64,000 nucleotides of DNA from contig JAPHSS010000034.1 of the NCBI GenBank assembly GCA_026195255.1, positions 1 to 64,000 of the forward strand, given 5' to 3'. How positions within the stretch are numbered: position 1 is the stretch's first letter; each line of letters starts with the position of its first letter. The notes below the pieces were generated by a model. The model ran no database searches. It was not told the DNA's origin and saw nothing but the letters and a program-made list of their open reading frames with translations. The stretch comes from Gammaproteobacteria bacterium (GTDB lineage Bacteria; Pseudomonadota; Gammaproteobacteria; SZUA-229). This document shows, in pieces, positions 1 through 64,000 of this stretch. The translations under genes were made by a program, and so were the position numbers.

Positions 1-212
1 TGACAAAGGTTATAAAAAATGCAATCCATGAAAGGTGCAATATACGAGTATTGCCACTAAACGAAAATATTTTAATACTATTTGAAGCGCTCATTTATTT
101 GTTATCCCGAAATTTAAATTTACAGTCTTATAGGCAAAATTAATGCCATTCAATTTATATCAAAATAAAACAATGACTTAGGTAATATATTTTTTTATGT
201 AAATATTTTTGC

Positions 213-227
213 GCACAGAATGAGTGC
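213..227. promoter_or_regulatory. NtrC-like enhancer site
   Basis: The sequence GCAC-N7-GTGC, followed by A, matches the conserved outer bases of the NtrC binding palindrome (TGCACC-N5-GGTGCA type); the inner bases match only partly. It lies about 265 bases upstream of the sigma-54 promoter match, which is compatible with an enhancer. Only one such site was seen, so this remains an inference from pattern and from the nitrogen-assimilation genes downstream. Confidence 0.4.
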
Positions 228-476
228 AAAAGATGGGGCTTTTATAAATAACGCTATCGGTATGGTGTTTTTTGGTGCAGCACAACCTGTTCTTAATGTA
301 TGCAAGTGTTCATGCATAAAATTTATAGTGTTATACATAAGGTAAGCATTAACTAAATGCAGTATAAAGGTGCGACGCACTATATTGGAGCGATTACAAC
401 TAATTTTAAGTATGTTTTAAAAGTAAAAAAAATAATTTATCCATATAATTCAATCTGTTAGATTGTTTATATGTTG

Positions 477-493
477 TTGGCATGTTTAATGCT
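477..493 (+). promoter_or_regulatory. Sigma-54 promoter of nirB operon
   Basis: TTGGCA at 477-482 and ATGCT at 489-493 place GG (479-480) and GC (491-492) exactly 10 bases apart, the diagnostic -24/-12 spacing of RpoN promoters (consensus TTGGCAC-N5-TTGCW). Transcription would begin near 504, leaving a leader of about 37 bases before the nirB start at 541. The role in nitrogen assimilation and the NtrC-like palindrome upstream support the call. Confidence 0.55.
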
Positions 494-540
494 CCATTGA
501 AGATTAAATAGTAAATTAGTCTCATCGATGGAGTCAGTAC

Positions 541-2979
541 ATGAAAGAAAAACTAGTCGTTATTGGTAATGGTATGGCAGGCATGCGTACTGTTGAAGAG
601 CTGCTTGAAATTGCACCAGACAAATATGAAATTACAGTATTTGGCGCAGAAAATTACGGTAACTACAACCGCATTCTTCTATCTCCTGTTTTATGTGGTG
701 AAAAGGCTATTGATGAAATCATGTTAAATGATGAACAATGGTATAACGATAACAATGTGACTTTACATAAGGGCGTGAAAGTAACGTATGTTGATCGTAA
801 GTCCTGTACGGTTACAGCAGATAACGGTACAACCCAGAATTATGATCGATTATTGATTTCAACCGGTTCAGATCCTTTTATTATTCCTGTTCCAGGTCAT
901 GATCTTCCAGGTGTTATTGGTTTCCGCGATATTAAAGATGTGGATGCCATGATTGAAACATCTAAAACCAGGAAAAGAGCAGTCGTTATCGGTGGCGGCC
1001 TTTTAGGTTTAGAAGCGGCTAATGGTTTAATTAAGCAGGGTATGGATGTAACGGTTGTCCATTTAATGGACTGCTTAATGGAACGTCAACTGGATGATAT
1101 ATCTGGTGAGATGTTAAAGAAATCATTAGAAGCTCAGGGTATGAAGTTTAAGATGAAATCTTCAACAACTGAGATACAGGGTGATGGTAAAGTTGAAAAA
1201 ATTATTTTTTCTGATGGCACAGAAATAGAAACAGATTTAATCGTTATGGCAGTCGGTATTCGTCCGAATATTGAGCTAGCCAAAAAGATTGGTCTGCATT
1301 GTGAACGCGGTATAGTCGTTAACGATACGTTACAAACCTATGATCCAAAAATTTATGCAATCGGTGAATGTATTGAACACCGAGGTATGCTTTATGGTTT
1401 AGTTGCGCCGTTATTTGAAATGGCAAAAGTCTGTGCAAACCATCTTGCAGAATATGGTATTGGTATTTATACCGGCACAGTAACATCAACGAAATTAAAA
1501 GTTACAGGAATAGATTTATTCTCTGCAGGTGATTTCAAAGGTGATGAAACAACAGAAGATATAGTAGTACGTGATGCAAGTCGCGGAGTTTATAAAAAGA
1601 TTGTAATTAAAGATGAAAAAATCATAGGTGCAGTTTTATACGGCGATACCATTGATGGTTCCTGGTATATCAAGTTAATGCGCGAAGCTACTAATATCAC
1701 AGATATTCGTGATGCATTAATGTTTGGTCAAGGTCACCTTGGTGACTCTGGTCATGGTGGTAATGTCGTTGCTAACATGTCTGATAATGCAGAAATTTGC
1801 GGTTGTAATGGTGTAACAAAAGGTGATGTGGTTAATGCTATTACGGTTAAGGGTTTATTCACATTAGAAGATGTACGAGCGCATACTAAGGCATCTTCAT
1901 CTTGTGGTTCGTGTACAGGTTTAGTAGAGCAGTTATTAGAAACAACTTTAGGTGGTGATTATGCAGCACCTGAAGCTAAAGCCATTTGTGGCTGTACTGA
2001 GCACAGTCATGACTATGTTCGTGAACAAATTCGAATTCAAAAGTTAACCTCAATTTCTGATGTATATAAGAAGCTAAACTGGAAAAGTAACGATGGCTGT
2101 GCAGCTTGTCGGATGTCAGTTAACTATTATGTAATCAGTTCATGGCCTGAAGAATCAAAAGATGATTACCAGTCACGTTTCATTAATGAACGTGCTCATG
2201 CAAATATTCAGAAAGACGGTACATACTCAGTTATTCCACGTATGTGGGGTGGTATGACAACACCTAAAGAATTACGCGCTATTGCAAATGTTGCTGAAAA
2301 ATTCGACTTAGATACGGTTCACGTAACTGGTGGTCAGCGTATTGGTTTGTATGGTGTTAAGAAAGAAGAATTGCCTTTAATCTGGAAAGACTTAAATGAT
2401 GAAGGTCTTGTTTCTGGCCATGCATACGGTAAAGCTTTACGAACAGTTAAAACTTGCGTTGGTAAGGAGTGGTGTCGTTTTGGTACTCAGGATTCAACAG
2501 GTATTGGTATAAAGCTTGAGCAGTTAAGCTGGGGTTCATGGATGCCTCATAAGTTTAAAATGGCTGCATCTGGATGTCCGCGTAACTGCGCCGAAGCAAC
2601 AATCAAAGACTTTGGTGTGGTTTGCGTTGATTCAGGTTATGAATTACATATTGGTGGTAATGGTGGCATTAAGGTTCGTGCAACTGATTTTTTAACACGT
2701 GTTGATACAGAAGAAGAAGTGCTGGAGTATGCAGCGGCTTTTTGTCAAATTTATCGTGAAGAAGCACGATACCTGGAGCGTACTGCACCATGGATTGAAC
2801 GTGTAGGTTTTACGTATGTTAAAGAAAGTATTGTAGATGATGCTGAAAAGCGTAAGGAATTGGCTGAACGCTTTAAGTTCTCGCAGAAAGTGACCAGGTC
2901 GCAGGAGGATCCGTGGACTGATCGTTCAACAAATGGTGTTGACGCGCATGAATTTACGCCGCTTAAAGTTATTGGTTAA
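541..2979 (+). CDS. nirB: NAD(P)H nitrite reductase large subunit
   Basis: Reduces nitrite to ammonium in the cytoplasm with NAD(P)H as donor, together with NirD. The 812-aa protein has the full family layout: an N-terminal FAD/NAD pyridine nucleotide-disulfide oxidoreductase part (VVIGNGMAGM near residue 6, VVIGGGLLGLEAA near 147), two BFD-like [2Fe-2S] regions (CGCNGVT...CGSC and CGC...GCAAC), and a C-terminal sirohaem/[4Fe-4S] half with CVGKEWC and GCPRNC as cluster ligands. The start is supported by GGAG eight bases upstream. It is the first gene of the operon nirB-nirD-nasA-dmsBC, behind a sigma-54 promoter match. Length is normal and nothing is broken. Confidence 0.95.
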   Translation: MKEKLVVIGNGMAGMRTVEELLEIAPDKYEITVFGAENYGNYNRILLSPVLCGEKAIDEIMLNDEQWYNDNNVTLHKGVKVTYVDRKSCTVTADNGTTQNYDRLLISTGSDPFIIPVPGHDLPGVIGFRDIKDVDAMIETSKTRKRAVVIGGGLLGLEAANGLIKQGMDVTVVHLMDCLMERQLDDISGEMLKKSLEAQGMKFKMKSSTTEIQGDGKVEKIIFSDGTEIETDLIVMAVGIRPNIELAKKIGLHCERGIVVNDTLQTYDPKIYAIGECIEHRGMLYGLVAPLFEMAKVCANHLAEYGIGIYTGTVTSTKLKVTGIDLFSAGDFKGDETTEDIVVRDASRGVYKKIVIKDEKIIGAVLYGDTIDGSWYIKLMREATNITDIRDALMFGQGHLGDSGHGGNVVANMSDNAEICGCNGVTKGDVVNAITVKGLFTLEDVRAHTKASSSCGSCTGLVEQLLETTLGGDYAAPEAKAICGCTEHSHDYVREQIRIQKLTSISDVYKKLNWKSNDGCAACRMSVNYYVISSWPEESKDDYQSRFINERAHANIQKDGTYSVIPRMWGGMTTPKELRAIANVAEKFDLDTVHVTGGQRIGLYGVKKEELPLIWKDLNDEGLVSGHAYGKALRTVKTCVGKEWCRFGTQDSTGIGIKLEQLSWGSWMPHKFKMAASGCPRNCAEATIKDFGVVCVDSGYELHIGGNGGIKVRATDFLTRVDTEEEVLEYAAAFCQIYREEARYLERTAPWIERVGFTYVKESIVDDAEKRKELAERFKFSQKVTRSQEDPWTDRSTNGVDAHEFTPLKVIG

Positions 2980-3078
2980 TATAAATTTAAGGCTCATTAA
3001 TACTCGCATGTATTTAAAAGTTTAGAAGTGATTCATCACATGCATACGATAAAAAAATTAAAAGTTGAGGTACATATT

Positions 3079-3390
3079 ATGTCACGTTGGATTGAAGTGG
3101 GTTTGGTCGAAGATATTCCAGTATTAGGCGCACGAATTGTAAGAAATGGTGGAAATGATATTGCTGTATTTCGTAATAGCAATGATGAAGTATTTGCAGT
3201 AAATGATAGTTGCCCGCATAAAAAAGGTAAGCTGTCACAGGGTATTGTGCATGATAAATCAGTAACCTGTCCATTGCATAACTGGAAAATAGATTTAACT
3301 AATGGTGAAGCATTAGGGCCGGATATAGGTTGTACAGGACATTATTCAACTAAAATCGAAAGTGGAAAAATATTAGTAGAATTAAAATAA
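3079..3390 (+). CDS. nirD: Nitrite reductase small subunit, Rieske-type
   Basis: Small subunit of the assimilatory-type nitrite reductase. The 103-aa protein shows the NirD Rieske-like fold with CPHKKG and CPLHNW motifs; the C-x-H and C-x2-H pairs suggest that a [2Fe-2S] cluster may be bound, whereas E. coli-type NirD lacks it. The start at 3079 (MSRWIEVG) is chosen because GAGG precedes it at good spacing; an in-frame upstream ATG at 3028 adds an unconserved tail. It follows nirB by about 100 bases and precedes the molybdoenzyme gene on the same strand, consistent with one transcript. Confidence 0.92.
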   Translation: MSRWIEVGLVEDIPVLGARIVRNGGNDIAVFRNSNDEVFAVNDSCPHKKGKLSQGIVHDKSVTCPLHNWKIDLTNGEALGPDIGCTGHYSTKIESGKILVELK

Positions 3391-3485
3391 CCTGACTAAC
3401 TCCTAAATTGAAATTGATGTTTAAAAGTATTAACTTTGCTTTAGATGTGTCGTATAAAAATCATAAAATCACGGAGCCAACGATA

Positions 3486-5669
3486 ATGTTATTCGGTCGC
3501 AAAAAAAAGAATCCGATTATAATTGCAGATAAAGGTGTAGTTGAATGGAAATATACAACCTGTGGATATTGTTCAACCGGTTGTTCTATTGAAGTTGGTA
3601 TTAACGGGGTAGGCGAGGCAGTATCTTCACGTGGTGTGGGTGGTGCTGATGTGAATCGGGGCAAACTTTGTATTAAAGGTATTTTTGAACACGAATTATT
3701 TAAAACAGAAGGTCGAGGTAGAACACCACTGGTTCGTAATTCGTGGTTAGACGAGTATCAGGATACTGATTGGGACTCTGCTCTAGATAGCATGGCTGAA
3801 AATATTAAAGTCATTCAGGCAGATCATGGTCGAGATGCGTTTGCAGTTGTTTCTACCGGACAAATTTTAACAGAAGAATTCTATGCCTTAGGTAAATTAA
3901 CCCGAGGTGCAATTGGCACTAACAATTATGACGGTAATACAACGTTATGTATGGCATCTGCTGTATCGGGTTATAAACGATCATTTGGTCAGGACGGGCC
4001 TCCTGGCTGTTACGAGGACTTTGAAGAAACAGAATGTTTATTAGCGTTTGGCTCTAACCTTCCAGAACAACACCCTATTATATACTGGCGCATGAAAGAG
4101 GCTATGGAAAAACGCAAATTTCCATTAATCGTAGTTGACCCTCGAGTTACTATGCTGGCGCAATTTGCAGATATGCATTTAGCTATTAATCCCGGAACAG
4201 ACGTTGTTTTATTAAACTCCCTTGCATTTGTTATTATTGATGAAAAACTTGCAGATATGGATTACATCGAAAAACATACTAATGGTATGGAAGAGTTCCA
4301 GTCGATTGTAGAGGATTATGATCCCGTATCGGCATCTAAAATTTGTGGTATTGATGAAGACACTATTCGAAATGTTGCGCGCTTGTATGCGAAAGCAGAT
4401 AAAGCAATGTCTATTTGGACAATGGGTATAAATCAAAGTACTCATGGTTCTGATGGTGTTGTAGGTATTAATAATTTAAATCTTATTACCGGTAATATTG
4501 GTAAACCCGGTGGTACAAGTTTGTCAATTACTGGTCAAAGTAATGCAATGGGAACACGCGAATGGTCATCTTGTTCGGGTTTGCCAGGGCATCGTGCTTT
4601 AGAAAATGTAGACCATAGACAGGAAATTGCTGATTATTGGGGTATCGATCCTGAATTTTTACCCAAGCAGCGCGGACTATTTCAAACAGATATATTTCCT
4701 GCCATTGAAACAGGTCAAATTAAAGGCTTATGGTTAATTGGAACAAACCCAATGACTTCAATGCCGAATACTTCACGTATTAGAAAAACATTAGAAAAAT
4801 TAGATTTTCTTGTCGTTCAGGATGCATATGAAGATGTAGAAACTACAAAATACGCACACATGTTTTTACCCGCTGCAATCTGGGCTGAGAAAGATGGTTG
4901 TTTTACTAATACAGAGCGCCGTGTAAACCGTGTAACCAATGTTGCTAAACCGTTTAAAAATTCAAAACCTGATTTATGGATTTTTAGTAATTTATCTAAG
5001 CGTTTTGAAAATGGTTTGAAAATGAAGTTTTCTGAAAATGCAGAAGATATGTTTGAAGAGATGAAAGAATTATCTAAAGGCGAGCACCGTAATTTAGATA
5101 TTTCTGGCATGAGTTACGATAAAATTGAAAAAAATCGCGGTTTGCAGTGGCCGTGTCGAGAAGGTGATGAAAAGGGGGCGCAGCGTTTATATAGCGATGG
5201 TAAATTCCCTCATGTTGACGGTAAGGCTAAAATTATTCCATTACCATTTGTTGATAATAATGAACGACCTGATACTGAATATCCTTTCTGGTTAAATTCA
5301 GGTCGAGTAGTTGAGCATTTTCATACACGTACTCGTACTGGAAAAATTGGCAATCAGAATAAATTCTCACCTACACCATATATGGAAATGAATCCAGACT
5401 CGGCTGTCGAGTTAGGTATTGAGCATCAAACTTATGTGCGTTGTGTTTCACGTCGTGGTGATGCAGTTGTGATGGTGCAGTTAACGCAACGTATTCCAAG
5501 AGACATGGTATTTATACCTTTTCATTTTCATGATTGTGTTAATCGACTCACACTTGGTTTACTTGATCCGCATTCACGTCAACCTGCATTTAAACAAAAT
5601 GCAGTACGTATTGAACAGGTAGATCAGAAAGAAGCCGCACAACGAAATGTTGAAGCTAGAGGATATTAA
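3486..5669 (+). CDS. nasA: NasA-type molybdopterin nitrate reductase catalytic subunit
   Basis: Predicted cytoplasmic Mo-bis-MGD enzyme reducing nitrate to nitrite. The 727-aa protein has an N-terminal [4Fe-4S] motif (Cys26-x2-Cys29-x3-Cys33 and a later GKLC), the likely Mo-ligand Cys in TLCMASAV, and a C-terminal molybdopterin dinucleotide-binding domain (SGRVVEHFHT region). No Tat signal is present, so it should act in the cytoplasm. The start at 3486 has GGAG at correct spacing. Unlike many NasA proteins it lacks a C-terminal BFD extension. The neighbours are NirBD upstream and a DmsB-DmsC-like protein downstream, which replaces the usual NasB flavoprotein. Formate dehydrogenase is an alternative in this superfamily, but the nir genes favour nitrate. 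Confidence 0.82.
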   Translation: MLFGRKKKNPIIIADKGVVEWKYTTCGYCSTGCSIEVGINGVGEAVSSRGVGGADVNRGKLCIKGIFEHELFKTEGRGRTPLVRNSWLDEYQDTDWDSALDSMAENIKVIQADHGRDAFAVVSTGQILTEEFYALGKLTRGAIGTNNYDGNTTLCMASAVSGYKRSFGQDGPPGCYEDFEETECLLAFGSNLPEQHPIIYWRMKEAMEKRKFPLIVVDPRVTMLAQFADMHLAINPGTDVVLLNSLAFVIIDEKLADMDYIEKHTNGMEEFQSIVEDYDPVSASKICGIDEDTIRNVARLYAKADKAMSIWTMGINQSTHGSDGVVGINNLNLITGNIGKPGGTSLSITGQSNAMGTREWSSCSGLPGHRALENVDHRQEIADYWGIDPEFLPKQRGLFQTDIFPAIETGQIKGLWLIGTNPMTSMPNTSRIRKTLEKLDFLVVQDAYEDVETTKYAHMFLPAAIWAEKDGCFTNTERRVNRVTNVAKPFKNSKPDLWIFSNLSKRFENGLKMKFSENAEDMFEEMKELSKGEHRNLDISGMSYDKIEKNRGLQWPCREGDEKGAQRLYSDGKFPHVDGKAKIIPLPFVDNNERPDTEYPFWLNSGRVVEHFHTRTRTGKIGNQNKFSPTPYMEMNPDSAVELGIEHQTYVRCVSRRGDAVVMVQLTQRIPRDMVFIPFHFHDCVNRLTLGLLDPHSRQPAFKQNAVRIEQVDQKEAAQRNVEARGY

Positions 5670-5686
5670 TGAGAGTGACTACTCTA

Positions 5687-5710
5687 TCATTCCTGCCTAA
5701 GCCGGAATGA
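5687..5710. repeat. Short hairpin repeat between operon genes
   Basis: TCATTCC at 5687-5693 pairs with GGAATGA at 5704-5710 across a 10-base loop. This resembles the widespread bacterial intergenic repeat with ATTCC/GGAAT arms. No T-run follows, so it is unlikely to be a strong terminator; it may stabilise or attenuate the operon transcript. Confidence 0.5.
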
Positions 5711-5767
5711 CATTTTAATAGATAACAATACTTGCTTATTATAAAACAATTAAAACGAAGAGAAATT

Positions 5768-7600
5768 ATGTTCCAGGTAAGAAACGACGAACCACAATAC
5801 GCATTTTTGAATGATGAAACTATTAAAGAAACCAATTGTTATGGCAAACACATACAAACGGTTGATGTAAGTAGTGAACTACATGGAAAAAGTCTGAACA
5901 TAAATTTAGATTCAGAAATTGGTGAGAATCCTAATCGTTACAAACAGCATGGTTTTCATTTTACGGCTGATAACTGTATAGGTTGCCATGCTTGCGAAGC
6001 AGCCTGTAGTGAAAAGAATGATAACCCTGCGCATATCGCTTTTCGTTCAGTCGGTTATGTAGAAGGTGGTACATACCCTGATTTCAAACGCCTGAATATT
6101 TCAATGGCCTGTAATCATTGTGATGACCCGGTTTGTTTAAAGGGTTGCCCTACACGTGCGTATACAAAATTTGCCGAGTATGGTGCCGTGTTACAGGATC
6201 CAGACATCTGTTTTGGTTGTGGTTATTGTACCTGGGTTTGTCCATATAATGCTCCACAGCTTGATCCGGTTAAAGGGCAGGTTAGCAAATGTAATATGTG
6301 TGTTGATCGTTTAGAAGTGGGATTAAAACCCGCCTGTGTATCGGCCTGTTTGGGAAATGCATTGAATTTTGGTGTGATAGAAAATACACCAGAAAATAGA
6401 GAGCAGGCAAAAGTGGAGATACCCGGTTTCCCTCGAACAGATATTACAAATCCCAATATACGCTTCCAACAGACACGTGATATGCCGAATGAAATGACAC
6501 GTACTGATAGTATGTCGGTTAAGTACCATAAAGATATTAAAACAGGTGTATTTGAGCCTGTTGTCGACAAAAAGAAAGGACTTCAACGCAGTTGGAGTTT
6601 CGATAAATTAAGGTCTCGTGAAGATCCATTAGTTATATTCACACTAGTTTCTCAAGCGGTTATCGGTGCATTCCTATTTATGTTTCTGGGAAAACTTGCG
6701 GGCATAGAATCAGTTGTACAGATTGTTAATTCTTCAGCTTACCTGCCAATGATTTTTGTTTTGTTAGGTATGGAAGCTGTAGCGTTGTTTTTATCAACTA
6801 TGCATTTAGGTAAACCACTGCGCTTTTATAGGGCATTTAATAATCTTAAATACTCACCAGTAAGTAGAGAAGTTGCTGGAATTGCTGTTTTCTTTAATAG
6901 TCTTGGTGCACATTTTCTAGCAGTGCTAGTTAACTCTCAGATAGCAGGGGTTGAACTGTTACAACAGGTGGCTACTTTCTTTGCATATGTAGCCGCGCTA
7001 TCGGGACCAATTGCGATTTATTTTATGCATAAAATTTATCGTATAGAAGCACGTCCTTTCTGGAATCATTGGCAAGTGTTAACAGCATTTTATGGAAATA
7101 TGTTAACTCTTGGTAGTTTGATTACAGGCTTATTTTTTGTACCCATATTTATGTTTAATAATTTACCTGTTACAGATATATTACAATTAGTAGCCGGTTT
7201 GATGTTTGTTGGACTCGTGGTTGAGGTGATAGGTCATTATTTTCATGCTAAACACATGAATGTGAAAGGCCGTGAAGGTGCAGTGTCTTATTATGAGCAG
7301 GTAACCACTTTTGGAAAAACTAATCTGTTTAGACATGGACTGTTATTGATTAACATATTAGTTTCAATGGCTTTGATGTTTGTTGAACAGGTTTCTGTTT
7401 TATCATTCATAGTATGGGTTGCATTAACACTAAGTGTTTTGACAGCTTCGTTAATCAGTCGGGCCATGTTTTATGTCATGGTCGTACCAACCACTATGCC
7501 AGGTGCTTTTTTCTGGAAGAACAAAGGTTTTGAAGAGCATGCACGTGAAACGGGTTTGGCTAGTGTTGTAGAGGCCGGTATTATCGCAGATACACATTAA
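5768..7600 (+). CDS. DmsB-DmsC-like iron-sulfur/membrane anchor fusion
   Basis: Predicted electron-transfer and membrane anchor subunit for the NasA-type enzyme. The first ~200 residues of the 610-aa protein are a ferredoxin domain with four Cys clusters (C70-x2-C-x2-C-x3-C, CNHCDDPVC, CFGCGYCTWVC, CNMC...CVSAC), as in DmsB. From about residue 290 there are around eight hydrophobic helices resembling the DmsC/YnfH quinol-oxidising anchor. In the DMSO reductase family these are two polypeptides; here they are fused. The start at 5768 follows an AAGAGA-like ribosome site. The arrangement suggests quinol-to-nitrate electron flow facing the cytoplasm. The substrate partner is inferred from gene order only. 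Confidence 0.8.
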   Translation: MFQVRNDEPQYAFLNDETIKETNCYGKHIQTVDVSSELHGKSLNINLDSEIGENPNRYKQHGFHFTADNCIGCHACEAACSEKNDNPAHIAFRSVGYVEGGTYPDFKRLNISMACNHCDDPVCLKGCPTRAYTKFAEYGAVLQDPDICFGCGYCTWVCPYNAPQLDPVKGQVSKCNMCVDRLEVGLKPACVSACLGNALNFGVIENTPENREQAKVEIPGFPRTDITNPNIRFQQTRDMPNEMTRTDSMSVKYHKDIKTGVFEPVVDKKKGLQRSWSFDKLRSREDPLVIFTLVSQAVIGAFLFMFLGKLAGIESVVQIVNSSAYLPMIFVLLGMEAVALFLSTMHLGKPLRFYRAFNNLKYSPVSREVAGIAVFFNSLGAHFLAVLVNSQIAGVELLQQVATFFAYVAALSGPIAIYFMHKIYRIEARPFWNHWQVLTAFYGNMLTLGSLITGLFFVPIFMFNNLPVTDILQLVAGLMFVGLVVEVIGHYFHAKHMNVKGREGAVSYYEQVTTFGKTNLFRHGLLLINILVSMALMFVEQVSVLSFIVWVALTLSVLTASLISRAMFYVMVVPTTMPGAFFWKNKGFEEHARETGLASVVEAGIIADTH

Positions 7601-7631
7601 TTTATTGAACCAGATTCATTTAGGAGCTGTT

Positions 7632-8000
7632 ATGTCAGGAAAAGCAATACCTCAATATGCAAACTCAAACAACGCTCGTTAATGGTGTAAAAGTTTTACT
7701 GGATGGCGAAGGGTATTTACTAGTTATTGATGAATGGTCAAAGAATTTTGTCCATGTTCGTACAGACTATGAAGAGCTGGAGTTAGCAGATGTGCATTGG
7801 CAAATAATTTATTATATTCGTGACTATTACGAGAAAAATAGTGTTCAGGCTTCTGTTAGAGACATGATTATGCATTTTAAAGAGACCTGGACAATGGAAA
7901 AGACAATACTCGTTATCTGCATGAAATATTCCCGTTAGGTGGACCTCAAAAACAGGGTAATCGCCTTGCTGGGGTTCGTAAGCCTAAGGAAACGCACTAG
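7632..8000 (+). pseudogene. TusE/DsrC-family protein, frameshifted
   Basis: Residues from 7657 on (VNGVKVLLDGEGYL..., HWQIIYYIRDYY, VRDMI.HFKETW) match the DsrC/TusE sulfur-carrier family. At the A-run 7898-7901 the frame is lost and the product would end early; reading on in the next frame restores NTRYLHEIFP and GGPQKQGNRLAG up to a stop at 8000, the expected family C-terminus. One missing A explains this. A second break is likely near 7675: the ribosome site AGGAG at 7622-7626 serves an ATG at 7632 whose frame (MSGKAIPQYAN) stops after 16 codons. The restored C-terminus ends KPKETH and has no terminal Cys, so even intact it would not carry sulfur like DsrC. A sequencing indel cannot be excluded, but the decayed neighbours favour a pseudogene. 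Confidence 0.75.
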
Positions 8001-8027
8001 TAACAAATAATGATGCTGGAGCTGTAA

Positions 8028-9224
8028 ATGAAAATAAAACTAAATAATATATTTTCATACATCGAATCTGGCCTTATTGAACGTACTATTCCTGTACATT
8101 TGTCTTTACTTGCTGCTTTTAAGTGGTGAGAATTTATTACTTTTAGACCCGCCTGTACAGCCAAAAGTGAACTCGTGCGTAAATTATGTCATTTATTTTA
8201 AAATATAAACTATTTCGAACGTTTACTGCATCGTTTTTCAGTGCCAGAAGAACTCTTTGATCCTTTATCTATCAAGGCTCTTGAAGAGGATTGCTATCTT
8301 AGATTAACAAAAAATTATCTTGCAGATGCCAGTTATTCACTTATTGATGAAATATTTAAAGCCAATAGCGCGATTCTAAATTCTTTATTAACTATTTAGA
8401 ATGAGCGTGAGTTCGATAAGGGTTCTGACAGGGTAAAAGTACCTTTAATCAGTATTATAGCCGCTAGTAATAAAACCCAAGAAGAGGAGGGGATCGGCTC
8501 CTTGTATGACAGGTTTCTGGTTCGTTATTACGTAACACCTGTTAGTGACGCTGGATTATAATCATTATTAAATATTACAGAGTAGCCTATGATAATTTTG
8601 ATATTTTAAATAAAATTACTTTTTCGGATATTAAAAAGGTAAAAGCAGTCTCCGCTTCAATTACTTTTAGTTCGTAAGTAAGTGGTCTATTCTGCGATTT
8701 ACGAAACTATCTAATTGAAAAATAAATTTCTATATCTGACCGCAGATGCCATAAGACATTAAATCTATTAAAGATATGTGCTTTTACGAATAGTAAAAAC
8801 TATATTGATAAATGGGATTTCCTGTTATTAATCCACTTAATATGGCAACATACTGAATAAATTAAAGATCTAAATAACTGGTTTATATATTTTATTAATC
8901 TGGATGTTAAGTCCTCAGATAAAAAAATTGAGAACTTGTTCAGGCCTGGCAACAACAGTTTGAAAATGATGTAGAAACATTACACAAAAATCAAACTCTC
9001 ATGATAAATTTAAACAAACGTATTTAGATGGTCGATGGATCGATATTAAGAGATATATTAATAATACCCAAAATCGTCTTGTTAACACGTTAGATTTTGA
9101 AGCAGTGTTGTACCATATTATTATACAAATAATTACATTACAAACCAGCGACACAAACTCTTCTCACCGTAAATGAACCGCTAAATACTATAGAAAAAGC
9201 TCACACTATCAGTAATTTATATTT
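8028..9224 (+). pseudogene. MoxR/RavA-type AAA+ ATPase relict
   Basis: Fragments in several frames reconstruct a MoxR-family AAA+ ATPase: an N-terminal start at 8028, a Walker A region readable as DPPGTAKSEL only after correcting an extra T in the run 8117-8120 and a lost G near 8154, then [30 protein letters not shown] (Walker B), VPLISIIAASN (sensor 1) and LYDRFLVRYYV. Many in-frame stops follow (for example after ILNSLLTI), and the C-terminal half is only traceable as scattered pieces such as KDLNNWFIYF and YLDGRWIDIKRYI. Both substitutions and indels occur, so this is decay and not sequencing noise. In related bacteria such an ATPase works with the vWA protein encoded next. Confidence 0.8.
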
Positions 9225-9227
9225 GTT

Positions 9228-10652
9228 ATGTCACAATTAGATGTAATATCATTAAATTATTGAGATAGTATCCCGGATGCAATTTATCAAAGGGTCATTA
9301 CGCATCAACATAGGACTTCTTTCGATAATTCCCTTTTATGCAGTTTGCAACAAAGAGTAACGGGTGTTTTAGATATTAAACAGCAGTTGCTAAATGCTGA
9401 ACCGGTTAGCCTGTTATCTTTACAGTCCTGGCTAGATTCATATTTGGCTGAAATATTTTATACTAATCTAACAGATAAAAAATTACTAAAAAATATGTTT
9501 AATAATGTATCATATACAAATGATGTTCTATTATATGTGCTAAACGTCCTTGATAGTATTGAAGATGCATTTCCGTAGGCAGAAAGTAAGTCATTACGTA
9601 ATGGGCAAACTGCTGCTGACCAGAAAGGATAAACTAAGGGAGAAATAATATACAGCAAAGTTATAACCAGCAGTTAACAGACGATGACTTGAAAATCCTT
9701 TATCAGTCAATGGATGACATAAATAAATCCTTTGCACTTCAACGTGAAACAGGCTGGGATTTATCAAATGCTATAGAGTTTAAATCAGGTATAAAATGAC
9801 TTATTAACAATCATCGTATTATTAAAAAATATACTCAGCTTCAATCATTCGATTAATTGGGCGACAACAGACATAATATGTAGAAAAATATAAAAAAACA
9901 GGGTTAAATCAAAAAGAGTCAAAGAATCTAAATAACATAATACCAGATGAGCGCTCTATTAATAGTGTAACAGGTGTCTGTTATGGTGATGACGTAGTTA
10001 GAATGATCTCATCTGAATTAGCCATATTAAGTAATTCTAAACTTAAGTTTCTTTGGGACGCTAAACCGTTAGAACGCCAATTGACTAATTACAGTTTTCA
10101 GGTTTTTCTGTCATCTTATATACTAGAAATTCAATCTTCCTCATTAAATCATGATTGGCAGGATGAAGAACATTCGAATTTAAAATGACCTATGATTCCC
10201 TGTGTCGATACATCAGTATCAATGAAATGACAACCTGAATCTATATAGCTAAAGCCATTGCACTTGAAGCTATGCGGGTAGCTTATTTAGAAAATAGAAC
10301 CTGTTATCTCTTTAGCTTTAGTGGGCCAGATGAAGTTATTCAGTTAGAATGAGAATTTCATAAGGGCTGGAGTTTAATAATCGAATTTTTACAGCTTTCA
10401 TTTAATGGGGTTGATGATATAAATAATGTTCTTATTCAGTCGTTGAAAGTCCAGGATAAACATTCATGGAGTAAAGCAGATATTGTATTAATAAGTGATG
10501 GGCGTTTTACTCTGGATGATATAATTATCAGTATGCTAAATAATGTAACAAATGGATTAAGAATTTACGGTATTCAACCTGGTAAATGGCGCACAGATGC
10601 GTTTAGAGATATATGTCATAGGGTCTTTGATTTAAAAAATGCTTCAGGATAA
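9228..10652 (+). pseudogene. vWA-domain protein (ViaA/CoxE-like) relict
   Basis: Starting near an ATG at 9228 (MSQLDVISLN), the relict runs through open pieces at 9345-9578, 10003-10188 and 10443-10652 separated by stops and indels. The C-terminal part is a von Willebrand factor A domain: CVDTSVSM near 10200 keeps the MIDAS DxSxS pattern, and ADIVLISDGRF near 10480 gives the second conserved strand. Several stops replace codons that would be Gln or Trp (for example after SFD, GIK and VIQLE), as expected from C-to-T or G-to-A changes. Order ATPase-vWA-J protein matches MoxR/vWA chaperone-like modules. The last open fragment overlaps the next gene by 14 bases. Confidence 0.78.
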
Positions 10653-11271
10653 CCCACTAATATTAGCTGTTTTAAGCGCTTTGACGGAGTCAGCTTCTCC
10701 ATTAAGTCTTTATCAGTTAATGGAAATATTAGAAAGTACTGGTTATGATCTTGTAAGATCAAATGCTGAAACCAGTTACAATATGAAAATTTTTAGAAAA
10801 AACTTTGTCGTTATGAATGCCTTATACCAACTTAAAAAGGATGTTATTGATTCGGGTTATTCATTATTTATTTCTGCATTAAAGATTGAATTAACTGCTG
10901 ACAATGAACTTGAAAAAAAGTCTCTATCTATTGATTCTACTGAGGATTTATTAACTGATGAAGCCTTAAGCGCCTATTATCTCAACTGGGATAATTATAA
11001 TTCTACAGATGATCAGGGTGTCGATGCCTTACTGAAGGGCTTCTGGAATTCTTATGCTAATTATCACCAGTGGCATCCTCACGATGACAAACGGCTAGAC
11101 TCTTTACAGGTACTCGGGTTAGAATCTTCAGCTAGTTGGAAAGATATTCAACAGACTTATAGGCAGTTAGTAAAAGTTTACCATCCAGATAAGGGTGGAA
11201 ATAGCCTTAAATTTATTAAGATCAGAGAAGCTTACCTTATTCTCAAACTCACGTTGATCAAGAGCCACTAA
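10639..11271 (+). CDS. DnaJ-related protein with C-terminal J domain
   Basis: A 210-aa protein: an N-terminal ~100-residue DnaJ-related domain (begins LQDNPLILAVLSAL) and a C-terminal J domain with the essential HPD tripeptide in VKVYHPDKGG near residue 186. Proteins of this type are expected to stimulate an Hsp70. It overlaps the end of the vWA relict by 14 bases, so it was translationally coupled to genes that are now dead. The frame itself is intact, without stops or frameshifts, although no clear ribosome site is visible. It may survive because it has an independent role, or it may be a recent orphan about to decay. Confidence 0.8.
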   Translation: MLQDNPLILAVLSALTESASPLSLYQLMEILESTGYDLVRSNAETSYNMKIFRKNFVVMNALYQLKKDVIDSGYSLFISALKIELTADNELEKKSLSIDSTEDLLTDEALSAYYLNWDNYNSTDDQGVDALLKGFWNSYANYHQWHPHDDKRLDSLQVLGLESSASWKDIQQTYRQLVKVYHPDKGGNSLKFIKIREAYLILKLTLIKSH

Positions 11272-11382
11272 AGTGGCCCGACATTTGCTTTGTTACTTTC
11301 GAGTAATAATTCGGCAAGAAAGTATATTTGTTTTTACTTATATAAGATTTGCTTTATAAACTAACATTATCGGTGTAATCAA

Positions 11383-11727
11383 ATGACATTAAAAGAACGT
11401 TTTCTTGAAGCTGTTTCAAATGGAGACCTTGGTGAAGTAGATGACTTTGGTGTGGTTGTAAGTCTAAAAGAATTTAAATTATATTTTCAGGATGTTAAAT
11501 CTGATTATATAAATTCATTTTTACCGGCAGCAGTAATTGAGACAGGGCAATATAGTCCTACTCATACTAAATATCTTTTTAGAATCAGGAAAGGTACGTA
11601 TCGTGTACATCCTGATGCTATTGAAGAACATATCGAGTCGGGATATGTTGATGAGTTGCCGATGGGGCATTTAAATAATAAGGTTGAAGAAGCGATGATG
11701 CAGTATCAGAGCTATCGCGTGAATTAA
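11383..11727 (+). CDS. Conserved small protein of unknown function, paralogue of 55597
   Basis: A 114-aa soluble protein without recognised domain. It is clearly homologous to the protein at 55597-55962: the segment SLKEFK...SDYINSFLPAA, then TKY.FR..KG.Y.VHP.A.EE is shared over about 80 residues, with roughly two thirds of positions identical or similar. The basic, strand-rich core could bind nucleic acid, but this is only a guess. It is a single transcription unit: no gene lies close upstream on the same strand except the J protein 110 bases away, and a strong terminator follows at 11754. Confidence 0.75.
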   Translation: MTLKERFLEAVSNGDLGEVDDFGVVVSLKEFKLYFQDVKSDYINSFLPAAVIETGQYSPTHTKYLFRIRKGTYRVHPDAIEEHIESGYVDELPMGHLNNKVEEAMMQYQSYRVN

Positions 11728-11753
11728 ATTAAAAATATTATGTTTAAACTATC

Positions 11754-11784
11754 AAAGCCATGTCTCAAGACATGGCTTTTTTAT
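11754..11784 (+). terminator. Rho-independent terminator
   Basis: AAAGCCATGTC (11754-11764) pairs perfectly with GACATGGCTTT (11769-11779) across a TCAA loop and is followed by TTTATT. It sits 27 bases after the stop of the 114-aa gene and before nhaA. Confidence 0.9.
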
Positions 11785-11859
11785 TGTGTATAGTTATATT
11801 AGAATTGGAGTATTACTATTACAGGCAATGAATTATATGAATAAGAGATTAGAACTCAT

Positions 11860-13032
11860 ATGAGTTATATAGACGATTTTGTCAAAAAAGAATCATCTGC
11901 CGGAATTTTGTTAATCTTTGCCACTATTTTGGCGTTAATTCTCAAAAACTCAGTTCTATCCGAACTTTATTCCGCATTCCTACATACACCTGTTGAAGTA
12001 AGATTTGGCTCTCTAGAGATAGCCAAACCCTTGCTGTTATGGATTAATGACGGACTGATGGCAATATTTTTTCTACTAATTGGTCTTGAAGTTAAAAGAG
12101 AATTACTCGAAGGTCATTTATCCTCCTTATCTCAAGTCTCACTACCTGCAATAGCTGCTTTCGGGGGTATGGCTGTACCGGCATTAATTTATGTCTGGTT
12201 CAATATTGGAGATGAACAAGGTATGCGGGGTTGGGCAATCCCTACAGCTACTGATATAGCATTTGCTTTAGGCATTCTTTCATTGTTAGGTAATCGTATA
12301 CCTGTTTCTTTAAAAATATTTCTAATGGCACTGGCAATTATTGATGATTTAGGTGCAATCGTAGTTATAGCTCTTTTTTATACTGTTGAACTGTCAACTC
12401 ACTCAATAATTGTCGCAGCACTGGCAATAACGTTATTAATTATTTTAAATAGAGCAGGTGTTATTAAAAAAGCGGCTTATGTAATAGTTGGCATTGTTTT
12501 ATGGGTCAGTGTACTGAAATCAGGTGTGCATGCTACATTAGCAGGTGTTGTGCTGGCATTTTGTATTCCATTAAGAGCAAAAGATGAAAAAGGCAATGAT
12601 TTCTCTCCCTCAAAAGATATTGAGCATGATTTACATTATTGGGTGGCGTTTTTTATACTGCCCCTGTTCGCATTCGTAAATGCAGGTGTAGATTTACGTC
12701 AAATTTCAATAGACCAAATGTGGGGCCCGGTTCCTATGGGAATAATGTTAGGTTTGTTTTTGGGTAAACAGCTAGGCGTGTTTGGATTTAGCTGGTTAGC
12801 TATAAAACTGAAATTGGCCCGACTACCTGAAAATTCTAGCTGGATTAAATTATATGGAATATCCGTTTTAACCGGTATTGGATTTACCATGAGTTTATTT
12901 GTTGATTCTCTGGCTTTTAAGGATGGCGCCCTGTATCAACAAGCAGATAAACTAGCAGTTCTAATTGCTTCATTTTCCGCAGGAATACTTGGTTATCTCA
13001 TTTTACGTATGACTAAAAGGGTAAAAGAGTAA
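11860..13032 (+). CDS. nhaA: Na+/H+ antiporter NhaA
   Basis: Inner-membrane antiporter that exports Na+ in exchange for protons for pH and salt homeostasis. The 390-aa length equals that of E. coli NhaA (388), with about twelve hydrophobic segments. The signature region [15 protein letters not shown] and the pair of acidic residues in [16 protein letters not shown] (transport aspartates of helix V) are present, as is the C-terminal [15 protein letters not shown]. The ATG at 11860 gives the usual NhaA N-terminus ([13 protein letters not shown]). The following membrane protein starts four bases after its stop, suggesting a two-gene unit. Confidence 0.95.
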
Positions 13033-13036
13033 TGTT

Positions 13037-13891
13037 GTGAATAGAGCAATAATTAAAAAGAGTATTATCTCGTGTATATTATTTTTGATTATATTTCTTT
13101 CATATTCAAACGTGTTAGATAACGTAGCAGAAAATTATACAGAGGCAGGTATTGAACGGTCCCTGATAACATTCGCTATTTCAAGAAGTTTAAATGGAGT
13201 GATATCAGTAGCTCAGGGTACAGAGGTTGCGCTTTCGCCCGCGGGAGTAGGTTTAACTTTTACACCAGGACAAATTCTTGATCCAGTTAATGATTTAATA
13301 GAAAGATTTTCATGGGTTGTTATGGTGAGTGGCGCGTCTTTAGGGATTCAACGATTATTTCTTGAAATTACCTCATCTATATTTGTAAGTGCTGTTCTGT
13401 CTATTTTAGGCATATTGTGTATTTTGAATATGTGGGGTATTTTTGATAAGTTTAATATTAAATTTATACCGGTCTCAATTATAAACAAAAGTTTTGTATT
13501 ACTTGTTTTCATAAGGTTCTCAGTTCCCGTTATTGCCCTGATAAACGAAGGTTTATTTTTAAGTTATCTACAACCTCAGTTCAATGAGGCGCAGAGCCAG
13601 TTGGAAAATGCATCTGTTCAGATTAGAGAAATTAATGAGTCATCACGTAAGAATATTGGTGTAGATAGTGAAGGTTTATTGAATCAGGTTGGGCGCTGGA
13701 TGGAGCAGACTAAACAGAGTCTTGATATTGAGCAACAAATGAATTCATTAAAGCAGGCTGCATCAGATATGAGTCATCAGGTGGTAAATTTGATTGTTGT
13801 TTTTGTTGTGCAGACGATTATTTTTCCTTTGTTGTTTTTGTGGTTGATGATACAGGGGGCAAAAGGGGTTATTAGGCATATTACTGTTTAA
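13037..13891 (+). CDS. Unknown membrane protein in an nhaA unit
   Basis: A 284-aa protein starting with GTG, four bases after the nhaA stop, so probably co-transcribed and coupled. Hydrophobic segments lie at about 9-27, 110-135, 148-170 and 250-275. Between the third and fourth there is a ~70-residue hydrophilic, probably coiled-coil part (EAQSQLENASVQIREINES...). No catalytic motif was recognised. Similar proteins occur next to transport genes in gammaproteobacteria as unknowns. A regulatory or scaffolding role for NhaA is only suggested by the position. Confidence 0.7.
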   Translation: MNRAIIKKSIISCILFLIIFLSYSNVLDNVAENYTEAGIERSLITFAISRSLNGVISVAQGTEVALSPAGVGLTFTPGQILDPVNDLIERFSWVVMVSGASLGIQRLFLEITSSIFVSAVLSILGILCILNMWGIFDKFNIKFIPVSIINKSFVLLVFIRFSVPVIALINEGLFLSYLQPQFNEAQSQLENASVQIREINESSRKNIGVDSEGLLNQVGRWMEQTKQSLDIEQQMNSLKQAASDMSHQVVNLIVVFVVQTIIFPLLFLWLMIQGAKGVIRHITV

Positions 13892-13941
13892 TTTTTAGGG
13901 TTCTGTTGGGTATTTGTGGTTTTTGTCTGTTAGAGTTTTTG

Positions 13942-14317
13942 CAAGCTCTTATCTTTATGGGAATGTGAATTCTGTGGTGTCGCCTTTTTGTGATTAGCTT
14001 GCTCTAGTCTTCATGGGAACTAGGTTTCTGTGGTGTCGCCGCGCTGGCGAGTTACTTTTCTTACAACAGCGTAAGAAAAGTAACCAAAAGAACGCCGTCC
14101 TTTATTCGCTTGTTCTCATTAAAAAAGCTAATGAGAATTCCCAAAAATTGTAATAAAGTCTTCTAGTAGTATATTAACCTGTTAGTCATTTACTCTATTA
14201 CCGGGTCGTTCTGATGCGCCATCCAGGCTTAACAGAACTCAAAATCACATCCCTGTGATTTTGCCCCTACTTGTATACAATTTTTGGCAAGCTCCAGAGG
14301 AAAGGTAAATCAAAACC
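13942..14317 (+). repeat. Left arm of a large inverted repeat
   Basis: About 376 bases that reappear in reverse complement at 14630-15005 with high but imperfect identity. The arm contains two degenerate direct copies of a unit ending TTCTGTGGTGTCGCC (from 13945 and about 13996), a perfect 14-bp hairpin (GTTACTTTTCTTAC at 14051-14064 with 14071-14084), a 9-bp hairpin (TTCTCATTA 14113-14121 with 14129-14137) and another (AAAATCACA 14241-14249 with 14254-14262). The GAAAGTAACCAAA-type hairpin with an adjacent CGCGCTGGCGAG resembles a dispersed intergenic repeat common in gammaproteobacteria. Confidence 0.85.
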
Positions 14318-14629
14318 GATACAAGACTAGAGCATCAAAAGAAAATCAATCTATCTTGTTATTTCTGAGAAATCAGGAATCGAGTGACTGTGCATACGCA
14401 ATAATAAATCCAGTATGCATTAACAAACAGCCCATACATTGTGTTTGTGTTTTTATTATTTTGATTAATTTCTCCACATTATTCAAGTTGATGAATAAAT
14501 CATCTTTATTAGATCTATTCTGGGTATCTTGACTTAAAGTCCTTTGTTGCATGTAGGGTTTGTTTAAAATTGTTGTGTAAAATACGAAATAAACCACCCA
14601 TTTTTTATTTTGATATTTCAGGTTGATTG
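14318..14629. other. Core between inverted repeat arms
   Basis: About 312 AT-rich bases between the arms. Short open frames occur on both strands, but they begin inside the arms or lack ribosome sites and show no recognisable protein; no transposase or integrase motif is seen. The core is best described as non-coding spacer of the element. Confidence 0.6.
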
Positions 14630-15005
14630 GGTTTTGATTTACCTTCCCTCTGGAGCTTGCCTAAAATTGTATACCTGTAGGGATAAAATCACAGGGATGT
14701 GATTTTAAGTCACGATAAGTCTGGACGGCTTACCGGGACGACCCGGCAACAGAACAATAAACTATCAGGTTAAAAACGCGATTAAATATTTTCAGTACAA
14801 TTTTCGGGTATTCTCATTAGCTTTTTAATGAGAACAAGCGACTAAAGGGCGGCATTTCTTTGGTTACTTTCTTTTTGCTGTAGAAAAGAAAGTAACTCGC
14901 CAGCGCGGCGACACCACAGAAACCTAGTTCCCATGAAGACTAGAGCAAGCTAATAACCAAAAGGCGACACCACAGAATTCTAATTCCCATAAAGATAAGA
15001 GCTTG
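14630..15005 (-). repeat. Right arm of a large inverted repeat
   Basis: Reverse-complement counterpart of 13942-14317, of the same length. It keeps the paired features: AAAATCACA at 14685-14693 with 14698-14706; the 13-bp hairpin GTTACTTTCTTTT starting at 14863 with its partner ending at 14896; and two copies of GGCGACACCACAGAA. Where the arms differ at hairpins, the stems remain paired (for example TTACTTTTCTTAC versus TTACTTTCTTTT), which hints that the structure is maintained. Confidence 0.85.
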
Positions 15006-15074
15006 TAAGGTGACAATCAGTTGAAACTAATTATTAAAATATCCAACACATGTATTATAGTTATCAGATAAAAA

Positions 15075-16595
15075 TCAAAGCCCACTATGCCTGATCTGTC
15101 TCTGACTAGACTTAATCTTCCTGGCATCTGAGTCACCACCCAGAACATCCAGAAACTTAGGCCTGCCTTTAATGCCAGATACCTCAAAATCACTCAATAA
15201 AGCACTGCTCACCAGATCTGTATCAAACTCAAGTGTTTGAATCATTCCGTTATATAAGAGTGAATATAAACGCTCAAGTGAAATTTTATGGGTTTGATTC
15301 GAAGTGCTGAATATCCAGTCACTCAAATTAAGAAAATTGTAAAATGCGTTTTCAGAAAGTATTAACTCTTTAGTGTTCTTAAAACGACCAGAGTTAACAA
15401 TCAAATCCCAGTATCTGGCAAATCTGCTTAAACGTTGCATATCATTAAAACTGATTAATTTATTGCTAACGATATTAAAAGGTGGAAGAGGATTGAAACG
15501 CATATCATACTCCTGAGTATGACGAATTATAGGTGTGCCTTTTAATCGTTTTAAGATTCCAACCTGGATTTCATGTGGGTTATAACTGTATAACTGGTTA
15601 AGTCCCTTAGCAAAACTATCAATGCTTTCACCGGGTAGGCCTATTATTAAATCGGCATGGATATGCGCATGAGAGTGCTCTCTAATCCAGCTTAAGTTAT
15701 CTTTTACTTTTTGTGTGTTCTGTTTACGACTTATAATTGTCTGTACTTCAGGATTAAGGCTCTGAATACCAATTTCAAACTGTAGGCTGCCTTGAGGAAA
15801 TTTTGCAATCGTTGATTTCAGTTTTTCAGGTAAATGATCAGGAATTAGCTCAAAGTGTAAAAAGAGGTTTTCACTATTAACTGCATCCATCTTATTCAGG
15901 AAAAAATCCATGATGCGTATGCTGGTGTCTACTTTTAAATTAAAGGTTCTATCAACAAATTTAAAATGTCGTACACCACGTTTATATAACGTGTCCATTT
16001 CATTAAGGAAAACATCTAAATCAAATGGGTAAACGGTTTTATCGAGTGAGGAGAGGCAAAACTCACACTTAAACGGGCAACCCCTGGACGCTTCAACATA
16101 AATGACTCGATTGGCGACGTCTTCATCATTGTAGTACGCGTATGGGAGCTGGATTTCAGATAACTCTACAGCTTGAGGATGAATTATTTTATTTACAGGT
16201 TTCCTGTTTTGATTAAGGTTACTGCATAATTCTTTAAACGCCAGGTCTGCCTGTCCGGTAATCACAAAATCAACCCAGCTAACCAGCTCCTGCTTTTCAA
16301 ACTCATAACTGACTTCTGGGCCACCGAGTACAATTGTTGTTTCTGGAGAGATAGTTTTAAGCAATTTGACTAATTCAAGTGTTTCTGTGGCATTCCAGAT
16401 ATAAACCCCAATACCAATAATTTCGGGTTTATCCTGTAAAAGTGACTCGGCAATATCGATAATACGGCCATTGATATTGAACTCTATGAGTTTTGTAACG
16501 GCTTGTAAATCACCCATATTTGCATATATATAGCGTAAGCCCATAGAAGCATGGATATAACGGGCATTTAAGGTGGTTAAGGTGATTTGTGGCAC
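15075..16595 (-). CDS. B12-binding radical SAM protein (DUF4080 type)
   Basis: A 506-aa protein with an N-terminal cobalamin-binding-like domain (about 1-140; LGGPEVSYEF), a radical SAM core with the cluster motif CPFKCEFC near residue 194, and a C-terminal DUF4080-like region. Family members are B12-dependent radical SAM enzymes, often methyltransferases, whose substrates are mostly unknown. The start is a GTG at 16595. It stands alone, with the inverted repeat downstream and a divergent small gene upstream. Confidence 0.85.
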   Translation of the reverse strand: MPQITLTTLNARYIHASMGLRYIYANMGDLQAVTKLIEFNINGRIIDIAESLLQDKPEIIGIGVYIWNATETLELVKLLKTISPETTIVLGGPEVSYEFEKQELVSWVDFVITGQADLAFKELCSNLNQNRKPVNKIIHPQAVELSEIQLPYAYYNDEDVANRVIYVEASRGCPFKCEFCLSSLDKTVYPFDLDVFLNEMDTLYKRGVRHFKFVDRTFNLKVDTSIRIMDFFLNKMDAVNSENLFLHFELIPDHLPEKLKSTIAKFPQGSLQFEIGIQSLNPEVQTIISRKQNTQKVKDNLSWIREHSHAHIHADLIIGLPGESIDSFAKGLNQLYSYNPHEIQVGILKRLKGTPIIRHTQEYDMRFNPLPPFNIVSNKLISFNDMQRLSRFARYWDLIVNSGRFKNTKELILSENAFYNFLNLSDWIFSTSNQTHKISLERLYSLLYNGMIQTLEFDTDLVSSALLSDFEVSGIKGRPKFLDVLGGDSDARKIKSSQRQIRHSGL

Positions 16596-16727
16596 TTAGA
16601 GTGAATCCTGCATTGATGTGTGGCTCTATCGAGACAATCCTATTATAAACTATTCTTGTTTATTGTGTCTTCTCATGTACCATTAAGGCCTAAATTCGTT
16701 GTAACTTGTCTAAAGAATTGCTTGATT

Positions 16728-16982
16728 ATGAAAGGTATTACCATAGACGGACAATCCTCCGTTATACAGGTCAAATTTGCTGTTGTTTACGCACCTAAAC
16801 GCTCGCGCGGCCGTTTTTCCGAAAACTGTGTCTTTATATGTGAGTCAGAGTTAGACGCCATAGAAGAAGCTAATATTGAGAAGCATTTATTTGCAGCTAA
16901 AGTTATAGGGCCTTCGAAATCGTCAGAAGGACAACGTATCTATTATCTTGATACCTGGATCGACACCAGTATTAATGATTAG
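16728..16982 (+). CDS. Small unknown protein
   Basis: An 84-aa protein (MKGITIDGQSS...) with a compact alpha/beta look and no signal peptide or membrane segment. The ATG at 16728 is preferred over the upstream frame opening because the upstream residues are hydrophobic and unlike a protein core, and because they would overlap the divergent promoter of the radical SAM gene. The phrase VVYAPKRSRGRFSENC and the C-terminal YYLDTWIDTS may help later recognition. It precedes the GalT-like gene by 55 bases on the same strand and may share its transcript. Function unknown. Confidence 0.6.
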   Translation: MKGITIDGQSSVIQVKFAVVYAPKRSRGRFSENCVFICESELDAIEEANIEKHLFAAKVIGPSKSSEGQRIYYLDTWIDTSIND

Positions 16983-17037
16983 ATTTATATCACCTGGCGA
17001 AATTTTATCTAAATCTGAATTAAATTTATAAATTATT

Positions 17038-18069
17038 ATGCATAACCCTTTTACTTCTTTGTCCGATTTTCGAACGCAGTTTAACCTGGGATTATGCCAG
17101 TTATTAGATAAGAAAGAGTTAGGCACCTTTATTCTTTGTCTGGCTAATGCTAGTAACGATTCTGAATTATTCACACAACTTAGAGGACAGTTAGAATATC
17201 AATATCTAGAGCTGCTTGAGCAATATAAATCTGCATTACTAAATGGTGAGCAGATAAATGCGGTGGATGAAGATTTACTGGTTTTTTTAAAATTAAATGC
17301 ATTAGGATTTCATAATGTAAAACTCACTGAAAAGCGTGACGAATCCGTATGGTTATGTCAGTTTAATCAGCTTAGATCTTTCAGGCCGAGTCGTATGACT
17401 AAATTTGCCCACAATGGCAAAATGTTAACGCCTTATATTGAGTCACATTTTAATTTTAATAAACCATTTATGGCGAAAGAGTGTTTCTGGTCGGGTCTGT
17501 ACAATAATAAACAGATTGATTTATTTTATAATAAATACCCGTTTGCAAATATTCATGGTTTAATCGTTCCACAGCGTGACAAGTGTTTACCTCAGTTTTT
17601 ATTGAAAGATATGCATTCTTATATTTGCAAATTCACAAATGACTTATCTGAAAATTTACCGGGTATTGCAGTGGGTTATAATAGTTATGGTGCGTATGCT
17701 TCAGTTAATCATTTGCATTTTCAAATGGTTATTGATGAAAAGGGTTTACCTGTTAGCCACTCAAGCTGGCGACATAATGGGGGCAATACTGAGTATCCGC
17801 TTAATGTGATTGTATGTGAAAGTGCTGAAGATAGCTGGAAGATAATAGATGACCTGCATAATCAAAAGCAGGCCTTTAATTTATTATATATGCCAGAAAA
17901 AATATATATCATTCCTCGTGCTGTGCAAGGTAGTGTTGATGTTGCTGACTGGAGTAGTGGTTTTACCTGGTATGAAATGTGTGGGGCGATGTTACTGTCT
18001 AATTACCGGGATTATACAAGTTTGCAAGATAGTGAAATAACAGAATACCTTAAAAGCTATAAGCTATAA
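17038..18069 (+). CDS. HIT/GalT-like nucleotide phosphorylase family protein
   Basis: A 343-aa protein whose middle contains FANIHGLIVP and, near residue 225, NHLHFQM: the H-x-H-x-Q active-site pattern of the GalT/Ap4A phosphorylase branch of the HIT superfamily, in which the second His forms the nucleotidyl intermediate. The closest known types are Ap4A phosphorylase and GDP-hexose phosphorylase-like proteins. The N-terminal ~100 residues are helical and unrecognised. Substrate is not predictable from the sequence. The gene ends convergently with the GMC oxidoreductase operon. Confidence 0.65.
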   Translation: MHNPFTSLSDFRTQFNLGLCQLLDKKELGTFILCLANASNDSELFTQLRGQLEYQYLELLEQYKSALLNGEQINAVDEDLLVFLKLNALGFHNVKLTEKRDESVWLCQFNQLRSFRPSRMTKFAHNGKMLTPYIESHFNFNKPFMAKECFWSGLYNNKQIDLFYNKYPFANIHGLIVPQRDKCLPQFLLKDMHSYICKFTNDLSENLPGIAVGYNSYGAYASVNHLHFQMVIDEKGLPVSHSSWRHNGGNTEYPLNVIVCESAEDSWKIIDDLHNQKQAFNLLYMPEKIYIIPRAVQGSVDVADWSSGFTWYEMCGAMLLSNYRDYTSLQDSEITEYLKSYKL

Positions 18070-18136
18070 TGTTATTGGTATTTTTATTAAATACACATAT
18101 GATGTTTAAGGAACTCAAAAATATGCGTCGGGTCTT

Positions 18137-19816
18137 TTAAACTCGCTTCTTGATAATATCCGCAACTCGAAATGAGTTTGCATAAATTGTCCAGGTGTAT
18201 GGAACGCTGCCACCAGTCGGCATGAAACTGCCATCGGTTACATACAGGTTATCAACATCATGCACCTTACAATCTTTATCTAAAACAGATGTTTTTATAT
18301 CATTTCCAAATCGACAACCACCAGCGACCAGATTCGCTGGAGGTGAGCCACTGACACTGGAGCGTATGTTTTTTGCACCCATTTGTTGCAGAATATTTTC
18401 AGCTTTAGCCGATAGATATTCACCTACTTTCAAATCATGTTCATGATAGCCTAATCTAACCTTGGCAACAGCTGATCCCCATTTGTCCCGGATGTTGTTA
18501 TCAAGGCTGACAAAACAGTTATCTGTGGGTAACCAGTCATTGAATACTTCAAAACGTAAATCCTGAGACTCTGTAAACACGGTTTTCAAATCGCGTTTAA
18601 GATTATGTCCCCAGTTCAAGTTGTCGTTATCATTCCATTTAACAGACATGGCTTTTGAAATAGGGTTCGGGTGACGTAATAAAAAGTCAATCACGCCACC
18701 CTTAGCATCTCCGCCAAATTTTTTATCATTAAAATAATACCAGTCCTGTACACCGCGGTTTACAAATGGGCCACGTGTTTTCATTGCGCTAGCGGTAAGT
18801 TTATCCATCTCGCTATAGTGAAATTCACCAGTGCCCGTGCCGCCAGCAGAAAACAGCAGATTTTTGCCAAGTTGAGAGTAGTTGTTACCTAAGCCGTTGG
18901 GGTGTTTTGGTCCGTCAGATGCAAACAAAAGCCGTGAGGTTTCTATTGCATGACAGGCCACAACAAATATTTTAGCTGATACAGATTGAGCCTTACCATC
19001 AGCATCATAATAAAGTGCTTCTACAATCTGACCTTTAGAATTGCTTTTAAGTTTGTAAACTTTGCTACTGCTTCTTATTTCACAATTACCGGTTAAAACT
19101 GCACCATCTAATAGTGCTGCACGTGAACTGCCTTTAGCGCCTGAATGGCAGCCATAACTGCCACAATAACCCGAGTATTCACAACTATTTCGACCATTAG
19201 ATGGTTTTGATAATATCGCCCTGGGGGTTGGCAATGACGTTATATTTAGTTCGTCACAGGCTTTATCAATTGTATTTACAACAGGGTGTTCACTAGTGGG
19301 AGGGAAAGGAAAATCTTTTGTTGAGCGTGGTTCCTGATGCTTATGTGGAATAACTTTTCCTGAGATACCCACTTCTGTTTCAACTTTAGTAAAATAGGGT
19401 TCCATATCTTCGTAGCTAATTGGCCAGTCAGCGACATTGGCGCCTTTAATTGGCCCAAATTCCGATAGTAAACGAAAATCTTTTGGTTTTATTCTATAAA
19501 AATATCCGCTCATAAAATTAGATGCACCGCCGACCACATTACCATTCCAGAAATCCCAGCCAGATTCAGAAGTTGGTTCACTGAGCCAGTTTCCACTGCT
19601 GGTTTCTTCTTCAAGTACGTGTTGTTCATCTTCCAGTTTTGGTGTGTAAGTGCTGCGTCTGCAACAGGCCATTTCATCTTTGGTGAAATCTTCTTCAGTT
19701 AACCAGGGGCCTTTTTCTAATACCAGTACAGATTTCCCCTGCCTGGACAATTCAGATATAACCGGTCCTGCACCAGCGCCACTGCCAACAACACACACGT
19801 CATAGTCTTTACTCAT
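18137..19816 (-). CDS. GMC-family FAD-dependent oxidoreductase
   Basis: A 559-aa flavoprotein related to the large subunit of gluconate 2-dehydrogenase and sorbitol dehydrogenase. It has an N-terminal Rossmann motif (VVGSGAGAGPV), GNVVGGASNFMSG in the FAD-binding part, and a C-terminal GMC signature (VTDGSFMPTGGSVPYTWTI). Such enzymes oxidise alcohols or sugars in the periplasm and pass electrons to a cytochrome or quinone. There is no signal of its own, so it may be exported with the Tat-signal partner encoded upstream, with which it overlaps by ATGA (coupled translation). No cytochrome subunit gene follows, unlike the classical three-subunit enzyme. Substrate unknown. Confidence 0.85.
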   Translation of the reverse strand: MSKDYDVCVVGSGAGAGPVISELSRQGKSVLVLEKGPWLTEEDFTKDEMACCRRSTYTPKLEDEQHVLEEETSSGNWLSEPTSESGWDFWNGNVVGGASNFMSGYFYRIKPKDFRLLSEFGPIKGANVADWPISYEDMEPYFTKVETEVGISGKVIPHKHQEPRSTKDFPFPPTSEHPVVNTIDKACDELNITSLPTPRAILSKPSNGRNSCEYSGYCGSYGCHSGAKGSSRAALLDGAVLTGNCEIRSSSKVYKLKSNSKGQIVEALYYDADGKAQSVSAKIFVVACHAIETSRLLFASDGPKHPNGLGNNYSQLGKNLLFSAGGTGTGEFHYSEMDKLTASAMKTRGPFVNRGVQDWYYFNDKKFGGDAKGGVIDFLLRHPNPISKAMSVKWNDNDNLNWGHNLKRDLKTVFTESQDLRFEVFNDWLPTDNCFVSLDNNIRDKWGSAVAKVRLGYHEHDLKVGEYLSAKAENILQQMGAKNIRSSVSGSPPANLVAGGCRFGNDIKTSVLDKDCKVHDVDNLYVTDGSFMPTGGSVPYTWTIYANSFRVADIIKKRV

Positions 19817-20412
19817 GCTTTTGTTCTCCGACGTGTATTTACATTTGACTCTGTTCCAAGTTTGAAATAAACCTGTTCAGTTGTGGGGGTGGGGAAACCA
19901 GGAATGTGTTCTAGCCATAACCATCCTTTAGACTCTTTGTTCCCTCCATAGACTGGGTCGCTCAATAAAGCTTCTAACAAATATCCCATCATTAAAGATA
20001 ACCAGCGGCTTCCTGCACGACTACTCTCAATTTGTCTAAGTACTTTTTCTTTATTGTCTGAACTCAGTTTGATAAATGAATCTTTATGGTTTTTGACTGA
20101 TAAGTCATTTAACCAGCCTACACCCTGAATAATAAAGTCTTTTTCTTCTGCATCAGTGTCAGGTGCATCTAACATGTTACGTAAAAAACGCAAAGCGTAA
20201 ATATCTCTAGCGCCGGGGGAGTTATCATCAGCTGGAAATAAATGTTCCTGAACTTCTGCAAGACTTAACCAGGGATCAGACAGATTTTTATAAACTTTTT
20301 CTGTATCCTGGCCCAGTGTTAATTTTTCGGCATTAGTTAGTAATGGCCAGCCTGTACTTGTTACAGCAAGAATTTGTATAAATTGTCTGCGATTGATTAA
20401 TGGTGTTTTCAT
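19813..20412 (-). CDS. Gluconate 2-dehydrogenase subunit 3-like Tat protein
   Basis: A 199-aa protein with an N-terminal twin-arginine-type signal (NRRQFIQILAV) and a helical body containing WLSLAEVQEHLFPAD and GSRWLSLMMGYLLEALLSDPVYGG, typical of the gluconate dehydrogenase subunit 3 family. It is thought to be a chaperone/partner carrying the GMC subunit through the Tat system. Its stop overlaps the GMC start by ATGA, and the upstream thioredoxin-like gene ends four bases before its start, so the three genes form a tight operon. Confidence 0.82.
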   Translation of the reverse strand: MKTPLINRRQFIQILAVTSTGWPLLTNAEKLTLGQDTEKVYKNLSDPWLSLAEVQEHLFPADDNSPGARDIYALRFLRNMLDAPDTDAEEKDFIIQGVGWLNDLSVKNHKDSFIKLSSDNKEKVLRQIESSRAGSRWLSLMMGYLLEALLSDPVYGGNKESKGWLWLEHIPGFPTPTTEQVYFKLGTESNVNTRRRTKA

Positions 20413-20416
20413 GTGT

Positions 20417-20983
20417 TTATTTTTTATGTTCTAGAGGTTTAACTTCAGGAGATTTATTTTTTATATTCCAGCGTTCAAAAAAGGCCAGAAAGGATTCACG
20501 AGTATAGTTTCCGTCTTTTAAAAATTCTGCGGTATCCTGAGACCATAACACACTGCCATTAAATTCAGATACATACATGTGGGGGTAACCTAATGGTTTC
20601 GGAAAAGGCTCTAAAAATTTTGCATTGTCGTTTTCATCACTAACATTGATTTTTAGCATAACAAAAGTTTCATGCAGTTTTTGTTTTATATCCGGGTTGT
20701 TATCAAAGAAATCATCCATTTTATGACACCATTTACACCAGTCACCCCCGAGTTCTATTAGAATTCGGCGCTTGCTACTGGTTGCGAGTTTAACCGCAGC
20801 TGCCCCATCTTTAAATGCATCCTGCTTCACATTGTACTGGGTGCTATAAATGGGTAATGACTGGATGAGGGGGTTAGTGCTTGCTAAAACAGCAGGCAGA
20901 TTAAACGGCAAAATTAAAATCAATAATGCCGGTATCTTTGATAGTGCCATGTTCTTTAATAATCTTAAGCTCGTATTTTTCAT
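20417..20983 (-). CDS. Exported thioredoxin-like protein
   Basis: A 188-aa protein with an N-terminal signal peptide (hydrophobic core about 13-33, cleavage near VLAS) and a thioredoxin-like fold with the redox pair Cys83-x-x-Cys86 in GGDWCKWCHKM, the pattern of the thioredoxin_7/DUF255-like group. A cis-Pro region (PKPLGYPHMYV) follows. It is probably a periplasmic disulfide reductase. It is the first gene of the operon with the Tat subunit and the GMC oxidoreductase, and might serve their maturation. Confidence 0.8.
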   Translation of the reverse strand: MKNTSLRLLKNMALSKIPALLILILPFNLPAVLASTNPLIQSLPIYSTQYNVKQDAFKDGAAAVKLATSSKRRILIELGGDWCKWCHKMDDFFDNNPDIKQKLHETFVMLKINVSDENDNAKFLEPFPKPLGYPHMYVSEFNGSVLWSQDTAEFLKDGNYTRESFLAFFERWNIKNKSPEVKPLEHKK

Positions 20984-21099
20984 GGTCTTATTGTACTATT
21001 TTTATATTGTAAAATATTACAAATATAGAACACCGTTTCTGTAAATGGTTTCATTTAAAGAGTGTGTTTTTATTCCTATAAATATAAAGGTTATATAAT

Positions 21100-21321
21100 A
21101 TGGCTGCAAAGTTAATGATACTTCCCAGTAAAGACAGCAGTAAAATTCGCCTGCTCAAGCTGCCCGAGGATTATCAAGACCAGGAAGTCTACAGGGCCGC
21201 TACAGGGGCAATTGGTAGAGTTGAAGATAATTTGCCGGGTTATGAGTGGGAAGATTTAATGGAAGAATTAGAAGATATGGGTTTTGAAGAGGTATCTTTT
21301 CTATTAGGCCCTGAAGTTTAA
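21100..21321 (+). CDS. Small acidic unknown protein
   Basis: A 73-aa acidic protein (MAAKLMILPSKDSSK..., C-terminal EDLMEELEDMGFEEVSFLLGPEV). No cysteines, no membrane segment. It lies between the divergent thioredoxin-like operon and the convergent MOSC gene. The well-formed frame and globular composition support a real gene; only a weak ribosome site (AAAGG, 15 bases upstream) is visible. Function unknown. Confidence 0.6.
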   Translation: MAAKLMILPSKDSSKIRLLKLPEDYQDQEVYRAATGAIGRVEDNLPGYEWEDLMEELEDMGFEEVSFLLGPEV

Positions 21322-21380
21322 AGCCTGTTTATTAGTGATTGAATTCTATATTTTGTTAAGGAGTTATTGGGGTTTTAGGC

Positions 21381-22178
21381 TTAATAAGTGCTTATAACCT
21401 CAACCTCCATACCTACTTTTAATTCTCCTGTTCCGTCAGCAAGCAAATTTTGCCCAAAACATATTTTATTCTCGCGCATACGATAAGCCGCCAGTGTTTT
21501 AAGTATTTCGGCTGTCTTTTCCGCTGTATCAGGGTTTATACTGGGTATCACGCATCGACTACAGGGCTTAACCAGGTTAAACACGATGCCACCGATACGT
21601 ATCTGCTTCCAGTTATCCTCTGCAAATGCCTGATTACCCGTTACAACCAAATTTGGCCGGAAACGTTTCATTTCTACAGCACTATTCAGGCGACTGTTTA
21701 AATCATCAAGTGAAGCCTGGCTAATGAGTAAATAGGGGAAAGCGTCACTAAAAGCAGTGATGTCGCCCTTGCGGGCATAATCCAGATCAACCTGACGTAT
21801 TTCATCTGCCGGAAAATAGACCAGTCGAGCAGGTGTTTTCAAAAAAGTAGAAAACCATTCTGCCACTGAATTACCCATATCATATGCTCTACAGGTGTCT
21901 TCCCAGACCGTCGCTTTTATAAGCTTTTGTGGGTCAGGGGTCATAATGTTCAGCGATTGCATACCTTCAGCTGATACCGTTAGTTGAGCGTTATTCAGGC
22001 TGCTTTTGATTAAACACATACGAGGGTGTTTGCGTTGAGTTAACATCAACCCCGCCTCATCAATAAGCATCCATCTACGGTCCATATCTAAACCGAAAGG
22101 TCCGATTAAAGACTTTGTCAGGCTAATTTGAGCTGTCGATTTTATAGGGTATATGGCAAGTTCAGACAAGGTGATCAT
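21381..22178 (-). CDS. MOSC-domain protein (YcbX-like)
   Basis: A 265-aa protein with an N-terminal beta-barrel MOSC_N domain (LAIYPIKSTAQISL, FGLDMDRRWMLID) and a C-terminal MOSC domain with the conserved cysteine in VKPCSRCVIPSI. Relatives (YcbX, mARC) bind molybdenum cofactor and reduce N-hydroxylated compounds. It lacks the ferredoxin domain found at the C-terminus of E. coli YcbX. The start at 22178 overlaps the stop of the DUF1415 gene as ATGA, so the two are translationally coupled. Confidence 0.88.
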   Translation of the reverse strand: MITLSELAIYPIKSTAQISLTKSLIGPFGLDMDRRWMLIDEAGLMLTQRKHPRMCLIKSSLNNAQLTVSAEGMQSLNIMTPDPQKLIKATVWEDTCRAYDMGNSVAEWFSTFLKTPARLVYFPADEIRQVDLDYARKGDITAFSDAFPYLLISQASLDDLNSRLNSAVEMKRFRPNLVVTGNQAFAEDNWKQIRIGGIVFNLVKPCSRCVIPSINPDTAEKTAEILKTLAAYRMRENKICFGQNLLADGTGELKVGMEVEVISTY

Positions 22179-22723
22179 GAGTTTTTGCAAATATCCAGTA
22201 GTGACTGTAAGTGTTTTGCACCCAGCTCACGTGCCAGTTTAATATTTGTCTCTGGAATTTGTGTTGTGTCAGGGTGACTCTCGATGGCTCGCTGCATGCT
22301 CCGTTCGCGAATAATATGTAAAGTGGGGAAGGGAGAGCGATTTGTATAGTTAGACGCATCATCGAACTCGACTCCATTAAAACAGTATAACGGATGGAAA
22401 TGGGCGAGCTGGTATACGGAGTCATATCCCAGGTCATCTAGTAACTGATTGGCATAGTCAATGAGTTCAAGAAAATCATCAAAGTCTGTAACAGCATGGC
22501 TAAACATGAGTAAGGTCGTTTCTGTGTCTGAATGGTTATCCAGAAATTGAAACTCTTCAGCAAGACTATGCAGGTTTGATTCAAGACCTATAGCACTAGA
22601 AACGCTATAACGTATTGTATCCTGAGTAAATTCCCGTTTAGCAAAGGGGCAGAAGTTTAGACCAATAATGGTTGATGTTAACCAGTAGCGGGTTTCTTCT
22701 ATTATTTGGTTTGCTTGAGTCAA
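22175..22723 (-). CDS. DUF1415 family protein
   Basis: A 182-aa protein of the DUF1415 family, widespread in proteobacteria, with the N-terminal signature ETRYWLTSTIIGLNFCPFAKRE and YQLAHFHPLYCFNGVE. The start is TTG at 22723; no ATG would keep the conserved N-terminus. It overlaps the following MOSC gene. Biochemical function is not known. Confidence 0.85.
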   Translation of the reverse strand: MTQANQIIEETRYWLTSTIIGLNFCPFAKREFTQDTIRYSVSSAIGLESNLHSLAEEFQFLDNHSDTETTLLMFSHAVTDFDDFLELIDYANQLLDDLGYDSVYQLAHFHPLYCFNGVEFDDASNYTNRSPFPTLHIIRERSMQRAIESHPDTTQIPETNIKLARELGAKHLQSLLDICKNS

Positions 22724-22905
22724 TTTGATAAATCTTTAAGTAAGAGGTTTAAGTAAAAATTAGGTCTTATTTATGGATTTAAATTATACACTCGATTTGT
22801 CAGGAGAACTTATTTCTCTTAATTGAGGGTATTAGGCTGCCCGAGTTAAAGCAGCCATGCCTGATACCTATTGGTACAGGCCTATGGCATGAGTATTATA
22901 AAGTA

Positions 22906-23298
22906 TCAACTTACCTTAGAGTACTCAAAATTTTGCTCAAAATTAGATTTCCAGGCTTTAAAATCAGAACGTATATCTCTACGTTCCCGTAATACCAGAA
23001 CAATATGATACTGACCTCGGGTTGACGGTAAGCGCCAACGCACATTTCCGGTTAAATTATAACTTCTCTCACTGCTGTCCAGTTTTACAACAATATCCAG
23101 AACAGAGTCAATTTCTATGGGGTGATCAACTTCAAGCCTGATACTGCGTGGCGACATTTCAATGGCTGTTGTTGCCATGGTTTTACCAAGTAAAGAAGGG
23201 TTTTCAGAAGAAAATAGTATTTTTACATTTGTGCCTACAGCCGATACAAAATGATCATCTGAACTTTTTTTGAATAGACGTTGAGCTAGTTTTTTCAT
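22906..23298 (-). CDS. PilZ-like domain protein
   Basis: A 130-aa protein resembling the PilZ fold: EMSPRSIRLEVDHPIEIDSVLDIVVKL and a later GNVRWRLPSTRGQYHIVLVL. The canonical c-di-GMP motif RxxxR-(x)n-DxSxxG is degenerate: S-P-R-S replaces D-x-S-x-x-G, so c-di-GMP binding is doubtful. The start at 23298 follows AGGAAAC at good spacing; the frame opens further upstream without a ribosome site. A GGDEF cyclase gene is present at 58070. Confidence 0.65.
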   Translation of the reverse strand: MKKLAQRLFKKSSDDHFVSAVGTNVKILFSSENPSLLGKTMATTAIEMSPRSIRLEVDHPIEIDSVLDIVVKLDSSERSYNLTGNVRWRLPSTRGQYHIVLVLRERRDIRSDFKAWKSNFEQNFEYSKVS

Positions 23299-23452
23299 AA
23301 GTTTCCTGCTTAATAAGTAATTGTTAATATTTTTTAAATTCTTATAAAGAGGTTTATCATTTTTAATCCACAAATAAAGTCATTTGCGAGTTGCCTTATT
23401 CAAGCACATGGCAATTTAATATCAAGGTAAGAAACACCCATTGCATTAATAT

Positions 23453-23468
23453 TGTGAATCAAGTCACG
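23453..23468. promoter_or_regulatory. CRP-like binding site
   Basis: TGTGA-N6-TCACG matches nine of ten bases of the CRP palindrome TGTGA-N6-TCACA. It is centred about 112 bases before the start of the transglycosylase gene and about 160 bases upstream of the divergent PilZ gene. It could serve either. One site found by eye, so chance occurrence is possible. Confidence 0.35.
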
Positions 23469-23572
23469 CATAATAGGCTGCATAATATAATCATATAACT
23501 GTTAAATGATTGTTAAACAGTTAAAATCAACAATAAGATATTTTTAGCAAGAATGGATAAGTGCAGTTTTTT

Positions 23573-24184
23573 ATGTTGAATAGTGTAAAACGCTTTGTTT
23601 TAGTGTCATGTGTAACGCTTTTAATAATGAGTTGCGCTACAAGTCCCCCCAGAAATATGAATAACAGTTGTTCGATTTTTGAAGAAAAAGGTGGTTGGTA
23701 TGATGATGTGAGTGACAGTTTTAAGCGCTGGGGTGTACCAATACATGTTCAGCTGGCCATTATTCATCAGGAATCGCGCTTTACACATGATGCACAGACC
23801 GAAATGCAGTATTTTATGTGGATAATACCCACAGGCAGAAAATCTTCCGCTTATGGATATGCTCAGGTAAAAGATGAAACCTGGGACTGGTATATAAAAT
23901 CTACGGGTAATAACGGGGCGGATAGAGATGATTTTGCCGATGCGGTTGATTTTATTGGCTGGTATGGGAAATATTCATATGACACCTTAAAAATCTCTAA
24001 ATGGGATGCCTATAATCAATATCTTGCGTATCATGAAGGTCATGGTGGTTTTAAAAGAAAAACATATAATCAGAAACCCTGGTTAATGAAGGTCGCAGCC
24101 AAGGTTAAAAAGAATGCCAGCAAGTATGCCGCACAACTTAAAACTTGTGAAGCTGAATTACAGTCGGGCTGGTGGTTCTGGTAA
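23573..24184 (+). CDS. Transglycosylase SLT-domain lipoprotein
   Basis: A ~203-aa probable outer-membrane lipoprotein that would cleave peptidoglycan glycan strands. The signal peptide ends in a lipobox (LIMSC, Cys near residue 21). The SLT domain shows the catalytic glutamate in IHQESRFT and the follow-up AYGYAQVKDETWDWY. ATG 23573 is preferred because it gives a standard lipoprotein signal; a GTG at 23561 is an alternative. A CRP-like site lies upstream and the MscS-family gene follows on the same strand after 90 bases. Confidence 0.82.
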   Translation: MLNSVKRFVLVSCVTLLIMSCATSPPRNMNNSCSIFEEKGGWYDDVSDSFKRWGVPIHVQLAIIHQESRFTHDAQTEMQYFMWIIPTGRKSSAYGYAQVKDETWDWYIKSTGNNGADRDDFADAVDFIGWYGKYSYDTLKISKWDAYNQYLAYHEGHGGFKRKTYNQKPWLMKVAAKVKKNASKYAAQLKTCEAELQSGWWFW

Positions 24185-24274
24185 GCAGGGGTTTAAAACA
24201 CCCGTTTATAAAAATAGTTATAACTTTGCATCAGCAGCATCTTTTTAAATGATAATAATAAGAGTTTTGTTTTT

Positions 24275-26578
24275 ATGTATAAACCTTCAATAAATTATAT
24301 AGTCACCTGTGTTTTCATGCTCTTCTCTGTTTATTCATCGGTTGCCTTTTCCTACGATGAAATCTTATTTGAAAAAAACATTAATGAATTAAATGAAGTT
24401 AAGTCATTATTAGCTAAGAAAAAGTATAAAAGTGAAGATCTTACAAACTGGACAATACTGGCTATTAATCTCAGAAGTACAGCGGAACTATGCGTATCAG
24501 AGAAAGAAGAAATTCTTGCAGCTCTCAAAGAATCGATAAGTGGACTAGGGGAGGTAACTGAGGGTGAAGATATAAGCATTACATCAGTTAGAGACCTGCT
24601 CAGTGAGGATAAAAATCGAGTTGAAAATGAATTGGCCGAATGTAATGTTCAGTTATTGTCGATTGATGAAACTGAAGAATTACTGGATATTGCAAAAAGC
24701 TCTGATCTAGAACGTGTGTATTTTTCTAAACAACAGAATCTAGTTGAATTACTGGTTGATTTTGTTAATAACCCGGCTGAATTGTTTAGTGATTCAACTG
24801 AATTTATTATAGATCGATCTGGTATTCAGAGTATAAAATTATTCGAATGGTTTACTGGCCTGGCAATTATTATAGTGGTATTAGTATTTTCATTGCGTTT
24901 AAGAAAATTTTTAAACAAGCAGTCTGCAGCTACAGACTGGAATAACGATTTAGACAGATTAATACTGCATTCGACTATTACTGTATGTGCTCGTTATCTT
25001 CCTTATGTACTGTTTTTCATATCTAGTTATCTTTTTTTAAGTTATATAACGTTAAATATAGAGCATGATCTTTTTATTACGCAGTTCTCTCTTGCTGTTA
25101 GCATTTATTTCGTTTTTATAATAGTAACAAATTTATTTCTTTCACCTTTGCCTCCAGCTAAACCTATAATCGAAAATATGGGGAATATTCTGGTAAAGCT
25201 TTCTCAACGATTAAAAGTTTTGTTTCTTATTGCCCTGATGGGGTATCTGGCATTTTATACTGTCTTCTCAAATAGTATGTCAGAAACTAATTTACATTTA
25301 CTGAGATATGTCTTTTCTCTATTTTTAGTGATTAATTTAGTGTGGACAATAAGGGTTTTAATAGATCCTAAAAAACTTCCTAAATTAAGTTGGGTGGCTC
25401 GCGGAGTGAACCTGGTTTTACTGCTAACTCTTATATCTGAGTGGTTAGGTTATATCAATTTGTCACTTGCTGTCAGGGGAGGGGTATTAATAACCTTTGT
25501 GTTATTGATTTTGTTTTTTGGGATAACAACTATATTTAAGCTTGTTTTTAATTCACTTGATAAAGGCTCAAATAAACTATCTCGTCACATTCGCACTAAA
25601 TTAGGTGTTGAAGGTGAAAATGTTATTCCGGGGCTGATCTGGATTCGACTGCTTTTTTCAGTCCTCTTATGGGGTGCCTTCCTGCTGTTGCTGGTAAATA
25701 TATGGGATTATAATGGCGGCCTGTTAACGCAGTTAAAAAATTATATTATTAATGGATTTACATTGGGAGATTACAGAGTTGTTCCAAGTAAGGTTTTGTG
25801 GGCAGTGTTTGTTTTTTCTGGCTTACTGGTAATATCCGGCTGGATAAAATGCCAGCTTGAAAAACACTGGCTCGCTATGATCAATCTTGATTCAGGTGCA
25901 CGAGATGCGGTAGTTACTATTGCTGGTTATGTTATGTTTTTATCATCAATATTAATAGGCTTGTCTGTTGCCGGTTTTAACTTTGGCAATATTGCTATTG
26001 TTGCGGGTGCATTATCAGTAGGTATTGGTTTTGGTTTACAGAATATTGTAAACAATTTTGTTTCGGGTTTGATTTTGTTATTTGAGCGGCCCATTCGTAA
26101 GGGAGACTGGGTTGAGGTAGGTACAACCGCGGGTTATGTGCAAAATATACAGATACGCTCAACTCTAATAAGAACATTTGATAATTCGGATGTGATTGTG
26201 CCTAACTCAGAACTGATCTCAAACCAGGTTACCAACTGGATGTTATCAAGTAAGAGAGGTCGAGCGATCATTCCTGTGGGTGTTGCGTATGGCAGTGATA
26301 TAGAGCAGGTTAAAGAAATATTATTAAAAATAGCTGATGAAAATGAAAACTTAATTCATGGTGTCAGTCAGTGGGCCCCAAAAGTTTTGTTCAGGGCCTT
26401 TGGTGCAAGCTCACTTGATTTTGAATTAAGGGTTTTCTTAAAAGAAGTAAGTGGACGTTTAGGCGTAATTAGTGATATAAATTTTGCCATTGATAAGGCA
26501 TTCAGGGAAGCGAATGTGGAAATTCCATTTCCACAAAGTGATGTGCATATTAGAACTTTGCCAGATAAAGATGAGTGA
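24275..26578 (+). CDS. MscS-family mechanosensitive channel, large form
   Basis: A 767-aa protein: signal peptide, a ~150-residue periplasmic helical domain with cysteines (near 60-140), then about ten membrane segments, and the C-terminal MscS core. The pore-lining helix and beta domain are clear (AGALSVGIGFGLQNIVNNFVSG, FERPIRKGDWVEVG, VPNSELISNQVTNW). It is shorter than MscK/MscM (about 1100 aa) but has the same plan. It would release solutes on hypo-osmotic shock. Confidence 0.9.
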   Translation: MYKPSINYIVTCVFMLFSVYSSVAFSYDEILFEKNINELNEVKSLLAKKKYKSEDLTNWTILAINLRSTAELCVSEKEEILAALKESISGLGEVTEGEDISITSVRDLLSEDKNRVENELAECNVQLLSIDETEELLDIAKSSDLERVYFSKQQNLVELLVDFVNNPAELFSDSTEFIIDRSGIQSIKLFEWFTGLAIIIVVLVFSLRLRKFLNKQSAATDWNNDLDRLILHSTITVCARYLPYVLFFISSYLFLSYITLNIEHDLFITQFSLAVSIYFVFIIVTNLFLSPLPPAKPIIENMGNILVKLSQRLKVLFLIALMGYLAFYTVFSNSMSETNLHLLRYVFSLFLVINLVWTIRVLIDPKKLPKLSWVARGVNLVLLLTLISEWLGYINLSLAVRGGVLITFVLLILFFGITTIFKLVFNSLDKGSNKLSRHIRTKLGVEGENVIPGLIWIRLLFSVLLWGAFLLLLVNIWDYNGGLLTQLKNYIINGFTLGDYRVVPSKVLWAVFVFSGLLVISGWIKCQLEKHWLAMINLDSGARDAVVTIAGYVMFLSSILIGLSVAGFNFGNIAIVAGALSVGIGFGLQNIVNNFVSGLILLFERPIRKGDWVEVGTTAGYVQNIQIRSTLIRTFDNSDVIVPNSELISNQVTNWMLSSKRGRAIIPVGVAYGSDIEQVKEILLKIADENENLIHGVSQWAPKVLFRAFGASSLDFELRVFLKEVSGRLGVISDINFAIDKAFREANVEIPFPQSDVHIRTLPDKDE

Positions 26579-26659
26579 ACCTGTTTAAATAACTTTATTG
26601 TTAAGTAAATAGGCAGATTTTTATTTGTTAAGGTATAGATAAATGAGAAAACTTATATT

Positions 26660-27877
26660 TTAACAAATAGCTTTTTCAAGCAGTTCAATCCAGTGTTTTA
26701 CGGGTTTATCTGATTTAGTTGATAGATGCATCTGACAACCAATATTTGCAGTTGCAATGATATCGGGTCTGCTTTTTTGTAAATTAGTTATTTTGTTTAT
26801 CAGTAATTTTTTTGATAACACAGGCTGTAATACTGAATAAGTGCCTGCAGAGCCACAACAAAGATGTGAATCTTCAACCTGTGTTAACTTGTAACCTGCT
26901 TTCGTTAATAATTCTTCTACAATACCATTTAGTTGTAAGCCGTGTTGTAGTGTGCAGGGGCTATGAAAAGATACAGTTTTATTAAGTTCAGGTGCTTCAG
27001 GTATCTGTGAAATTTCACTGTATAGTATTTCGCTCACATCTCTGGCTAATGAGCTTACTCTTTTAGCCTTAGCTGCATAATGCTCATCATTTTCGAGTAT
27101 ATGTGCATAATCTTTTACCATTACACCACAACCACTGGCTGTAATAACAATTGCTTCAATACCATTGTTAATATGTTGCCACCAGTTATCTATATTATGT
27201 TTTATGGTTTTAATGGCTTCTTCTGAGGCAGCGAGGTGCTGGCTAACAGCACCGCAACATTTGACTTCTTTTTGTTGAACGAGTTCTATGCCCAGCTTAT
27301 TTAAAACATTGGCTGTTGAAACATTAGTTTGTGCGTTAGTTGTTTGTTGCACACAGCCGTCAAGTATTAACATTTTTCTTTTTTGCTTAATTGTCGGCCA
27401 TTCACCGGCAATTTCTATTTCAGGTATCTTGTTCTTTAATACGTCGGGTAAAACAGGTTTAAAAAAAGTACCTACATTTAATAAAAACTTAAACCTTTCC
27501 GGATAAGGAATTATTTTACGTAATGCAAAACGGGTAAAGCGTTCAGTGAAACTTCTAGATGTCTGTTTTTCTACCAGTTCACGTCCAATATCAATTAGCC
27601 GACCGTACTGAACACCTGAAGGGCATGTGGTTTCACAAGCCCGACAGGTTAAACAACGGTCTAAATGTGTTCGGGTTTTTTGAGTGGCTTTTTGGCCTTC
27701 CAGTACCTGTTTGATTAAGTATATTCTACCTCGAGGGCTATCCAGTTCATCACCAAGTAGTTGATAGGTTGGGCAGGTAGCAGTGCAAAAGCCGCAATGT
27801 ACACAGCTGCGCAAAATATCATTAGCCTGTTGACCCTTAGGTGTTTCTAATAAACTTTGTAGAAGATTGGTTTGCAT
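26660..27877 (-). CDS. glcF: Glycolate dehydrogenase iron-sulfur subunit
   Basis: Electron-transfer subunit of the membrane-associated glycolate dehydrogenase, which oxidises glycolate to glyoxylate. The 405-aa protein has two [4Fe-4S] ferredoxin motifs near the N-terminus (CVHCGFCTATCP, CLTCRACETTCP) and two CCG domains (KCCGAVSQHL, LCCGSAGTY). It is the last gene of glcD-glcE-glcF, two bases after glcE. Confidence 0.95.
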   Translation of the reverse strand: MQTNLLQSLLETPKGQQANDILRSCVHCGFCTATCPTYQLLGDELDSPRGRIYLIKQVLEGQKATQKTRTHLDRCLTCRACETTCPSGVQYGRLIDIGRELVEKQTSRSFTERFTRFALRKIIPYPERFKFLLNVGTFFKPVLPDVLKNKIPEIEIAGEWPTIKQKRKMLILDGCVQQTTNAQTNVSTANVLNKLGIELVQQKEVKCCGAVSQHLAASEEAIKTIKHNIDNWWQHINNGIEAIVITASGCGVMVKDYAHILENDEHYAAKAKRVSSLARDVSEILYSEISQIPEAPELNKTVSFHSPCTLQHGLQLNGIVEELLTKAGYKLTQVEDSHLCCGSAGTYSVLQPVLSKKLLINKITNLQKSRPDIIATANIGCQMHLSTKSDKPVKHWIELLEKAIC

Positions 27878-27879
27878 AG

Positions 27880-28941
27880 TTAAAAGTCTTTATACATAAC
27901 GCCGGGGTTCAGTATGTTTTCCGGGTCAAAAGCATTCTTTAACTTTTTATGTATGTTTAATAGGCCGCTGCTGAGAGGATGGAAAACTGGAGTATCCAAT
28001 GTACTATTTCTAAATAAAACGGCATGACCACCCACGGCATCTAATTTTTCTCGTATTTCTGCAGATGATGAATCTGTTTTTAACCAGCGTAGTGCTGCTC
28101 CCCATTCATAAAGTGTATCGCCTGGAATATCAAGAGGAAGATTATTTGACGATAGTGATAATCGCCACAATGCTTTATCTGTATTAAAAAAGTTATGTGT
28201 CTGTTCTTTTATCTGTTGCCAGAATAGTGGGCTAGTTTCTATGACTTCTCCGCCAATTATTTTTCTGGCAGAGTTAACTGATGAGTCGTTACCGCTTAAA
28301 CGAATGAATAATTGTGAACCGTCATAACAACTGGCAGTAACAGGAAGTGACTGTTTAACCCACTGATGCATATTATAAATGGCCAGGTTAATATCACATT
28401 GATGAGTTAGTGTAATTTCAGTTTCAGGTTTAGGCAGCACTTTCAAAGACACATCAAGTATGACCCCGAGTGTGCCCATAGCGCCACACATTAAACGTGA
28501 GGCATCATAACCAGCAACATTTTTCATTACCTGGCCACCAAACTTTAAATCTTCAGCTTTGCCGTTAATTATTCTTGAGCCTAAAACAAAGTCACGTGCA
28601 GCTCCGCTATATGCTCGAGCCGGGCCAGATAAATTGCAGGCTATGGTTCCACCTATAGTTGCCTGATCTGTAAAGTGGGGCGGTTCAAAAGGTAATATCT
28701 GATTGCTTTCATCAAGTGTTTTTTCAAGTTCAGAGAGCAGTGTTCCGCCTCGAACTGTAACTACCAGCTCTGTTGGTTCGTAACTAATAATCCCTTTATG
28801 CTCAGATACATCTAATGAACTGGCATCAACTTTACGGCCATAAAACTGTTTGCTGTTTCCGCCACATATTTTCAGTGTACTTTTGTTTTTATAAGCATCC
28901 AGTATTTGTGTCTGAATTTCCTGACTATTGTCTTTAGACAT
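27880..28941 (-). CDS. glcE: Glycolate dehydrogenase FAD-binding subunit
   Basis: A 353-aa FAD-binding subunit with a PCMH-type fold (TELVVTVRGGTLLSELE, TIGGTIACNLSGPARAYSGAARD). In the three-part enzyme it partners GlcD. Length matches E. coli GlcE (350). It lies between glcD and glcF with 2-3-base gaps, so the three are a single translationally close operon. Confidence 0.95.
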   Translation of the reverse strand: MSKDNSQEIQTQILDAYKNKSTLKICGGNSKQFYGRKVDASSLDVSEHKGIISYEPTELVVTVRGGTLLSELEKTLDESNQILPFEPPHFTDQATIGGTIACNLSGPARAYSGAARDFVLGSRIINGKAEDLKFGGQVMKNVAGYDASRLMCGAMGTLGVILDVSLKVLPKPETEITLTHQCDINLAIYNMHQWVKQSLPVTASCYDGSQLFIRLSGNDSSVNSARKIIGGEVIETSPLFWQQIKEQTHNFFNTDKALWRLSLSSNNLPLDIPGDTLYEWGAALRWLKTDSSSAEIREKLDAVGGHAVLFRNSTLDTPVFHPLSSGLLNIHKKLKNAFDPENILNPGVMYKDF

Positions 28942-28944
28942 AAA

Positions 28945-30411
28945 TTAAAACCGTTCCAGCTCGGGATGAGGTAACTTACCATGATGCACATGCATTGCAC
29001 CGAATTCAGCACAGCGATGTAATGTGGGCACAGCTTTACCCGGATTGAGTAAACCTTTCTCATCAAAGGCTTTTTTAATTGCATGAAACTGAGTTAGCTC
29101 AAGCGCACCAAACTGCACACACATTTGATTAATTTTTTCCAGTCCTACGCCATGTTCGCCGGTGATGCTACCACCTACTTCAACACACAGTTCAAGTATT
29201 TTTCCGCCAAATTCCTCAGTACGTTCTAACTCGCCGGGTTTGTTGGCATCGTATAAAATTAATGGATGTAAATTGCCATCACCCGCATGAAATACATTAG
29301 CAACAGGCAACTCATATTCAGCTGATAATTTAGCCATAGTTTGTAAAACCTGAGGTAAGTGTTTGCGTGGAATAGTGCCATCCATGCAGTAGTAATCAGG
29401 TGAAATTCTTCCGACAGCTGGAAAAGCCGCTTTACGACCTTTCCAGAAAGTTTCACGTTCAGCTTCATCCTGAGCAATACGCACTTCTGTTGCGCCACTT
29501 TCTTGAAGAATATGTTGAACACGTTTTATATTTTCTGCAACTTCAGCCTGGCTTCCATCCAGTTCACATAATAAAATGGCAGCAGCATCTGTCGGGTAAC
29601 CCGCGTGTACAAAATCTTCTGCGGCCTGTATGGCTAATTTATCCATCATTTCCAGACCAGCTGGAATGATGCCCGCTGAAATGATATCGCCTACCGCTTT
29701 GCCGGCTTTAATTAAATCATCAAACGCGGCGAGAATAACCTGTGCTGATTCAGGCTTAGGTAATAGTTTAACAGTCACTTCAACAATCACCCCTAGCATG
29801 CCTTCAGAGCCGGTCATTAAGGCAAGCAGGTCATATCCTGGTGAATCAAGGCCACTACCACCGATAGTGAGTAACTCACCTTCAATAGTGATAATTTTTA
29901 TTTGCTGAATATTATGTATGGTTAAACCATATTTAAGACAGTGTACACCGCCGGAGTTTTCTGCGACATTGCCTCCTATTGTGCAGGCAATTTGTGAAGA
30001 AGGGTCAGGGGCATAATATAAATCATACCTGGCAACGGCTTCTGAAATTGCCAGATTTCGCACTCCCGGTTGTACTCGCGCAACGCGTTGTACCGGGTCA
30101 ATATCTATAATTTCCTTAAACTTTGCCAGGCTCAGTAAGATACCGTCTGATAAAGGCAGTGCTCCGCCGGATAAACCCGTACCAGCGCCTCTGGCAACGA
30201 CAGGCACATCAAGTTCATTACATACTTTTAAGATCGCCTGAACCTGCTCAATTTCGTTCGGTAATACAACGGCTAATGGCAGGTTCCGATAAGCAGATAA
30301 ACCGTCACACTCATATGGGTGCAGGTCTTCTTTCTGGTGTAAAACCGAAGCAGAGGGCAGAATATTTTCTAGTCTGCTTATTAATTGTGATTTATCAATA
30401 GGTGAGGTCAT
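28945..30411 (-). CDS. glcD: Glycolate dehydrogenase catalytic subunit
   Basis: The FAD-linked catalytic subunit, about 488 aa, closely following E. coli GlcD: ECDGLSAYR, VPVVARGAGTGLSGGALP (FAD pyrophosphate-binding), GGNVAENSGGVHCLKYG, FHAGDGNLHPLI and the C-terminal CAEFGAMHVHHG. Two starts are possible: ATG 30411 (MTSPIDKS) or ATG 30441 with a ten-residue tyrosine-rich extension; neither has a strong ribosome site, and family length does not decide. No glcC-type regulator is adjacent. Glycolate use fits contact with phototrophs. Confidence 0.95.
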   Translation of the reverse strand: MTSPIDKSQLISRLENILPSASVLHQKEDLHPYECDGLSAYRNLPLAVVLPNEIEQVQAILKVCNELDVPVVARGAGTGLSGGALPLSDGILLSLAKFKEIIDIDPVQRVARVQPGVRNLAISEAVARYDLYYAPDPSSQIACTIGGNVAENSGGVHCLKYGLTIHNIQQIKIITIEGELLTIGGSGLDSPGYDLLALMTGSEGMLGVIVEVTVKLLPKPESAQVILAAFDDLIKAGKAVGDIISAGIIPAGLEMMDKLAIQAAEDFVHAGYPTDAAAILLCELDGSQAEVAENIKRVQHILQESGATEVRIAQDEAERETFWKGRKAAFPAVGRISPDYYCMDGTIPRKHLPQVLQTMAKLSAEYELPVANVFHAGDGNLHPLILYDANKPGELERTEEFGGKILELCVEVGGSITGEHGVGLEKINQMCVQFGALELTQFHAIKKAFDEKGLLNPGKAVPTLHRCAEFGAMHVHHGKLPHPELERF

Positions 30412-30480
30412 AGGCGGGAGGTAATAATAAAAAGCCGTCATCACCAGTATCAGTTATGGTGGCTTAAATATAAATTAAAT

Positions 30481-31203
30481 TTAGTCCTCAAATTCTGCGT
30501 TATGATAAATGTTCTGTACATCATCACAATCGTTTAATGCATTAATAAAGTTATCAAATATTTCAATATCTTCACCTGTTATCATACAGGCGCTTTGAGG
30601 CAGATAGGTGATTTCGTCCATTTCAAAATCAATATCGTTAAAAGCCTCGTTTAAAGCGGTTCTTACCTTGTTAAATTCAGTATGTGGGGCGAGTATTGTA
30701 ATCATACCGTCTTCATTCTCAATATCGGTCACATCAACGTCTTTTTCCATAAGTGCATCAAGTATGGCTTCTTCATCATCATGTTTAAAAGCAAAAAGAG
30801 CCTGATGATCAAACATATGACTAACGGTGCCCGGAGTACCTATTTTGGCGCTATTTTTGACAAAACACTGGCGAACATCGGTAAAAGTACGATTATTGTT
30901 ATCGGTTAGGCAATCAACGATAACCATGCAACCACCAGGGCCATAACCTTCGTACTGGGCGAGTACAAAATCTTCACCAGCACCACCATCTGCTTTTTTA
31001 AGTGCATTATCTATAACATGCGCAGGAACCTGTTCTTTTTTAGCTTTTTCTATTAAGCGGCGTAGTGCCAGGTTGCTGTCGACATCTGATCCGCCGTTTT
31101 TGGCGCAGACATAAATCTCTTTACCATATCGAGAATATAATTTGGCTTTCGCACCCTGCGTCTTGGCCATAGATGCTTTACGATTTTCAAAACTTCTGCC
31201 CAT
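30481..31203 (-). CDS. yebC: YebC/PmpR family protein
   Basis: A 240-aa member of the YebC/PmpR family (TACO1 homologues), with [14 protein letters not shown] at the N-terminus, [38 protein letters not shown] and RCFVK-like [12 protein letters not shown]. Proteins of this family have been described as transcriptional regulators and as factors assisting translation of difficult proline-rich sequences. It is a lone gene here, not next to ruvC as in many relatives. Confidence 0.93.
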
Positions 31204-31287
31204 CTGAGTATGATCTCTATTGAGTATTAATAATTGGCACTAATTTTAACGGTATAAAGCAAGAGATGCTAGACCGGATATAGGTGT

Positions 31288-31644
31288 TTAATCTGTAATC
31301 AGCTTAATTGAGGATTCAGCCGTGTGTTTATCAATATTAATTAGAAGTTCACAATATTCATTTTGTGTATCTACAGGGGTAGGGTCATCTGAGCAACTAC
31401 AACCTGCGATAATACCGCTATAAAAAATACCCGACTTTATAATAATGTTATCAGGTGTTTCTTCTGTTCTATTAATAATAGCGCTGATTTTTTCATTACT
31501 CACATAACTGCTTAGAGACAGGCCTTGCTGTAATGGTAACTCTTGATGGTCAAACTGAGCGATTTCTTGTTTGAATATATGGCTAAATTCAGTATCAAAA
31601 CCATTTGATTGCCATGCTTTTAATGTCCTGGGAAAAGAAATCAT
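31288..31644 (-). CDS. Conserved gammaproteobacterial protein of unknown function
   Basis: A 118-aa protein with the recognisable block GIFYSGIIAGCSCSDDPTPVDTQNEYCEL. Relatives, sometimes misannotated as a glucosamine-fructose-6-phosphate aminotransferase, occur across gammaproteobacteria; none of that enzyme's domains are present. The two Cys in GCSC and a third in EYCEL could bind a metal or form a disulfide. ATG 31644 overlaps the stop of the preceding short frame as ATGA, so it is translationally coupled to it. Confidence 0.7.
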   Translation of the reverse strand: MISFPRTLKAWQSNGFDTEFSHIFKQEIAQFDHQELPLQQGLSLSSYVSNEKISAIINRTEETPDNIIIKSGIFYSGIIAGCSCSDDPTPVDTQNEYCELLINIDKHTAESSIKLITD

Positions 31645-31916
31645 AAGCAAATATTTAACCTGACTGGTTCGTCAACAGGTACCATGCGCAAACTGGACTG
31701 GCTTTCATCTGAACTGTTTCGAGCATCATTCTGCGACTCTACCAGGGCGCTTCTTCGGCCATTCATATAATTTCTGGCATGCTGAATATCCAAAGCATGA
31801 GATGATAATGTTGTTTGCATTACACCACCGTAACGTTTGCTTATAGACAGTCGTTGCCGTGTGCCAGGCAATAAGTCCCATGATATGGAGTCGGAATAGA
31901 TAAGTATCTGTTGCAT
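31641..31916 (-). pseudogene. Truncated SGNH/GDSL hydrolase-like gene
   Basis: A 91-aa frame whose first ~75 residues resemble the N-terminus of the GDSL-type arylesterase family (ILIYSDSISWDLLPGTRQR aligns with the usual yGDSnTWGy.P.tg.R block; ARNYMNGRRSAL aligns with the GlnGRtt block). The family normally has 200-230 residues with a C-terminal DxxH, which is absent. The nucleophile block reads SDS and not GDS. It is therefore probably a truncated relict, possibly still translated because the next gene starts within its stop. Confidence 0.55.
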
Positions 31917-32021
31917 CGCATTTATTAATTCTGATTCATGAAAACGATCTAATTAGTAGATTTTATATCTAATTCATATAATGTAATTAATCATAACCTG
32001 TTTTATAGATAATATTAAATA

Positions 32022-32999
32022 ATGATTTTACAAAGCACGTTTAAACCCGCCTTTGGTCTGAGCAATTCCCATGCTCAAACGTTATTGCCAACCTTTATAC
32101 GTAATAAACTAAAGTTTTCGGGGCTTGAAGAAGTTCTGGAGTTAGATGATGGTGACTTCCTTGATTTGATGTGGACAGAAAAACCTCAAAATAAGAAACC
32201 TATTGTCATTGTTTTTCACGGACTTGAAGGTTCAATAGACTCACCCTATGCCAGAGGTATTATGTTAGCGATAAAAAATCACGGCTGGACCGGGTTATTA
32301 ATGCACTTTAGAGGCTGTTCAGGACAGAATAATCGTCTACCCCGTTCCTATCATAGTGGTGAAACAGACGACGCTAAAATTTTAATAAAATGCTTGCAGG
32401 AAAAATTTCCTGATTCTTCATTAGCCGCAGTCGGTTTCTCATTAGGTGGCAATATGTTATTAAAATTACAGGCAGAATTAGGTGAACTGTCACCCTTTAA
32501 AGCAATTGTAAGTGTATGTGCACCGCTGTTACTAAATGCCTGTGCGGATAAACTTAATAAAGGCTTCTCAAAAGTATATCAACGCCACCTGATAGGTAAT
32601 TTAAAACGTAAATTAATTATAAAAGCCAGACAACATGATTATGAAAAACTCATTAATTTGAATTCAGATAAAATTAACAGCTTAAGTAGTTTCTGGCAGT
32701 TTGATGATTTGGTAACAGCGCCATTACATGGCTTTAGCGGGGTGAACGATTATTATGCAAGATCGAGTGCCAGACAATATCTTAAAAAAATTAAAAAACC
32801 CAGTTTGATATTACTGGCGCTTGATGACCCGTTTATGACACAAGATATAATACCCGAAGAAGTAGAGCTTTCATCAAGTACTCATTTAGAATTAAGTCAG
32901 CATGGAGGCCATGTTGGTTTTATCTCCGGAACAATTTTGAATCCTGAATTCTGGTTAGAAGAGCGCATACCAGAATACCTGTCAGAGTTTATTGAGTAA
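32022..32999 (+). CDS. YheT-family alpha/beta hydrolase
   Basis: A 325-aa hydrolase of the YheT/ABHD1-3 family. It shows SNSHAQTLLPTF near the N-terminus, FHGLEGSIDSPYARG (oxyanion region), the nucleophile elbow VGFSLGGNM, and the catalytic His in SQHGGHVGFI. Physiological substrate is unknown, probably an ester. It is a single gene, divergent from the preceding unit and followed by the terminator shared with the sulfur globule gene. Confidence 0.88.
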   Translation: MILQSTFKPAFGLSNSHAQTLLPTFIRNKLKFSGLEEVLELDDGDFLDLMWTEKPQNKKPIVIVFHGLEGSIDSPYARGIMLAIKNHGWTGLLMHFRGCSGQNNRLPRSYHSGETDDAKILIKCLQEKFPDSSLAAVGFSLGGNMLLKLQAELGELSPFKAIVSVCAPLLLNACADKLNKGFSKVYQRHLIGNLKRKLIIKARQHDYEKLINLNSDKINSLSSFWQFDDLVTAPLHGFSGVNDYYARSSARQYLKKIKKPSLILLALDDPFMTQDIIPEEVELSSSTHLELSQHGGHVGFISGTILNPEFWLEERIPEYLSEFIE

Positions 33000-33360
33000 T
33001 TATTCGACATCTGCGTTAACTAATATCAAAGAGCCAATCGAATGGAATGCAACTTCGATAGATTGTTAAATACTTACATCTGTCTAAGCTTACGGTAATA
33101 ATGAAAACTTTAAGTTAAAGGAATAACAGTTAGTCAGTAGAATTAGTTTAATTTGTATCAGTTTTATTAAAATTAACTAGAGTTATGCTTATTGTTCAGA
33201 CGCTTTTTTCAATGCATAATCTTCTTCAACTGATTCAGTCTGAATTTTAGTTTGATGTTTTTTACCTCTTGATTACACATGTCATTGCTTTTTTTTGCTC
33301 AAAAAAAAGCTGGCACACATGTGCCAGCTTTTTAGTAACTACGCTTTGTTTAAAGTGTAA
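33000..33360. other. Intergenic region after yheT-like gene
   Basis: No supported gene. The minus strand carries an open tail of about 26 codons ending near 33197 (GKKHQTKIQTESVEED...) without an upstream coding continuation, which may be a gene remnant. The strong hairpin at 33304-33335 terminates the minus-strand sulfur globule gene. Confidence 0.5.
33304..33335 (-). terminator. Rho-independent terminator, sulfur globule gene
   Basis: GCTGGCAC (33309-33316) pairs with GTGCCAGC (33321-33328), flanked by A-run and T-run on either side, so it can work in both directions. It lies about 30 bases beyond the stop of the minus-strand gene at 33361. Confidence 0.88.
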
Positions 33361-33768
33361 TTATTTTGCAGGAGCCGGTGCAGCAGGGGCTGGAGCCGCA
33401 GGCGCGTAACCGTATGGTGCTGGAGCATAACCATAAGGCGCTGGAGCATAACCATTGTTGTAACCGTTGTAGCCATTGTAACCACCGTTGTATCCATTTT
33501 GGCCGTTATAACGGTTCTGGAACTGGTTGTTGCCATTGCCATAACCCTGGCCATTGCCACGACCATTAGCATTCATGTTGAAGCCGAAGTTGCCATCGCC
33601 CATCATGTCGCCCATACCATTACCGTAACCATTGTTGTTCCAGTTACTATTGCCATTGTTATAACCGTTGTTATAACCATTGTTATTGAAAGGACCCCAC
33701 CATGCATTAGCAGTTGATGATGCAAGAGCAAGTGTAGCTGCAACAGCGATAATGTTTAATGTTTTCAT
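33361..33768 (-). CDS. Sulfur globule protein-like secreted protein
   Basis: A 135-aa exported low-complexity protein. The signal peptide ends STANA and the mature chain begins WWGPFNNN, then runs in NGYNNG, GDMMGDGNFGFNMNANGRGNG and NGYNG repeats and ends in APYGYAPA and APAPA repeats. The N-terminal WWGP...N block and the MGD..FGFNMN.. block closely resemble the sulfur globule envelope proteins (SgpA/SgpB) of purple sulfur bacteria, which coat intracellularly located but topologically periplasmic sulfur inclusions. The Pro/Ala tail is unusual for those. The ribosome site GAGGAAAG is strong and the gene has its own terminator, fitting high expression. Other Gly-rich structural proteins are the alternative. 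Confidence 0.75.
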   Translation of the reverse strand: MKTLNIIAVAATLALASSTANAWWGPFNNNGYNNGYNNGNSNWNNNGYGNGMGDMMGDGNFGFNMNANGRGNGQGYGNGNNQFQNRYNGQNGYNGGYNGYNGYNNGYAPAPYGYAPAPYGYAPAAPAPAAPAPAK

Positions 33769-33911
33769 ATTTCTTTCCTCATTTAATTAACAGATTTTTT
33801 TCATGCGCTTAGGTCTTTCTAGACCATGAATAAATAATATTAGTAAAATCGAATATATACAAGTACTAACATATACCGTCTATCAGCTTTTGCTTATAAA
33901 GATTTTTTTGA

Positions 33912-33925
33912 TTGATATAAATCAT
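33912..33925. promoter_or_regulatory. FNR-type binding site
   Basis: TTGAT-N4-ATCAT matches nine of ten bases of the FNR/Anr palindrome TTGAT-N4-ATCAA. It lies about 145 bases upstream of the sulfur globule-like gene (minus strand) and about 115 bases upstream of the helicase gene (plus strand). Oxygen control would fit either; the sulfur gene is the more plausible target. Confidence 0.45.
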
Positions 33926-34038
33926 GATTTGAGAGGGCTAATTAGCTGTTAGTGCAGGTAGTTAAGTGCAGTTATTAAAGTCTTCATGTAAGCTATAAGT
34001 CTTTATTTGGGCCTATACATTTAATAAATAGAATAAAT

Positions 34039-35487
34039 ATGAATTCTGACTCGAATTTTGAAATATCTGGCTTATCCCCCTCAATAATAAAAGCAGTAAA
34101 TGAAAAAGGTTATACGTCAGCCTCACCAATACAGTTAAAAGCGATACCTGTTGTGCTGCAAGGTAAAGACCTGATGGCGGCTGCGCAAACGGGTACGGGG
34201 AAAACAGCCGCTTTTACCTTGCCTGTATTAGAAATTCTCAACAAAGGTAAAGCAGCCACTTCAAATCAGGCGAGAGCGCTTATACTGACACCCACGCGTG
34301 AACTGGCTGATCAGGTAGGTGAAAACGTTAAGGTTTATGGCAAATATACGTCACTACGTTCTACGGTAGTTTATGGTGGGGTGAAAATTAATCCTCAAAT
34401 GATGAAATTACGTAAAGGGGTTGATGTATTAATTGCAACTCCCGGGCGATTACTCGACCTCTATCATCAAAATGCCGTGAAATTTGAGCAGCTTGAAATA
34501 CTGGTATTAGATGAAGCAGATAAGATGCTGGAGTTAGGTTTTATCGATGATATTAGTAAGATACTTGATTTATTACCTAAACAACGTCAAAACCTTTTGT
34601 TTTCAGCTACTTACTCCGATGAAATTCGCCGATTTGCAAAAAAGTTGTTAAATAAAGCTGTTGAAGTGTCTGTGGCACCACAAAACACAAACATAAAGAA
34701 AATTAATCAATGGATGTGTCCGGTAGATAAAAAGAAAAAACCTGCGTTACTGGCTTATTTAATAAAACAGCATAACTGGCAACAGGTACTGGTTTTCAGT
34801 AAAACAAAAAATGCTGCTGATAAGCTGACTCGCTATCTTCAGGATCAAGGCATCAAAAGCTTATCGATTCATGGTAATAAGAGTCAGGGTGCGCGCAGTA
34901 AAGCATTAGCAGATTTCAAACAGCAAACCGTACAGGTTCTGGTGGCGACAGATATTGCCTCCCGGGGTTTAGATATTAACCAGTTACCTCAGGTGGTGAA
35001 CTTTGATTTACCAACAGTGGCGAGAGATTATATTCATCGAATAGGGCGTACTGGCAGAGCAGGGGCAGTGGGCCAGGCCGTTTCATTAGTGAGTGCAGAT
35101 GAGTTTGATCAATTAACCGATATAGAGCATTTGATAAAAAAACTCTTACCCCGTAAATTAATAGATGGTTTTGAACCCAGGCATGATGTACCTGTATCGA
35201 GCTTGTGGCGTAAAGATAAAAAACCGAAGAAACCTAAAAAACAGAAAGTGCGCAAAGATGAAGTTAAATCAGAAACTGTATCTGACAGGCATAATAAACA
35301 AAATAGAAACAGCCAGAGTAGAGATAGCCAAAATAAAAACAGTCAGGGTAAAAAAAGCACCGGCCCTAAAAGTTTAAGTGATAACAATAAAAATAGATTT
35401 TCAAAAAATAAAAAATCAACACTTGCCGATGATGGTTCAAGGCCACCAAAGAGAAAGTTAAAACTCAAAAAAAAGAAATCGCGATAA
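34039..35487 (+). CDS. DEAD-box RNA helicase, RhlE-like
   Basis: A 482-aa ATP-dependent RNA helicase with the complete motif set: Q motif (SPIQLKAIP), AQTGTGKT (Walker A), [25 protein letters not shown] (DEAD), FSATYSDE (SAT), [13 protein letters not shown] and [12 protein letters not shown]. The last ~90 residues are a basic, low-complexity Lys/Asn/Ser/Gln-rich tail typical of RhlE-type helicases, probably for RNA binding. Likely roles are ribosome assembly and cold adaptation. A perfect 11-bp inverted repeat (35481-35491 with 35498-35508) overlaps its stop codon. Confidence 0.93.
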
Positions 35488-35689
35488 TTATTTAAACGAA
35501 TAATTATCGAAAATATTAGACTTAGGGTTTAATCTTTTTCTGGGCATATTCTAACGCTTCAATGCATTTTGTAAAAAATTGACTCTCTTTAAAATGAGTT
35601 AATGTTTTTTATCCTTATCGCGAGCAAGTATAGAGCGGGATGCCTTATTTATTTTGTTTTATCGCAAACAAAAAAGTATTACATTGACC

Positions 35690-37459
35690 TTATATTAAAA
35701 TTTCCTGCTTTTTTAGTGGGCAGTATTTTCCAGCTTCGCTTAGGCCCAGCATGTCATATATAGCATCAAATGCCATATCCTCATTCGGGAATATGTGTTG
35801 TTCGCCAATAATATTATTTAAGCCAGTAGCACGAAGTACCTGTAGAATTTGCCGTTTTAGACCGCTGAAAACGACGGTGACATTGTTCTCTGCCAGTCTT
35901 TCTACCAGATGATGAAGCACTTCTTCACCGGAGGCGTCGATCTGATTTATTGCATCACCTACGACTAATAAGTATTTGGCGCTCGGGTGATCAGCGACTG
36001 CTTTTAACATTGCATCTTCAAAGTACGATACATTGGCAAAATATAACGAACCATCAAAACGTACGGCTATTATATTATCATCGATGGGTAAATCTTTATG
36101 CACACTTAAATCGCGAAGCGTGCCATCTTTATAACGACCAAGTAAAGCAACGCGAGGCTGCATGGTACGGTATAAATATAAACCAACCGCCAATGCAGCA
36201 CCGATCATAATGCCTTGGTCAAGCTGCGGTGCAGAAATAATAGTTGCCAGAAAAGTGACAATGGCAGCAACACCATCATGTTTGCTGGATAACCAGATGT
36301 GTTTAACCGCTTTAATATTAATTAAACCAAGCACCGCCATAATAACAACAGCCGCCAGAGTGGCTTTAGGTAGATGGTAAAGTAAAGGTGTTAAAAACAA
36401 TAAGGTAAGTAAAACAATCGTTGCCGTGACCACTGAAGAAAAACCGGTTTTGGCACCTGCGTTCAGGTTTACTGCTGAGCGTGAGAATGAACCGGATGCG
36501 GGATATGACTGGAAAAAACTACCCGCGATATTAGCTAGGCCTTGTCCTATTAGCTCCTGATTAGGGTTCACCCGGTCCCTGGTTCTTGCGGCCATAGCTT
36601 TTGCAATAGATATCGCTTCCATAAAACCCACCAGTGATATAATGATCGCACCTAATAACAGACTAGAAAAAGCGTCATAACTGAATGCGGGCATCTGGAA
36701 GCCGGGTAAACCTTCGGGAATTGTGCCGACAACTTTACCGCCCATACCTTCGAAGTTTATCAGGTAACTGACAATAGTGGTGCCGACAACAGCAACCAGT
36801 ACGCCGGGGTATTTAGGCAGATAACGTTTCATACCAATTAATATGGCAAAGGTTGTTATACCCATCATTAAAGTAGCTATATGCGTCTGCTGCAGGTTCT
36901 GTACTACACCCCAGATACGGACTGTTAGAAAGTGGTCACTTGCACCACCCGGCATATCAACACCGAAAACTTTTGATATTTGAGTTAGCCCTATAAATAA
37001 GGCGGCAGCATTGGTAAATCCAACGATAACCGGGTGGGATAAAAAGTTAACGATGGCACCCAGCCTAAACAGACCAAGAAAAAATTGAAAAATACCAACT
37101 AACAGGGTTAAAAACATGGCTGTAGGTATAAACAGGGCCATAAACTCTTCCTGAGTATAACCAGGAGCGAGCATTGAGATAACAACCGGCGTCAAAATGG
37201 TTGCTGTCATGGTAGAAACAACAGCAACTGGACCAGTGCCAAGCTGTCGGGATGAGCCCCATAAAGCGGCGACAAAAACCGGTACAAAAGCAATGTATAA
37301 ACCATAAACCTCGGGTAAACCGGCTAGAGTGGCATAGGCCATTGATTGTGGAATTAGTACGAGTGCGACAGTTAGTCCGGCAATTAAGTCAGCGCGGAAT
37401 ATTAGAGGGTCTTTTAGCTCATGTATCCAGTTTAAAAATGGAAAAATTTTTTTAAGCAT
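35690..37459 (-). CDS. SulP-family anion transporter with STAS domain
   Basis: A 589-aa inner-membrane transporter. The N-terminal ~430 residues hold the SulP membrane domain (AGLTVALVLIPQSMAYATLAGLPEVYGLY is the family signature region; GQGLANIAGSFFQSYPASGSFSRSAVN follows) and the C-terminal ~130 residues a STAS domain (VRFDGSLYFANVSYFED). Substrate may be sulfate, bicarbonate or another anion. The ATG at 37459 is preceded by GAGGAC; the frame opens further upstream without support. It is a single gene, close to the sulfur globule gene. Confidence 0.9.
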   Translation of the reverse strand: MLKKIFPFLNWIHELKDPLIFRADLIAGLTVALVLIPQSMAYATLAGLPEVYGLYIAFVPVFVAALWGSSRQLGTGPVAVVSTMTATILTPVVISMLAPGYTQEEFMALFIPTAMFLTLLVGIFQFFLGLFRLGAIVNFLSHPVIVGFTNAAALFIGLTQISKVFGVDMPGGASDHFLTVRIWGVVQNLQQTHIATLMMGITTFAILIGMKRYLPKYPGVLVAVVGTTIVSYLINFEGMGGKVVGTIPEGLPGFQMPAFSYDAFSSLLLGAIIISLVGFMEAISIAKAMAARTRDRVNPNQELIGQGLANIAGSFFQSYPASGSFSRSAVNLNAGAKTGFSSVVTATIVLLTLLFLTPLLYHLPKATLAAVVIMAVLGLINIKAVKHIWLSSKHDGVAAIVTFLATIISAPQLDQGIMIGAALAVGLYLYRTMQPRVALLGRYKDGTLRDLSVHKDLPIDDNIIAVRFDGSLYFANVSYFEDAMLKAVADHPSAKYLLVVGDAINQIDASGEEVLHHLVERLAENNVTVVFSGLKRQILQVLRATGLNNIIGEQHIFPNEDMAFDAIYDMLGLSEAGKYCPLKKQEILI

Positions 37460-37526
37460 CAAGTCCTCAGGTAATATGTGGTAATTTGATTTCAGTGCCT
37501 GAATCATACCCTAAAATGAGTCATCT

Positions 37527-38831
37527 TTAAAATACACTTATTCTTAAGTTGTCTTTTTCCCTGTGCCAGCGCCAGCATGACTGAGCGCCCTGTATAAGTA
37601 TGCCCCCTAAATATCTGGAGGGTGGTTCTAATGATAGCCAGTCCTGTTTGCCAGAAACAACATTTCGCCCTGTTTGAGTAATGGTTAAGGTCCGTTTAGG
37701 CCAGGGTTTTTGTAAGTCTGCTTTTGAAATATCAAAAACAGGTGCTGAAACCTGTATCATTGATTCTAGAATAAACCAGTACATGCCATCTCCCAGCCAG
37801 GGCAGAGGTTCATATTCCAGCATGAGTTTTTTAAATAACATAGCTGCAGTCATGCTGTGTTGATTGAGAATTTCAAGAGTCAGGTGTTCAGTAAGGCTCA
37901 AACCATTAAATCGAGAAGGGAGTTCCTGGAGGTGCCGTTGTAACGCGCCATGCATTTCAGGTAAGTATTGAATCTCTTTAGAATTGATAATGTTTAACAA
38001 ATTTTCGGGTGAGTCCCTGCCAAGAGCTTGCCATAACTGTTTAGCGAGCTCTAATTGCTGTTGATTAACGGCTTTTCTCTGAGACCATAACATTCGAATT
38101 GCTTCAACAGGTAACTGGCCAAGGCCAATAAAACGAACAGAACCCGGAAAATGATTAATTGAAATAAGTTCTAATTTATCCGGCGATCCAAATTCCGCAA
38201 AATAGGCAAGCAACCTGGCTAAAATTAACTGATCAAAGCTGTCATGTTCAAACCATAATACAATACGTTTATATGTTTCAGCTGCCTTCGTTAACTTAAA
38301 GTGAGATCTTTCATAACGTTGCTTTGTTTCTTCAGCACTCATATTTAATATATGAGCAAAGGAATCATGTAAGAATTTGATGCGCTTCGTTAAAAAGTCA
38401 TCATCGTGAATAATCGGGCCCTGGCTATATGGGTCTGTGTATTCGAGAAAGTCGCCGATAAAACCCGCATCAGGTAATGTGTTTTGTAAATCTGTACCGC
38501 AACGGATATGTAGAGTTGCGCAATCAGCATCCGGTTTTATAAGATTTGTGTCTATTGCTTTAACGGCATGTGTCATATTCAGGATATGTGTTTTAAGTTT
38601 TGCCCAGCTGGCTAAACCGAACTCGCGCGCAATAACCAGTTGAGCATCACTCAACTTCATAGTATCAGCAGGAGGCGAATTATCTTTAAAATCAGGATGA
38701 GAGTTTATAAAACGTAAACGGGCAGCAGAGTCTTGAGTATGAATGCTTTTTAATAACTCTTTAGCACGTTTTTTCTGTTGCTGAAGATTAATACGAAACG
38801 GGTTGTCAGATGGAGTAGTCGGTTTATGCAT
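37527..38831 (-). CDS. DUF1835/DUF3658 domain protein
   Basis: A 434-aa soluble protein. The N-terminal ~85 residues (QQKKRAKELLKSI..., LSDAQLVIAREFGLASWAKLK) form a helical domain often found ahead of ankyrin or DUF1835 domains. The DUF1835 domain follows (LHIRCGTDLQNTLPDAGFIGDFLEYTDPYSQGPI), with WFEHDSFDQLILARLL and a C-terminal winged-helix-like DUF3658 part. Function is unknown. It stands alone, divergent from the VOC protein gene. Confidence 0.8.
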   Translation of the reverse strand: MHKPTTPSDNPFRINLQQQKKRAKELLKSIHTQDSAARLRFINSHPDFKDNSPPADTMKLSDAQLVIAREFGLASWAKLKTHILNMTHAVKAIDTNLIKPDADCATLHIRCGTDLQNTLPDAGFIGDFLEYTDPYSQGPIIHDDDFLTKRIKFLHDSFAHILNMSAEETKQRYERSHFKLTKAAETYKRIVLWFEHDSFDQLILARLLAYFAEFGSPDKLELISINHFPGSVRFIGLGQLPVEAIRMLWSQRKAVNQQQLELAKQLWQALGRDSPENLLNIINSKEIQYLPEMHGALQRHLQELPSRFNGLSLTEHLTLEILNQHSMTAAMLFKKLMLEYEPLPWLGDGMYWFILESMIQVSAPVFDISKADLQKPWPKRTLTITQTGRNVVSGKQDWLSLEPPSRYLGGILIQGAQSCWRWHREKDNLRISVF

Positions 38832-38852
38832 TACAATTACCTTTTCTAATAT

Positions 38853-38965
38853 CTGTGTCCGCCGATCAGATGGAAAAGGAAATCATATAAATTATGTATT
38901 AGCAGAGCACCGAAAATAGTTTTCAGTGCTTTGTATCCTGGGCGCAGCCCTTTCTGCGGACACAG
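38853..38965. repeat. Small structured element with 10-bp terminal inverted repeats
   Basis: CTGTGTCCGC (38853-38862) and GCGGACACAG (38956-38965) are perfect inverted repeats 93 bases apart. Inside lie a hairpin AGCACCGAAAA/TTTTCAGTGCT (38906-38916 with 38920-38930, one mismatch) and a short GGGC-gca-GCCC hairpin. It sits between two divergent genes. It could be a MITE-like mobile element or a structured RNA; no target duplication was recognised. Confidence 0.5.
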
Positions 38966-39072
38966 TGGCGTTGATCAAGCCAATAAAGATTGTGGCCTGA
39001 GTTGTTGAATATGTCAAATAAAAGGTTATTATTTGATAATTATTCAGAGTGTTAGTGTAAAAGGGGAAAGTG

Positions 39073-39429
39073 ATGAATGAACATGAAAAAATAAATTACC
39101 TCGAATTTCCATCAGCTGATATACAAAAAACAAAAAAATTCTTTACACAGGTATTTGCATGGGAGTTTGAAGATTTTGGGCCACAGTATTCGGCGTTTTC
39201 TGCTCAGGGTATTGACGGTGGTTTTTATAAAGCCGATTTGTTTTCCAGCACAAGTAATGGAGCTGCCCTAATCGTTTTTTATAGTGACAGTCTCGAAGAC
39301 ACCTTAGATAAAATTAAAGCAGCTGGGGGAACGATTTTAAAGGATATATTTACGTTTCCAGGAGGACGAAGATTCCATTTCTCTGAGCCCAGTGGAAATG
39401 AGTTTGCAGTATGGTCTGATAAGGGTTAA
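39073..39429 (+). CDS. VOC (glyoxalase/bleomycin resistance-like) protein
   Basis: A 118-aa single-domain protein of the vicinal oxygen chelate superfamily: INYLEFPSADIQKTKKFFTQVFAWEFEDFG at the N-terminus and FPGGRRFHFSEPSGNEFAVWS at the C-terminus, with the terminal Glu as likely metal ligand. ATG 39073 follows a purine-rich AAGGGGAAAG. Substrate unknown. It is a single gene. Confidence 0.85.
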   Translation: MNEHEKINYLEFPSADIQKTKKFFTQVFAWEFEDFGPQYSAFSAQGIDGGFYKADLFSSTSNGAALIVFYSDSLEDTLDKIKAAGGTILKDIFTFPGGRRFHFSEPSGNEFAVWSDKG

Positions 39430-39657
39430 CTTTGAATAAAACTGGAAGCAGGTCATTATTTGATATTAGTTAGTCTGTAACCAGAGTTGCTGATATATTA
39501 GTATCAATGCTATGAGGGCGGACGCTGGAAATATTCATAAAGCACAGCTTGCATCTAACAGGCAGTCTTATTTTTAAAATTTGATATTAGATTTTATAGC
39601 TGCAAAAAAGATAAGTGAAGAATGTGCAGGTAGTAAATTTATTGATAAGGGAAGTAT

Positions 39658-40116
39658 ATGCAGGATTTATATAAAACACCCCAGGCGAATCTCGATGAAA
39701 ATGAAGAGAATAAAACATATGATTTCGAGCTCTACAAAATAACGGGTATTGGCCTGGCCACATTTGTTGGTTCAACTTTGACAGGAGGTTTTTTAATTTC
39801 TCAGAACTATAAAAGATTAGGCAATGTGAGAATGGCTAACAAAACCTTAACATATACTGTGTTAGCAACTATTTTTTTATTTTTAATAGCCTATTTCATA
39901 CCAGAAAATATGAATGTTCCTAATATTGTTTTTACCATTATTCAGGTTACTGTATTGGTGCAAATTGCAAAAAAACTACAGCAGAAAGAGTTAAGCAATC
40001 ATGTGGCACATGGTGGGGCATTAGCATCTAACTGGAAAGCATTTGGTATATCGTTATTAGTGATAATAGTGCTGTTAGCAGTTCTTATTCCTGTGATTAT
40101 GCTTACCGTAGAGTGA
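39658..40116 (+). CDS. Unknown small membrane protein
   Basis: A 152-aa protein starting after a strong AAGGGAAG site. A hydrophilic N-terminus (LYKTPQANLDENEENK) precedes about four hydrophobic segments (approximately 30-50, 65-82, 85-103, 128-150). The N-terminal Y-K-T-P-x-A-x-L phrase is common at the start of several unrelated small proteobacterial membrane proteins of unknown function. It converges on the zinc-ribbon gene. Confidence 0.65.
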   Translation: MQDLYKTPQANLDENEENKTYDFELYKITGIGLATFVGSTLTGGFLISQNYKRLGNVRMANKTLTYTVLATIFLFLIAYFIPENMNVPNIVFTIIQVTVLVQIAKKLQQKELSNHVAHGGALASNWKAFGISLLVIIVLLAVLIPVIMLTVE

Positions 40117-40130
40117 ATGATGATGTTATC

Positions 40131-40439
40131 TTAACTCTCTCGTTCATGCTGGCACTGCCAGCAAATTTCAAATGATGCACTGTTTTTTTCATGGCACTGG
40201 CTGCAAAACCAGTCGTGCATATTATCAGTATTGTTTATCGACCTTATTATTTCGCTGGCTTTTTCATAGTCTTTATCATCTGTAACCCAAAGCTCTAACC
40301 AGGTGTCAAAAGGAGATAAATCACCGGCACCACCTGCCACATATTCATTCTTTAATGTGACGTTTATACCTGCGTTTTGTACAATATTCTGTACATTACT
40401 AACAATAAACCGGTTCTCGTGAGTATAGATAAGTTTCAT
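40131..40439 (-). CDS. DUF2007-like protein with C-terminal zinc ribbon
   Basis: A 102-aa protein. The first ~70 residues (MKLIYTHENRFIVSNVQNIVQNAGINV...) match the DUF2007 signal-transduction-like fold, and the C-terminus holds two CxxC pairs (WFCSQCHEK, ICWQCQHE) expected to bind zinc. ATG 40439 shares bases with the stop codon of the upstream membrane protein gene (TAATG), so translation is probably coupled. Function unknown. Confidence 0.78.
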   Translation of the reverse strand: MKLIYTHENRFIVSNVQNIVQNAGINVTLKNEYVAGGAGDLSPFDTWLELWVTDDKDYEKASEIIRSINNTDNMHDWFCSQCHEKNSASFEICWQCQHERES

Positions 40440-40726
40440 TAGCGGTTGTTTATGCCGGATCCCCATATTTTAGCAACGGCCCTGTCTTCACCTAAAATAC
40501 CAATTAGTAAACTCAATAAACCTGTTCCGCCAAATACTATGACAGGAATTATATAAATGATGTCTTCTCCCTGTCCTAAACTATATACAAGAGAAGCTAA
40601 TCCGGTGAAAAATATCCCCATTACGATTAAAACAACACGATGAGATTTTTTATATAAATAATCACCTGTATCAGATTCAAATAGTTTCAGTATTGGAGAG
40701 AAAATACCTCGAAATAATAATTTCAT
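40439..40726 (-). CDS. Small unknown membrane protein
   Basis: A 95-aa protein with two hydrophobic segments (about 30-50 and 58-79) and a positively charged N-terminal stretch (KKSHR) that should stay in the cytoplasm. It overlaps the zinc-ribbon gene downstream by one base and follows yaeQ after 28 bases, so yaeQ, this gene and the DUF2007-like gene probably form an operon. No domain recognised. Confidence 0.65.
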   Translation of the reverse strand: MKLLFRGIFSPILKLFESDTGDYLYKKSHRVVLIVMGIFFTGLASLVYSLGQGEDIIYIIPVIVFGGTGLLSLLIGILGEDRAVAKIWGSGINNR

Positions 40727-40754
40727 TTAATTGATTGTCAGTGTTCTATCTTTT

Positions 40755-41291
40755 TTATGTATAACTTAGTTGTACCCATGGAACTTCGCATTCACCGAGA
40801 CTGGTAGCAATATAAGCCGAATTATCGGTAATAGTGATCGAGAAATCCATTGTTCGCTCTACAAATTCTGCCAGTTTTAAAATATCCTGCCACTCGAATC
40901 GATAAAATTCTGCATCCAGTTGATTGAATTTTGATGCGTCCTGATTCCACCATACATCTGATTTTGTATTAAAGCTGTATACCTTGACTGTTTGTGCATG
41001 GCGAGATGATTTTTTTACTCTATCTACTGTGGGTTCACCAATGTCTATCCATAGCGATATTTGTTCATCAAGTGTTCTGGCCCAGATATCTGGCTCTTCA
41101 ACATTACTAAGGCCCTTGCTGAAGGTTAGTAATTCCTCTGCATTTATACAATAAGCTAATACACGAACCATCATACGTTCAGTAGTTTCAGATGGATGTT
41201 GTGCAATAGTTAATGTTAATGTGTCGTAGTAATCCCTGCTTAAGTCAGTTAGAGATATTCTAAATTTAAAAATTGTTGGTTTTATGGCCAC
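40755..41291 (-). CDS. yaeQ: YaeQ family protein
   Basis: A 178-aa protein that aligns over its whole length with YaeQ: FKFRISLTDLSRDYYDTLTLTIAQHPSET at the N-terminus, ERMMVRVLAYC, DEQISLWIDIGEP and WQDILKLAEF. YaeQ has a PD-(D/E)xK nuclease-like fold; E. coli YaeQ was reported to compensate for loss of the transcription factor RfaH, but the mechanism is unclear. First gene of a probable three-gene unit. About 290 bases of AT-rich sequence without a gene lie upstream. Confidence 0.9.
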   Translation of the reverse strand: MAIKPTIFKFRISLTDLSRDYYDTLTLTIAQHPSETTERMMVRVLAYCINAEELLTFSKGLSNVEEPDIWARTLDEQISLWIDIGEPTVDRVKKSSRHAQTVKVYSFNTKSDVWWNQDASKFNQLDAEFYRFEWQDILKLAEFVERTMDFSITITDNSAYIATSLGECEVPWVQLSYT

Positions 41292-41582
41292 AAAAATAAC
41301 CTTAATAATGAATAGAGTCTGTTTAAGGTCTATTGTACCTTAGAATGAGCTAATTTTTATGGCTTTATATTCATTTCAGTTACAGATTATATATTGTGAT
41401 CCTATAGGCTATTTATAAGTAGTGAAAGGCAACTAATGTTTTGTGCTATCGTTTTTAATAATAAAAAAATACATTAAAAATTAGAAAATGACTAACTGTT
41501 GTACTTAATGATTATTAAATTAATTAGTAATCATGTAAGAAAATATGCAGCAGCATAAGCAGAATTTAAAAACTTACATGTT

Positions 41583-41972
41583 TTATATCTTAAGGTGATC
41601 CTGGTTTTTAATTTTATTTAATAGAACTAATGGTAAAGTTATAATTAGCAGCCCTGTCCATTGCCATAAAGGCGTATCAATAAAAACCAGACCACTCTGC
41701 GTATCTAAATGAGATAATATGCTGCCGATAAATGTTACTAAACCCAATAAACAAGTTATTAATGTTATAGCCAGTGTGGTTATAGTGGTTACTTTATTAG
41801 CTGCCAGGTTTATGAGAAAGGCTAAAAAAAGATAAGGCGTAATAGCCCAGACAATAAACGCAATATTTGCAGCTGTATATGAATTTCCCATTAGGTAAAT
41901 ACAGAATAAAAGTGTGCTTACAGCTGAAAATAAAGTGATTTGTTTTGCGTAAGTTTTTAATTTTTTAAACAT
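41583..41972 (-). CDS. Unknown small membrane protein
   Basis: A 129-aa protein with four hydrophobic segments (about 13-30, 34-56, 60-83, 98-116) and short basic loops. No domain recognised. It lies 22 bases downstream of the CDF metal transporter gene on the same strand and is probably co-transcribed with it, which is the only hint to its role. Confidence 0.6.
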   Translation of the reverse strand: MFKKLKTYAKQITLFSAVSTLLFCIYLMGNSYTAANIAFIVWAITPYLFLAFLINLAANKVTTITTLAITLITCLLGLVTFIGSILSHLDTQSGLVFIDTPLWQWTGLLIITLPLVLLNKIKNQDHLKI

Positions 41973-41994
41973 ATTATTTCTATTCTTATAATAT

Positions 41995-42897
41995 TCAGTT
42001 ACATTTAGAATTGTTTAACAAACAGCCGTTTTCATCACTCGCGCTCTCAATCTGAATAGTTGAATGTTCAATATCAAACTTGTCATGTAGGTAACGTTGT
42101 ATTTCTTCAAGAAACGGATTGTTGATTGATTTATCAATAGTTACCAGATGAACGGTTAGTGCAACTTCGGTTGTACTTAATGCCCAGACGTGTAAGTCAT
42201 GGATAGAGGTGACATTATTCAGAGTGTTAAGATAGTTCTCTATACCTGTAATATCAATGCCTTGAGGTACCGCGTCAATTGAAAGGTTTATAGACTCTTT
42301 TAGCAATGACCATGTGCTAATTAAAATAACGACCACGATTAACAGGCTGATAACCGGATCTAACCATAACCATCCTGTAAAAAGAATCGCTATACCGGCC
42401 AAAACAACGCCAAATGATATTCCTGCATCTGCTGCCATATGCAAATAAGCGGCTCTGATATTCAGGTCGTGTTTTTGACCTTTAATAAATAACAATGCAG
42501 TGGCGGTATTAATAACAACTCCTATTGCGGCCACGATAATTACGGTTGGGGCATCAACAGCCTGGGGTTTAAAGAGGCGTTGAAGTGTTTCAAATGTGAT
42601 ACCACCCAGTGCAACCAGTAATAAAACAGCACTGATTAGTGACGCTAATATAGTCACCCTTCGAAACCCATAAGTTCTATAACTTGTTGGGTGTTTTGTT
42701 GCCAGCCGATTAGCTCCCCATGCAAGTAACAGACTCATGACATCACTTAAATTGTGTCCGGCATCAGCTATAAGCGCCATTGAGTCAGCGCTGATGCCAT
42801 AAATAACTTCCACTACTACAAATATGATATTGAGAGTCACACCGATAGCGAATGAGCGGTTATAGTTCGTTACATCATGGCAGTGATTGTGTGGCAT
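41995..42897 (-). CDS. Cation diffusion facilitator (Zn/Co/Cd efflux)
   Basis: A 300-aa CzcD/ZitB-type metal/proton antiporter with six membrane segments. The metal site residues of helices II and V are both present as HxxxD (DAGHNLSD and HMAADAGIS). The N-terminus carries a short His-rich HNHCHD stretch and the C-terminus a cytoplasmic dimer domain (IENYLNTLNNVTSIHDLHVWALS). It exports Zn2+ or related ions. A small membrane protein follows. Confidence 0.9.
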   Translation of the reverse strand: MPHNHCHDVTNYNRSFAIGVTLNIIFVVVEVIYGISADSMALIADAGHNLSDVMSLLLAWGANRLATKHPTSYRTYGFRRVTILASLISAVLLLVALGGITFETLQRLFKPQAVDAPTVIIVAAIGVVINTATALLFIKGQKHDLNIRAAYLHMAADAGISFGVVLAGIAILFTGWLWLDPVISLLIVVVILISTWSLLKESINLSIDAVPQGIDITGIENYLNTLNNVTSIHDLHVWALSTTEVALTVHLVTIDKSINNPFLEEIQRYLHDKFDIEHSTIQIESASDENGCLLNNSKCN

Positions 42898-43057
42898 ATA
42901 TAGTTATGAAATTAGTTAATATTTATGTTTGAGTATAAAGTGTCTGTATATAAAAAGGCACGGAGAGATTAAAATTTATGTTTATAGTCTTATAGGTCAT
43001 TTTTTAATCGTACGATGTTATAAATCGCATCCCCATTAGTTTTATCATGTTAATTAT

Positions 43058-43345
43058 TCAGGTTCTGTATTCTCGAATGATCTCAACAACTTGTACTGTG
43101 TATGATTTATACCAGGTCGATTTACCCAGGTCTTGAGCTGTAAGGTGTTCTGGGTCCTGTTTCCATTTTTTTATCTGTTTAAGGTCATGCCAGTATGAAA
43201 TGGCTATTTCAAGGTTGCCCTCTGTTGTTGAAATAAAATCGCAACAGCCGTACTTATCAATGGCTAATTGCCTCATTCTTTTAGCCATGTGGGCATAATT
43301 ACTATCTAGTTTACCTGTTTTCGCTTTAAAGATAACCGCGTACAT
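43058..43345 (-). CDS. Antibiotic biosynthesis monooxygenase-like (ABM) protein
   Basis: A 95-aa dimeric alpha-beta barrel type protein: MYAVIFKAKTGKLD at the N-terminus, MAKRMRQLAIDKYGCCDFISTTEGN and ISYWHDLKQIKKWKQDPEH are typical of the ABM family related to EthD/heme-degrading proteins. The start at 43345 has AAAGGA upstream; longer frames overlap the glycosyltransferase. Eleven bases separate it from the glycosyltransferase stop, so the two may be one unit. Confidence 0.82.
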   Translation of the reverse strand: MYAVIFKAKTGKLDSNYAHMAKRMRQLAIDKYGCCDFISTTEGNLEIAISYWHDLKQIKKWKQDPEHLTAQDLGKSTWYKSYTVQVVEIIREYRT

Positions 43346-43356
43346 TCGACTGTCCT

Positions 43357-44598
43357 TTATGTATTGTCCTGTTCTATCAGTGCATTTTTTGCTGTTATCC
43401 ATTGAGACATATATTTAGTGCTTTTCATCAAATGGTGTTTGAGCATAGCACCAGTGAAATTGTTTAAACGATATTGATCAAGGTTAGTTTCAGTATCTGT
43501 AATTTTATCAATTAATATAGGCCCTAATTTTTTACTGTCATAGCGTGATTTTATAAGATCAAAAGCATTGTTTTTTGAATTTGACCAGGCTGTTTCATCA
43601 TTATATAAGCTGACTGCAGCATCTACAAATTCTGCTAGTTCATCCTTAATGATACCGGGCCAGCTCTCATCTTTAAACATACCTTCAGAACCTGTCGTCG
43701 TAGTGACACTCGGCGTTTGCATTATCATAGCGTCAATTAATTTACCCTTAATACCTGCCCCAAATCTAATAGGCGCTAAACAAACTCTGTAATCCTGCAT
43801 GATCTTATAAACATCTTCAGCCCAGCCTTTGATTATGAATCCCGAATCTGCATTGTTCAATGCAGTTGCCTTAGGCGGAGGGTAAGAGCCATATATATGT
43901 AATTCAGCTTCTGGTAGCTGTTTTTTAATTAAGGGCCAGATTGTCTGTAAATATAAAACCACATCCCAGTTAGGTGCATGTCGAAAGTTACCTATCGTCA
44001 TAAAATGTTTTCGTTCTGAATATGATCTGGTTTTTGAGGGTAACTTGTCTATATCTATCATAAAAGGTAGATAATGTAACAAATTAGCATCTACCTTAAA
44101 TGTATTAATTAGTAGCTCCATTTCATAACTGGAAATAATAAGTGAAATATCACAACGTAAAATAGCCGCAATTTCACGCTTGGCTAAATCATCGAAAAGA
44201 TCTTTTTGTGTCATTTCGCGATTAGCTTTAAGGGCCTTATGACGAGCATTACGTAAACATTGTAAATCTTCGGTATCGAGTATCTTAAGTGCATTGGGGC
44301 AATGTTTATCAACTCGCCAGCCAAATTGTTCCTCCATCATAAAACGGTCAAATAAAACAATATCAGGTTTATATTCTGATATGTAAGTATCAAAACTATC
44401 ACAATTAAGGTTAATGCCTTTACTTGAAATACCTTCACTGGATAAATCGATCATGTGATCTGTTGGTTGTGATGGGCTTGAGAATTCAACCAGCCAGTTC
44501 TGTTGTTTGAATAACCGTAAAATAGATAACATATGTCTGCCAGCAGCAGATGAATTTGGCTCGGGCCATACATAACCGATTACTAAAATTTTTTTCAT
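43357..44598 (-). CDS. Glycosyltransferase, GT4-like
   Basis: A 413-aa GT-B fold glycosyltransferase. N-terminal part: VIGYVWPEPNSSAAGRHML; C-terminal nucleotide-sugar-binding part: IGNFRHAPNWDVVLYL, HIYGSYPP, and GAGIKGKLIDAMIMQTPSVTTTTGSEGM, the region that holds the donor-binding acidic pattern in related enzymes. No other polysaccharide genes are adjacent, so the acceptor cannot be guessed. It is followed by the ABM-type gene. Confidence 0.85.
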   Translation of the reverse strand: MKKILVIGYVWPEPNSSAAGRHMLSILRLFKQQNWLVEFSSPSQPTDHMIDLSSEGISSKGINLNCDSFDTYISEYKPDIVLFDRFMMEEQFGWRVDKHCPNALKILDTEDLQCLRNARHKALKANREMTQKDLFDDLAKREIAAILRCDISLIISSYEMELLINTFKVDANLLHYLPFMIDIDKLPSKTRSYSERKHFMTIGNFRHAPNWDVVLYLQTIWPLIKKQLPEAELHIYGSYPPPKATALNNADSGFIIKGWAEDVYKIMQDYRVCLAPIRFGAGIKGKLIDAMIMQTPSVTTTTGSEGMFKDESWPGIIKDELAEFVDAAVSLYNDETAWSNSKNNAFDLIKSRYDSKKLGPILIDKITDTETNLDQYRLNNFTGAMLKHHLMKSTKYMSQWITAKNALIEQDNT

Positions 44599-44643
44599 TT
44601 AATTAACTGCTCAATACCATCTAAATTATGAAAAATGTAAAAA

Positions 44644-44967
44644 TTATTTACACTCTTCACCGATTAACATCCATGATACAGAAGCAACATTCATGGAATC
44701 ATATGCTTTTCTTTCTGCAGATTCAGCGGTTGTCGGCAGATCTTTAATAAATTTTGAAATTAAAGATGTATAACCATTAAATCCCATTTTTTCTAAACAG
44801 CTGTTTTTGATGTCGTTGTCTTTCCATTGAAGCAGTGTTGCATCATATAAACCACCGAGATACCAGGCCCGATGTGTTTTATCCATGGTGTATAAGTCTT
44901 TTAATTTTAAAGACCACGCTGGAGACGATGCTGTAATTAAAAAACAAAGTAAAATTGCTCTTAACAT
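44644..44967 (-). CDS. Small exported unknown protein
   Basis: A 107-aa protein with a clear signal peptide (LRAILLCFLITASSPAWS) followed by a helical domain with two cysteines (NSCLEKMGFNG and GEECK) that may form a disulfide. ATG 44967 is chosen because GAGGAA stands at good spacing; an upstream TTG would weaken the signal peptide. The size and two-Cys pattern resemble Rap1a/Tai-type periplasmic proteins, but the match is too weak to name it. Confidence 0.6.
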   Translation of the reverse strand: MLRAILLCFLITASSPAWSLKLKDLYTMDKTHRAWYLGGLYDATLLQWKDNDIKNSCLEKMGFNGYTSLISKFIKDLPTTAESAERKAYDSMNVASVSWMLIGEECK

Positions 44968-45023
44968 AATGTAATTCCTCAATGTTTTAATTGAAAATTT
45001 TGATAACGTAAAAAGTTTGTTTC

Positions 45024-45476
45024 TTAGTTGTTTTTATCGGTCCGAATTTCTGGCCAGATAGCTTCAGTTTCGTCATTGTATAGAACTCCAAAATTAATCT
45101 GTTTTAACTTTTCATAGCGAAACTGTAATTCTAACCAGGAGTTATTGAATGTGATTGACTGAAAATCACCGTAGTCTTCAATTTCGGGCAACTCACCTGG
45201 TATCTGTGTTAGTTTTGTTATGATCTCAACTTGTGATATTCCCCAGGGAGAGAACTCAGGAAATGAAGCGTTAATATTACTGGTTTCAATCCAGCTCAAC
45301 TTAAAATCATTTTCTTTTTCAAACTTCAGGGTTGTTTCCAGGGTATTGAAAAGTACGTAGGTATCACCATGTTCGTCAGAAAATTTCTTATTGGGTTGTC
45401 CCTGGCTGTTTATGACTTCCTGTTCAGTCTGGCCAAAAAGAAAGTTATGTATTCCATTACCTGTTATTATCTTCAT
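45024..45476 (-). CDS. Unknown protein, relative of 47344-47784
   Basis: A 150-aa soluble protein. Its first half aligns with the protein at 47344-47784: GNGIHNFLFGQTEQEVINSQGQP and the later LKFEKENDFKLSWI match IGIDNIILGSSKQSIFELLGQP and LNFDSDNNYRLSTI. Both end in an I/LPIWP or AIWPE phrase. Proteins with this G-I-G..-F.-G-x-s-x-x-e plan are often small immunity or housekeeping proteins of unknown role. No toxin gene is seen beside it. Confidence 0.6.
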   Translation of the reverse strand: MKIITGNGIHNFLFGQTEQEVINSQGQPNKKFSDEHGDTYVLFNTLETTLKFEKENDFKLSWIETSNINASFPEFSPWGISQVEIITKLTQIPGELPEIEDYGDFQSITFNNSWLELQFRYEKLKQINFGVLYNDETEAIWPEIRTDKNN

Positions 45477-45544
45477 TATTAGACTCGTATGTATATTGAA
45501 TGAACTGTCAGTGTGTCACTTGACAGGGTTACGCTTTATATAAC

Positions 45545-45949
45545 TTAGGCAGCTGCCTCTATAGTGGCGATACAATTCGGGGTAATAACATCTGTCACTA
45601 GCAGGGTTTCAGAATCGGCAACTGAAATTCTACATTAATATGATTGTCTTTGCTGATATAGTTACGTATTTTATAGATCATTTCCTGTGTCATATCTACA
45701 CCGATTATATGAGCAGGTTCAAGACTTTATTTACATCAGAAAAGTAGTTAAAACCCTGCCACTTCTCAGTTCCAGTATAATTCCAGTCGTTTGTGTTATG
45801 TCATTGATCGTCTATTACCTCATCCAGAACCATGTTGATCTATGCTGTATGTACTATAGTCAGGAATTAATTGCATGATCTGAACCAGTTGTTTGGTTAT
45901 ATTGCTCACGAATCGCCTCACATACTTTATCGTTGTTTATTAATCTCAT
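45545..45949 (-). pseudogene. Arsenite methyltransferase (ArsM)-like relict
   Basis: The start remains: AGGGAA precedes ATG 45949 and the frame opens NNDKVCEAIREQYNQ, the usual ArsM N-terminus, but stops after 29 codons. Further along, in shifting frames, LELRSGR marks the SAM-binding loop region, then IGVDMTQEMIYKIRNY and NVEFQLP, followed after another shift by VTDVITPNCI, which aligns with the DvIisNCVi block. The C-terminal half is missing and the conserved glycine-rich loop is ruined. Clearly dead. Confidence 0.72.
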
Positions 45950-46190
45950 TCTTATTCCCTGTTAAAAGGCGAGATCAGTTACACTTCTATAGATTGAGGT
46001 ATTTATGAAATGAGGTAAAAATTTGAAATAGAAATATTGCGTCTGTAGTGTTTGTGTTAAATGAAATATTTTTTTTCATTGATTGTCAAACCAATCTTAT
46101 AAAGTGTCTCAAGAATTATACATAAAATTATGTCATTAAGAATTGTAATATATGATTAACTGATCATTACGAGACGTTTATTATAAAATA

Positions 46191-46778
46191 TTACGTATCA
46201 TTCAGTATGTCAGAGATACGAGATTTAAGCTCAGCTAAGCATGTTTCTTCGAACCAGGGATTTTTGCTAAGCCAGATATTATTGCGCGGACTTGGATGAG
46301 GCAGTGGCATAACCGATGGCCAGTAGTCCTGCCATGCCTTTACTGTATCGGTAAGGTTTAACTGGGTTTTACCTAAATGCGAGTCTTGTGCATATTTACC
46401 AACTAATAAAGTAAGTTCTATGTTTTTTAAATGAGATAGAAGCTGTTTTCGCCATGCAGGTTCGCACTCAGCTCTGGGTGGGAGGTCGCCGGACTTGCCG
46501 CTTTCAGGGTAACAAAATCCCATGGGTATTATTGCAATTTTATGAGGGTTATAAAAGTCTTTGCGAGTAATGCCGAGCCAGTCCCGTAAACGATCACCAC
46601 TGGCATCATCAAACGGAATACCTGATTCATGAACTTTTCTGCCTGGAGCCTGACCCGCAATTAATATTCTGGCTTTGGGGTTGGCCTGTAAAACAGGTCG
46701 AACACCTGCATCAAGATAAGGGGCGCAAATTGTGCAGTTGCGTACATCATTTAATAATGTTTTAAAAGAAGAGATATT
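46191..46778 (-). CDS. Uracil-DNA glycosylase family protein lacking a canonical start codon
   Basis: The open frame encodes an apparently complete single-domain uracil-DNA glycosylase family protein of about 195 aa: CTICAPYLD, ILIAGQAPGRKVHESGIPFDD (the active-site loop), DWLGITRKDF, PMGFCYPESGKSGDLPP and the C-terminal LPHPSPRN. There is no ATG, GTG or TTG before residue ~86 (ATG 46523). The frame is closed upstream by TGA at 46779-46781, which is the stop of the preceding lipoprotein gene in the same frame. Either translation begins at a rare codon (ATC at 46775 gives a natural N-terminus), or by stop read-through, or the gene lost its start and is dead. Confidence 0.7.
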   Translation of the reverse strand, partial: NISSFKTLLNDVRNCTICAPYLDAGVRPVLQANPKARILIAGQAPGRKVHESGIPFDDASGDRLRDWLGITRKDFYNPHKIAIIPMGFCYPESGKSGDLPPRAECEPAWRKQLLSHLKNIELTLLVGKYAQDSHLGKTQLNLTDTVKAWQDYWPSVMPLPHPSPRNNIWLSKNPWFEETCLAELKSRISDILNDT

Positions 46779-47288
46779 TCAACTCCCAAATTTATCTTCA
46801 TCTTCGTCTTTATTTTCAGGACAAACCCACGAAGTTAACTTGTTTATTTCATTTTTTCTTAGCTTGCTGAGTACAGTGTTATCAATTACCATTTGCCACC
46901 GCCCATCTAGCTGATAGGGTTCTTTATTAATAATCAGGTCAAAGTCTATACTTGTTATCCATACTTTCTGTTGAATACTTAATTTATCTTTGCTGAACCC
47001 GGTGATAAATGCAGATGGTAAAACTGTGCTATTACCTCTACTACTGCTGGAATTTGCTTTGTCGCTAATGATTTGTGTTTTACTGTATGAGCAATCTTTA
47101 TAAATAATGCTGCTGTCTGAGTTTATAGCCAGAAGAGTTGCTTTTAAGTCGTATCCTTTGAGTCTTGATTCATTATAGTAATGCCAGACGCCAAAATATT
47201 CTGATTTAGAGCTGGGGACTTTTATTGGTTTTCTGTCTTCACAAGCAGTCAAAAATATTATTGAAATAAACAACGGGTATTTAAACAT
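46779..47288 (-). CDS. Unknown lipoprotein
   Basis: A 169-aa protein with a signal peptide ending in a lipobox (FLTACED, Cys16). The mature part contains YFGVWHYYNESRLKGYDLKATLLAINSD and LDGRWQMVIDNTVLSKL, which looks like a lipocalin-like or META-type beta domain, but no family is certain. The stop codon lies directly in frame before the uracil-DNA glycosylase frame. The lipoprotein gene may have been inserted there. Confidence 0.65.
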   Translation of the reverse strand: MFKYPLFISIIFLTACEDRKPIKVPSSKSEYFGVWHYYNESRLKGYDLKATLLAINSDSSIIYKDCSYSKTQIISDKANSSSSRGNSTVLPSAFITGFSKDKLSIQQKVWITSIDFDLIINKEPYQLDGRWQMVIDNTVLSKLRKNEINKLTSWVCPENKDEDEDKFGS

Positions 47289-47343
47289 TGTTATCCTTAA
47301 ATTTAATAATATAGTAAAGTTAGAAGGTTAGAGTTTAAGCCTG

Positions 47344-47784
47344 TTAAGTGACTGGCCATATTGGTAAATCTTTTGACTTATCATATTCAGGAAAGACAGT
47401 TATATTTTCAATAAGATCATTGACTACCCAAAATGAAATTTCTTTCTCAGGGTATACATAGTCTTTTACGCTTTCACTTAAATCTTCATCAAGAATAATA
47501 GAAGAGTGTTTGTCAATAATAGAGTTAATATTTTTACCAACGAGTTTTAAACCTTCTAACTCTGCTTGCCTGGATGTTGTGTTTATTGTGGATAGTCGAT
47601 AATTGTTATCAGAATCGAAATTGAGTGTTAAACCTGAATCGAGATATAACCATGATTCAGATATAGTTCCATCCGGCCACTCATCACTGTTTGTAGATTC
47701 AGGTTGCCCAAGCAGCTCAAAAATACTCTGCTTTGAACTACCAAGTATAATATTATCAATTCCAATCAGTGGTTTTAATATCAT
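47344..47784 (-). CDS. Unknown protein, relative of 45024-45476
   Basis: A 146-aa protein, homologous in its N-terminal half to the 150-aa protein at 45024. ATG 47784 is preferred because the alignment with the relative starts there (MILKPLIGIDNIILG) and because it begins 11 bases after the stop of the upstream gene; an ATG at 47826 would overlap that gene. Function unknown; an immunity-like role is one possibility. Confidence 0.6.
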   Translation of the reverse strand: MILKPLIGIDNIILGSSKQSIFELLGQPESTNSDEWPDGTISESWLYLDSGLTLNFDSDNNYRLSTINTTSRQAELEGLKLVGKNINSIIDKHSSIILDEDLSESVKDYVYPEKEISFWVVNDLIENITVFPEYDKSKDLPIWPVT

Positions 47785-47794
47785 GAAAATAAAA

Positions 47795-48322
47795 TTATTT
47801 AGATTCACTGATGAATTTAATTTCATCAATAAATTTTATAAAGTCTCTCGCTATATCATTACTATGTGACGACTCATTTGAAATTAAATCATATACCGTA
47901 TTTATTCGGTTAAAAATTACAGTTAACTGTTTTTGAATCTCCAGGTTTTGAGCCTCGGTGACTTTGGGTAGAGTATTAATTTCAAACGGATATTCTGTTT
48001 GCCCCGTATTCTGCATATGATGTAAAAAATCTATGCCATTAATGACATTAATTCCTGTGCCCTTAAATATAAAGGTTTCTCTTAGTGGTTGAATTAATGT
48101 GTTTATCTTGAGTTCAGGGGCGGTGCGATATAAGGCTGTTTCAATATCCAGTCCAATAACGATACCAAAATTGTGCCCTTGTTGTATTCTATTTATCATG
48201 CTCGTGGCAGCTTTAACCTGAGCATTTATCATGGAAACATCTGATGAGGGCTGTTGTGTCTGTTCTTCCTTATCTTTAATAAAGCCGGAAGCCTTACGTA
48301 GAGTATTCTTGAAATTTATCAT
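47795..48322 (-). CDS. Unknown soluble protein
   Basis: A 175-aa protein without signal or membrane segment. The central part has GIVIGLDIETALYRTAPELKINTLIQPLRETFIFKGTGINV, the C-terminus is helical. It precedes the 146-aa unknown protein by 11 bases, so the two are probably an operon and might act together. Not recognised. Confidence 0.55.
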   Translation of the reverse strand: MINFKNTLRKASGFIKDKEEQTQQPSSDVSMINAQVKAATSMINRIQQGHNFGIVIGLDIETALYRTAPELKINTLIQPLRETFIFKGTGINVINGIDFLHHMQNTGQTEYPFEINTLPKVTEAQNLEIQKQLTVIFNRINTVYDLISNESSHSNDIARDFIKFIDEIKFISESK

Positions 48323-48847
48323 TTATCACCAATTTGAAGCAGGGTAGAGCTGACTTACGTATTTGACGTAGAAAGCGTATAGCGAGTGGATTAACCAATT
48401 ATTTACAGATTTATAGTCTTGCCGATGTGTAGAGTTTAACGTGCTTGATATAAAAAATCACCAGATAGTATATTAATAAGCCCTAATATCTTTAGATATT
48501 GTGCGCTGGTAGTAATTATTGTCGGTTGATTAAAATAAATACATAATTAATAGTATTAATAAGCCGCCTAAGACATACCTTTTTCAGGGCCTACTCGAAA
48601 ATATCTCCTGTGGGCAAGGTTTCTTAATACTTCCTCATGTTCATTTCAGAGCAGTGATAACAGCTTGTTTCTATTTTCGGGTAATAAAAACCAACAGCGA
48701 ACACAGGTTTGTAATGTTCGTCTATGTTTTATACTGGATTTTAGGCGATTAATTAAGTAACCACATAATCTACTGGGCATTCATAATATGCTCGAATTGC
48801 TGTGTAGTGGGACACGGCCAGTAATTCAGTTGTTTATACAGATCCTG
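48323..48847. other. Gene-free stretch before merB terminus
   Basis: About 520 bases with stops in all frames. No RNA gene or repeat was recognised. On the minus strand fragments such as CYHCSEMN near 48640 look faintly protein-like, so a very old gene remnant is possible. Confidence 0.4.
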
Positions 48848-49498
48848 TCATATTAGAAGGGGAACAAAAAATCGGCTGGAAAATTCTACAGCATCAGTTA
48901 ATGAGAAAATCTCTCTACCATTCACATCATCAGAAAGCCACTTTTTTGCTACTTCTGTATCTTTGAGAAATATCATGTCCATACATAAACTATCGGCACA
49001 ACTCGCACCTGAATCGGCCGCGCCCCAGATAATGCCAAAATGAAGGTTAAGTACTTCCTCTGGGTTTTGAATTGTCTCTCCTGACATCTGTATATGTACA
49101 GGTTCGCCCGTTACTCTGCATTGTGAATTGATTTCTGTGGTTTCGTCAAACATGGGTGCCACCGCTAATGCATCAAGCGCACACATGGCATGAACTTTAA
49201 AGCCGTTAACGTAAACAATATGTTCGCGCTCACTCATGGTAAAAGGGTAGGCGCCAGTAGGTTCTGCGTTTTCGGAGAAGGTGACCATGTCATTTTCACT
49301 CAGCACTCTCATCGCTTGCGGAACATTGTCGACCCAGTTCGCCATTTCATCTTTATTAAGAATACGTCCGTAAGTCACAAATGAGCGTAACATCTGCTGG
49401 TGTAGTTCCTTATGCTGTGCACTGCACTTATCCTGGCGCTCTTTTAGAGGTAGAATCATATTTAAGCGTTTTAATGCAACTTCGAGTTTGTTATTCAT
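48848..49498 (-). CDS. merB: Organomercurial lyase (alkylmercury lyase)
   Basis: Cleaves the carbon-mercury bond of organomercurials by protonolysis, releasing Hg2+. The 216-aa length fits MerB (about 212). The catalytic residues are visible: Cys and Asp in VHAMCALDALAVAPMF (equivalents of Cys96 and Asp99) and the second Cys in GASCADSLCMDMIFL (equivalent of Cys159). An N-terminal winged-helix part precedes. No merA, merR, merT or merP is in the window, so the Hg2+ product would not be reduced by a neighbour. Confidence 0.85.
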   Translation of the reverse strand: MNNKLEVALKRLNMILPLKERQDKCSAQHKELHQQMLRSFVTYGRILNKDEMANWVDNVPQAMRVLSENDMVTFSENAEPTGAYPFTMSEREHIVYVNGFKVHAMCALDALAVAPMFDETTEINSQCRVTGEPVHIQMSGETIQNPEEVLNLHFGIIWGAADSGASCADSLCMDMIFLKDTEVAKKWLSDDVNGREIFSLTDAVEFSSRFFVPLLI

Positions 49499-49668
49499 AT
49501 TTTGTTTGTTTCTAGAATGTTATGTATAAATCGTGATGCCTGTAGCTGCCAGATTCAGGTTTAAAATAATATACTTCATTATTAGGTATAATTACAATCT
49601 GATTCCATATAATCTGTATTTACTTTGATTTAAGCCAGGTCAAAGCGAATCATTAAGAGTGACCCGTT

Positions 49669-49788
49669 ATGAAACTTTTCTGGATATTATTGATAGTGGC
49701 CTTATTATTTGTTATTGGTTCTGCGGGCATGATGAAATATTTTGATGACAAGCATGGAGTTAAGAAAAAAGAGGTGGAAAAACCGTAG
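49669..49788 (+). CDS. Very small single-pass membrane protein
   Basis: A 39-aa frame (MKLFWILLIVALLFVIGSAG then a charged tail HGVKKKEVEKP). One hydrophobic helix near residues 3-20. Ribosome site is weak (TTAAGAGTGACCCGTT before ATG). The composition is that of a real small membrane protein; still tentative. Confidence 0.4.
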   Translation: MKLFWILLIVALLFVIGSAGMMKYFDDKHGVKKKEVEKP

Positions 49789-50111
49789 TTTAGGTATTTA
49801 TTATTCTGCTTATAAGTATCTCTAGTTTTTTGAAATTGTATTAATATCAATTTTTCTTTTCACGGAAATAACTTTAATTTTGCATTACCTTTCTAGCCCT
49901 CAATTTTCTCAGTGAAAAATAAATCATATATGGTTTATTAGTTTATAGGTATAATTTTTATATGAGATCAGTATTATGTAGTGAAGTGATATCCTTCATG
50001 ATTTCGAGCTGTAGGCAGTTTTATAAACGACTACATGGCTTTCCTGGTATTGCAACTCAGTTGTTTAATGGCTTTAATGTCGTCAGAAACTTAAGGTGCT
50101 ATAATACACAG
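49789..50111. other. Gene-free stretch downstream of the cyclase-like gene
   Basis: About 320 AT-rich bases. No gene, strong hairpin terminator or repeat was recognised. Confidence 0.45.
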
Positions 50112-52715
50112 TTAAATCAAGCTGTTGGGGTTTTTATTTAATTGGCACTCAACGTTACGCTTATAGTTTAAATAATCAAATAATCGTAGTGACCTATCAT
50201 CTTTATCTGAAATAACTGGCGGTTCAATTTTAATATCTGAAATATATACTGGTATATCATCGCCTGAGGGAATGCTCCTCGAGATAAAGTTATTTATGTC
50301 TGAATAAATATCAGATCCAGGGCCGGTAGATTTAAACTGTCTGTTTTTACATTCAAATATTATCTCGGTATTATCATTACATTTGTTAATTTTTAAATTA
50401 AGTGAATAGCAGGTTTCAGAATCAGGTAACTGATTGCCATTCAGTTGTACGTGCTCGTAATTAAAGCTATCCAGTTTTAGCAGCTGGTTAACTTCTACTT
50501 TTTTCTGGCTGGATAAGTGGTTCAGTGTATTAGTTATAAACTTCATCCAGTTATTGATATAACTTTGCCGTTTGAAATGATCTTGGCTATAAGTAAATAA
50601 ACTGCCCATTTCATCGAATACAAACATTTTTACCTGCTTTCCTTCAATTAGATAAAATAACTGTATTACATTGTCTCTGTTTTTATTAAGAAGATATTCG
50701 AGCATTGGTGATTGATCAAATACATCTATAAAAACGGTTTTAGTGAATTCTTCTAGTGGTAACTCAAGATGTTTTAATAAATTAGTCTGCATATTAAATG
50801 AATGTGTGTCTACGATACCATTTTTTGAATGTGAGATATAATATGTATTATCTTTTTTGAAAATGATACGGCTGTTTAAACTTTCATGTTTGCCTAATAT
50901 TTTATCCGTTATTTTAATTAAATCCAGGATGTCAGTGCCGACTTTTTGTGATTCGCCGGGTTTTACGCCCATAACTCTTATGTCGGGTGTAATGACGTTT
51001 TCTGAATCAATAGAAGAACAGTTCCAGCCATGAACACAAGCAATAAAATCTTCATAGTTGTTGTATTGTGATACATGAAACTCACCAGTGTTAAAGATGT
51101 TTAACTGACAAATTAAGGGGTTTCTGGTGTCAGCCTGGCTATTAACAAATATAAGTGATTTAACTGGATGCGCTGTAGATGAGAATGCATTTAAATCTGA
51201 AATATCGAAATAACTAATTTTTGTATTATCTCTTATAAAAGTTATGATATTGAGCATATCAATGGCGGTGGCGTTGTGCGTTGGAGAGTTGGTTGCTATT
51301 CTTGTGTTGGTGTCTATTATTCTGTTGATATAAGCCCAGGATAACAGTTCAATCATGTTTTTAGATGTTTTTATTAGTTCAGAGCCTTCATCAGGTGAGC
51401 TATATAAATGCCATACAGCATTCTCCACTTTAATCATCACCTTTTCCTGATAGATTAATGCCTTGTTTATTTCAGGCATGATGTGGAAGTTATTGTAACT
51501 TCGCCTCAGGCGTAATAATAAGCTTTCTGAGATAAAGTCTAGTTCGTTTATTTCTTTAAATATATACTCATCTTTATTCTCAATTACCTTTTGGATAGTA
51601 ATAAACAAGTTTTCAGTTAGTTTGTATATATTGTTAATAAATTTTATATATTGAACAATGTTAATACATTTGCTTTTTTCTTCTGGTTTATCAGCAAGGG
51701 GTTTATCAGAAAAATAATCAAATACTGTTTTAACATTATAGGTTTTAGATTGAGAAGATAGCATTTCAAGAAATGATTTATTAATTATCAATCTATCTTC
51801 AATATTCATTGAGCCAATAATGATTTTAATATAATCAGCATAAAGTTTCCTGATGTCGCTGTTGCTGGATTCAAAATAACCTGTTTGCACTAATGATCTT
51901 AAATGATATGAAAATGTTCTGTATTCATTCTTTCTGTTAACTTGATCCAGGATTAATAACAGTTCTAACCAGGTTGAAATTGGATTTTTAGATACGCCCA
52001 ATAAATGCCAGATCACAGTTGAGTAATAATCTCTTAACCTTAATCTGTTACCGCTGTCGATATGTAAGTAGTTTTCGTTATTTACAATTTTTTCATCGGT
52101 GTCTTCATCGGAGTTGAGCCACCAGTCTGGTGTTTTTCCACAAATTATAATAGATTCAGCATAAAACTCGTCAATTAAAAATTTTTTATCTATATGGTAA
52201 CTTCGATCGAAGTATTGATAAAATTGGCTGTCTAGATTATCTACAGAAGTTAAGAACAAGGTAATAGTTATTCTTTTCTTCTTAAGAAGGTTTTCTATAT
52301 ATATTGCCTTTCTGTTTAACAGGTTTATTTTGTCGTAATTTAGATTACTATCAAATACAATCCACAGGAGTCTTTCATTGTTTTTAAAACATTCTTGCAA
52401 ATATATGCCTTCTATTATGCATGTAATATTTTTGTCTTCCTCACTTACAGCATATTTTTTATCGATACAGTTTAGACTTTTATTTACTTCCTCATCAGAA
52501 ATATCTAGATTTTTGATTCCACAGGGCATATCGGGATTGTTACATCCAGAGATGAAATAGGGATTAATATGGAATAATACTGGTATCGCATCGATGAATA
52601 ACGCCTGTTCCTGATTAAGCGTGTTTTTATACGCGCTCAACCTGTATTCATTATACTTCTTGAATTTGTCTAGTCGGTCCCTGGCTCTGTTGGTAACACT
52701 CATCGGACTACTCAT
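50112..52715 (-). CDS. Class I adenylate cyclase-like protein lacking the catalytic motif
   Basis: An 867-aa protein that follows E. coli-type CyaA (848 aa) in plan and length. Matches include FHINPYFISGCNNPDMPCGI (about 48-67), LLNRKAIYIENLL (132-144), LIDEFYAESIIICGK (180-194), the W-L-E-L-L-L stretch after DYYSTVIWHLLGVSKNP, and NVIQLFYLIEG...FVFDEMGSLF in the C-terminal half. The catalytic block of the family (GS-x(n)-SDxDxW, nucleotidyltransferase fold) is replaced at residues 103-120 by GIYLQECFKNNERLLWIV: it is shortened and has neither the Gly-Ser pair nor the two aspartates. It is therefore predicted not to make cAMP. The frame is fully open over 2.6 kb, so the protein seems maintained. 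It could be a regulator or cAMP-binding pseudoenzyme. Confidence 0.72.
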   Translation of the reverse strand: MSSPMSVTNRARDRLDKFKKYNEYRLSAYKNTLNQEQALFIDAIPVLFHINPYFISGCNNPDMPCGIKNLDISDEEVNKSLNCIDKKYAVSEEDKNITCIIEGIYLQECFKNNERLLWIVFDSNLNYDKINLLNRKAIYIENLLKKKRITITLFLTSVDNLDSQFYQYFDRSYHIDKKFLIDEFYAESIIICGKTPDWWLNSDEDTDEKIVNNENYLHIDSGNRLRLRDYYSTVIWHLLGVSKNPISTWLELLLILDQVNRKNEYRTFSYHLRSLVQTGYFESSNSDIRKLYADYIKIIIGSMNIEDRLIINKSFLEMLSSQSKTYNVKTVFDYFSDKPLADKPEEKSKCINIVQYIKFINNIYKLTENLFITIQKVIENKDEYIFKEINELDFISESLLLRLRRSYNNFHIMPEINKALIYQEKVMIKVENAVWHLYSSPDEGSELIKTSKNMIELLSWAYINRIIDTNTRIATNSPTHNATAIDMLNIITFIRDNTKISYFDISDLNAFSSTAHPVKSLIFVNSQADTRNPLICQLNIFNTGEFHVSQYNNYEDFIACVHGWNCSSIDSENVITPDIRVMGVKPGESQKVGTDILDLIKITDKILGKHESLNSRIIFKKDNTYYISHSKNGIVDTHSFNMQTNLLKHLELPLEEFTKTVFIDVFDQSPMLEYLLNKNRDNVIQLFYLIEGKQVKMFVFDEMGSLFTYSQDHFKRQSYINNWMKFITNTLNHLSSQKKVEVNQLLKLDSFNYEHVQLNGNQLPDSETCYSLNLKINKCNDNTEIIFECKNRQFKSTGPGSDIYSDINNFISRSIPSGDDIPVYISDIKIEPPVISDKDDRSLRLFDYLNYKRNVECQLNKNPNSLI

Positions 52716-53051
52716 ATCAATCTACCATATGATTACAGGTTCTAGTTCTTTCGCTATATATATTGGCTCCATGCTTGTTTAAAATGTTCTTAAAGTTGAA
52801 TTAAATATTAGTTTGCTTATATTTAACAGGCATCACTCAAACGAATGACGAAGTTAAAGAAAAGGAAAAACTCCCGATGAATTATTCAGTGGATATGGTT
52901 TATCGACTAAAGCGCAGACGTAAGAGTGTGGCTGAGATATTATCAACGCTTTTTATGCATTAATGGGACAACTACGAATGGGGTGCTCGAATTAAAGCAG
53001 AATTATCCTAATTACTGCCTCATTTTCTTATGTGTAATATAACGTTTTATA
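52716..53051. other. Intergenic region with possible gene remnant
   Basis: No supported gene. On the plus strand, ATG 52878 opens a 28-codon frame (MNYSVDMVYRLKRRRKSVAEIL) that stops at TAA, followed directly by an open WDNYEWGARIKAEL piece: it may be the remnant of a small gene interrupted by a stop. No promoter or repeat was recognised. Confidence 0.4.
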
Positions 53052-54431
53052 TCAGCATTCAGTAATGCTAACCGCAAGCCCACCCAGTGACGTTTCTTTG
53101 TATTTATGAGACATTTCCAATCCGGTTTGTTTCATGGCCTCAATACAATTATCCAGTGGCATAAAATGAATGCCGTTACCCCTGAGTGCAAGAGAAGCAG
53201 CTGCATGCGCCTTAATTGCACCAAAACCATTGCGTTCAATACATGGCACCTGAACTAGACCATTAACCGGGTCACACGTCATTCCCAGATGGTGTTCAAG
53301 GGCCATTTCGGCAGCATTTTCTACCTGTTGAGGTGTGCCACCACGTACCGAACACAAACCTGCAGCGGCCATGGCTGCCGCAGAGCCTACTTCACCCTGG
53401 CAGCCCACTTCAGCACCGGAAATAGAACTTCGATGTTTAATTAAACCACCAATTGCACTGGCAGTAAGCAAAAAATCCCGTACCTGTTCATCTGTGCCAT
53501 TTTCGTGCGTAACAAAATAATAAAGAACTGCGGGTATAACACCTGCTGCACCGTTTGTTGGAGCAGTTACTACCATATTGCCTGCAGCATTTTCTTCATT
53601 TACGGCCATCGCATAAGCGCATAACCAGTCATTGATATTTACATTAACGGGGTTACTTTTAAGGCTTTCATATAGATCTTTAGCGCGCCGTGAGACATTA
53701 AGGCCACCTGGTAGTGTGCCTTCGGCTTGCAGGCCGTTTTCAATACACTTTTGCATTGATTGCCATATTTTATTTATACCCTCAAAAAGTGCTGTTTCAG
53801 TGAGGTGCTCAAGTTCATTTATCTGCTTCATCTGTGTTATTGAAGTGTTATTATCCTTTGCCATTTGTAACATCGAGTTTGCCGAATCAAACGGGTATTG
53901 ACATGAAGCTGAGGGTTGCATTTTCAGTGGTGCCTGTAACTGATTTATTTCAGCAAGGGTACTAATAAATCCGCCACCTATAGAAAAATATGTTTCTGAA
54001 AATAATGTATTATTGTTACCATCAATCAGCTCAAAAATCATACCATTAGGGTGCTCGGGTAAGGGCGCTCCTTTATCAAAAATAATATGTTTCTCAGGCT
54101 TAAATAATACAGTGAGCTTGTCGTTTAAACAAAGCTCATCACTTTTCATAATTTGTCTAACTATTTTCTCAACATCTTTATTGGAAAGACTGGCGGGCAG
54201 GTGTCCATGCAATCCTAAAGCAACGGCGCGATCTGTGGAGTGACCTTTGCCTGTAAACGCCAGTGAGCCTCTAAGTGTGCATTGTATAAATGTGTCATTT
54301 ACATTTGATTCTATAATATTAAGTTTGTTAATTCGTTCAATAAAATTATTAGCTGCCACCATAGGGCCGAGTGTATGTGAGCTTGAGGGGCCAATACCAA
54401 TTTTGAATAACTCTAGTACACTGATAAACAT
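53052..54431 (-). CDS. sdaA: L-serine dehydratase, iron-sulfur type
   Basis: Deaminates L-serine to pyruvate and ammonia with a [4Fe-4S] cluster. The 459-aa protein is the single-chain form: N-terminal beta domain with [13 protein letters not shown], and C-terminal catalytic domain with [31 protein letters not shown] and [17 protein letters not shown], which carry the cluster cysteines. ATG 54431 gives the conserved N-terminus; the upstream extension is not conserved. Single gene. Confidence 0.95.
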
Positions 54432-54976
54432 AATAACGCCCAAAAAATTACATGGCTGATTATTATCACATGACTTGCACAAATAGTGTTAGTGAAGTGG
54501 TGTAGCAATGTGTATTCTTAAATTGAAACGTTGTTAATGAATTCGCTTACTTTTATAGATTTTTTGAATATTTAGCCGTTCAATGGGATTATTATTAGTC
54601 TAAAACTTCTCTGTTCATTGCAATTCTATTTGCAAAATTAATAGTTGCCTTATCAAATGTGGGGGTATCTCTACCGCACATTGTTAAGCCGGTTTTTAAT
54701 TTAGACAGTACCTGTTAACTGGCTTAACAGGTAATTGAATTCAGGGTAATTCGTAGGGGATTAATCCCTACACGAAACACCCGGAAAATTACCTATAAAA
54801 ACCTTATAAAAATCCTTGGCCATCTAAACAAACTGTGTGCTAGAGTTTGTTTGTCTTTTAATACAGGAGGTTTTTATCGGCTAACTTTAACCCTGAACCC
54901 TTAAATTTTAATCGCTGACCAAAGGTGCACGAACACCAGAAGCCAGCTAACCACAAAACCTGAAAACGAGGTAAAT
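54432..54976 (+). promoter_or_regulatory. Structured leader region before 54977 gene
   Basis: No gene in 545 bases. Several paired segments occur on the plus strand: TACCTGTTAA (54709-54718) with TTAACAGGTA (54724-54733); TGTTAAGCC (54682-54690), which can instead pair with GGCTTAACA (54721-54729); GGTAATT (54745-54751) with AATTACC (54787-54793) enclosing GTAGGG/CCCTAC (54753-54758 with 54766-54771); and AAACAAACT (54826-54834) with AGTTTGTTT (54844-54852) followed by GTCTTTT. An AGGAGG at 54865-54870 has no start codon behind it. The two first hairpins exclude each other, as in attenuators or riboswitches. Function is inferred. Confidence 0.45.
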
Positions 54977-55378
54977 ATGGCTGATACTGATCATACGCTA
55001 GGATACCGCTTTGCTGAAAGTAAATTCTACGCAAAAACTTACACGTCTCACAAATCTGATCATTTCGTGATCAATAATGAGTCTCAATTTATGCCTGGCG
55101 ATGTATCAGGCGCAAATTCTGGCCCAATACCCCCAATAAACCACCACCTTATAGATTCCACACTCGCCGAACTATTGGAAACCTTACGCCTGCATGTGCA
55201 TAGTGTGCTGCGCTTACCCCTGTCTGTTCAGACGCGAAGTCGGTTGGTGCGTGTTTATTGTGATATTGAATCACGAAGCAGGGAGATGCGATTATTATTA
55301 AATCCAGTGGATATTGCTGCGGCATTAGAGTTACTAGATGCCATGCAAAATAAACCGGGCCCAATAGACTCGCCGTAA
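54977..55378 (+). CDS. Unknown small protein
   Basis: A 133-aa soluble protein starting after a good GAGG site. The N-terminal ~50 residues look disordered (HTLGYRFAESKFYAKTYTSHK); the rest is helical (LAELLETLRLHVHSVLRLPLSVQTRSRLVRVYCDIESRSREMRLLL), perhaps a small helical bundle. Ends with its own terminator at 55421. Long structured leader upstream. Not recognised. Confidence 0.6.
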   Translation: MADTDHTLGYRFAESKFYAKTYTSHKSDHFVINNESQFMPGDVSGANSGPIPPINHHLIDSTLAELLETLRLHVHSVLRLPLSVQTRSRLVRVYCDIESRSREMRLLLNPVDIAAALELLDAMQNKPGPIDSP

Positions 55379-55420
55379 CAGGTAAAAACCGTAAATCAGC
55401 TTTAGCCTGTGGTTGTTTAT

Positions 55421-55455
55421 CCGGGACTCTTTTGAGTGCCGGGTTTCCTTTTCGC
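55421..55455 (+). terminator. Rho-independent terminator
   Basis: CCGGGACTC (55421-55429) pairs with GAGTGCCGG (55434-55442) with one mismatch and a TTTT loop, followed by TTTCCTTTTC. It lies about 45 bases after the stop of the 133-aa gene. Confidence 0.7.
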
Positions 55456-55596
55456 GCCTGTTCTATCATTTTTTAAGAATACGTATTCTGGATATGTTTA
55501 TAAACCTTAACAATCAAAAAATACAAACCGCTGGCTAACAGACGATTTACATCGCTTATAGAGAGATTTATGTAATCACTTAATGGAGATGTGAGC

Positions 55597-55962
55597 ATGG
55601 TTAGAAAACAGCTTAAAACAAAAATCATTAAACCTGAATTGAATCGTTTAACCAGTAAAAATATTAAATCAGCAGATCTTACTTCACTGCCGCTAAAAGA
55701 CCGGTTTCTGTTAGCGGTAGTTAATGGTGAAATAGGGCGTGTTGAAAATAGCGGGGTTATTGTTTCACTGAAAGAATTTAAGGCGCGTTTTAAGGATATT
55801 AAATCAGATTATATTAACTCGTTTTTACCTGCAGCTACCATAGAACCAGGGCAGCTCAGTGTGACTAAAACCAAGTATGTTTTCAGGGTTAAAAAAGGTG
55901 TTTATCTGGTGCACCCTGAGGCGTTGGAGGAGTATAGGGGCTTGTGTGACTTGTTTAATTAA
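55597..55962 (+). CDS. Conserved small protein, paralogue of 11383
   Basis: A 121-aa protein with a lysine-rich N-terminal extension (about 35 residues) that its paralogue at 11383-11727 lacks; the remaining ~80 residues are clearly homologous (LKDRFLLAVVNGEIGRVE, SLKEFKARFKDIKSDY, INSFLPAATIE, KGVYLVHPEALEE). ATG 55597 sits nine bases after GGAG; GTG 55591 is too close to it. The basic tail and core suggest nucleic-acid contact, but this is not shown. Terminator at 56016. Confidence 0.75.
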   Translation: MVRKQLKTKIIKPELNRLTSKNIKSADLTSLPLKDRFLLAVVNGEIGRVENSGVIVSLKEFKARFKDIKSDYINSFLPAATIEPGQLSVTKTKYVFRVKKGVYLVHPEALEEYRGLCDLFN

Positions 55963-56015
55963 GAGTATATGACTGTTAGTTTCATCGTCTTTATTTTATG
56001 GTTTTAAGTAGTCGG

Positions 56016-56056
56016 TAGTAAAAAGCAGTGAGCCTTCAGCGCACTGCTTTTTACTA
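56016..56056. terminator. Bidirectional terminator
   Basis: TAGTAAAAAGCAGTG (56016-56030) pairs perfectly over 15 bases with CACTGCTTTTTACTA (56042-56056) across an 11-base loop. It lies between the convergent 121-aa gene and catalase and can serve both. Confidence 0.85.
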
Positions 56057-56094
56057 ACCGGGTGAATAAGAGTGTTAACTTATTATTCAGGCAT

Positions 56095-57543
56095 TCAACC
56101 AGGCTTAATACCTAAAGCTTTGGCTACACCTTCACCATAAGCTGAATCAGCTTTGAGGCAATTACTAATATGACGTTTCTGCACTTCAATATTAGCCTCA
56201 CCTATCGAGCGTGCGGTATTCTCAAACAATACCTGCTGTTGTTCAGGGCTCATTAAACGAAACAGATCACCAGGTTGAGTGTAGTAATCATCGTCGTCTT
56301 CACGGGCGTCCCAGTGATCTGCGGCACCGTACAGCTCTAGCGGTGGTTCTTTGACTTCAGGCTGCTCCTGCCATTCGCCATTACTATTTGGCTCATATCC
56401 CTTGCTGCTACCATAGTTACCGTCTACACGCATTGCACCATCACGGTGGAAGCTGTGTACAGGGCAACGTGCTGCATTAACAGGTATCTGAGCATGATTT
56501 ACACCCAGGCGATATCGCTGCGCATCACCATAAGAGAACAGACGGCCCTGCAGCATCTTGTCGGGTGAAAAACCTATGCCCGGTACGATATTCGCTGGAT
56601 TAAATGCCGCCTGTTCTACTTCTGAATGATAATTTTCAGGATTACGGTTAAGCTCCAGTACACCGACATCTATCAAGGGGTAGTCCTTGTGTGACCAAAC
56701 CTTAGTGAGATCAAAAGGGTGGAATCGATAGTCAGCAGCATCCTTCTCCGGCATGATTTGCACCTTAAAATCCCAGCGCGGGAAATCGCCATTTTCAATA
56801 CTTTCGTATAAATCTCTCTGGTGGCTCTCACGGTCTTTACCAACCAGTTCTTCTGCTTCCTGGTCAGTCAGGTTTTCAATAGACTGTTGGCTCTTGAAGT
56901 GAAACTTGACCCAGTAACGTTCATTATCAGCGTTAATAAAACTGAAAGTGTGACTACCGAAACCGTGCATATGACGATAGGTGCGAGGGTTGCCCCGGTC
57001 ACTCATTAAAATTGTGATCTGATGTAAGGCTTCTGGTAACAGTGTCCAGAAATCCCAGTTGCTATTCGCATCACGCATATTTGTGCGTGGATCACGTTTT
57101 ACTGCATGATTTAAATCTGGAAATTTTAACGGGTCACGCATGAAGAAAACCGGTGTATTGTTTCCCACCATATCCCAGTTGCCTTCGTCGGTATAAAACT
57201 TAATCGAAAAACCTCGGATGTCACGCTCAGCATCCGCAGCTCCACGTTCCCCGGCTACAGTTGAGAAACGCATGAATACATCCGTTTTTTTACCTGGTTC
57301 AGAAAATATTTTAGCTTTGGTATATTTACTAATGTCATTGCTTACCGTAAAGGTGCCATAGGCACCTGAACCCTTGGCATGCATACGACGTTCGGGGATA
57401 ACTTCACGATCGAAGTGTGCCAGTTTTTCCAGGAACCAGAGATCCTGTAACAGCATCGGGCCACGAGGCCCTGCGGTTAATGTGTTCTGGTTATCACCTA
57501 CGGGTGCCCCATTGGTCCGGGTTAGCTTTTTCTTGTCGCTCAT
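56095..57543 (-). CDS. katA: Monofunctional haem catalase, small-subunit type
   Basis: Decomposes hydrogen peroxide. The 482-aa length is typical for clade 3 catalases. Visible signatures: the N-terminal [24 protein letters not shown], active-site His in [12 protein letters not shown], the distal Asn region [18 protein letters not shown], and the proximal haem Tyr in [14 protein letters not shown]. No signal peptide, so it is cytoplasmic. Start preceded by CGAGG. A near-perfect OxyR operator lies about 90-130 bases upstream, which predicts induction by peroxide. Confidence 0.96.
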
Positions 57544-58069
57544 TTTACATACCTCGAAAGTTTAGTTAGTTGCTGTTGCTAATCATTACTGCCAGTTACA
57601 TAATTACTCTAGTCAAAATCTAACGATTGATAAAATTGTTTGTTACTATGGTGGTGATAGCTAAAAGCTATCGCTATTTTTCCAGTTTGAGATAATGCTT
57701 TGTCCTGTGTTATTTAAGCTCCCCATCTAATAAATTATAAGGTTTGCATATATAAAATACTTTGTGAAGTATGGGGGACGTTAACGCATAAATTAGACTT
57801 TTCATAGTATATTTTTGTTAAATGGAAATACAAGAAATAAACCAGATATAAGACTAATTTTATCGGCTTCTACCAATAAAAAATCCATCAATAGTTTCTG
57901 CCAGGAAGTGCGTGACACTTGCATAAATTACGAAACTGGTTAGTTAAATACTAACCATGATTCTGTATTAATGTGAATTAATATAATGAAATGTAAGCTT
58001 GTCTAAAAATCGCTCTTTAGAGCTGCTATGATCATTATATATATTATTTCAGTCTAATACGTTAATACT
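57544..58069. other. Divergent regulatory region katA / GGDEF gene
   Basis: No gene in about 525 bases. It holds the katA promoter with the OxyR operator (57635-57671) and, on the other side, the unidentified promoter of the GGDEF gene. Otherwise AT-rich and featureless. Confidence 0.6.
57635..57671 (-). promoter_or_regulatory. OxyR operator of catalase gene
   Basis: Two 15-base half-sites of the consensus ATAGnTnnnAnCTAT are separated by exactly seven bases, as required for tetrameric OxyR. The site at 57657-57671 matches all ten fixed bases and the one at 57635-57649 matches eight. On the minus strand a TTGACT element lies about 25 bases downstream of the operator and may be the -35 hexamer. 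Confidence 0.75.
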
Positions 58070-58909
58070 ATGCCTGATCCAGACAAGCTTGATAATAAAG
58101 TCACCAGTAGCCAAAAGGTATCATTTATCTCTGGCGAATTGATGTCGTCCAGAGCCTTTAAAGACCTGGTCGTGATAATCGTGTTATCTCTCATTAGCTT
58201 TGTATTTGCGGTAGAATATAATGCCTTTGAAAAATTGTACGCTTTTAGCCGAAAACATGAACATTTCGACCTGGACGAGCTGTTCAGTCTCTTGATGATA
58301 CTCAGTGTAGCGCTTAGTGTGTTTTCATTTCGTCGAGTTCGCGAATTACGTGAGGAAGTGCGCAACCGACTTGGCGCAGAGGAAACTGTACGAAAGATGG
58401 CCTATTACGACAGTTTAACCGGCTTGCCCAACCGAACATTATTAAATGATCGGTTGGAACATGTAATGGCCCAGGCGCGGAGACAGAAAACTCAGTTTGC
58501 GATTCTTTTTATAGATCTGGATGGTTTTAAAAACATTAATGACAATCTGGGGCATAACTATGGAGATGAGGTTTTACAAAACGTTGCTCAACGTATGTTG
58601 GCAGAGGTGAGAGATATCGATACGGTGGCACGATTCGGTGGTGATGAGTTTATTGTATTGATGGAGAGCGTGAAGGGCCTTGAGGAAATTAATATTATTA
58701 CCAGGAGGATTTTTGATTCGCTAATGAAACACCACTTATTAGCTGGTCAGAAGTTGCAAGTCACAGCCAGCATCGGTATAGCGGTATTTCCCAGTGACGG
58801 GGATACCTGTGAATTATTGATTAAACATGCTGACACAGCGATGTATGAATCAAAAGCAAATGGCAAAGGCCAGATTCGCTTTTTCAATGATGATTTTAAT
58901 AAGCAATAA
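58070..58909 (+). CDS. Membrane-bound diguanylate cyclase (GGDEF)
   Basis: Makes c-di-GMP from two GTP. The 279-aa protein has two hydrophobic segments (about 25-45 and 70-88), a short charged linker (RRVRELREEVRNRL) and a GGDEF domain (113-279) with the intact signature RFGGDEF. An RxxD inhibitory site (RDID) stands just before it, so product feedback is likely. There is no EAL domain. The start at 58070 lacks a strong ribosome site but precedes the first helix naturally. Confidence 0.93.
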   Translation: MPDPDKLDNKVTSSQKVSFISGELMSSRAFKDLVVIIVLSLISFVFAVEYNAFEKLYAFSRKHEHFDLDELFSLLMILSVALSVFSFRRVRELREEVRNRLGAEETVRKMAYYDSLTGLPNRTLLNDRLEHVMAQARRQKTQFAILFIDLDGFKNINDNLGHNYGDEVLQNVAQRMLAEVRDIDTVARFGGDEFIVLMESVKGLEEINIITRRIFDSLMKHHLLAGQKLQVTASIGIAVFPSDGDTCELLIKHADTAMYESKANGKGQIRFFNDDFNKQ

Positions 58910-59273
58910 ACGCTGAGCTGATCAATCAATAAATTAGTAAAGACATGTAAAAACTAAAAGCCGTTTTTAACAGATTAAATAACACGTAATATTACGAATC
59001 TGGCGATTAAAACGTCGAATGATTTATGTCAGGTCTAAAAGACAAAAGTCTCATTCTATTCCATGTATCTCCACTGCCTGATTAAGTTGAGATATATTAT
59101 CGAATTATTGGCGCCAATGGCGCTCCCTGTGTATTAACGCAGGCCCTGTCAAAACGTGATTGATGGTTTAAATACATTGCCTTTTGAGCAAAGTCCTATA
59201 CCCTAGGAGATACTCTCGTTTTGTCATTTATCCTCAGATAGCTGGCTTAGCGCCCAAATATTGAGGCAGCTTA
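58910..59273. other. Intergenic region
   Basis: About 360 bases with no supported gene or strong terminator. It includes a short palindrome TTGGCGCCAA near 59106 of unknown meaning. Confidence 0.45.
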
Positions 59274-59924
59274 ATGACAAATCTACGCTTATCTTACCAG
59301 ACCGTCGAGTTTGGCAATATGGATATTCATCTTTGCACTTTACGCAACAAGCAGGAATTTCACGACCCTACAGGTATTGCTGAAAAACTCGGCATATGTT
59401 CTGCAGCCTGGCCTATATTTGGGGTTATTTGGCCATCAAGCCTGGTTCTTGCGCACTTCACCGTTGACTACGACACTGACTCAAAACGAATACTTGAGCT
59501 CGGATGTGGAATGGCGCTAACCAGCTTGCTTTTAAACAAACAATGCGCTGATATTACTGCAACTGATTATCATCCGGAAGCGCAGAAATTTTTACAGAGA
59601 AATGTTTTACTTAATGAAGACAGAGCAATTGCTTTTGAGCAAGTAGACTGGGCTGATAAAAATGACAAACTCGGACTTTTTGATCTGATCATTGGTAGTG
59701 ATTTATTGTATGAGGATAGTCATATCGAATTACTGGCTAATTTTATTGAAGTGCATGCTAAACCAAGCTGTGAAGTAATTATTGTTGACCCGGGGCGCGG
59801 AAGAAAAAATAAACTAAGTTCACGAATGATGGAATTCGGTTTTACTTCTACACAACAAAAGCCAAGCCATACAGACTATCTTGAGCAAGAGTTCAAAGGT
59901 TATATTCTTAAGTTTAAACGTTGA
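59274..59924 (+). CDS. Class I SAM-dependent methyltransferase
   Basis: A 216-aa methyltransferase of the Methyltransf_16 / protein lysine methyltransferase-like group. SAM-binding motif I is ILELGCGMALTSLL, followed by ADITATDYHPEA (motif II acidic) and FDLIIGSDLLYED (motif IV, with the D-L-L-Y-x-D common in the ETFB/eEF2 lysine methyltransferase type). The N-terminal WPSSLVLAHF stretch also fits. Target unknown. Confidence 0.85.
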   Translation: MTNLRLSYQTVEFGNMDIHLCTLRNKQEFHDPTGIAEKLGICSAAWPIFGVIWPSSLVLAHFTVDYDTDSKRILELGCGMALTSLLLNKQCADITATDYHPEAQKFLQRNVLLNEDRAIAFEQVDWADKNDKLGLFDLIIGSDLLYEDSHIELLANFIEVHAKPSCEVIIVDPGRGRKNKLSSRMMEFGFTSTQQKPSHTDYLEQEFKGYILKFKR

Positions 59925-60164
59925 ATTATTAGTATTTAATACTTAATTCATTTAATTAATTCCACTATCACTACCACGGTAAGTTAACGTTACTTCAGCT
60001 GAATAAGCCCGTGGAAAGGTGTTATGATCTATCATCACTTTAGTGGACAGTAAATGCTCATGGGGTGGTGACAAGTGCTGTTCGTTTACACTTATAATTT
60101 ATTGTTAAACGTCATAGTTACCTTTAATGATTTAATTTTATCTAAGTTCGTTATGGTATTTATA

Positions 60165-61526
60165 TTAAATGATTTTAATCTTTAATCCATTTGTATCAGA
60201 TTTTCTTTTTCCAAGTAAGATTTCATAAAACTCCTGCAGTTTTTCCTTTTGTTTTAGTTCATCGACATGAATGTCAATAGACCATTCGTTATTGTTTTTA
60301 GAGGCGTTCATAAGCAGTGTCATATTTATCCGATTATCGGGCATGATATCCCAGGTATGGTTACTAAACTCGATTATAGAGACGCCATTTTGTTTCATTT
60401 TTATACCAATTTCATCCGCTTCATTCAGTATTCGCTTAAAAAGCGATAGATTTTCATGCAAACTTTGAATAGCCTCCCAGTCATAAGGGTAGGAGGCAGA
60501 TTTGCCTATATTGATAGTAATGCTGATGTCAAAAGGTTTGAATGTGTACTGTAAGTCATTTTCTATATTCACAATTTCATCCTTCATTTTATTTCTGACA
60601 ACAGGGATGATGGGGTTTATGTTTTTAGTGTTTTTTAAATACTGCTGTGTATCTACAGGTAGAGCATCAGTTAACTGAGCTGAAAACTCCTGTTCTTGAA
60701 TATAATTTTTGATGGCGTAGCTGACTTCTTCTGCATATCTTTTATCTTCCTCTTCAAACCATGCACTATAAAACACTGGCCCCCAGGCAGAGCCTACTCT
60801 GTGTGCGTGTGACATATTATTGTTCTGATTCATAGACTGTGAAGATATTATTTTAACTTTAAACCTGTTTTCAATTTTTGTTACGGCTAATTCTACTGCG
60901 GGCATCCATTTTTCCAGACTATTGAGCTGGTATTCAGCCCATTTTAAGGCTACGTCACTTCTCAGGTTTCCACCCATGACAGTAAAGCTGCCAAATGATG
61001 TTTCCTCAGTAATGTTTTTAAAATGCTTAATTTCAATAGGAATTAGTTTTTTTGGTAAATATTTTTCTTTCCATAAACAAAGCCGTTTCTGTAAAATCTG
61101 AGTTGCTTCTTCTGCTAATTCATATTTAAGACTTAGTGTAATATTCTGTTCTCCTGTATCTGAGTCACCTCTAAGATTACAGATATAAGATAATTGAGAG
61201 CTTGCTTTTTTAGAATAAATATCTGTGAGGGGTGTTTTGTAAGTACTGATTTCATCTTCAACCCATAGATCTATCAGCGCCATATAATTAGCAGCAGTCT
61301 CAAGTAAAGCCTGTTCTTTTCTGTCAAAATAATCAGAAATATAATGACTATCATCCATATCTACTCCCTCTATTATCGGAGGGGGTGCTAGCGATACGCT
61401 AATGCCCGTGTCTATATAAAATGTATAATAATTAGAATGTACTGTAGTTGATGCCATGCCGCTCATAAAACCCTCCGTGATGAAGCAGAACATTAATATT
61501 AAAATGTAAAAAGTTTTTTTTATCAT
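60165..61526 (-). CDS. Unknown exported protein
   Basis: A 453-aa protein with an N-terminal signal peptide (KKTFYILILMFCFITEGFMSGMAS). No membrane segment after it. The body is mixed alpha/beta, rich in Lys/Glu/Asn; features include FGSFTVMGGNLRSDVALKWAEYQL and VGSAWGPVFYSAWFEEEDKRYAEE. It resembles none of the families I know. It stands alone between a convergent methyltransferase gene and the hybrid kinase. Large size and clean reading frame support a functional protein, likely periplasmic or surface. Confidence 0.6.
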   Translation of the reverse strand: MIKKTFYILILMFCFITEGFMSGMASTTVHSNYYTFYIDTGISVSLAPPPIIEGVDMDDSHYISDYFDRKEQALLETAANYMALIDLWVEDEISTYKTPLTDIYSKKASSQLSYICNLRGDSDTGEQNITLSLKYELAEEATQILQKRLCLWKEKYLPKKLIPIEIKHFKNITEETSFGSFTVMGGNLRSDVALKWAEYQLNSLEKWMPAVELAVTKIENRFKVKIISSQSMNQNNNMSHAHRVGSAWGPVFYSAWFEEEDKRYAEEVSYAIKNYIQEQEFSAQLTDALPVDTQQYLKNTKNINPIIPVVRNKMKDEIVNIENDLQYTFKPFDISITINIGKSASYPYDWEAIQSLHENLSLFKRILNEADEIGIKMKQNGVSIIEFSNHTWDIMPDNRINMTLLMNASKNNNEWSIDIHVDELKQKEKLQEFYEILLGKRKSDTNGLKIKII

Positions 61527-61676
61527 ATAACAAATAGACCAGGTTTAAATATTAGTGCCATAATTCATGGGGCAGAGCACAATACTTTATAATATTAACA
61601 AAGTTTAACAGGGAAAATTTAACAGGGAAGTTTGTTATTAAATACAATCGGTCATATTTGTTCTTGTAAGTCATGT

Positions 61677-64000
61677 TTAATTAGATGTTAATTTCTCATC
61701 AAGAATTTTTCTAATGATTGTTAACATTTCACTTTGTGAGTAGGGTTTATTTAACATGTTTTTTTCAAACAATGCCTGGCTAGCGCTGTTTTCCTTCATG
61801 ACTTTCCCTGTATGTCCGGAGGCTAATAGTACTTTGATTTTAGGGTTTATTCTAATTGCCTGTTCTGCCAGCTCATAACCATTTACGCCACCCGGCATAA
61901 CCACATCACTAAATAACATGTTAATACTTTTTTCATTATTAAGTATTTCTATTGCTTCTATGCCATTATTCGCGGTAAGTACGCGATAGCCTTTTTTCTC
62001 TAGTTGCTCACGTGCGAGCTCCAGTAATACGGCTTCATCGTCAACGACTAAAAGTGTTTCAGAACCTTCGGGTAATATTGTGTTTTGACTTTTGTTAATG
62101 ACGGGCTGTACTTTATCGTCTTCAGCTCTGGGAAAATAAATTTTAAACGTACTGCCAATACCTTCCTTAGAGGTAACGTCTACAAATCCACCTGAACGTT
62201 GTGCAAATCCATATATCATAGCCAGACCTAAGCCTGTGCCTTTTCCTTCATCTTTAGTCGTGAAAAAAGGTTCAAATATGTGTTCCTGATGTTCTGCTGA
62301 AATACCTGTACCATTATCGCTTACAGATAGCTCTATATATTCGCCGGGACGGGAATCGTCAATAAGTTCACAAAATTTGGGGCTAAGTGTTACATTACGT
62401 GTTTTGATAATTAGTTTGCCATGTTTCTTCATGGCATCTCGTGCATTAATGCTTAAATTAAGTAGTGCATCTTCAAATTCACCCTGATCAATTTTGCATA
62501 ACCATAAGTTATTTTCAAGTTGATGTGAGACATCTATTTCAGGTGTGATCGATCGAGAAATAAGATTTTCCATGTCTTCGACGAGATTATTTATATTTGT
62601 ACAGGTTTGTTGGGCAGGCTTTTTTCTTGAAAATATTAAAAGTTGCTTAGTTAAATCTACAGCACGTTGAGCTGCTTTGTTAATGCTGTCAATTCGTTTA
62701 TTAACCTTATCTGATTGATCGCTAAGGTCATCTGAAAGTAGTTCCAGGTTACCAAGAATAATGCCCAGTATATTATTAAAATCATGCGCTATACCGCCGG
62801 TAAGTTGGCCAATGGCATCCATTTTTTGTGAGCGTTGAAGGTTTTTTTCTGCCTGTTTACGCTTACTGATGTCCTCAACGAATGACCAGATCATTTTCTT
62901 TCCTGATGTATCGTTAATCATCATGCCATTTAACAATACTGGATAATGACTGCCATCTTTTCGAATGTATTCTTTTTCGTAAGGGCCATATCGGCCTGTT
63001 TTTTCCAGATTTTCTAAATTAAGTATTTTATCTTTTTTATATTTTACGGGTGTGATATCCGAATAACTCAGGTTCATGAATTCATCATATGTATAACCAG
63101 TAGCTTTAAGCAGAGTATCATTGGCTTCTATGAAGGCCCCTGTTTCGAAGTTGTTAAGAGCAATGCCTACCGGTGAAAGTTCGAAGAGTAAACGCAGTCG
63201 ATTTTCGCTTTCCCTGCGTTTTGCTATTGACACACTAAGTATAAGTAGTGGAATAAATATTACTAAACCCGTTACAAGCAGGCCGGCACGGAATGGTGTA
63301 GAGCTTTGAGTGTTAATTAACCAGCCTTCTTTTGGGGTGGCAGCAAGTAACCATGATCCATAGGGTAAAGATATCTGAGTTACTATTGGGTCGGAGTCAA
63401 ACACCTTTGGGTCACCAAAAAACGCTTTGGCCTGGTTGCCTGTGTCACTCTGATTACTGATTGCAATATCGAAATTAAGGTCCTTATCATACAAACCACT
63501 TGCTTTATAGAATTTTTCAACATCAATAACAGACGATACAATGCCCCAGAATTTAGATGTATTCCCAGATTCAGGGGTAGTAAACACAGGTATGCGTGCG
63601 ATAAAACCTTGTCCACCCTGAATCAGATCAACCGGCCCGTCTAATATCAGCTCTCCCTTCTCACGGGCCATATTAACTGCATTAAACTGCTGTGGAATAT
63701 CGCGGTAATTTATGCCTATCGCCGCTTCATTACCTGCTATCGGGTTCATATAACGTATAACTAAGTCAGGTGCTGCTGCAATATTGCGTATTTGCGAACG
63801 ACCGCTAAGCAACGGTGTTGTTAGTGCGGTGAAACGTTGCGTCGACATATCTGGCTCAAGGCTTATGGCTACTACAAGCCCTTTTACTAAAGTTGCGTTA
63901 CTGTTGATATTGCCTTCTAGCTTTGCTCGAATAACGCTCAGCTTGCTTAGTAAGGTGTTTTTAAATTCCTGCTGGTTAGCATAGGTATTAATGCGATCAA
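61677..64000 (-). CDS. Hybrid sensor histidine kinase with CHASE and PAS domains (5' end beyond window)
   Basis: The frame runs to the window edge, so the N-terminus is missing. In order: CHASE-type periplasmic sensor domain (up to about 63300), a membrane helix (GLLVTGLVIFIPLLILSV), a PAS domain (LLFELSPVGIALNN) with PAC motif, HisKA with the phospho-acceptor in GGIAHDFNNILG, HATPase_c with DNGTGIS and GKGTGLGLAM, and a C-terminal receiver domain (LLVVDDEAVLLELA, phospho-acceptor Asp in FSDVVMPGG). It senses an external signal and passes phosphate to its own receiver. No response regulator is adjacent. Confidence 0.93.
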   Translation of the reverse strand, partial: DRINTYANQQEFKNTLLSKLSVIRAKLEGNINSNATLVKGLVVAISLEPDMSTQRFTALTTPLLSGRSQIRNIAAAPDLVIRYMNPIAGNEAAIGINYRDIPQQFNAVNMAREKGELILDGPVDLIQGGQGFIARIPVFTTPESGNTSKFWGIVSSVIDVEKFYKASGLYDKDLNFDIAISNQSDTGNQAKAFFGDPKVFDSDPIVTQISLPYGSWLLAATPKEGWLINTQSSTPFRAGLLVTGLVIFIPLLILSVSIAKRRESENRLRLLFELSPVGIALNNFETGAFIEANDTLLKATGYTYDEFMNLSYSDITPVKYKKDKILNLENLEKTGRYGPYEKEYIRKDGSHYPVLLNGMMINDTSGKKMIWSFVEDISKRKQAEKNLQRSQKMDAIGQLTGGIAHDFNNILGIILGNLELLSDDLSDQSDKVNKRIDSINKAAQRAVDLTKQLLIFSRKKPAQQTCTNINNLVEDMENLISRSITPEIDVSHQLENNLWLCKIDQGEFEDALLNLSINARDAMKKHGKLIIKTRNVTLSPKFCELIDDSRPGEYIELSVSDNGTGISAEHQEHIFEPFFTTKDEGKGTGLGLAMIYGFAQRSGGFVDVTSKEGIGSTFKIYFPRAEDDKVQPVINKSQNTILPEGSETLLVVDDEAVLLELAREQLEKKGYRVLTANNGIEAIEILNNEKSINMLFSDVVMPGGVNGYELAEQAIRINPKIKVLLASGHTGKVMKENSASQALFEKNMLNKPYSQSEMLTIIRKILDEKLTSN

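Follow-up and report, generated by a model that had tools for sequence, protein, structure and literature searches.

The adenylate cyclase CyaA of E. coli is a textbook example in which the large C-terminal half carries the traditional label of regulatory, with no clear explanation in structural terms, and the known regulator of the enzyme, the PTS protein EIIA-Glc, is a partner of this C-terminal region. Gammaproteobacterial CyaA enzymes (PF12633 plus PF01295) combine a nucleotidyltransferase (NTase)-type N-terminal domain, a helical middle and the C-terminal regulatory half. The same plan is found in the protein analysed here, pseudo-CyaA beta (hereafter beta), encoded in a stretch of 64,000 nucleotides (the window) from a gammaproteobacterial contig (JAPHSS010000034.1). 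On the contrary, beta departs from CyaA in that the GSx9SDxDxW loop is deleted, the ES(S/A)GSAQ motif is lost, and its scores lie far under the equivalog cut-offs.

Beta, a full-length class I adenylate cyclase homologue devoid of catalytic residues as assigned from profiles and alignments, is encoded on the minus strand (50112..52715) by an ATG-initiated frame of 867 aa that the ORF check of the window found uninterrupted. The other five frames over the gene hold 41-115 stops, and a random open frame was rejected, the probability of 867 stop-free codons being ~1e-31 at this base composition. The NTase-like Adenyl_cycl_N domain (residues ~16-199; 52119..52670, minus strand; profile and structural model) passes the PF12633 cut-off of 27 with 74.4 bits (E 1.6e-20, residues 16-199), whereas the match to PF01295, at 25.9 bits, remains under its 27-bit cut-off. 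The C-terminal regulatory half (residues 415-867; 50112..51473, minus strand) was delimited by profiles, alignment and the model of alpha, the genome's other class I homologue, of which it matches the best-conserved region. Over this half runs the best of the matches to six NCBIfam class I adenylate cyclase models (E 2.7e-62), although the best score, 211.4 bits, fails the equivalog cut-off of 1300, the same model giving 1044 bits for a motif-bearing enzyme of uncultured Gammaproteobacteria. The full-length homology proposed in the preliminary description is thus upheld by PF12633 and the six NCBIfam models, even though the profile check fell short for PF01295. Elsewhere in the window, a MerB-like organomercurial lyase family protein (48848-49498, minus strand; PF03243 85.5 bits, well below the NCBIfam MerB cut-offs) shows a CALD motif resembling the catalytic Cys...Asp of MerB, and two small overlapping genes lacking significant Pfam matches (47344-48322, minus strand) are followed by a lipoprotein-like gene (46779-47288).

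Alignment with canonical enzymes places the canonical MGSSGTIAYNEKSDFDIW opposite YLQECF------KNNERLLW in beta, so that the catalytic loop is represented by a remnant (residues 103-120, GIYLQECFKNNERLLWIV; 52356..52409, minus strand) in which a six-residue deletion within GS-x9-SDxDxW accompanies the loss of Gly-Ser and both Asp residues, Trp118 being the sole survivor. This accounts for the shortened active-site segment noticed initially, and beta fails the GSx9SDxDx[WYF] catalytic-loop test. The second conserved motif, located downstream of the loop, is also missing. Relocation of the catalytic residues within the protein was rejected, since the NTase signature G[GS]x5-14[DE]x[DE], present at the expected place in 12/12 canonical rows, has no match across the whole of beta. 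The best explanation for these features is that beta is a non-catalytic homologue of class I adenylate cyclases.

The presence of a canonical cyaA at another place in the genome, a possibility raised by the preliminary description, was likewise rejected. The genome (3.56 Mb, 99.9% complete) holds a single other class I homologue, alpha (contig C17, 899 aa), in which the same catalytic residues are absent from both the loop and the second motif; unlike beta, it passes PF01295 at ~68-70 bits. A survey of 54 genomes, covering one gammaproteobacterial order that comprises a single family, revealed class I homologues in ten of them, belonging to five genera, with every class I N-terminus seen lacking the motif of the metal- and ATP-binding loop and no motif-bearing class I enzyme found among the 54. 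The locus of alpha, which is conserved in these ten genomes, is fixed, consisting of prfC, DUF, MFS, an optional double-receiver (REC-REC) gene and alpha, which faces a 184-aa gene followed by valS, two of the contigs being too short to display it whole. Pairwise NG86 dN/dS values for alpha, N-terminal domain included, are ~0.1-0.2, rough figures given that dS exceeds 1, and conservation is high in the AGKYPxWW block that lies downstream of the loop. By these estimates, purifying selection acts on alpha in several genera; the dN/dS figures concern alpha only, beta being known from one complete copy. Public records of the same proteins all come from metagenome-assembled bacteria, nearly all of them labelled Gammaproteobacteria and including the window's genus, SZUA-229, in which a frenulate tubeworm symbiont has been placed (PMC12045306).

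Beta and alpha are homologous over their full length, with about 20-23% identity in local alignments, and carry the identical six-residue deletion. Beta-type copies occur in 2/54 genomes of the order, the sole other one found being an open frame of 749 codons in another genus (G026:C83) that ends at the contig edge, its motif region thereby missing. Trees separate the motif-less proteins of the order from all canonical ones (support 100/100) and pair beta with the G026:C83 copy (98/96 and 97/90), a pairing that is provisional because both are long branches, that of beta being the longest in the tree (2.1-2.5). The four remaining genomes of the genus, of which one is just 74% complete, contain no beta, and in the same-genus genome G051 the serine dehydratase gene of its neighbourhood is present with different neighbours and no trace of beta. 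Its patchy distribution, the neighbourhood not conserved in G051, and a GC content of 31.6%, below that of the window, would be compatible with acquisition by horizontal transfer instead of duplication within the order. Nonetheless, this origin seems rather unlikely, considering that beta shares the deletion of alpha and groups in the tree with the motif-less proteins and with no canonical enzyme. As judged from tree and distribution, beta is a fast-evolving, patchily distributed paralogue of alpha, and it appears to be the paralogue of a dead enzyme and not a dead copy alongside a live one. Motif loss is common to the whole lineage and therefore appears older than beta; catalytic activity would have been lost once, in the ancestor of the clade.

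The long branch, the absence from the remaining genomes of the genus and the low GC might equally announce a dying, dispensable duplicate of alpha that has so far escaped disruption while alpha does the job of the family, and a precedent exists in another family, where the class I homologue of G414 is decaying and contains stops. We regard this fate as unlikely, since the 867 open codons would hardly persist by chance, homology spans the entire protein at an identity of only 21%, and the G026 copy is also open, though cut by the contig end. The maintained pseudoenzyme put forward in the preliminary description therefore holds to different degrees for the two proteins. It is well supported for the lineage, where alpha shows purifying selection across several genera, and probable for beta, for which the intact frame, the full-length homology and one open, contig-truncated relative speak; correspondingly, the dN/dS comparison it proposed yielded values for alpha and found a single complete copy of beta.

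Comparison of identities along the proteins, with alpha values obtained from nine complete sequences, indicates where constraint lies. In the motif region, which is the best-conserved part of three related canonical enzymes, identity amounts to 0.71 in these, 0.54 in all six canonical enzymes and 0.40 in alpha, while the corresponding values for the C-terminal half are 0.485, 0.27 and 0.50. The focus of constraint in alpha is no longer the catalytic loop but the C-terminal regulatory half. Since most of it falls on this half and not on the nucleotide site, a protein-interaction or regulatory role is favoured over nucleotide binding. The allosteric or nucleotide-binding regulator of the preliminary description is a conjecture.

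Structure prediction for beta (pLDDT 75.5; strands 101-108, 115-121 and 152-157) produced a model whose residues ~21-383 match AadA/ANT(9) nucleotidyltransferases over 200-220 residues with Z 8.5-9.4. An NTase-type core followed by a helical domain is therefore still predicted, and the structural comparison suggested at the outset shows that the model retains this fold, of AadA type. The predicted resemblance to the ATP-binding AadA (Z 9.4), together with the conserved AGKYPxWW block, would suit neofunctionalisation of alpha and beta, either towards new catalysis or with nucleotide binding kept in the NTase cleft. Such a reading appears decidedly improbable, as the loop lacks the conserved acidic pair, conservation in the motif region now falls short of that in the C-terminal half, and two deletions affect the loops that would bear the site. 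The C-terminal half of alpha was modelled well (pLDDT 85, pTM 0.82), with no convincing solved structural relative, the partial RNase-H/actin-like matches all having Z <6 among those listed, too weak to assign a fold; the sequence search for solved relatives returned one insignificant chance match (E 0.046). In this model (L025, residues 412-899), the half looks to be built from repeats of units formed by three strands plus a helix, an architecture that the regulatory domains of class I cyclases may share generally.

Directly upstream of alpha, 6/10 alpha genomes encode a protein made of two receiver domains that lacks an output domain (L014:8575-9315 on G000:C17, L017, L018, L021, L022 and L023), its frame overlapping that of alpha by 11 bases in the window genome. 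The acceptor position of the first receiver is Asn in the window genome and Asp in its relatives. The gene is missing from 4/10 alpha genomes and does not stand beside beta; when sought in the 44 genomes of the order without alpha it was found in none (0/44), so that it occurs in 6/54 genomes, always alpha carriers and always adjoining alpha, a count inflated by the relatedness of the genomes. Adjacency and exclusive co-occurrence suggest a joint function, and the double-receiver protein is probably a working partner of alpha.

The cAMP receptor side of the pathway is preserved, with a CRP orthologue in the window genome (323.8 bits vs an equivalog cut-off of 266) and CRP in 41/54 genomes of the order. 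The window genome also encodes four class III cyclase domains, at least two of which (L062 and L064) prove on inspection to have the full set of metal, purine and transition-state residues. Besides L062 and L064, two class III cyclase-like proteins were observed at L065:1495-2394 and L063:739-2019 (G000), one with an FHA-like C-terminal stretch by eye and the other with membrane segments. EIIA-Glc was looked for in the window genome and not detected, the known CyaA regulatory input being therefore probably absent. Retention of CRP and of class III cyclases whose catalytic residues are intact indicates that cAMP signalling was probably handed over, and the simplest reading of these gene contents would be that class III cyclases replaced class I in cAMP synthesis, freeing CyaA.

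Altogether, we consider it likely that the window gene encodes a non-catalytic class I homologue, of a family in which alpha is selected and beta evolves faster, acting as a protein-interaction or signal-relay regulator. Class III cyclases would now make cAMP, the C-terminal regulatory half would be the part through which the pseudo-cyclases serve as a protein-interaction or signal-relay module, and beta would probably perform a divergent version of the job of alpha. A more specific proposal, in which the double receiver would attach to the C-terminal half of alpha and both, together with the divergent second copy beta, would tune class III cyclases or CRP under phosphorylation control, is speculative and quite improbable as it stands; if true, a former second-messenger enzyme would now regulate the enzymes that replaced it.

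More widely, a class I homologue was present in 109/369 gammaproteobacterial genomes sampled, and GSx9SDxDx[WYF] is kept at 101/104 class I N-terminal loci outside the order of the window. The three exceptions are G141 (L154/L175), G212 (L161/L176) and G414 (L174/L177), indicating that inactivation has happened beyond the window lineage too. The G141 homologue is intact (899 aa) and occupies the usual argH-PAS-cyaA locus, hence the resident cyaA itself has been inactivated there. That of G212 is also intact (873 aa), and the decayed, stop-containing one of G414 shares with it both family and purH/argC locus. Like the window lineage, G141 and G212 have full-length proteins without the motif, each the sole class I homologue found in its genome; unlike the window proteins, they fall outside the window lineage on the tree. 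The tree joins them to each other, although both are long branches from different families, and they may reflect one or two further inactivation events.

Because motif-less copies arose outside the lineage as well, class I adenylate cyclase annotations need a check of the catalytic loop; nor can a class I cyclase be deduced, in this order, from the presence of a CRP gene. A lineage in which the catalytic loop is gone and selection maintains the remainder would allow the non-catalytic role of the family to be studied apart from cAMP synthesis. No published class I pseudo-cyclases were found in the open-access literature searched, most subscription papers lying outside that search. A parallel is nevertheless offered by human OASL, a pseudo-nucleotidyltransferase that acts by binding and whose role has been experimentally shown (PMC4446440). 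Despite belonging to another family and another domain of life, OASL resembles pseudo-CyaA in being an NTase-type protein without catalytic activity, and its role through binding is the one that we would propose for pseudo-CyaA.
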